From positions 1-23,320 of IMG/VR virus record IMGVR_UViG_3300050821_003488: 23,320 bases of DNA; one strand, written 5' to 3'. The DNA comes from a virus. Within the stretch, counting starts at the first letter, position 1, and each line of letters begins with the position of its first letter. The position numbers were made by a program, and so were the translations under genes. A model generated the notes under the pieces. It had not been told where the DNA came from and ran no database searches. It saw only the letters and a list, made by a program, of their open reading frames with translations. This document shows, piece after piece, positions 1 to 23,320 of this stretch.

Positions 1-1
1 C

Positions 2-145
2 GTTCTCAAGGGCGACGTGCGGGTCGACAGGTTCACCGCCACGGGTGCACCCGACGGCATCGCCGTGCTGATCGAAGGCATCGAGTGGGACGGAGGCGTG
101 CTGGAGCCGCGCCACTACAGGCCGGACTACGAAGGAGAGAATTGA
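2..145 (+). CDS. 3' end of an unknown early-region protein (partial)
   Basis: An open frame enters from the left edge and ends at TGA 143-145, giving 47 visible residues starting VLKGDVRVDRFTATG and ending HYRPDYEGEN. I do not recognise a family. The stop codon overlaps the next start codon (TGATG), and a GAAGGAGAG ribosome site for the next gene lies inside its last codons, so the two are translationally coupled. The acidic, mixed composition fits a small soluble phage early protein, but no function can be given. Confidence 0.6.
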   Translation, partial: VLKGDVRVDRFTATGAPDGIAVLIEGIEWDGGVLEPRHYRPDYEGEN

Positions 146-318
146 TGGACCGGCGGCCGCACGAGTTCACCTGTCGCGACTGCGGCACGCGCGTCTATCG
201 CTACGTCGTGCACGCCGCCAACGACCACGATCTCTGCGTCGAGTGCATCTGGCTGCGCGACATCGAAGAGCCCGTCGAGCGCGAGAGATTGCGCGCGTGG
301 CTGCGTAGGGACCGATGA
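145..318 (+). CDS. Small four-cysteine zinc-ribbon-like protein
   Basis: This 57-residue protein has two CxxC pairs, C11/C14 (TCRDCG) and C32/C35 (LCVEC), spaced as in a small zinc ribbon or knuckle. The C-terminal third is rich in Arg and Glu and probably helical. The ATG at 145 is chosen over an earlier in-frame ATG at 85 because it has a good ribosome site (GGAGAG) and overlaps the previous stop. Its end overlaps the next gene by ATGA. Small zinc-binding proteins like this are common in phage early regions; the partner (DNA, RNA or protein) cannot be read from the sequence. Zinc binding is inferred from cysteine spacing only. Confidence 0.7.
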   Translation: MDRRPHEFTCRDCGTRVYRYVVHAANDHDLCVECIWLRDIEEPVERERLRAWLRRDR

Positions 319-602
319 TGCCGCACGTCCTCGGCACCGGCATCCGCTGCCCGAAGTGCCAGGGCGACGAGCACAGCGTGCGCGACAGTCGGCCGAGCGG
401 CGACATGATCCGCCGGCGCAGGCTATGCGCCTCGTGCGGCCATCGCTTCTCGACCTTCGAGGGCTTCGCCTACGACGACGCCCACCCGCTGCTGGCGTTC
501 CGTGCCATGCAGTTGCGCGCCAAGGTCGACGCCCTCACCGAGGGCGATCGCGACTTGGTCGAGAAGATGATCGCGGCCCTCACGCCCAAAATTCCCGTCT
601 AA
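315..602 (+). CDS. NrdR-like zinc-ribbon protein lacking the ATP-cone
   Basis: The first 50 residues match the N-terminal zinc ribbon of the ribonucleotide reductase repressor NrdR: CPKCQ, then VRDSRP, then IRRRR, then CASCGHRFSTFE. In cellular NrdR (about 150-160 residues) this ribbon binds DNA and is followed by an ATP-cone that senses nucleotides. Here the protein stops at 95 residues, and the remaining 45 residues form a short helical tail (LRAKVDALTEGDRDLVEKMI) with no ATP-cone. It is therefore not a complete NrdR. It may bind DNA without nucleotide sensing, or act as a phage regulator or decoy; both are inference. ATG 315 overlaps the upstream stop; ATG 318 is an equally possible start. 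AGGGA at 307-311 is the ribosome site. Confidence 0.75.
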   Translation: MMPHVLGTGIRCPKCQGDEHSVRDSRPSGDMIRRRRLCASCGHRFSTFEGFAYDDAHPLLAFRAMQLRAKVDALTEGDRDLVEKMIAALTPKIPV

Positions 603-621
603 ACGCAGCCCAATAAATCAT

Positions 622-667
622 TGGTAAACATGGTGTTTACTGCTACCATCATACACACCCCGTTTAC
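622..667 (+). promoter_or_regulatory. Candidate promoter with an operator palindrome for the HTH-integrase operon
   Basis: A perfect inverted repeat, GTAAAC (625-630), ATGGT, GTTTAC (636-641), sits upstream of the helix-turn-helix gene. A third half-site GTTTAC is at 662-667. TTGGTA (622-627) and TACCAT (645-650) are 17 bases apart and each match four of six bases of the -35 and -10 consensus, so the palindrome would lie between the promoter boxes, a classic repressor position. The stretch is clearly AT-richer than its surroundings. The repeat is seen directly; promoter and operator roles are inference. The binding protein is unknown; the encoded HTH protein or a repressor outside the window are candidates. 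Confidence 0.45.
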
Positions 668-678
668 ACGGTCGCGTC

Positions 679-906
679 ATGCGACGCGCTGATCGGGCGA
701 ACACTCCGCGTCGTGGTCTTGATCGCGACGATGCTGCGCTGTTCGTGGGCTTCTCCCGGCGGCTGTTTGATCAAATGGTCAACGACGGCCGGATGCCAAA
801 GCCCATCGAGCAGGACGGCGAGGAAGTGTTTGACCTCGTGAAGCTCGACAAAGCGTTCAACCGGATGAGCGGAGGTGGTCACAACGACGATTGGAGCAAT
901 CTATGA
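679..906 (+). CDS. Small helix-turn-helix DNA-binding protein, candidate excisionase/regulator
   Basis: A 75-residue protein with the pattern of AlpA/excisionase-type winged helix-turn-helix proteins: LDRDDAALFVGFSRRLFDQM (residues 14-33) would be the HTH, followed by VNDGRMPKPIEQDGEEVFDLVKL, which reads as the wing and the last helix. Proteins of this type commonly sit immediately before phage integrases and act as recombination directionality factors or regulators. Its TGA overlaps the integrase ATG (ATGA at 903-906), so the two are co-translated. No clear ribosome site precedes ATG 679, so the messenger may have a very short leader. The excisionase role rests on context plus fold, not on a specific motif. 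Confidence 0.65.
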   Translation: MRRADRANTPRRGLDRDDAALFVGFSRRLFDQMVNDGRMPKPIEQDGEEVFDLVKLDKAFNRMSGGGHNDDWSNL

Positions 907-2099
907 GAAGGACCTACCCAAGCGACCCGCGCTGGCCGTGCCTGCGATGGGACAGCGACCGGCGCGGCAACCTGCGGTGCTACTACCGCAACCTGGCCAA
1001 GCCGGGATCGAAGCAGGAGCGGCTGCGCGCGCCGTTCGGCTCGGCCGCGTTCGCCGCCGAATACGAGGCTGCGGATCGCGCTGGTGCCGTTCCGCCCAAG
1101 CGTGGCGACGCGCGCCCAGGCGACAGCACGTCGCTGAATTACATGCTCGACTGCTATTACCGCAGCTCGGCATGGACGGACGACTTGAGCGAGGCGACGC
1201 GCAGCCTGCGCCGGCCGATCCTCGACAAGATGTGCGCGCGGCTCGACAAAGCCGGGCGACGCCTGGGCGTGCAGGGTTACGCCACGTTGAGCCGCGGCCG
1301 GATCAAGGTCCTGCGCGACTATCTGAAAGCGACGCCCACCATGGCCAACGAGTTTGTGAAGGCGTTGAGCCGCGCTTTCGACTACGCCATCGAGCACGAC
1401 ATGCCGGGGCTCAAGGACGCGCTCAATCCCTGCCTGGGCATCAAGCCACTGGCCCGCGAGAACACCGACGGCCACCACCAGTGGACGCTCGACAACGTGC
1501 ACCACTACATGGACAGCTATCCGCTCGCGAAGTTTCGCCGCGAGCACACGGCGATGGCGGTGCTGCTCTACACCGGCGCGCGCCGCTCAGACGCAGTCCT
1601 GTTCAACGACGACATGGTGCTCGACGGCATCGAGGGCGGGAAGGTGCTGCACTACGTGCCGATCAAAGGCCGCAAGCGCCGCAAGGCCAAGGGCAAGCCG
1701 CCGACGATGGTGCAAATCCCGATCCTGCCGCCGCTGCAGGCCGTGCTCGACGCGCGGCCGCCAGGGCAGAAGCATTGGCTCGTGTCCTACTTCGGCAAGC
1801 CGTGGGCACGTCGCAGTTCGCTCACCGACAACATGCGCGCGTGGTGCCGCGAGATCGGCCTGAACGATGAGGGCGCCGACGAGCGCTGCACGCCGCACGG
1901 CCTGCGCAAAGCGGCAGCCGCGTTCGCCGTCGAGAACGGCGCGAGCACGCGCGACCTCATGGCGATCTTCGGCTGGGAGACCGAGCGCATGGCGGCGTTC
2001 TACTCGGAGGGCTTCGAGCGGGCGCAGGTCGCGTCACGGTCCATGCACACGATGCGCCTGCCCATCCGGGGCGCGCAGCCAATCAAAAAGCGGGGCTAA
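903..2099 (+). CDS. int: Tyrosine-type site-specific integrase
   Basis: This 398-residue protein is a phage tyrosine recombinase that would join attP to a host attB. The catalytic set is visible in the C-terminal half: Arg 227 in TGARRSD, His 332 and Arg 335 in HGLRK, Trp 358 (in the His/Trp position) in IFGWETE, and the nucleophile Tyr 367 in AAFYSE. A basic patch RKRRKAKGK (about 257-265) precedes the active-site segments. The N-terminal 180 residues fit arm-binding plus SAM-like core-binding domains. I prefer ATG 903, which overlaps the upstream stop and has GGAG six bases ahead, over TTG 891. Length is normal for the family. Its 3' end faces a cluster of inverted repeats that may be its own attachment region. 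Confidence 0.95.
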   Translation: MRRTYPSDPRWPCLRWDSDRRGNLRCYYRNLAKPGSKQERLRAPFGSAAFAAEYEAADRAGAVPPKRGDARPGDSTSLNYMLDCYYRSSAWTDDLSEATRSLRRPILDKMCARLDKAGRRLGVQGYATLSRGRIKVLRDYLKATPTMANEFVKALSRAFDYAIEHDMPGLKDALNPCLGIKPLARENTDGHHQWTLDNVHHYMDSYPLAKFRREHTAMAVLLYTGARRSDAVLFNDDMVLDGIEGGKVLHYVPIKGRKRRKAKGKPPTMVQIPILPPLQAVLDARPPGQKHWLVSYFGKPWARRSSLTDNMRAWCREIGLNDEGADERCTPHGLRKAAAAFAVENGASTRDLMAIFGWETERMAAFYSEGFERAQVASRSMHTMRLPIRGAQPIKKRG

Positions 2100-2247
2100 T
2101 CCCACTCTCAGTCCCACCCATAGTGGGACTTCAAAAAACACAATGTTTATCGCGCTTTACAACGTCCGTTCTTTCGTTGCAGACAGCGCGGTAATCAACG
2201 TTTCCAACAACTTAACCCCTAGTGGGACTGAGATTTTCAGTCCCACT
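2100..2247 (+). repeat. Cluster of TCCCAC/GTGGGA repeats forming two hairpins; candidate attP arm sites
   Basis: Directly after the integrase stop are five copies of a TCCCAC-type motif: TCCCACT at 2100, and two inverted-repeat pairs. Pair 1 is AGTCCCAC (2110-2117) with GTGGGACT (2123-2130), loop of 5. Pair 2 is AGTGGGACTGA (2221-2231) with TCAGTCCCACT (2237-2247), a perfect 11-base stem with loop GATTT. The two clusters flank about 90 bases of AT-richer DNA (2131-2219) and share 10-base direct repeats (TCAGTCCCAC and TAGTGGGACT). Lambda-type attP sites have arm-binding sites on both sides of a core, next to int. No T-tract follows the hairpins on the plus strand, so a terminator is less likely. 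The repeats are certain; the att role is inference. From 2248 to 2350 I see no gene. Confidence 0.5.
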
Positions 2248-2350
2248 CCTGGGCGTCAAGTCCTAGTCAATCCCCCCATAGGGCAGGAAGTGGTCTGCAA
2301 GATTGCAAGTCTAAACAATGTCAGGGTCGGGCAACGAAGGGAGGAAGGTC

Positions 2351-2650
2351 ATGCGCTTGGATCCAAACGACGCCGAGTTTTTTGTTGTGCCTCCGAACAA
2401 AGAGCAGCTTTTCATCGTGCCGTCGAAGCCAGAGATCGCGGGTGCATTGGGCCCCTTGATCGGCGGTGAACCTCTCACGCCGGCGCTCGCCATTCAGGAC
2501 GTCGACGAGCTCATCGAGTTTGTGATGAGCATTGTCCTCGAACAGAAGAACGCCAAAAAAAGAAAGGCCGACGCGATCGAGCTGCTGGCTGTCCTGCTGG
2601 ATGCGTCCAACAATCTTGCAGAGTGCCTCCGGGCAGAGCCCACATCTTGA
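2351..2650 (+). CDS. Unknown 99-residue protein
   Basis: No family is recognised. The protein starts MRLDPNDAEFFVVPP and has a mixed first half, followed by an acidic then basic helical stretch (DVDELIEFVMSIVLEQKNAKKRKADAIELLAVLL), which could pack as a helical hairpin or dimerise. No signal peptide or membrane segment. ATG 2351 is chosen over ATG 2318 because a strong ribosome site (GGGAGGAAGG) sits just ahead of it. It opens a three-gene plus-strand group between the integrase and the converging late operon. Slightly lower GC than the structural genes hints at separate acquisition. A moron-type accessory gene is possible, without direct evidence. Confidence 0.6.
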   Translation: MRLDPNDAEFFVVPPNKEQLFIVPSKPEIAGALGPLIGGEPLTPALAIQDVDELIEFVMSIVLEQKNAKKRKADAIELLAVLLDASNNLAECLRAEPTS

Positions 2651-2688
2651 CGCCCCGAGCCCATAGCGGCGGGTTACACGTGAAACAG

Positions 2689-3015
2689 ATGGCAGCACCA
2701 CTCAAAGTCCGCGTCGGCGTGACGCCCGAGGCCCAGCCCGTCGTCGATGCGCTGGGACGGCTTCACGTCGATATCGGCTCGGTGGCCGCGTCGCGGTTCT
2801 TTCCACCGGACCTACTGCCCGAGTGGGCGCGGTTCCTTTGCGTCGCCGTCGCCGATGAGCGGGGCGTGATCGACCTCGCCGCCAACCTGCGCCGCGAGCT
2901 TCGAGGCGACGACGCCGCGCTGCTACTCAGCAACAAATGCCTCATCGAAAAGCTGCCGCTCGACGCGCGCCTGGTGGTGTTCCTCGACATCCCGGCGATC
3001 GACGCAGCTGAATAA
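2689..3015 (+). CDS. Unknown 108-residue protein
   Basis: The protein begins MAAPLKVRVGVTPEAQPVVD and contains a central segment SRFFPPDLLPEWARFLCVAVADE, then a helical, charged region and a hydrophobic beta-like end (ARLVVFLDIPAID). I do not recognise a domain. GTG 2680 in the same frame is an alternative start, with GGCGGG seven bases before it; GTG 2623 would overlap the previous gene. No signal peptide. It sits 38 bases after the previous gene and two bases before the next, so the three are probably one transcript. Codon third positions are GC-rich as in a real gene. Confidence 0.55.
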   Translation: MAAPLKVRVGVTPEAQPVVDALGRLHVDIGSVAASRFFPPDLLPEWARFLCVAVADERGVIDLAANLRRELRGDDAALLLSNKCLIEKLPLDARLVVFLDIPAIDAAE

Positions 3016-3017
3016 AA

Positions 3018-3191
3018 ATGGGTCAGCGCATGAAGCTATACCGCGTGTTCGTCCGGAACACCGCCGATAAGTTCTTCGATGCCTGGGAGACCGAAGCGCC
3101 GTCGATCCGCGCGCTGCTCGACCGCGACGACATCGAAGCCCGGTTGGCGGGCCAGCCCATCGACGAGCTGATCATCACGGAAATTCGCTAG
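3018..3191 (+). CDS. Unknown 57-residue small protein
   Basis: A short frame from ATG 3018 to TAG 3189-3191 encodes 57 residues, beginning MGQRMKLYRVFVRNTADKFF and ending in IDELIITEIR. The pattern of alternating hydrophobic residues (KLYRVFV) followed by an acidic-basic helix looks like a compact alpha-beta protein rather than random sequence. ATG 3030 (fifth codon) is an alternative start. It follows the previous stop by two bases and ends just before the convergent terminator hairpin, so it is the last gene of the plus-strand group. No family recognised; too short for many gene finders. Confidence 0.5.
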   Translation: MGQRMKLYRVFVRNTADKFFDAWETEAPSIRALLDRDDIEARLAGQPIDELIITEIR

Positions 3192-3212
3192 ACCGGCGAC
3201 GAACGCACCGGA

Positions 3213-3250
3213 ATAAAAAAAGGCCCGCCACCCCGAAAGGCGGCGGGCGC
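3213..3250 (-). terminator. Rho-independent terminator of the leftward late operon
   Basis: Read on the minus strand, a GCCCGCC/GGCGGGC stem (arms 3242-3248 and 3223-3229) with a short inner C-rich/GG pairing around a GAAA-like loop is followed by a run of seven U (3221-3215). This is the standard intrinsic terminator layout and lies 25 bases past the last late gene. On the plus strand the same hairpin follows the last small gene but lacks a U-tract, so it would be weaker in that direction. Confidence 0.85.
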
Positions 3251-3274
3251 TAGTTGGCTGCCAAAGTGGATTGA

Positions 3275-3784
3275 TCAGCGCGCCGTTGGTGAGGGAGCCG
3301 GCGTTACCGGCGGCGTGCCGGCTGTCGGAGGCTGCGGCGGCAGGCCCTGATCGGGCTTGCCACCGGGCGGGATCGGCTCGGGCAGCGGCTTCGGCGGAGC
3401 ACTTCCTGGCGCGAGCGACGCATAGTGCCACTTGCCGTCGGCGGTGCGGACCGCCGCCAGTGTCCAACCGGGCAACAGGGTGGGCGGTGCCGGAAGACCC
3501 TGATCAGGATGGCCGGGATGACCGGCAATCGGATGCGAGGGATGAGCGGGCGCGCTCGGCAGGCCGTGGTCAGGATGACCTGGGTGATAGATCGGCGGGC
3601 TCACATGACCGGGCCAGCCGCCGGGCAAGCCCTGATCGGGATGACCGGGCCAGCCGGCGCCGGGCAAACCTTGATCGGGGCGCGGGCCACCGCCTGGCCG
3701 ACTGTAACCCGGATCCACCGGGTCGACGACATGGACGTGATAGAGACCGCTTTCGCCCATGGGGCGAATGTAAGCTAGAGGCAT
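3275..3784 (-). CDS. Pro/Gly-rich protein with five PDQGLP-type repeats
   Basis: This 169-residue protein contains five copies of a heptad [R/H/K]PD[Q/H]GLP at residues 35-41, 48-54, 70-76, 92-98 and 133-139. They are separated by GWPGH, HPGHP and similar Pro/Gly/His linkers. A short non-repetitive island around 106-127 (GWTLAAVRTADGKWHYASLA) separates repeats 4 and 5. There is no signal peptide or membrane helix. The ribosome site AGGAG lies about seven bases before ATG 3784. It is the last gene of the late operon, after the endolysin. Function is unknown; an extended, flexible, possibly His-rich metal- or surface-binding linker protein is a guess from composition. Confidence 0.75.
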   Translation of the reverse strand: MPLAYIRPMGESGLYHVHVVDPVDPGYSRPGGGPRPDQGLPGAGWPGHPDQGLPGGWPGHVSPPIYHPGHPDHGLPSAPAHPSHPIAGHPGHPDQGLPAPPTLLPGWTLAAVRTADGKWHYASLAPGSAPPKPLPEPIPPGGKPDQGLPPQPPTAGTPPVTPAPSPTAR

Positions 3785-3849
3785 TGCCTTGCTCCTGTAG
3801 GAGGGGGGTTGATGGGAACGCTTTCTCTGTACGCTTCTTCACACGTCAC

Positions 3850-4338
3850 TCAAGCGACGATGCCGTTAAATGTTCCGGCGTCGTTAATGGTGAGGCACTG
3901 ATTGCGCGGCGTGCTCGGCGGGATCGCGCGGCCGATGTGCACCCACGTCATTTCATAAATCAGTTGGTCGACGCCCCACTCGTTCAGGTGGGGCTCGATG
4001 GCGAGGCACACGTCGAGCGGCGTGCCAAAGTCGGGGATCGTGAAGTCGGCCGCGCAGCCATAGAGATGCGCGCTGTCGTCCGCGCCGCCGACCGCCTCGT
4101 TGAGATCGGGACAGCGATAGCCACTCGAGATCAGCACCGGGTGATGGCCACAGTGCGCGCGGACCTTTTCGAGCAGCAAGGCGGTCTCGCCGAGCTCGTC
4201 GACCTCGTCGGCGTCAGGCGTGTTGTCGATGCCTTCCGCGGTCGCCGTGTCGGAGCGCACAAATTCGGCGAGCGTGAAGTGCGGCGTGAGATAGCCGGGC
4301 GGCAGCTTCGGCGGCTGCGGCTCGTGCGCTTTCGGCAT
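3850..4338 (-). CDS. Endolysin, peptidase M15A-type (D-Ala-D-Ala carboxypeptidase-like)
   Basis: A 162-residue peptidoglycan peptidase. It opens with a LTPHFTLAEF segment typical of the Peptidase_M15_3 group, then SSGYRCPDLN (71-80), the zinc motif SAHLYGCAAD (His 91 and Asp 98) and the second zinc motif TWVHIG (His 134), with Glu 129 as likely catalytic base. These are the expected M15 zinc ligands, so the enzyme should be active. Peptidases of this family cleave peptide bonds in the cell-wall stem peptide. No signal peptide is present, so release would need a holin; a candidate lies at 6576-6743. AGGGAG sits six bases before ATG 4338. Eleven bases separate it from the preceding lipoprotein gene. 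Confidence 0.9.
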   Translation of the reverse strand: MPKAHEPQPPKLPPGYLTPHFTLAEFVRSDTATAEGIDNTPDADEVDELGETALLLEKVRAHCGHHPVLISSGYRCPDLNEAVGGADDSAHLYGCAADFTIPDFGTPLDVCLAIEPHLNEWGVDQLIYEMTWVHIGRAIPPSTPRNQCLTINDAGTFNGIVA

Positions 4339-4348
4339 GTCAGTCTCC

Positions 4349-4600
4349 CTACTTGCGGAAGCGATCGGCCTCGACCTGACTTGGCGTCTTGCGGCGCAAC
4401 TCGCAGGTCCATGTGCGCTTCGCCCAGCCGATCAACTGGAAAATGGTGTTAGGCAGACCCATGCGCACCAGGGTCTCGTTGCACACGACTTCGTCGCCCA
4501 AACGCAGGCTGTAGGTGACAGCAACCGGCGGCGCAAATGGTTCAATGCCGTCGGCACAGCCTGCGAGGAATAACGCGAGCAGCGCCGCAGAGGTACGCAC
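4349..4600 (-). CDS. Small lipoprotein (o-spanin or surface-exclusion candidate)
   Basis: The 83-residue product starts MRTSAALLALFLAGC: a short basic n-region, a hydrophobic core and a lipobox LAGC with Cys 15 as the lipidation site. The mature part (69 residues) holds two more cysteines (40 and 66) that could form a disulfide, and ends in a basic segment. GTG 4600 is the only available start, because an in-frame stop lies three codons upstream. Its position just before the endolysin suggests the outer-membrane subunit of a spanin pair, but the Pro-rich composition usual for Rz1 is missing. A superinfection-exclusion lipoprotein is the alternative. Lipoprotein status is well supported, role is not. 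Confidence 0.7.
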   Translation of the reverse strand: MRTSAALLALFLAGCADGIEPFAPPVAVTYSLRLGDEVVCNETLVRMGLPNTIFQLIGWAKRTWTCELRRKTPSQVEADRFRK

Positions 4601-4606
4601 CGTCCA

Positions 4607-4768
4607 TCACGCTCGTCGGATGATGACGACCGCTGGCACGAACTGGATGGGCTGCGCGTAGTATTGCCAGGCCACGTTAGTCTGCGGCGCATAGGCGACC
4701 GGACCAGCGATGTGCATGGCGGCCGACTGGCCGCAGGCGAGAAGCGCTCCGACGATGCACGACAGCAT
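4607..4768 (-). CDS. Very small exported protein, probable second lipoprotein
   Basis: The 53-residue product begins MLSCIVGALLACGQSAAMHIAG. The hydrophobic stretch ends in LLAC, which fits a lipobox, or in QSAAM if cleaved by signal peptidase I. The short mature part is rich in Tyr, Gln and Pro and ends in a hydrophobic-basic tail (VPAVVIIRRA). ATG 4768 has a strong ribosome site AGGGAG six bases ahead. ATG 4804 in frame would add a basic n-region (PVKIREL), more usual for a signal peptide, but lacks a good ribosome site and overlaps the upstream gene. No family recognised. Six bases separate its stop from the next lipoprotein start. Confidence 0.55.
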   Translation of the reverse strand: MLSCIVGALLACGQSAAMHIAGPVAYAPQTNVAWQYYAQPIQFVPAVVIIRRA

Positions 4769-4778
4769 GGCGAGCTCC

Positions 4779-5141
4779 CTAATTTTGACGGGGCTGGAAA
4801 CCATACTGCTCGGCCTGGTACGGCGCGAGCATCGGGAGTTGTTGGCTGGGCGGCGTGACGGTTGGTCCCGCGCCGATCGCCGGGCCGCCCGTCGCCGGGT
4901 TGATCACGATGCTCGAGCCCGCCGCGCCCGCGTTCGGATCAGCCATCCCGTTGCCGGAGTGGACCTCGCCCTCCGGCGTGATGGTTTGCCAGTAGCCGTT
5001 GGCGCACTGGAGAGTGGTGTTGACGCCGTTGGGCACGTACCAGCAGGGCACTTGCTGCTGCGCATAGGCCGCCGTGATGATCAGCACCACCAGGGCGAGC
5101 GCCAGCGCGCACCACAGGCCCTGTCGGAGCGTCAACGTCAT
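4779..5141 (-). CDS. Exported or inner-membrane-anchored protein of unknown function
   Basis: A 120-residue protein with one N-terminal hydrophobic helix (GLWCALALALVVLIITAAYAQ, residues 8-28). It may be a cleaved signal peptide (AYA-Q) or a membrane anchor. The rest is periplasmic: two cysteines in CWYVPNGVNTTLQC (33-46), then Gly/Ala/Pro-rich low-complexity sequence and a Gln-rich end. No coiled coil, so a classical i-spanin is unlikely. The ATG overlaps the upstream stop (ATGA), so it is coupled to the Ser/Asn-rich exported gene. No family recognised. Confidence 0.65.
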   Translation of the reverse strand: MTLTLRQGLWCALALALVVLIITAAYAQQQVPCWYVPNGVNTTLQCANGYWQTITPEGEVHSGNGMADPNAGAAGSSIVINPATGGPAIGAGPTVTPPSQQLPMLAPYQAEQYGFQPRQN

Positions 5142-5926
5142 CCCGCGAAACAGTTATCGGTGATCGTCCGGCTGCAGCGCGGCAGGTTGCTGCGGTCCTT
5201 GATGATGACCTGTTGCTGCGGCGGCGGGGCGAGCGGCACCGGCTGCTGGACCATCGGCTGGCCGGGCTGCGTGCCGTCCCACTGCGGGCGCGGGTTGCAC
5301 GGCGTCGAGGTGCCGCGGAAGGCCATGTAGGTCGCCTTATCGTTGCACATCAATTCCCGCGCAGCCTGGGCATAGCCGGCGTTGTGGATCATCGCGATCT
5401 TCTGCCGGTCGGCGCAGTCCTGATCGACGAAGGTGCCGCCGGCGGCCGCACCCCAGCCGATCACCGAGACGCCGCCGGAGACCGCCAGCGTGCACGGATT
5501 GCCGCCGCTCACCGGCGGCGCATAGACGGTCGGCGTCGTGCGCACCGTGATATCGGACTGGCTGTAGAACGGCGGGTTGTTGCTGAAACCGCCGCCGCCA
5601 TTGCTGCCGTTCGCGCCGTTCGCCCCGGCCGGGTCGACCGCGTTCGCGCCGTTGGCCCCATTGCCGGCACCGCCGCCGCCCGAGTTGAACGTGATCGGGA
5701 TGCTGTTGTTGGTCGTCGAGTTGACGCGCTGGTTGGTGCGCTGCTGTTGGGAATTGCTCGACGCGCCCGAGGTCGTCGACGCGCCGCTGGCGCTGCCGCT
5801 CGAGCTATTCGAGGTCGAGCCCGAGCTGGACGTTGAAGATGAACCGGAGGTCTGCGCCTTGGCGGGCAAGCCTTGCAGCGCCAGTGCCGTCACGGCCAGC
5901 GCGGCGAAACTCAAAAAAGATTTCAT
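5138..5926 (-). CDS. Exported Ser/Asn/Gly-rich low-complexity protein
   Basis: The 262-residue product starts with a typical signal peptide (MKSFLSFAALAVTALALQG, cleavage probably after LPAKA). It continues with a Ser/Thr tract (TSGSSSTSSSGSTSNSSS), a Gln/Asn region (NSQQQRTNQRVNSTTNNS), and collagen-like GAN/GxN triplets near residues 105-130. A more ordered Cys-bearing domain follows (CTLAVSGGVSVIGWG, VDQDCADRQ, ARELMCND, STPCNPRP), then a Pro/Gln-rich stretch and a Cys pair near the end. ATG 5926 is the start; the frame runs open further upstream but that part has out-of-frame composition. It resembles the neighbouring 6042-6455 product in general design. An exported phage protein within a late operon might act in the periplasm or on the cell surface; function unknown. 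Confidence 0.7.
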   Translation of the reverse strand: MKSFLSFAALAVTALALQGLPAKAQTSGSSSTSSSGSTSNSSSGSASGASTTSGASSNSQQQRTNQRVNSTTNNSIPITFNSGGGGAGNGANGANAVDPAGANGANGSNGGGGFSNNPPFYSQSDITVRTTPTVYAPPVSGGNPCTLAVSGGVSVIGWGAAAGGTFVDQDCADRQKIAMIHNAGYAQAARELMCNDKATYMAFRGTSTPCNPRPQWDGTQPGQPMVQQPVPLAPPPQQQVIIKDRSNLPRCSRTITDNCFAG

Positions 5927-5971
5927 GGAAGTTAGTCCTGACGAATGGGTTGAAGTTGCACCTTCGCTACG

Positions 5972-6033
5972 CGCCGCCCTCGCGCTTGGGGAACGAGGGC
6001 GGCGGTAGCACCCGAAAGCCTGACGTGTCAGGC
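5972..6033 (-). other. Two tandem hairpins between the exported-protein genes
   Basis: An 11-base perfect stem (5972-5982 with 5994-6004, loop of 11) is followed by a second hairpin (GCCTGAC 6018-6024 with GTCAGGC 6027-6033). Both lie in the 115-base gap between the two exported-protein genes. No U-tract follows on the minus strand, so they are not clear intrinsic terminators. They could be RNA processing or stability elements that set relative expression. Structure is seen; role is inferred. Confidence 0.45.
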
Positions 6034-6041
6034 CGTCAGAC

Positions 6042-6455
6042 TTAGGGAAGCGGCGACAGAACGATGGTGAAGAAGTTGCCGGTCGTGGCAGCGCCCGAGT
6101 TGCCGTTGGCACCGGCATTCGATCCGCTGACATTGACCGCGCCGCCAATGGCGAACGAGGCGTTGTTGGCCTGCGTCTGCGACGTGTTGACGTGGCTCGA
6201 CGTTCCGGTGGTGCCGCCCGGCGTGGTCTGCGAGGTTCCGGTCGCCGTGCCGGAATTCTGGCCCGCGCCGGTGGTGGTGCCCGCGGTGACGCCGAAGATG
6301 GCCGTCGCGCCATTCGACGCGCTGGCCGCGTTGGAAGCACCCTGGCTGACGGTCTGGCTGGAGCCAGTGGCGAGGGTGAGCGAGGCCGCCTGTGCCATGC
6401 CGGACAGGGCGAGGAGGGCGGCGATAGCAACAGAAGCGAGAAGGTGCTTGCGCAA
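6042..6455 (-). CDS. Exported Ser/Thr/Asn/Gly-rich protein (TTG start)
   Basis: The product is 137 residues. A signal peptide (LRKHLLASVAIAALLALSG, cleavage probably after MAQA) is followed by low-complexity sequence dominated by Ala, Ser, Thr, Asn and Gly, such as SQTVSQGASNAASASNGA and GTATGTSQTTPGGTTGTSS. It ends in a hydrophobic tail FFTIVLSPLP. No Cys. TTG 6455 is chosen because GGGAGA lies seven bases upstream and the codon opens exactly at a normal signal peptide; in-frame ATGs upstream lack such a site. The bland composition resembles secreted structural, adhesin-like or filament-forming proteins, but no curlin or other repeat consensus is evident. Function unknown. Confidence 0.65.
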   Translation of the reverse strand: MRKHLLASVAIAALLALSGMAQAASLTLATGSSQTVSQGASNAASASNGATAIFGVTAGTTTGAGQNSGTATGTSQTTPGGTTGTSSHVNTSQTQANNASFAIGGAVNVSGSNAGANGNSGAATTGNFFTIVLSPLP

Positions 6456-6575
6456 GGTGGTGTCTCCCAGAACGTGAGCGGGCCGCAAGACCATCCTGCG
6501 ACCGGCGCGGCTACTTATCACGTTGCGCGCGAAATTAAGTGGCGATCATCACAACAGCGCTACAAAAGTGACGGG

Positions 6576-6743
6576 CTATCGCAGCGGCGGCCCGAACACT
6601 TGCCAGCCGAGCAGTGCGAACAGCAGGAACGGGATCAGCGCCACGCCGAGCACGCCATAGCTGCCGATCAGGGCGAAGTGCCAGGCGAGGCCGACGATAA
6701 GCCAGATCAGCATCAGCACCCAGAACGCGAGACCTCGTGTCAT
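6576..6743 (-). CDS. 55-residue two-helix membrane protein, holin candidate
   Basis: Translation from ATG 6743 gives MTRGLAFWVLMLIWLIVGLA, then WHFALIGSYGV, then a second hydrophobic helix VALIPFLLFALLGWQVF, ending GPPLR at TAG 6576-6578. Two membrane segments with a short connecting loop and Arg at each end fit a class II-like holin or another small membrane protein. The ribosome site AGGAGG is excellent (seven bases before ATG), which strongly supports expression. The endolysin at 3850-4338 has no export signal and needs a holin, and this is the best candidate in the window. It lies about 2.2 kb from the endolysin, unlike compact lysis cassettes, so the assignment is tentative. Confidence 0.65.
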   Translation of the reverse strand: MTRGLAFWVLMLIWLIVGLAWHFALIGSYGVLGVALIPFLLFALLGWQVFGPPLR

Positions 6744-6755
6744 TGGTACCTCCTG

Positions 6756-7121
6756 TTATCGGTGGAACGCCCGCATCCCTTGCCGCGATGGCAGCGCCCG
6801 CCGTGTGAAGCGGCGACCCGCACGGTGCGGGCGCTCGATGTGATGCATCCGCCGGCCTCTGGACAACAGAGCCCACCCGGTATCGGTGAGCCGCAGACGC
6901 TGGGCAATGCCAAACGCGATGTCGGTTTCGATCCAGCCTTTGCCCTGGACGGCGGCGATGGCGTCCTTGATCGCGGTCGAATTGACCATGTGCAGCCGCC
7001 GCAGGATCACCGCGAGCAGCACCCAGCGGTCGCGCTGGCCGTGCTGCTGGTCGAGCACGTCGAGCATGAGCTTGCGGCCGAGCAATTCGGCGGGCGAGCT
7101 GCCGACCGCGCGCGTGATCAC
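6756..7121 (-). CDS. Unknown 121-residue protein, possible winged helix
   Basis: The segment RWVLLAVILRRLHMVNSTAIKDAIAAVQGKGWIETDIAFGIAQRLRLTDTGWALL can be read as a winged helix-turn-helix: three helices then a beta wing ending in the RLTDTGW pattern often seen in MarR/PadR-like folds. The C-terminus is strongly basic (RRMHHIERPHRAGRR). GTG 7121 overlaps the upstream stop (GTGA); the frame continues upstream but there overlaps the preceding gene. A DNA-binding role is plausible, but no diagnostic motif is present. It lies within the late operon between the holin candidate and a Cys-containing protein. Confidence 0.55.
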   Translation of the reverse strand: MITRAVGSSPAELLGRKLMLDVLDQQHGQRDRWVLLAVILRRLHMVNSTAIKDAIAAVQGKGWIETDIAFGIAQRLRLTDTGWALLSRGRRMHHIERPHRAGRRFTRRALPSRQGMRAFHR

Positions 7122-7363
7122 GATGATGCGGGCTCCTGTACGGGCGGCGGCGGTGCGGACTGCGTCAGAGTGAAGTTGCCACCCATGAACGCGACGAAAG
7201 CCTCGGCGCAGGCCGGACATAGATGGCCACTGAACGGCGACACGCCATGTCCGGAAAAATTCATGTTGACCCAGCCCTCTGGGGTCATAACGACGTTGGG
7301 CGGTGCGCCCGCAATCTCGGTTCCATCGCGGTCGCATTTGTAGGTGGCGGCCATCACGCTCAT
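7118..7363 (-). CDS. Small Cys-containing protein of unknown function
   Basis: An 81-residue protein with a CPAC motif (Cys 49 and 52) and one N-terminal Cys (10, in YKCDRDG), which resembles a degenerate zinc ribbon with the fourth ligand perhaps supplied by a His or Asp. The middle (PEGWVNMNFSGHGVSPFSGHLC) is His/Gly-rich and the C-terminus is Pro-rich. AGGAG precedes ATG 7363 by about nine bases; ATG 7354 is an alternative. It directly follows the tail-collar fibre gene. It could be a virion accessory or fibre-assembly helper; this is only positional inference. Confidence 0.6.
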   Translation of the reverse strand: MSVMAATYKCDRDGTEIAGAPPNVVMTPEGWVNMNFSGHGVSPFSGHLCPACAEAFVAFMGGNFTLTQSAPPPPVQEPASS

Positions 7364-7375
7364 GGGGGTTTGCTC

Positions 7376-8335
7376 CTATCGTTTGATGATCTTGTTCAAG
7401 GCCATGGTCGCTTGCACGTTGTTGTGCAGGGCGTTGCCGCCCTGCTGGCCGCCGGAAAAGTTTGATGTGTTATCGGCATAATAAATAGGTCCGTTGCCGG
7501 CAGACACGGGGCCAGTATAGGAGCCGGCTCCAACGCCACGGAAATTGTCGGCACTGAAAGCGTGCGTGTGAGCCGGCATTTCGGCAACGGTGAGTGTGTG
7601 CGCACTCTCGCCGCCCGCCGCGCCCATCGACGTGAAGCCGGGGAGGCGTCCGGTGCCGCCATCAATCCCGGCGGCGACGCGCCCGCGCAAGTCGGGCACT
7701 GCAAACGTCGTCGAGCCATCGCCCGCGCCGAACGTCGTGCTGATCGCCGTAAACAGACGCGCGTCGGTGGTGCGGCTCTTGAGAGTGCCGTCGCACAGAT
7801 ACCAGCCGGTCGGGGCGGTAGCGCCGCCGAAATCCCAGATCACGCCCGGCGGGATCAATGTCGGGATCGAGCCGTCACGTTCGATTTGCAGCGCGCCGAG
7901 TTCGGTAGTACCGGCATCATTGTAGGCCGAGAAGCGCAGCGCGCCCGTGCTGGTGATGATCGAGCGCCAATCCTTTTGATCGATGGGGTTTTGCGTCGAG
8001 TTCCACTCGACGGTCGGGTTGGCATTGGCCTGCGCGAGCAGCTTTGCCGCCGCGAAGGTGCCGCCAGATGCGGCGCTAATCGTGATCGCCCCGGTGGTCG
8101 TATTGTAGTTGAACAGCGGCGTGTCACCTGTGGTCGGCCCCAGGTAGACGTTGACCACCCAGCTCGCCGCACCCGCGCTGTCGTTGATCCACATCATGCC
8201 CGGCACGACGTAGGTCGGCCGCGCCGCACCGCGATGCATCGACAGCAGCGCATCACGCCACTGGTTGAGCATGTCGGCAAGCTGGACGCCGTCGACGACA
8301 TACGGGTCGATGGTGCCAAAATCGTATTGGCTCAT
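7376..8335 (-). CDS. Tail fibre protein with phage tail-collar domain
   Basis: The 319-residue protein has a collar domain at about 175-235: IPPGVIWDFGGATAPTGWYL, CDG, FTAISTTFGAGDGSTTF, then AVPDLRGR. This matches the Phage_Tail_Collar pattern. The C-terminal part is Gly/His-rich (MPAHTHAFS, GGNALHNNVQATMALNKIIK), the usual ending of such collar or short-fibre proteins, where His residues line the trimer tip. The N-terminal half carries a structural, beta-rich segment that probably docks to the tail tip. It follows the large host-specificity protein, so it probably contributes to receptor recognition. ATG 8335 is the start; the ribosome site (GGGGCAG) is weak. Confidence 0.9.
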   Translation of the reverse strand: MSQYDFGTIDPYVVDGVQLADMLNQWRDALLSMHRGAARPTYVVPGMMWINDSAGAASWVVNVYLGPTTGDTPLFNYNTTTGAITISAASGGTFAAAKLLAQANANPTVEWNSTQNPIDQKDWRSIITSTGALRFSAYNDAGTTELGALQIERDGSIPTLIPPGVIWDFGGATAPTGWYLCDGTLKSRTTDARLFTAISTTFGAGDGSTTFAVPDLRGRVAAGIDGGTGRLPGFTSMGAAGGESAHTLTVAEMPAHTHAFSADNFRGVGAGSYTGPVSAGNGPIYYADNTSNFSGGQQGGNALHNNVQATMALNKIIKR

Positions 8336-8360
8336 TAGGGTCTGCCCCGCTTTTTTGGAT

Positions 8361-11300
8361 TTAGGAGTGGCCGCCGAAGCCTTGGACGAAGTAGTCGATG
8401 CTGCTGTTCGCGGTGGCGACGCCAGCCGCGTTGCGATGCTCGACCTTGAAGTGATCGCGGTCGCTCTCGGTGATGACGATGTTGCCGCCCGGCGACACCG
8501 TCTGACGCGCCGTGATCTGCACGGTGGGCGTCTGCAGGAACGGCGCGACGTAAGTGACCACCAGATGGCCAGTGCCATCGAGTGCTACGTCGTTGCCCTG
8601 CACCGAGCGCAACGGCACCTCGATGATGACGCCCGCTTGCACGGCGCGCAGAGTGGTCAACAGATCGTAGAGCGTGCCGACCATGCGCCACTGGAAAGCC
8701 TGGCCGGTGATGACGGTCGACTTGAGCGGGAACCAGTCGCCGTAGGAAGTGCCATCCGGCGAGACGCGCGCCTCGATGTGGGCGTCCCATTGCTGACTGT
8801 CACCCGTGGCCAGCGGGTTCGCCATCGCCAGCGGTATCCAGTTCGACATTGAGTTGTGCGTGCCCGATGCCAGCGGCACCGCGCTCGCCAACGGCGTCCA
8901 CCGCGACATCGTCAAGCCGAGTGTCGTGCCGTAGCCCTCGACGTAGCCGGTCATCGTCACCAGCGTCGATGCGCCGAGATCGAAGCCCGCATCGAAGCCG
9001 TAAACCCCAACGCGCGTCGGAGTTTGATTTAGCGCCAAGCCACGCTCGCCGGGAAATACGTCGGGCGGCACGGTCTCGGGTGCCGGCGGCGGCGGCAACC
9101 ACAGCTCCCCGATATTGCGATGCCACAGGCCGAGTGTGCCCGCCCAGGTCGGCTGCTGCGCCTCGTCGAAGAAGATCGAGCTTTCGGTTTGCTGGGCCTC
9201 AAGGATCGCCTCGGCCCAGTCGTCGCTCTCCTGGCCGAGACTGTCGATGCTCTTGACCATGAAAGTGCCGCTGCGCGTCGGCGTGCTGATCTGCGTCGTG
9301 TTGCGATCAACGCGGGCGATGGATGTCGTGGCGCGCGCCCACGTCGCGCCGGTCAAGGCGCGCGTCCACTTCACCCAATAGAACACCACGTCGATCTCGC
9401 CGGTCGGCGTCCACGCCAGCGTCGTGAGGTTGCCGCCCTGCGGCGTGATGTAGAGCGCGCTGGGCGGCAGCGGCTTCGCGCTGAGCCCGATGGGCGTGAA
9501 GGTGAAATTGACGGCCTGAGACTTGCGGCCAAGGTTGTCGAAGGCCCGCAGCACGATCTGCCACTGGCCTTGCCGCATGTTGGGCACTTCCTGCGCCACG
9601 CCGACAACCTCGAAGCGGCGGTAGTCGCCGTTCGGCCCTGACATTTCCAGTTGATAGCGTGACACGCGCGGATCCGGTGCAGGGGTCCACGATATGATGA
9701 CCTCGAATTGGGGCCAGCCCGATGCATCGAGATAGATGACCTCGGCGAAATTGATGTCGGACGGCGGCTGGATCGGCCCTGTCGGGATCAGCGAGAAAGG
9801 CGGCGTCGGCAACAGCCAGCCACTGTCGACGTAGGTATATTTTTCGCGGTGATACTCGGTCGCCAGCACCTCATAGACGCCGCTGCCCTTGTCGGTCACC
9901 GATGCCACGCGCCACGATGTCGGCACGACGGCCGTGCTCTGCGACAGCAGCCACATCGTGCCGGCGTCCAGGCCGGCCGGCTTGTTGTTCAAGCGCAGTT
10001 GATTGTTGGGCAGCACTTCGGTCACGAGCGCGGCGACGATGGTCGGTTTCTGGGCCTCGGCAGCCGAGCCGACCTGAAAGTAGAGCGTCCAGCCGCCGAT
10101 GGTGTCGATGACGATGGGCGGCGCGCGGTCGAGCGTGACGGTATCGCTTCCCTGGTCATCCAGCAGACGACCGGCGAGGCGGGCACCGACGCGGCTCGGG
10201 TCGCTGATCGAGATCGTTTCGCCCGGCCGGATGTCGGCGTTCTCGAGGCCGACCGAAAAGGTCACGACCTCGGTTTCAAACTGCGAGGTGTAAATCAGCC
10301 AGCGGCCGTAGCGGATCGCCTGACTGCGATAGGTGCAGCCGAACGCGGTGGCCTGGGTTTCCTTGTAGCCCTGCTGCGCGACCAGCGTGCCGTCCAGCAC
10401 GAGCTCGACGGCCGGTTGATATTGATCATCGGGGTCGATCCACGTGACAGCGGCGGCGGTGAATTTCGAGCGGTAGTCGGTGCCGGTGTAGTCGAAGATG
10501 CCGTTGACCACATCGGCCGGCCCGAACAGCCGGGTGTCGGCGGGCGTCAGGCGATCCTGAACAAGGAACACCGTGCCGTTGGCAAAGTAGAGCGAGCCCA
10601 GCATCGACGATGCCACGGCCTGCAGGACCTGCCACGCATCCTGCCGCGTGTTGATGACGCAATTGCAGCGCCAGCGCGGCTCGTAGCCGCCCGCGCCGTT
10701 GGTGATCTCCGCGTCGTTGCTGTAGGCCGCCTCATAGAATGACCACTTGTCGACCAGGTTCACGTCGAGGAAGCGGCCGAGCCCCCATCGTTCATTGGTC
10801 AGCAGCGCGTAAAGTATCCACGCCGGGTTGTTGGTCCAGTCGGTTTTCCATGTGCCATCCCAATCGCCGCTATAGCCGTGGCTGTAGGGATCGTAGTTGG
10901 TCGGCAACAACACCTGAATGCCATCGAGCAGATAGGCGCGCGACGGGATGCTGGGGAATTGCTCGGCGTCGACTGACAAGGCAATCAGCGCCGTATCGTC
11001 ATAGCTCAACATGCCGTCCTGAATTTCGGTATAGGACGACCAGAAGATTGAGTTGGCCTCGCCTGCCCGCGCGGGGACCTGGGTTCGGATGACGCGAATG
11101 TCGATGGTACTGCTGGCTTGTGGCAGTTGAATTCTGACCGCCCGTTCATAGGGCGATATCGTCTTTCCGAATATCTCGTCCGACCAGCCGTAGGTCCAAG
11201 AGCCGCCATCGATGCTGTAGTCGGCTTCGTAGCCGGTCGCCGTCGCGTTAACGTCGCCGTCGTCTTCGGTCATGTAGAGCGCCGGAATGCGCACTGTGAT

Positions 11301-11741
11301 GCGAACGGCCGAGATATTGGACGACGAGAGGCGGCGCACGATAGGAGTGTGGTCGTCCGTGGCCTCCAGGCCGACCGCGATTTCCGCCTCGGCCATGGCG
11401 AAGCCCGCCACCGGATCCTGCGTCGGCGCGCCGAACCTGAAATCGTTCGCGACGATGTTGAAATTGAAATTGCCCGCCGCGTCGGCAACCGGCGTGCCGT
11501 CGAGAAACACCGACTGCCAGTAGGCATACCAGGGCGCGCCCGGTCGCTGGTAATAGGGGCCGCGAATGACGCCCTCGGACAGAACCTCCATGATTTGCGC
11601 GGTCGACAGGCTGCGCATCGTATTGGGATAGTCGACCGGCTTGTAGGGTGGCGCGGCACCGCCGCCACCCTTGCCGCCCTTGCGCGCAATGCGCTTGTCC
11701 TCGGGCAGCTCGCGGATGCGAAAGCCGTCGCGCCCGCTCAT
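8361..11741 (-). CDS. Tail tip / host-specificity protein, lambda gpJ (TipJ) type
   Basis: At 1126 residues this is the size of lambda gpJ (1132). Family marks are NNPAWILYALLTNERWGLGR (304-323), the SRVGARLAGRLL region near 516-527, and two fibronectin type III-like repeats at about 660-750 and 755-850 (SRYQLEMS, VKWTRAL). The N-terminal 300 residues form the hub that caps the tail tube; the C-terminal 250 residues, less conserved, usually contact the receptor. It sits at the end of the L-K-I-J gene order of lambda-like tails and begins with an ATGA overlap on the I-like gene. Gly-rich GGKGGGG near residue 22 is a normal N-terminal linker. I am confident of the family; receptor unknown. Confidence 0.95.
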   Translation of the reverse strand: MSGRDGFRIRELPEDKRIARKGGKGGGGAAPPYKPVDYPNTMRSLSTAQIMEVLSEGVIRGPYYQRPGAPWYAYWQSVFLDGTPVADAAGNFNFNIVANDFRFGAPTQDPVAGFAMAEAEIAVGLEATDDHTPIVRRLSSSNISAVRITVRIPALYMTEDDGDVNATATGYEADYSIDGGSWTYGWSDEIFGKTISPYERAVRIQLPQASSTIDIRVIRTQVPARAGEANSIFWSSYTEIQDGMLSYDDTALIALSVDAEQFPSIPSRAYLLDGIQVLLPTNYDPYSHGYSGDWDGTWKTDWTNNPAWILYALLTNERWGLGRFLDVNLVDKWSFYEAAYSNDAEITNGAGGYEPRWRCNCVINTRQDAWQVLQAVASSMLGSLYFANGTVFLVQDRLTPADTRLFGPADVVNGIFDYTGTDYRSKFTAAAVTWIDPDDQYQPAVELVLDGTLVAQQGYKETQATAFGCTYRSQAIRYGRWLIYTSQFETEVVTFSVGLENADIRPGETISISDPSRVGARLAGRLLDDQGSDTVTLDRAPPIVIDTIGGWTLYFQVGSAAEAQKPTIVAALVTEVLPNNQLRLNNKPAGLDAGTMWLLSQSTAVVPTSWRVASVTDKGSGVYEVLATEYHREKYTYVDSGWLLPTPPFSLIPTGPIQPPSDINFAEVIYLDASGWPQFEVIISWTPAPDPRVSRYQLEMSGPNGDYRRFEVVGVAQEVPNMRQGQWQIVLRAFDNLGRKSQAVNFTFTPIGLSAKPLPPSALYITPQGGNLTTLAWTPTGEIDVVFYWVKWTRALTGATWARATTSIARVDRNTTQISTPTRSGTFMVKSIDSLGQESDDWAEAILEAQQTESSIFFDEAQQPTWAGTLGLWHRNIGELWLPPPPAPETVPPDVFPGERGLALNQTPTRVGVYGFDAGFDLGASTLVTMTGYVEGYGTTLGLTMSRWTPLASAVPLASGTHNSMSNWIPLAMANPLATGDSQQWDAHIEARVSPDGTSYGDWFPLKSTVITGQAFQWRMVGTLYDLLTTLRAVQAGVIIEVPLRSVQGNDVALDGTGHLVVTYVAPFLQTPTVQITARQTVSPGGNIVITESDRDHFKVEHRNAAGVATANSSIDYFVQGFGGHS

Positions 11742-12397
11742 GGCGCGATATCTTCGGAATTGAGACCGGCCGACACGACCACCGAACCGACAAGGTGCGT
11801 TCCAAAGACCAAGGGCACGGGACCGCCCTGTTGCGTGTTATTGGTCACGCCGTTGAACAGGAAACTCGGCCGGTCCTGGGGCGCGGCCATGTCGGTCGCC
11901 TGCTGCTGCACACCGGGCGCGGGAGAGAGCAGCCCGACGACGCCGGCCGCAAGCATCGAGACACCCAACAGTGCAATGCTGCCGTAGGTGACGCCCGCGA
12001 AGGCCGAAGCGCCCAGCGCCGCACTGGCCCCGGCAAAGGTGCCGAACGCGGCGAGGCCAGCCGGGGCCGCAAGTCCCGCTGTCAAAATCGTCGCGCCGAT
12101 CAGCACCACGCCCGCCACGACTTTGCCGACGCCGTCGCCACCCGCCGCGCCGGTCGCCGGCACGATGTGCAAGGGCTGGTCGCCCAGCCTGATGGCCAGC
12201 CATTGCGGGTCGATGGCGTTGGCTAGATGAGGGCGGCCGATGATGACGCGCCATTGCCCTGCACGGAACGCCTCGCGCAACGGCGGGCGCAGCATGATCA
12301 GGGCACGCACTGCCTCGGCGGGCGAGGCCACGTCGAGGCGGAAGTGCCGGCCATGCGCGCGACCCGCCGCGCCGTGCAGGAAGATGTCGCGGATCAT
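11738..12397 (-). CDS. Tail assembly protein, lambda gpI type
   Basis: The 219-residue protein has an N-terminal ubiquitin-like portion (FRLDVASPAEAVRALIMLRPP, then QWRVIIGR) as in the lambda tail assembly protein I family. Two long hydrophobic Gly/Ala segments follow (about 87-115 and 118-155), and the end reads VPLVFGTHLVGSVVVSAGLN, which is characteristic of the group. Its role is in building the tail tip with K and L before J completes it; the protein is not always present in the mature virion. ATG overlaps the stop of the K-like gene (ATGA). Confidence 0.88.
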   Translation of the reverse strand: MIRDIFLHGAAGRAHGRHFRLDVASPAEAVRALIMLRPPLREAFRAGQWRVIIGRPHLANAIDPQWLAIRLGDQPLHIVPATGAAGGDGVGKVVAGVVLIGATILTAGLAAPAGLAAFGTFAGASAALGASAFAGVTYGSIALLGVSMLAAGVVGLLSPAPGVQQQATDMAAPQDRPSFLFNGVTNNTQQGGPVPLVFGTHLVGSVVVSAGLNSEDIAP

Positions 12398-13176
12398 AGC
12401 TGGCTGTGCCGAAGGGCAACGGTGGTGTGGCGCGCGAAGCGGGTGCGCGGCACTGCCGCCGAAATGCGGGTGCGGTCATAGGCGCGCACGCCAGCGGCAT
12501 GATGCAACAGCAGGTCACGGGTGAGCACCAACATGCCGTGCATCGGCACGGCGAAGTTGAACGCCATCAGCAGGAGATCGCCGGTCCGCGTCGCCTCATC
12601 CGGCTGGATCTGCACGAAGCCCGCCTTGGCGAAATTTTCGGTGTAGAGGTTCTGCGGTGGCGTCTTGCTCCACCACGACCACGAGCGCGGTTGGTCCCAC
12701 AGTGCGGTGATGCCGCGCTCGGCATACCAATCGCGGATCAGGGCGTAGCAGTCGTGCACGCCATGACGGAAGGCACGGCCGATCAGCGGCGCGCGGGCGA
12801 GCATGTCGCCGAAGGCAAAGAAATCCGGGATCGGCCACGTCGAGATCACGAACGGGATGCCGAGCTGTTGCTGATAGACCATGTCGGTTTCGCTCGGGCA
12901 CGGCAGGCCATCGGGGTGCGAATGAAAGAACACGTCGGCCCCGGCCACCGCGAGCAGGTCGTCGTCACTCAGCACCACGTCATCGGCGGGCGTCGGGCTG
13001 CGGTTTTCGAGCCGGTGATATTTGCCCAGCATGACAATGCCCGCCGCTTCCTGCGGATAGACCTCGGCCGTGTGTTCACGCGCCGCCGCCTCGATCTCGG
13101 GCGTCCACGTCGCCGGAAACGTGGGCGACGAAGGCGGCGGCCCGGTGAGCGGAGAATATCGCTCGATGATCGTCAT
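12394..13176 (-). CDS. Tail tip peptidase, lambda gpK type (MPN/JAMM plus NlpC/P60)
   Basis: This 260-residue protein combines two peptidase domains. The first carries a JAMM zinc motif, HSHP with SETD seven residues on (residues about 86-99), preceded by the Glu of QEAAGIV. The second has an NlpC/P60 Cys in HDCYALIRDWY (about 142-152) and His in PMHGMLVL (about 217-224). Such proteins assemble the tail tip and may cut peptidoglycan during DNA entry. Both active sites look intact. ATG 13176 overlaps the L-like stop (ATGA); the longer open frame upstream is out-of-frame reading of the L-like gene. Confidence 0.92.
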   Translation of the reverse strand: MTIIERYSPLTGPPPSSPTFPATWTPEIEAAAREHTAEVYPQEAAGIVMLGKYHRLENRSPTPADDVVLSDDDLLAVAGADVFFHSHPDGLPCPSETDMVYQQQLGIPFVISTWPIPDFFAFGDMLARAPLIGRAFRHGVHDCYALIRDWYAERGITALWDQPRSWSWWSKTPPQNLYTENFAKAGFVQIQPDEATRTGDLLLMAFNFAVPMHGMLVLTRDLLLHHAAGVRAYDRTRISAAVPRTRFARHTTVALRHSQL

Positions 13177-13883
13177 TTGACTTTCCCCACACCCGGAAAG
13201 AACCGCGCCGGCAGTGGCGCGTAGTAGCCGAAGCGCAAGCGGCAGCCCTGCAGGGTGCGCGAGCACTGGTCGTGCTGCGGATCGGTCGGATTGTTGTTGG
13301 TGTCGTAGAGCGAGGACCCGGTGTAGGGGCAGGTTGCCTTGCTGTAGTTGAACCAGTCGATCCCGGCCTCGGCCAGCGCCTGATCGAAGAACCGATAGGT
13401 GTGGCTGCAAACGTCGCGCAGGATTTGCCGGCGCGGCAATTGCGTGCCCTCGCTGTCCCACCGCGCGGCGAGCTTGAACACCATCATCATCGCATTGTGG
13501 CTGGTCTTTTGCGCCACCACGAATTTGTCCCAGGTGATCCACGTATTCGGATCAGGCGTCGCGCCGTCGTCGAGGAAGCGGCGCAAGGTCAGGATGCGCG
13601 AGAGCAGCGCCCCGATCAGCCCTTGATAGTTGTCGATCAAGAGATTGGCCGCGCCGAATATGTTGGAGATCGTCACGCTCGGTTGCGGGATGGTGCCCTG
13701 CGTCGTCATCTCGAAACCGCTGGCGTCCATCGGCACCGGCGAATACTGCTGGCCGCCCCATGTGATGACGTGATCGAAGTCCTCGGCAGAGGTGAAGTAG
13801 AACGTCGTGCCATCGCCGCCTTGAATGGGCGAGGTGTCGAGCTGGTAAAGCGTGACAAGCCCCTCGGTGGTGAGACTGGTCAT
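13173..13883 (-). CDS. Minor tail protein, lambda gpL type, with four conserved cysteines
   Basis: The 236-residue protein fits the gpL family: beta-rich N-terminal half (TLYQLDTSPI, FDHVITWGGQQYSPVPMDASGFE), LLSRILTLRRFLDD in the middle, and a C-terminal cysteine set at 159, 185, 207 and 214 (CSHTYR, CPYTG, DQCSRTLQGCRLRFG). In lambda gpL these cysteines hold an iron-sulfur cluster, so the same is expected here. The protein links the tail tube to the tip complex. Start ATG 13883 overlaps the M-like stop (ATGA). Confidence 0.92.
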   Translation of the reverse strand: MTSLTTEGLVTLYQLDTSPIQGGDGTTFYFTSAEDFDHVITWGGQQYSPVPMDASGFEMTTQGTIPQPSVTISNIFGAANLLIDNYQGLIGALLSRILTLRRFLDDGATPDPNTWITWDKFVVAQKTSHNAMMMVFKLAARWDSEGTQLPRRQILRDVCSHTYRFFDQALAEAGIDWFNYSKATCPYTGSSLYDTNNNPTDPQHDQCSRTLQGCRLRFGYYAPLPARFFPGVGKVK

Positions 13884-14263
13884 GGCAGGATCGGCTGCGG
13901 CTGAGGATTGAACGAGCGAACGAAGGTGGCCTGAAAGGTGCCGAGCATATCGCCGCCGCCACTGCGGTCGCTGATGCTCGCGGACCAGGTGTCGGCAACT
14001 ACGAATACCGGCGCGGCCTGATCGGGCGGCGTGATCCAGAAACCGGAGGCAGCATAGGCCCGCAGAAAGTCATCGTAGGTTTTGAGCTCGTCGACATTGG
14101 CGAATGGGAAGTTGAGTTGCCACGACGGCCGCGCTGGATTGAGCCCGCGCGTCGAGCGGTGAATGTAACCGTCGCCAAAGGCATTGCTGTCGACGGCGAG
14201 CGCGGTCGAAACCGAAGCGCCTGCCATCGGACACCATGGCCAGAAAGGTTGCGGATTGGCCAT
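13880..14263 (-). CDS. Minor tail protein, lambda gpM type
   Basis: A 127-residue protein between the tape measure and the L-like gene, exactly where gpM lies in lambda-like tails. The pattern is beta-rich with FGDGYIHRSTRGLNPARPSWQLNF, then a helix (VDELKTYDDFLRAY), FWITPPD, and a terminal strand (GTFQATFVRSFNP), as in the M family. Its role is at the junction of tail tube and tip complex. GAGG lies seven bases before ATG 14263, within the tape measure stop region. Length is a little above lambda M (109). Confidence 0.85.
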   Translation of the reverse strand: MANPQPFWPWCPMAGASVSTALAVDSNAFGDGYIHRSTRGLNPARPSWQLNFPFANVDELKTYDDFLRAYAASGFWITPPDQAAPVFVVADTWSASISDRSGGGDMLGTFQATFVRSFNPQPQPILP

Positions 14264-14270
14264 CGTTGCC

Positions 14271-16526
14271 TCACGCGGTGATGCGGCTGTAGAGCGTGCC
14301 GCCCGGCCGCCTCTCGTTTGAGATCACGTCCTTGATGGCGGCTTGCATCCGTCGCCCGAACGCCATCGCGGTTGCCGGATCGGTCGCGCCCTGCGCGGTG
14401 CCCATGGCGACGTTGACGGTGATGTTGGAACCGCCGCCGCCGGCCGCGCCGCTCGGCACGATGTTGCCGGCGGCTGTCGGCACGAATAGCTCAGGACCAG
14501 TTTCGCCCACGACATAGGGCTGTCCGGGGCTGACAGGGCCGCCATGCTGCAAGCCGGGAATGGCCGGCAGACCGGCTGCTACGTTGGCGGAATTTATGCC
14601 GGCGACATTGGCAAAGCCCGGCGCCGACGCCGCGGTCACCGGGCCGAAGAGCGTCTGGAACACTTGCGAGACGGCGGCCTTCAACGCCATCTGCGCAAGC
14701 ATGTTGGCGAAGTCGAGCGCGATCTGGGCAAAGGTCTTTGTGCTCTGGCCTTCCAGCGCCTGCAGACCATCCGTCATCGCCGTGGTCAGCCCGGTGAAGA
14801 CCTGCTCGCCCTGCGAATAGAGATCGTTGCTGCGCGCGTAGGCGTTGGCGGCGTGCTCGAAGCCGGCGGCCAGCGAACCCAGATTGTCGTCGTAGCGCTG
14901 CGCGGCAAGCGCCGACTGGTTGATCGCCTCCGTGCCCTCTTTGAGGGCGCGGTTGTAGTCGGTCTGGTTGATGCGGTGAAGGTTAAGCTGGTCGTTCAGG
15001 TCCTTGGTGAGCTTGGTGAGCGCAGCTGTGCCGTCGCCGTATTTCTTTTGGGTCTCGAGGCCCGCCTGCGTGACTTCGAGGGCCTTTTGCTCGCGGTCCT
15101 TTTTCTGCTCGTAGAGGTTGATGGCGTCTTCGAGCTGCTTGCGTTCCGCCTCATGCGCCTCGGCGTATTTCGGCCCGAGCTTGGCGAAGATGTCGTCGGC
15201 CTGCTGCTGCACCGTGATCTGACGCTTGATGTCTTCGACCGTTTTATCCTGGCCGGTGGCGATCGTGTTGTAGGCCTTGTCCGCCGCGACCCCCATCGCG
15301 GTGTACTTGTCAATCTGTGCCTGGAGTTGCTTGGCGAGGTCTTCGGCCTTTTTCTGATCGGCCGTGCTGGTCGGCTGGCTCACGCCCGGCACGATGACCG
15401 CGGGGAGCGTCGGCAGCGGTGCATTGGCCTTGTCGTGAGCGGCCTTCAACTGTGCGTAGGCGTCCTGGACCTTTACGATTTCCTGGCGCGTCGTCTCGGC
15501 TTCTTTCTTCCAGGCGTCGATCTGCGCCTGCCCGACGCGCAGTCCCGAGACATCGGGATTGTTGGCGTTGCGGATCTGCTGTTGCAGCTTCTCGTAGGTA
15601 TCGCCGAGCTGGTTGATGCGATTGGTCAGGCCGGTCAGTTGGTCATCGCCGGTCGCCGCGCCTGCGCCGCCAAGCGTTCCGATGTTGCCCAGCGCGTGGA
15701 GTTTGTCGATCCAGCCGACATTGCTGTTCAGGATCACGAAGCTGTCGGACATCGACTTAAGCGCGCGTGCGACAAACTCCAGCACGTCGGTCTTAAGCTC
15801 GATCCACCACGGCGCGGCAATGACTTGGATGCTGCGCAAGGCCTCGTCGGAGCGCGTCTTGAACTCGGCGAGTTGCGCCAGCACCTCGGGCGGGAAGATC
15901 AGCTTTTGGTTTTGCGCGACCAGCGCCGCTTGGCCTTTCGCCAAGTCCTGCAGGATGCCGTTGAGCTCCTGGCCCGAGCGACCGAACAACTGGACCTCGA
16001 GCGCGGCTTTGGTCGCGCCGTCTTTCATCGCCAGCAGTTTTTGCGCGGCCTCGGTCAGGCGGTCTTCGTTCGACCGCAGATTGCCGTTGACGTCGAGCAG
16101 CTTCACGCCGAGGTCGTTGAACGTCTTGATCGCGGCCGCGTTGCCCAGGACGGCGTTGCCGGACACGGCGTTGAAGCGCTCCAGGCCGGTGACGAGCGTC
16201 TGTTGCTCGATGCCCGCTTTCGATGCCGAGAGCGAATAGGCCTGGAAGGCGTCTGTCGAAAGCTGGAGCGCCTTCGACTGCGTGATGATCGACTGAGCGG
16301 TGTCCTCCAAGGCCTTGCCGAACGCGAGCACCTTGTCGACGACCCACATCACCGCCAGGCTTTCGACGACTTTCTTGGCTGTCTCGGCCAACGCCTCGAG
16401 CTTCTGGGCAGTCGCCGTCGTCTGCTCGCCGAAGGTCACGAGCTTTTGCTGGCTCTCGTCCATGCCGCGCGAGAAGTCGGCAAAGTCGGCCGCCAGTTTG
16501 ATGATGACGTCGCCCGCAATGGCCAT
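14271..16526 (-). CDS. Tail length tape measure protein
   Basis: The 751-residue protein is mostly alpha-helical and Ala/Gln/Lys-rich with long coiled-coil segments (about 390-560). A hydrophobic C-terminal region (about 590-660) is followed by the motif GLQHGGPVSPGQPYVVGETG at 658-677 and PELFVP, typical of this family in alphaproteobacterial phages. It sets tail length during assembly and is ejected with DNA. With the usual 0.15 nm per residue for a helical ruler, a tail near 110 nm is expected (inference). ATG 16526 shares its A with the chaperone TGA (TGATG). No lysozyme or peptidase domain is visible. Confidence 0.95.
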   Translation of the reverse strand: MAIAGDVIIKLAADFADFSRGMDESQQKLVTFGEQTTATAQKLEALAETAKKVVESLAVMWVVDKVLAFGKALEDTAQSIITQSKALQLSTDAFQAYSLSASKAGIEQQTLVTGLERFNAVSGNAVLGNAAAIKTFNDLGVKLLDVNGNLRSNEDRLTEAAQKLLAMKDGATKAALEVQLFGRSGQELNGILQDLAKGQAALVAQNQKLIFPPEVLAQLAEFKTRSDEALRSIQVIAAPWWIELKTDVLEFVARALKSMSDSFVILNSNVGWIDKLHALGNIGTLGGAGAATGDDQLTGLTNRINQLGDTYEKLQQQIRNANNPDVSGLRVGQAQIDAWKKEAETTRQEIVKVQDAYAQLKAAHDKANAPLPTLPAVIVPGVSQPTSTADQKKAEDLAKQLQAQIDKYTAMGVAADKAYNTIATGQDKTVEDIKRQITVQQQADDIFAKLGPKYAEAHEAERKQLEDAINLYEQKKDREQKALEVTQAGLETQKKYGDGTAALTKLTKDLNDQLNLHRINQTDYNRALKEGTEAINQSALAAQRYDDNLGSLAAGFEHAANAYARSNDLYSQGEQVFTGLTTAMTDGLQALEGQSTKTFAQIALDFANMLAQMALKAAVSQVFQTLFGPVTAASAPGFANVAGINSANVAAGLPAIPGLQHGGPVSPGQPYVVGETGPELFVPTAAGNIVPSGAAGGGGSNITVNVAMGTAQGATDPATAMAFGRRMQAAIKDVISNERRPGGTLYSRITA

Positions 16527-16846
16527 CAGTTTTCTCCTCGCCAGTTGCGCATCTGCCGCTCGACGTCTGTCAGGCCGTCGTCGGGCGGCGGCGGTTCAGG
16601 CGTGCGGATGACGAAGAAGTCGGACGCCTGTGCGGGCTGTGTATCGGCTCCGCGCCACAGATTGATGAGGACCGTGATCAAGGTGGCGTTGTGAATGTCG
16701 GCCAGCCGATCCGGTAGCGGCGAGACTTGGCTCTCGAAGCAATACCAGTCCATGAGTTCGCGGTAGCTCATGCCCTCGTCGATTTCGGCCACGGTGCGAT
16801 GGAGCGCCAGAGCGAGCCGATGGAGAAAGGCCCGCTCCGGCGCTAG
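16526..16846 (-). CDS. Tail assembly chaperone T-type domain, probably read only as a G-T frameshift product
   Basis: Starting from the frame after the shift at CTA 16846-16844, 106 residues follow. They include LHRLALALHRTVAEIDEGMS, YRELMDWYCFESQVSP, and NATLITVLINLWRG, which matches the T-type/DUF4035 pattern. The similarity begins upstream of the first possible start (GTG 16792), which has no ribosome site, so independent translation is unlikely. A -1 shift near the end of the G-like gene would give a 216-residue G-T fusion. In lambda, G and G-T chaperone the tape measure protein while the tube polymerises. The stop overlaps the tape measure ATG. Confidence 0.8.
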   Translation of the reverse strand, partial: LAPERAFLHRLALALHRTVAEIDEGMSYRELMDWYCFESQVSPLPDRLADIHNATLITVLINLWRGADTQPAQASDFFVIRTPEPPPPDDGLTDVERQMRNWRGEN

Positions 16847-16852
16847 GGGGAA
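16807..16852 (-). promoter_or_regulatory. Probable -1 programmed frameshift site with downstream hairpin
   Basis: Zero-frame codons at the end of G read CCU UCC CCC UAG, giving the slippery run UUCCCCC (16852-16846). Slipping back one base at CCC allows perfect re-pairing and opens the T frame (CUA GCG). Five bases after the run an eight-pair stem begins: CCGGAGCG (16840-16833) with CGCUCUGG (16814-16807), one G-U pair, loop of 18. Position and stem strength are those of a frameshift stimulator. The heptamer is not the canonical XXXYYYZ, but a C-run before a stop codon is plausible. Confidence 0.65.
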
Positions 16853-17175
16853 GGGCCGGGCTGCTCGACGATGTGGCCGTTGGGCTCGGTGCCTTCCGGC
16901 ACTTCGTCGTCGGTGGTCAGGAAACCGTTGATCTTGAGCGCTTCGGCCGCGAGGTACATGACGCGCTGCTGCAGGCGAACCGGCTGCTCCTCGACCTCGT
17001 CTGCCGACTGAAAGACGAGCGCGTTGTCGTCAGCATAGCGCAGCGATAGCGCCAGGCAGGCATAGGAGCCGTGCTCGCCGTCCTCGCGCAGGGCGGCGCG
17101 CACGGCGCGGCCCTGCTTGATGTTGAACTCGCCGAAAGTGACGGGGCGTCCGTTCCACTGGTCGCGGTAGCTCAT
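16843..17175 (-). CDS. Tail assembly chaperone, lambda gpG-like
   Basis: This 110-residue acidic protein sits between the tail tube and tape measure genes, where all lambda-like phages place the G chaperone. It starts MSYRDQWNGRPVTFGEFNIKQ and has a helical core (GRAVRAALRE, VRLQQRVMYLAAEALKING) with an acidic C-terminus ending QPGPSP at UAG 16845-16843. The terminal Pro codons form the slippery run used to make the G-T form. ATG 17175 overlaps the tail tube stop (ATGA). Identification rests on position, size, and the adjoining T-type frame more than on a strong motif. Confidence 0.8.
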   Translation of the reverse strand: MSYRDQWNGRPVTFGEFNIKQGRAVRAALREDGEHGSYACLALSLRYADDNALVFQSADEVEEQPVRLQQRVMYLAAEALKINGFLTTDDEVPEGTEPNGHIVEQPGPSP

Positions 17176-17921
17176 GCCGCCGCCTGTGCGGGCTGCACCG
17201 TCGCGGGCCTTGCGCCACTGGCGGCCGGCCTCATGCCGAGCGGCACGAAGCCCACCGGCGGCGTCTTGTAGAGGTGCACCATTCCGTCGATCTGGCCGCC
17301 GATGTTATTGGCGACGGCGGCGTTGACGCCCAGCGTCAGGTCGAAGGTGTTGACGATCGCCATGAAGGTCCAGCCACAGCCGTCATTCATGCGAACGTCG
17401 ATGGCGACCTTCTCGCCCGAGCGATAGGCGTCGAGCGCGCGGAACATGGCCAGGTCGCCGCAATCATAGAAGCCCGCCGCCGTCCACGTCCCGATGGCCG
17501 GCAGGCCGGCGACGATGCGATGCGCGGTGTCGCACAGCGTCGTGACGTCAATGGTGGCACCGGCTGGCTGGGTGGCATTGAAGTTGGAGCGGCAGAGCTC
17601 CAGCCAGGTCGGCACACTGATCGATGCCGCCGGTGTGCCGGCCGAGTTGATCGCGTTGGCCTCGCGGCTGGTGTCGCTGTCCTCCAGCGTGATCGCCTGG
17701 AGGAGCACGGTGGAGATTTTGAACGGCATCCCCTCGATCGAGTTCCAGCCGGTGTTGCGCGGCACGATGATATCGCCGACCACGGGCGGCGTGCCGCCGG
17801 TGGCGAGCGTCAGCACGCACGGCTTGGCCGCCGTGGCGCTCTCGATCACGATCGAGTTGGTGTCGATGCCCTCGTCGGAAATCATGATCACCGAGCCTTG
17901 AGAAGAAAGGCGTCCAGACAT
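17172..17921 (-). CDS. Major tail tube protein (gpV-like)
   Basis: The 249-residue protein is beta-rich with the tail-tube pattern: a start ISDEGIDTNSIVIESATAAKP, repeated beta-strand segments (PFKISTVLLQAITLE), WLELCRSNFNATQPAG in the middle, and AIVNTFDLTLGVNAAVAN near 210-228. The C-terminus is a low-complexity Ala/Pro tail (PAASGARPATVQPAQAAA). It would form the hexameric rings of the tail tube. AGGAGG lies seven bases before ATG 17921, the strongest ribosome site in the tail region, as expected for a high-copy protein. Ordering before the chaperones supports the call. Confidence 0.88.
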   Translation of the reverse strand: MSGRLSSQGSVIMISDEGIDTNSIVIESATAAKPCVLTLATGGTPPVVGDIIVPRNTGWNSIEGMPFKISTVLLQAITLEDSDTSREANAINSAGTPAASISVPTWLELCRSNFNATQPAGATIDVTTLCDTAHRIVAGLPAIGTWTAAGFYDCGDLAMFRALDAYRSGEKVAIDVRMNDGCGWTFMAIVNTFDLTLGVNAAVANNIGGQIDGMVHLYKTPPVGFVPLGMRPAASGARPATVQPAQAAA

Positions 17922-17932
17922 AGCGGGTCCTC

Positions 17933-18532
17933 CTACTTGGTCATTGCGTTGACGTTAGTTTCGATCTCCTGGCGCATGGTCGCGGTGAAGGCATCGACCG
18001 CGCCCTGGGCGGTGCCTTGGAAAGCAGGGCGGACCCACGGCCGCGGCCCGACATAGCCGACGCCCTTGGCTCCCAGGAATTTCTCGACGGTCTTGGCCTG
18101 CCGCTTCGTCCTGATGTGGGAGAAGCGCGGCGTGCGCGCCGTTCGCCGCTCGCCGGTGCCGAACTCGAGGAAGCGCCACCAGTAGGCGACTTGGTTGAGG
18201 TCGACGGGCTTGCGCGAGCGGCCTTTCGCGGCGTGGTGACGCCGGTAGGCTTTTGTCATCGGCGTGTTGCCGATCATGCTTTGCGGATACTGCACGACCA
18301 CGGCGGCCAGCACCGTGCCCTTGAGCGCCTTGCCGACGCGTACACCGAAGCCCGCCTGGATCGCGCCTGTGGCGCGCTTGAACGTCGAGTAGGTCGCGGC
18401 CTTTACGGTCTTGTTGACGAGCAGCAGACCATCGCGCAGCGCGTCGCGGCCGATCTTGCTTTTCACCTGGCCGTCGAGATCGTTGAGGTTCCTGATCGCC
18501 TCGTTGAGGCCTTTGACTTCGAGCGCGCTCAT
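17933..18532 (-). CDS. HK97 gp10-like head-tail/tail completion protein
   Basis: The 199-residue protein shows the HK97 gp10 pattern: MSALEVKGLNEAIRNLNDL, GRDALRDGLLLVNKTVKA, a basic middle with YRRHHAAKGRSRKP, then WWRFLEFGTGERR and GPRPWVRPAF. FGTGxR and RPWVRPAF near the end are hallmark stretches. Proteins of this family act at the head-tail junction or in tail completion. ATG 18532 overlaps the stop of the tail terminator gene (ATGA). The frame open upstream is a wrong-frame reading of that gene. Confidence 0.9.
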   Translation of the reverse strand: MSALEVKGLNEAIRNLNDLDGQVKSKIGRDALRDGLLLVNKTVKAATYSTFKRATGAIQAGFGVRVGKALKGTVLAAVVVQYPQSMIGNTPMTKAYRRHHAAKGRSRKPVDLNQVAYWWRFLEFGTGERRTARTPRFSHIRTKRQAKTVEKFLGAKGVGYVGPRPWVRPAFQGTAQGAVDAFTATMRQEIETNVNAMTK

Positions 18533-19011
18533 GGCGTCCAGCCGCCGGGCGGCATCGGCGGCACCTCGAAGCCCTGGCCGGTGCCGAGCCATCCGTTGCC
18601 GAGCGAGCCTGTTGCACTGCGCCGCGTCTGGAAGATGAACTTGGCGGTGAGCACGACTTGCCACCATTCGCCCATGCCCTCGGGGTCGACGTCGTGCGGG
18701 CCATCGACGCCCAGGATGCGCAAGCCATCGCGCGCCGCGCCGTGCAGGCCTTGGCGGACCTCGGCGATCGCCGCGTCGAGATCGCCGGGGCCTTTTCCGG
18801 AACGGGTGAACAGGCCGATCATGAAGAAGCCCTGTTCCTCGACCCACGGCTGCGAGCCCAGCGTCTGGTCCTCGCGCGACGTGTTCTGGTAGATCGTCGC
18901 GGCCCACTGGTCGGGAAAGCCATTAGTGTCAGCCGGCCAGTTGACGGTTTCGAGGTAGGGCACGGTGATCGTGTCGGCCCAGATAGACAGCATGGCTTCG
19001 AGCGGCGTCAT
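18529..19011 (-). CDS. Tail terminator-like protein
   Basis: The 160-residue protein carries MTPLEAMLSIWADTI, VNWPADTNGFPDQWAATIYQ, a beta-hairpin region VEEQGFFMIGLFTRSGKGPG, a helix (DLDAAIAEVRQGLHGAAR), and GEWWQVVLTAKFIFQTRR, the alternating alpha-beta pattern of phage tail terminators (gpU/DUF4128-type). This ring caps the tail tube and binds the head. In this operon it precedes rather than follows the gp10-like gene. ATG 19011 overlaps the upstream stop (ATGA). Family assignment is by fold pattern and context. Confidence 0.8.
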   Translation of the reverse strand: MTPLEAMLSIWADTITVPYLETVNWPADTNGFPDQWAATIYQNTSREDQTLGSQPWVEEQGFFMIGLFTRSGKGPGDLDAAIAEVRQGLHGAARDGLRILGVDGPHDVDPEGMGEWWQVVLTAKFIFQTRRSATGSLGNGWLGTGQGFEVPPMPPGGWTP

Positions 19012-19361
19012 TGCTGGCCTCCGCGCAAGAGCACCTTGAAAAACGTCGGGTTGATGATCGGCGCGCCGCCGCTTTCCTCGACGCTGTAGGTGCGGCCATC
19101 GGGCGTGACGACGCGATCGAAGCGGGCAGGGGTGATGCGCGCCGGAAAGGCGGCGACAAATTCGTTGGCGTTGAACACGCCGATCACGTCCTGTTGAAAG
19201 GCCGCGGCGAACAGGTCGTCGGCACGTTGGCGGCGGATGAAGATGCGCAGCGTGGCCGTCGTGCCGTCGTGCAGCGTGTAGGTCGCATCCTTGCCCTGGC
19301 GCCGGAGGTTCCATCGCTCCATGCCGGCGATGAAATCAGAGAAGTTCATCTCGACACTCAC
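19008..19361 (-). CDS. Head-closure/head-tail joining-like protein
   Basis: A 117-residue product with GTG 19361 as start, overlapping the connector stop (GTGA); ATG 19349 is an alternative. The middle YTLHDGTTATLRIFIRRQRADDLFAAA and the end DRVVTPDGRTYSVEESGGAP with NPTFFKVLL look like a small beta-barrel protein of the stopper or head-tail joining type. It lies between the head-tail connector and the tail terminator, the usual place for the head-closure protein. Sequence similarity is not strong enough to name a family, so the role comes from position. Confidence 0.7.
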   Translation of the reverse strand: MSVEMNFSDFIAGMERWNLRRQGKDATYTLHDGTTATLRIFIRRQRADDLFAAAFQQDVIGVFNANEFVAAFPARITPARFDRVVTPDGRTYSVEESGGAPIINPTFFKVLLRGGQQ

Positions 19362-20107
19362 GGCGCGGGCCCCGGCTTGGTGGTCGGATAGCTGTCGCCG
19401 CCGATGAAGGCGCGCCAATCGACGTAGGGGTCGAGCAGCACCGACCACGGCCCGATCAGCGGATCGCCGGCGGCCTTCTTGGCGGCGTCGCCGACGAAGC
19501 CCGCGAGGCCTTCGGAGAAGTCGACCTCGCCCACGTCGGTCGTGGCGATGCGCGTGATGTTGCCCAGGCCGAGGCCCATCTGCTGCGCCTGGCGCGTCGC
19601 CCAGAGTGGCGAGAGGCAGCCCAGCAGCGCCTCGTAGAGATCGCTCGGCACTTCGTCGAAGCCGGCCTGGTAGGTGATGACCGCTTGGCTGGTCAGCAGC
19701 AGCGCGGCGCAGTCCATCGCTTGGCTGGTGGTGCCGAGCGAGAGCACGCGGCCGCTGTCGTTGTCGACCACGACGGCGTCGGGATCGCCGTCATTGAGGT
19801 TGAAGAAGATCGCGTCGATGGACTTCACCGGAAAGACGCGAAGGAATGTCGAGGCGCGGCGGCGTTCGTTCAAAATCGGCGGCTGGTTCATGTGGAAATG
19901 GCTGGGCGCGATCTCCGACCAGTCGTCGATCCAGGGCCCGACCAGTTGCAGCGGGCGGCCGGTGTAGATCTGAAAGCGCGCCCAGATGCCGTCGATGCGG
20001 CGTTGCAGCCAGGCGTCGTTGCTCGTGTCGCCGGCCGGGATGCCGAGGTCGTCCTTGATCGTGTCGAGATCGACCGGCGCGACCTTGAGCGTGGGCTTGT
20101 CAGCCAT
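19358..20107 (-). CDS. Head-tail connector protein (gp6-like)
   Basis: The 249-residue protein has the connector-like start VDLDTIKDDLGIPAGDTSND, WLQRRIDGIWARFQIYTGRP (a helix pair), then beta segments (LRVFPVKSIDAIFF, SGRVLSL) and a long helix PSDLYEALLGCLSPLWATRQ. The pattern fits the gp6/head-tail adaptor group that binds below the portal ring. It is larger than HK97 gp6 (about 110) because of an extra C-terminal region (GEVDFSEGLAGFVGDAAKKA onward). ATG 20107 overlaps the previous stop by eight bases. Confidence 0.82.
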   Translation of the reverse strand: MADKPTLKVAPVDLDTIKDDLGIPAGDTSNDAWLQRRIDGIWARFQIYTGRPLQLVGPWIDDWSEIAPSHFHMNQPPILNERRRASTFLRVFPVKSIDAIFFNLNDGDPDAVVVDNDSGRVLSLGTTSQAMDCAALLLTSQAVITYQAGFDEVPSDLYEALLGCLSPLWATRQAQQMGLGLGNITRIATTDVGEVDFSEGLAGFVGDAAKKAAGDPLIGPWSVLLDPYVDWRAFIGGDSYPTTKPGPAP

Positions 20108-20447
20108 CGGCGTGCTCCTTCAGGAGCTCGTCGAGCAGACCAGCGACCAGAGCCTTGATCGAGCCGATGGGCCGGTCGTCGTCGAAGAAGGTGCCGTCCT
20201 TGTCGATCGAGAGTTCGGGCGGGATCGCGCCGATCGCGCACTCGACCGTATGCTCGCGGCCGTCCGAGAGCTTGACCGTGATCGAGAAGTGCCCCGGCTT
20301 GTCGCTGGCGCTTTCGATGCTGGCGATCCTGGGCACCGTCGCGAGGCGGGCGTCGATGCGCTCCTGCAGGCGCGCCTCGAGCAGCCGGAAATGCTCGGCC
20401 ATCACGTCGGCCACGAGCTTTTCGAGAGCGGGCTTGTCTAGGTCCAT
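20100..20447 (-). CDS. Small helical protein between portal and connector genes
   Basis: The 115-residue protein begins MDLDKPALEKLVADVMAEHF, a strongly helical stretch (residues 3-40), followed by a beta-rich part SITVKLSDGREHTVECAIGA and a helical end (SIKALVAGLLDELLKEHADG). It is acidic and soluble. ATG 20447 overlaps the portal stop by ten bases. No family recognised. Phage operons often place scaffold, protease or small accessory head proteins here; a scaffold/accessory role is a guess. It is not a recognisable prohead protease. Confidence 0.65.
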   Translation of the reverse strand: MDLDKPALEKLVADVMAEHFRLLEARLQERIDARLATVPRIASIESASDKPGHFSITVKLSDGREHTVECAIGAIPPELSIDKDGTFFDDDRPIGSIKALVAGLLDELLKEHADG

Positions 20448-21823
20448 GGCGATGATCCCCACAGGCGTTGGCGCACGAGGCCGCGCACGCGCTCGATGTC
20501 GAAGGCGGCGTCGGGGTTGGACGGCGGCGGCGTGACTTCGTCGGGCGGTGTCGGTGTTGGCGTTGGCGGCGGACCGTTGGCGGCGCTTAACGGCACGTAC
20601 TGCATCTGCACGCGCGGCTCGTCGCCGCCCTCGACCGGCGGCAGGCCCTCTTTGCCGCGCACCTCGTTGATCGACATCCAGCCGGCGTTGAGCGCCTGTT
20701 GGTAGGCGAGATAACGCACGTCGATCTCGCTCGCGAGGAATTGCGAAAGGTCGTAGCGGATCTGGTAGTTCATCGGGAACTGGAAGGCGCGCTCCCAGCG
20801 CCGTTGCATCGCCTCGATGTGGTTGGCGAGACAGCCGCTCAAATATGCTCGGGCAAGCGCCTCTGAGTTGCGGTAGGTGACGCGATTGGTGTCGCCCAGC
20901 AGGAACGGCGGCACGCGGAAGACGCGGCCCACGTCCTCGACCGAGAAGCGCATCTGCTCGATGAGCTGCGCGTCCTGGGCGGTGATGGTGAGCGGTTCCC
21001 ACTTGAGGCCTTCGGGAAGGACGGCGGTCTTGCCGAAGCGCTCGCCCGAATAGTTGTTGTCCCAATCCTGGGCGAGGCGGTTCATCGTGGGCTCGCTCAC
21101 CTTGCCGGGCGCGGTGAGCACGCCGCTTGGCCGCGATGCGTTGCCGAAAAACTTCTGGCTGTTCGACAGGATCGAAATGCCGACCGACGTCGAGGCCGCG
21201 GCGGCGTAGATCGGCGTCACGCCGACCAGCGGATAGGCGGGCAGGAGCGGCAGGCGATGGTGAACGATGTCGCGCTCGGGGATGATCTCGTCACCGACCA
21301 GGCCGGCCAGGCGGTTGAAGCCGCAGCGATAGAAGACCGATCCGTCCTCGCCGATATAGGGATACGTCGTGCGCGGATCGAGAACGTGCATCGCCGTCGT
21401 CTCGCCGCGCCGGTTGCGCTGGCCGATCCAGGCGTAGCCGTTGCCCTGCAACAGGAACGACAGGATGAACAACTGCATGAAGTCGCTGTAGGTCTGGTAC
21501 TCGTTGGGCTCGCGGAACAGGGCCGCGTAGTAGTCGCTGCGCTGGACCTCGGCCGCGCCGGTCTGCCCGTCGATCTTGTTGACGATGATCGGCAGCTTTG
21601 AAATGTCGCTCGAGATCATCGTGACGCAGGCGTAGACCGCCGAGAACGCCAGCAGCGAAAGCGGCGTCGGCTCGCGCAAGTTCATCTGCCACGAGCCCGG
21701 CTGCCCGCGATCGCCATTGCCGGTCGGCCACAGCACGTTGGGCGTTCCGCCCAGGCCGCCGCCGCTCGCCATCGGCACGGCGTTGCCTTGCGGTTTCTTC
21801 GCCCGTTGGCGTCGTCGGCTCAT
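20438..21823 (-). CDS. Portal protein, HK97 family
   Basis: The 461-residue protein fits the HK97-type portal: LSLLAFSAVYACVTMISSDI near the start, LPIIVNK, LQGNGYAWIGQRNRRGE, LDPRTTYPYI, DIVHHRLPLL, SVGISILSNSQKFFGNASRP, SGVLTAPGKVSE, FSVEDVGRVFRVPPFLLGD, and NHIEAMQRRWERAF. It forms the dodecameric ring for DNA entry. ATG 21823 is chosen because GGAGG lies seven bases upstream; an in-frame ATG at 21889 falls inside the intergenic terminator region and has no such site. The C-terminal 70 residues are Pro/Thr-rich then helical. It is downstream of the capsid gene, unusual for this family. Confidence 0.95.
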   Translation of the reverse strand: MSRRRQRAKKPQGNAVPMASGGGLGGTPNVLWPTGNGDRGQPGSWQMNLREPTPLSLLAFSAVYACVTMISSDISKLPIIVNKIDGQTGAAEVQRSDYYAALFREPNEYQTYSDFMQLFILSFLLQGNGYAWIGQRNRRGETTAMHVLDPRTTYPYIGEDGSVFYRCGFNRLAGLVGDEIIPERDIVHHRLPLLPAYPLVGVTPIYAAAASTSVGISILSNSQKFFGNASRPSGVLTAPGKVSEPTMNRLAQDWDNNYSGERFGKTAVLPEGLKWEPLTITAQDAQLIEQMRFSVEDVGRVFRVPPFLLGDTNRVTYRNSEALARAYLSGCLANHIEAMQRRWERAFQFPMNYQIRYDLSQFLASEIDVRYLAYQQALNAGWMSINEVRGKEGLPPVEGGDEPRVQMQYVPLSAANGPPPTPTPTPPDEVTPPPSNPDAAFDIERVRGLVRQRLWGSSPWT

Positions 21824-21836
21824 TGGCGGCCCTCCG

Positions 21837-21866
21837 AAAAAAGGCCGGGGCACGATGACCCCGGCC
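21837..21866 (-). terminator. Intrinsic terminator between the capsid and portal genes
   Basis: On the minus strand GGCCGGGG (21866-21859) pairs perfectly with CCCCGGCC (21850-21843) across an eight-base loop, followed directly by six U (21842-21837). It lies in the 92-base gap after the capsid stop and just upstream of the portal ribosome site. It could uncouple the high-copy capsid from the low-copy portal by partial termination. The structure is certain; the efficiency is unknown. Confidence 0.85.
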
Positions 21867-21915
21867 AGTTTGCGTAGACGGCGCGGCAACGGATAACCGC
21901 GCCGTCCCCTCAGGT

Positions 21916-23320
21916 TTAGCTCGCCGTCGTGGTGATGCCCGCCGGAGCGCTCACCGGCTCAAGCGGCTGACCGTCCGGCCCGAGCAGCGAGGCAGGCAGC
22001 GTGCCGCCCTGCGGGAAGCCGGTGATGATCTGCACGCCCGCGTCGCGGCGGCGCATCCAGTAGATGAACCGTTCGGCCTTGATGCCGAGCAAGTTCTGTT
22101 GCCACAGCGAGACCAGCGGCGTCGGCGGCGTCGCCGGCGCGGTGTCGAGTTGCAGCGAGGCTTCGACCGAGGTGTCGATCATGACCTGGCCGTCGTCGGC
22201 CAACATGAGCTGCGTCTGGTCGACCAGCACGATGTTGGACAGGCCGCCGGTGACGGCCATGTTGCCCGACACGATCACCGGGATGCCCATCAGCGTGAGG
22301 CCGACCATCTGGCCCTGCTGCATGGCTGACGTCATGCCGGGGAAGGCGAACTGGCCTTGCGGCAGGCGCAGCGTGGCGATGAACATCGCCGCCGCCGGGG
22401 CCATGACCCACACCGGCTTGCCGATGGTGTTCAGGGCATTGACCATGCGGATCATCGCATGGGTGAGATCGGTGGTGATCGCCACGTAGTCGGCGCCGGT
22501 CGACGGGATCGCCGTGACACCGTTGGTGATCGCACCCGGATGCAGCGCCGCGACGGGTGCCACGGTCGGGTCCATCATCTGCAGGTCGATGAATTGCGCG
22601 ATCGCGGAGATCAGATCGTCGCGCACGAGCATTTCAGCCGACGGGTTGGAGAAGCGGGCGAGCTCCTGGGTGATGACGACGATGACCGCCATCTTGGACC
22701 ACGGCACCGTGACCATGTCGAAGGCGAGCTTGTTGACCGGCTTCGATGCCGCCTCGCCGACCCAATTGGCCGTCGCCCCGGCCGTCTGGCGCGGGATCTT
22801 CACGTTGAAGGGCACCGTGCGGTAGCCCGACATTTTCCCGAAGATGGTCTCGGGCCGCAGCAGGTCGATGAACTCGCTCGCCATGATCTGGTAGTTGACG
22901 AGCGGGGCGGCCCACACCGGATCGGTGGTCGTGCCCGCCGCGACGGCGGCGCGCAGGATCTCCGCGACCTCCGGCGTTTGCTGCTCCCAGCGCTTGGAGA
23001 TTTCGAGCGCCTGCACAAGGTTGCCCTTGCCCGAGGCGAGCGCCATCACGTAGCGCGTGAAGGACTGAGCCGGGAAGGTCTTGAACGGGATCACCTGGGC
23101 GGTGCTGCCGCCTGGTGCCGGTGCGGGCGTCGCGCGCTCGGCGATCTGCCGCTCGGCTTCGGCGAGGCGGATCAGCTGGGCGTCGATGTCGCGCACCTCC
23201 TGCTGATCCTTGTCGAAGGCCTTGGCCTCGTCCTCATTGAACAGTCGGTTGTCGTTCGCCACGGTCTCGGTGAGCGCCGACATGGCGTCGAGATGGGCGT
23301 TGCGCTTCTTCTGAAGCGCT
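21916..23320 (-). CDS. Major capsid protein, HK97 family (5' end outside window)
   Basis: At least 467 codons are open to the right edge. The visible N-terminus (LQKKRNAHLDAMSALTETVA, then DRL-type coiled-coil EDEAKAFDKDQQEVRDIDAQ) is a delta-domain-like helical region. The HK97 fold follows: FRxYV-type FTRYVMAL, PVWAAPLVNYQIMASEFIDL, TANWVGEAASKPVNKLAFDM, ELARFSNPSAEMLVRDDL, and GIKAERFIYWMRRRDAGVQI near the end. ATG 23283 exists, but sequence before it continues the helical pattern, so the true start is probably beyond 23320. It forms the icosahedral shell. No protease gene is visible; a separate one may lie upstream. Confidence 0.92.
   Translation of the reverse strand, partial: ALQKKRNAHLDAMSALTETVANDNRLFNEDEAKAFDKDQQEVRDIDAQLIRLAEAERQIAERATPAPAPGGSTAQVIPFKTFPAQSFTRYVMALASGKGNLVQALEISKRWEQQTPEVAEILRAAVAAGTTTDPVWAAPLVNYQIMASEFIDLLRPETIFGKMSGYRTVPFNVKIPRQTAGATANWVGEAASKPVNKLAFDMVTVPWSKMAVIVVITQELARFSNPSAEMLVRDDLISAIAQFIDLQMMDPTVAPVAALHPGAITNGVTAIPSTGADYVAITTDLTHAMIRMVNALNTIGKPVWVMAPAAAMFIATLRLPQGQFAFPGMTSAMQQGQMVGLTLMGIPVIVSGNMAVTGGLSNIVLVDQTQLMLADDGQVMIDTSVEASLQLDTAPATPPTPLVSLWQQNLLGIKAERFIYWMRRRDAGVQIITGFPQGGTLPASLLGPDGQPLEPVSAPAGITTTAS

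Follow-up and report, generated by a model that had tools for sequence, protein, structure and literature searches.

Repeats directly downstream of a tyrosine integrase gene as the probable attachment site (attP) of a tailed phage

What is the function of the cluster of short repeats that directly follows the integrase gene (int) in the IMG/VR virus record IMGVR_UViG_3300050821_003488? The stretch of DNA analyzed here (positions 1 to 23,320 of the record; hereinafter referred to as the window) appeared from its gene content to be part of a tailed phage genome. At its left, the plus strand encodes a tyrosine integrase and, ahead of it, a small regulator; a tape measure, tail fibre J, an M15 endolysin, and other tail genes lie on the minus strand, with the portal and major head protein encoded at the right end. 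The window contained no tRNA genes, its first 4 kb showed no DNA similarity to the GenBank phage collection, and a search with the portal protein yielded one relative. The initial annotation, which was made from the letters alone, had regarded the repeats as a candidate attP, with integrase arm sites arranged around a core.

All five TCCCAC/GTGGGA copies and both perfect hairpins beside int described there were recovered (Table 1), and they exceeded chance: five was the maximum number of copies per 148 bases in the window, and more than four were never reached in 1,000 dinucleotide shuffles of the window. AGTGGGACT occurred three times in the whole window, all within the cluster at 2100-2247 (0.08 expected). 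As the last base of the int stop codon is 2099, the first TCCCAC copy abuts int, in line with the location immediately downstream that had been claimed; this copy, ATCCCAC, is one base off the GTCCCAC consensus of relatives. The two clusters shared a 10-base direct repeat, as had been noticed, and a longer imperfect one, and arm sites were repeated on both sides of the predicted core. The approximately 90 bases between the clusters were indeed AT-richer, the G+C content of 2131-2219 being 44% (65% in the window), which ranks among the lowest 0.1% for stretches of 89 bases.

Table 1. Coordinates of the attP region and adjacent genes in the window
Feature	Position	Strand	Details	Basis or context
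Small transcriptional-regulator-like protein, directly upstream of int	679..906	+		PHROG 25900 transcriptional regulator, 2.8e-11
Tyrosine integrase (int)	903..2099	+	398 aa from ATG 903 (longer starts possible)	Pfam Phage_integrase 1.4e-8; PHROG integrase
int-side arm cluster	2099..2130		ATCCCAC 2099-2105 (<), GTCCCAC 2111-2117 (<), GTGGGAC 2123-2129 (>)	Counterpart pair in 26 lysogens at fixed tRNA distance
TCCCAC/GTGGGA copies (n = 5)	2100-2105, 2112-2117, 2123-2128, 2222-2227, 2241-2246	-, -, +, +, -		
Direct repeat TCAGTCCCAC	2108-2117 and 2237-2246			
Perfect hairpin 1	2110-2117/2123-2130		8-bp stem, loop of 5	
Direct repeat ACCCNTAGTGGGACT	2116-2130 and 2215-2229		14 of 15 bases matching	
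Predicted core with crossover	2160..2192			Family spacing and inverted symmetry
Weak IHF-like element TTCCAACAACTTA	2202..2214	+	2 mismatches to WATCAANNNNTTR	20 bp before far GTGGGAC
Perfect hairpin 2	2221-2231/2237-2247		11-bp stem, loop of 5	
Far arm cluster	2222..2246		GTGGGAC 2222-2228 (>), GTCCCAC 2240-2246 (<)	Counterpart pair at other prophage end

The integrase comprised an N-terminal arm-binding fold (approximately residues 14-61) followed by core-binding and catalytic domains. In the AlphaFold model, strands at residues 14-18, 24-28, and 39-41 and a helix at 48-61 preceded a linker and two recombinase domains. The arm-binding fold of arm-site integrases consists of three strands and one helix (PMC8138268), and the modelled N-terminal fold of the window integrase is of this kind. 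The family profile aligned to residues 72-343 of lambda Int, with about 70 residues preceding it in both proteins. The product of the gene directly upstream of int would be a candidate directionality factor. Upstream of these two genes, a small protein (315-602) was encoded that contained only an NrdR-like zinc ribbon, corresponding to the first 43 of 147 NrdR positions.

Profile searches for homologous integrases gave 80 bacterial and 80 viral loci, nearly all from Alphaproteobacteria where the organism was named. From these, 38 lysogens were compared in which int is followed by a tRNA gene of opposite orientation; their integrases were about 35% identical to that of the window. In 26 of the 38, a GTCCCAC...GTGGGAC pair adjoined int, and the distance between TGGGAC and the 3' end of the attB tRNA was 52.1 ± 0.9 bp. 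Most of the other lysogens had a different inverted repeat, such as GGTGCAACAC, GTGATAAC, GGTTGGACA, GTGCGACA, or GGTGCGGG, whose right arm was again 52-55 bp from the tRNA. The tRNA-to-repeat distance of 52-55 bp was retained at the loci with other arm motifs (L016, L040, L049, L052, L062, L077, L092), so the arm sequence changes while the geometry stays. In several relatives (L007, L009, L050, L054, and others) the arm pair lay inside the 3' end of the int frame, and thus the arm sites also encode the last integrase residues.

At the other prophage end, an outward pair (GTGGGAC N36-46 GTCCCAC) was detected by pattern search in 20 of 30 lysogen genomes, compared with 8 for a reversed control pattern. 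In 16 of these 20, the tRNA 3' end recurs over 15-22 bp at a point 36-40 bp upstream of the pair, which gives the core direct repeat at that end of the prophage (core copies of 12-22 bp). In the lysogens of these 16 relatives, therefore, each prophage end had its own share of the arm sites. Free phage contigs, by comparison, carried both halves in one piece, with the GTGGGAC sites 105-107 bp apart (108 bp in L093, the nearest relative). The proposal of an attP with arm sites around a core is therefore supported by lysogens and free phages of relatives alike. A crossover point elsewhere was looked for in the relatives' lysogens and was not found, the distance to the tRNA being constant (52 bp). 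The L060 genome also harbored a second, separate GTGGGAC pair beside a tRNA-like core (L295; G793:C1:1064178-1064234), which suggests a further element of the family in that genome.

The window deviated from this geometry in that its arm pairs were tighter, spaced at 12 and 18 bp where 28-29 and 48-49 bp are usual in the family, and its GTGGGAC-to-GTGGGAC spacing of 99 bp was 6-8 bp short of the family value. When the family spacing was applied from both sides (TGGGAC at 2124 plus 52; GTGGGAC at 2222 minus 38), the core was placed at 2168-2192 (GTTCTTTCGTTGCAGACAGCGCGGT), of which 2176-2184 was common to both rules; the crossover is predicted to lie at about 2168-2192. The inverted pair CAACG (2160-2164) and CGTTG (2175-2179), nested in TATCGCGCT/AGCGCGGTA and centered near 2170, may mark the core-type sites (symmetry range 2160-2180), in which case the crossover would be a few bases further left. 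Unlike the core of most relatives, that of the window is not recognisable as a tRNA end: no tRNA or other RNA family was matched in the region (Rfam), and it lacked the TGG...-type start of tRNA cores. By inspection, L212, L236, and L240 likewise had no recognisable tRNA core. Several relatives had good IHF-like matches (AATCAATGACTTA and similar) before the far arm, at the same place as the weak element in the window.

The two hairpins could also be read as transcription terminators that end the transcripts of int and neighbouring genes, given that their stems are perfect, with loops of five bases, that they come straight after the int stop codon, and that RNA folding is predicted to be strong (z -6.0). 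However, no T-tract was found on either strand, so the initial annotation was right that a T-tract does not explain the repeats, and the two arms were, in most relatives, separated by at least 21 bases, too far for a short hairpin, and sometimes inside the int frame. The fixed distance in relatives was to the crossover and not to the stop codon; a role of the repeats as terminators was looked for and was not found, and this reading is considered extremely improbable. On the integrase tree, the GTGGGAC label required 16 changes compared with 30 for shuffled labels (none of 500 was as low). The tree was a quick one, near-copies make the clustering look stronger, and the automatic rule missed a small number of labels (L048 was scored 'other' although it has the pair). 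This clustering, together with other inverted repeats at the same distance, indicates that the repeats are integrase arm sites and not terminators. Alternatively, they might be operators bound by a repressor or by the small, possibly excisionase-type regulator whose gene precedes int. A dimeric regulator would fit sites that recur in both orientations, and excisionases such as RdfS bind attP arms (PMC11963761). Yet in lysogens the recombination point lies between the sites, which come to stand at opposite prophage ends, and the motif tracks the integrase phylogeny, a pattern that a regulator gene linked to int could also produce. Operators in place of integrase arms are thus held to be very improbable; repressor or excisionase binding could be an overlapping role, and the flanking of the crossover and the co-variation with int favour the integrase.

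The nested inverted symmetry of the core would be compatible with a site at which the integrase resolves multimers of a plasmid-like prophage instead of integrating it into the chromosome, and no host attB was found in approximately 780 genomes. Against this, relatives of the same architecture were integrated in tRNA genes, and no plasmid replication or partition gene was present among the window genes scanned, which were part of the ORFs of a contig that is itself a fragment; we give multimer resolution very little chance. The integrase arm sites of an attP thus remain the preferred reading, and they were identified by layout and integrase together and not by the motif alone, because GTGGGAC arrays retrieved from unrelated phage DNA by a pattern search for tight spacing of the far pair had no homologous integrase beside them among the matches listed. 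Dense GTGGGACA/TGTCCCAC arrays were seen in the unrelated phage contigs L248, L253, L257, L265-L267, and similar ones.

The initial annotation had suggested a search for the segment 2131-2219 and for its junctions with a host tRNA or gene. Arm-flanked tRNA junctions were present in lysogens of relatives, whereas the segment itself, used as the attB query, matched the approximately 780 genomes at chance level. The 397 Hyphomicrobiales genomes gave 4 matches at E<=0.02 and the 385 Alphaproteobacteria genomes gave 8; as about 8 are expected per search, these numbers are at chance level, and attB was not found. The bases 2178-2197 were identical (20/20) to a stretch of glnE in two related Hyphomicrobiales genomes (L174:1501-1524, L173:1501-1524). 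This match lies inside the gene and within the predicted core region, with about 0.15 such matches expected by chance; it is probably a chance match and is taken as a weak lead only. The core of L093 had no match in 387 genomes, and its attB was not found there. Searches of two families for closer lysogens by integrase gave identities of at most about 40%, and a direct search with the window and L093 integrases found only L093. That the window phage and L093 form a branch with compressed arm pairs and a non-tRNA target, possibly a conserved protein-coding gene such as glnE, is held to be unlikely.

Lambda encodes a heterobivalent tyrosine integrase, and its attP has five arm-type sites flanking the core, with bending-protein sites between them (PMC4880445). 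The window shares the five arm sites around a core and the tyrosine integrase with lambda, whereas the lambda attP is about 240 bp long with other arm and core sequences, and in the window the inverted GTGGGAC pairs are packed into about 150 bp, the whole site directly following int. The attP of ICEMlSym(R7A), which is recognized by the rhizobial tyrosine integrase IntS, also has five P/arm sites, all of them required for efficient integration (PMC11963761), but its arm consensus is TGKTGGTATC and its attP comprises 283 bp. This element integrates in a phe-tRNA gene, according to a reference title within the same paper (PMC11963761). The same gene order is seen in Sinorhizobium phage phi2LM21, a member of the family known from the literature, for which an attachment site in tRNA-Phe is annotated directly after int (PMC5537653). 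In this phage and in the alphaproteobacterial prophages compared here, as in the window, a homologous integrase has a regulator directly upstream (an AlpA-like gene in phi2LM21, in the same position), an inverted arm pair after int, and the core close behind; in contrast, their core is a tRNA 3' end and the pair spacing is wider, and the phi2LM21 arm motif is GTCCAGC/TGGACG. L093 (IMGVR_UViG_3300047160_004077) has an integrase 50-53% identical to that of the window, followed by ATCCCAC, GTCCCAC, GTGGGCC, GTCCCAC, a middle stretch, and then GTGGGAT...GTCCCAC. The order of arm sites, the middle stretch starting AAAAAACAC...GTTTA, and the symmetric non-tRNA core are as in the window, while the core sequence differs and several arm copies have one mismatch. 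In the open-access papers searched, no description of GTCCCAC arm sites was found.

Taken together, 2099-2247 is very probably the intact attP of this phage. Because dozens of related prophages have these repeats at a constant distance from the crossover, the site is of an ordinary kind, namely the attP of an arm-binding (lambda-type) tyrosine integrase, although its arm spacing is unusually tight. The N-terminal domain of the integrase would bind the five GTGGGAC-type arm sites, and its other domains would bind the inverted core sites around 2160-2192. A DNA-bending protein, presumably IHF-like, may fold the arms onto the core, and strand exchange would take place there, over a predicted overlap, with a host attB. 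Upon integration, the int-side cluster would stay beside int and the far cluster would move to the other prophage end. The positions of arms and core and both junctions were observed in relatives; because no lysogen of a close relative occurred in the collections searched, the crossover base and attB of the window phage are given as predictions only. Since both arm sets and the core are together in the phage DNA, the contig appears to derive from unintegrated (excised, replicating, or packaged) phage.

The arrangement characterizes a large alphaproteobacterial integrase family with a varying arm motif: an inverted arm repeat at the int end, 52 bp, the core, 38 bp, and a second arm pair. With this spacing rule, attP and the ends of prophages can be located, and it is of use in distinguishing integrated phage DNA from free phage DNA in metagenomes; in the case of the window phage, it gives a specific 25-base prediction of the crossover. 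Moreover, the matched integrase/arm pairs of the relatives provide a set for working out the specificity of the N-terminal domain.
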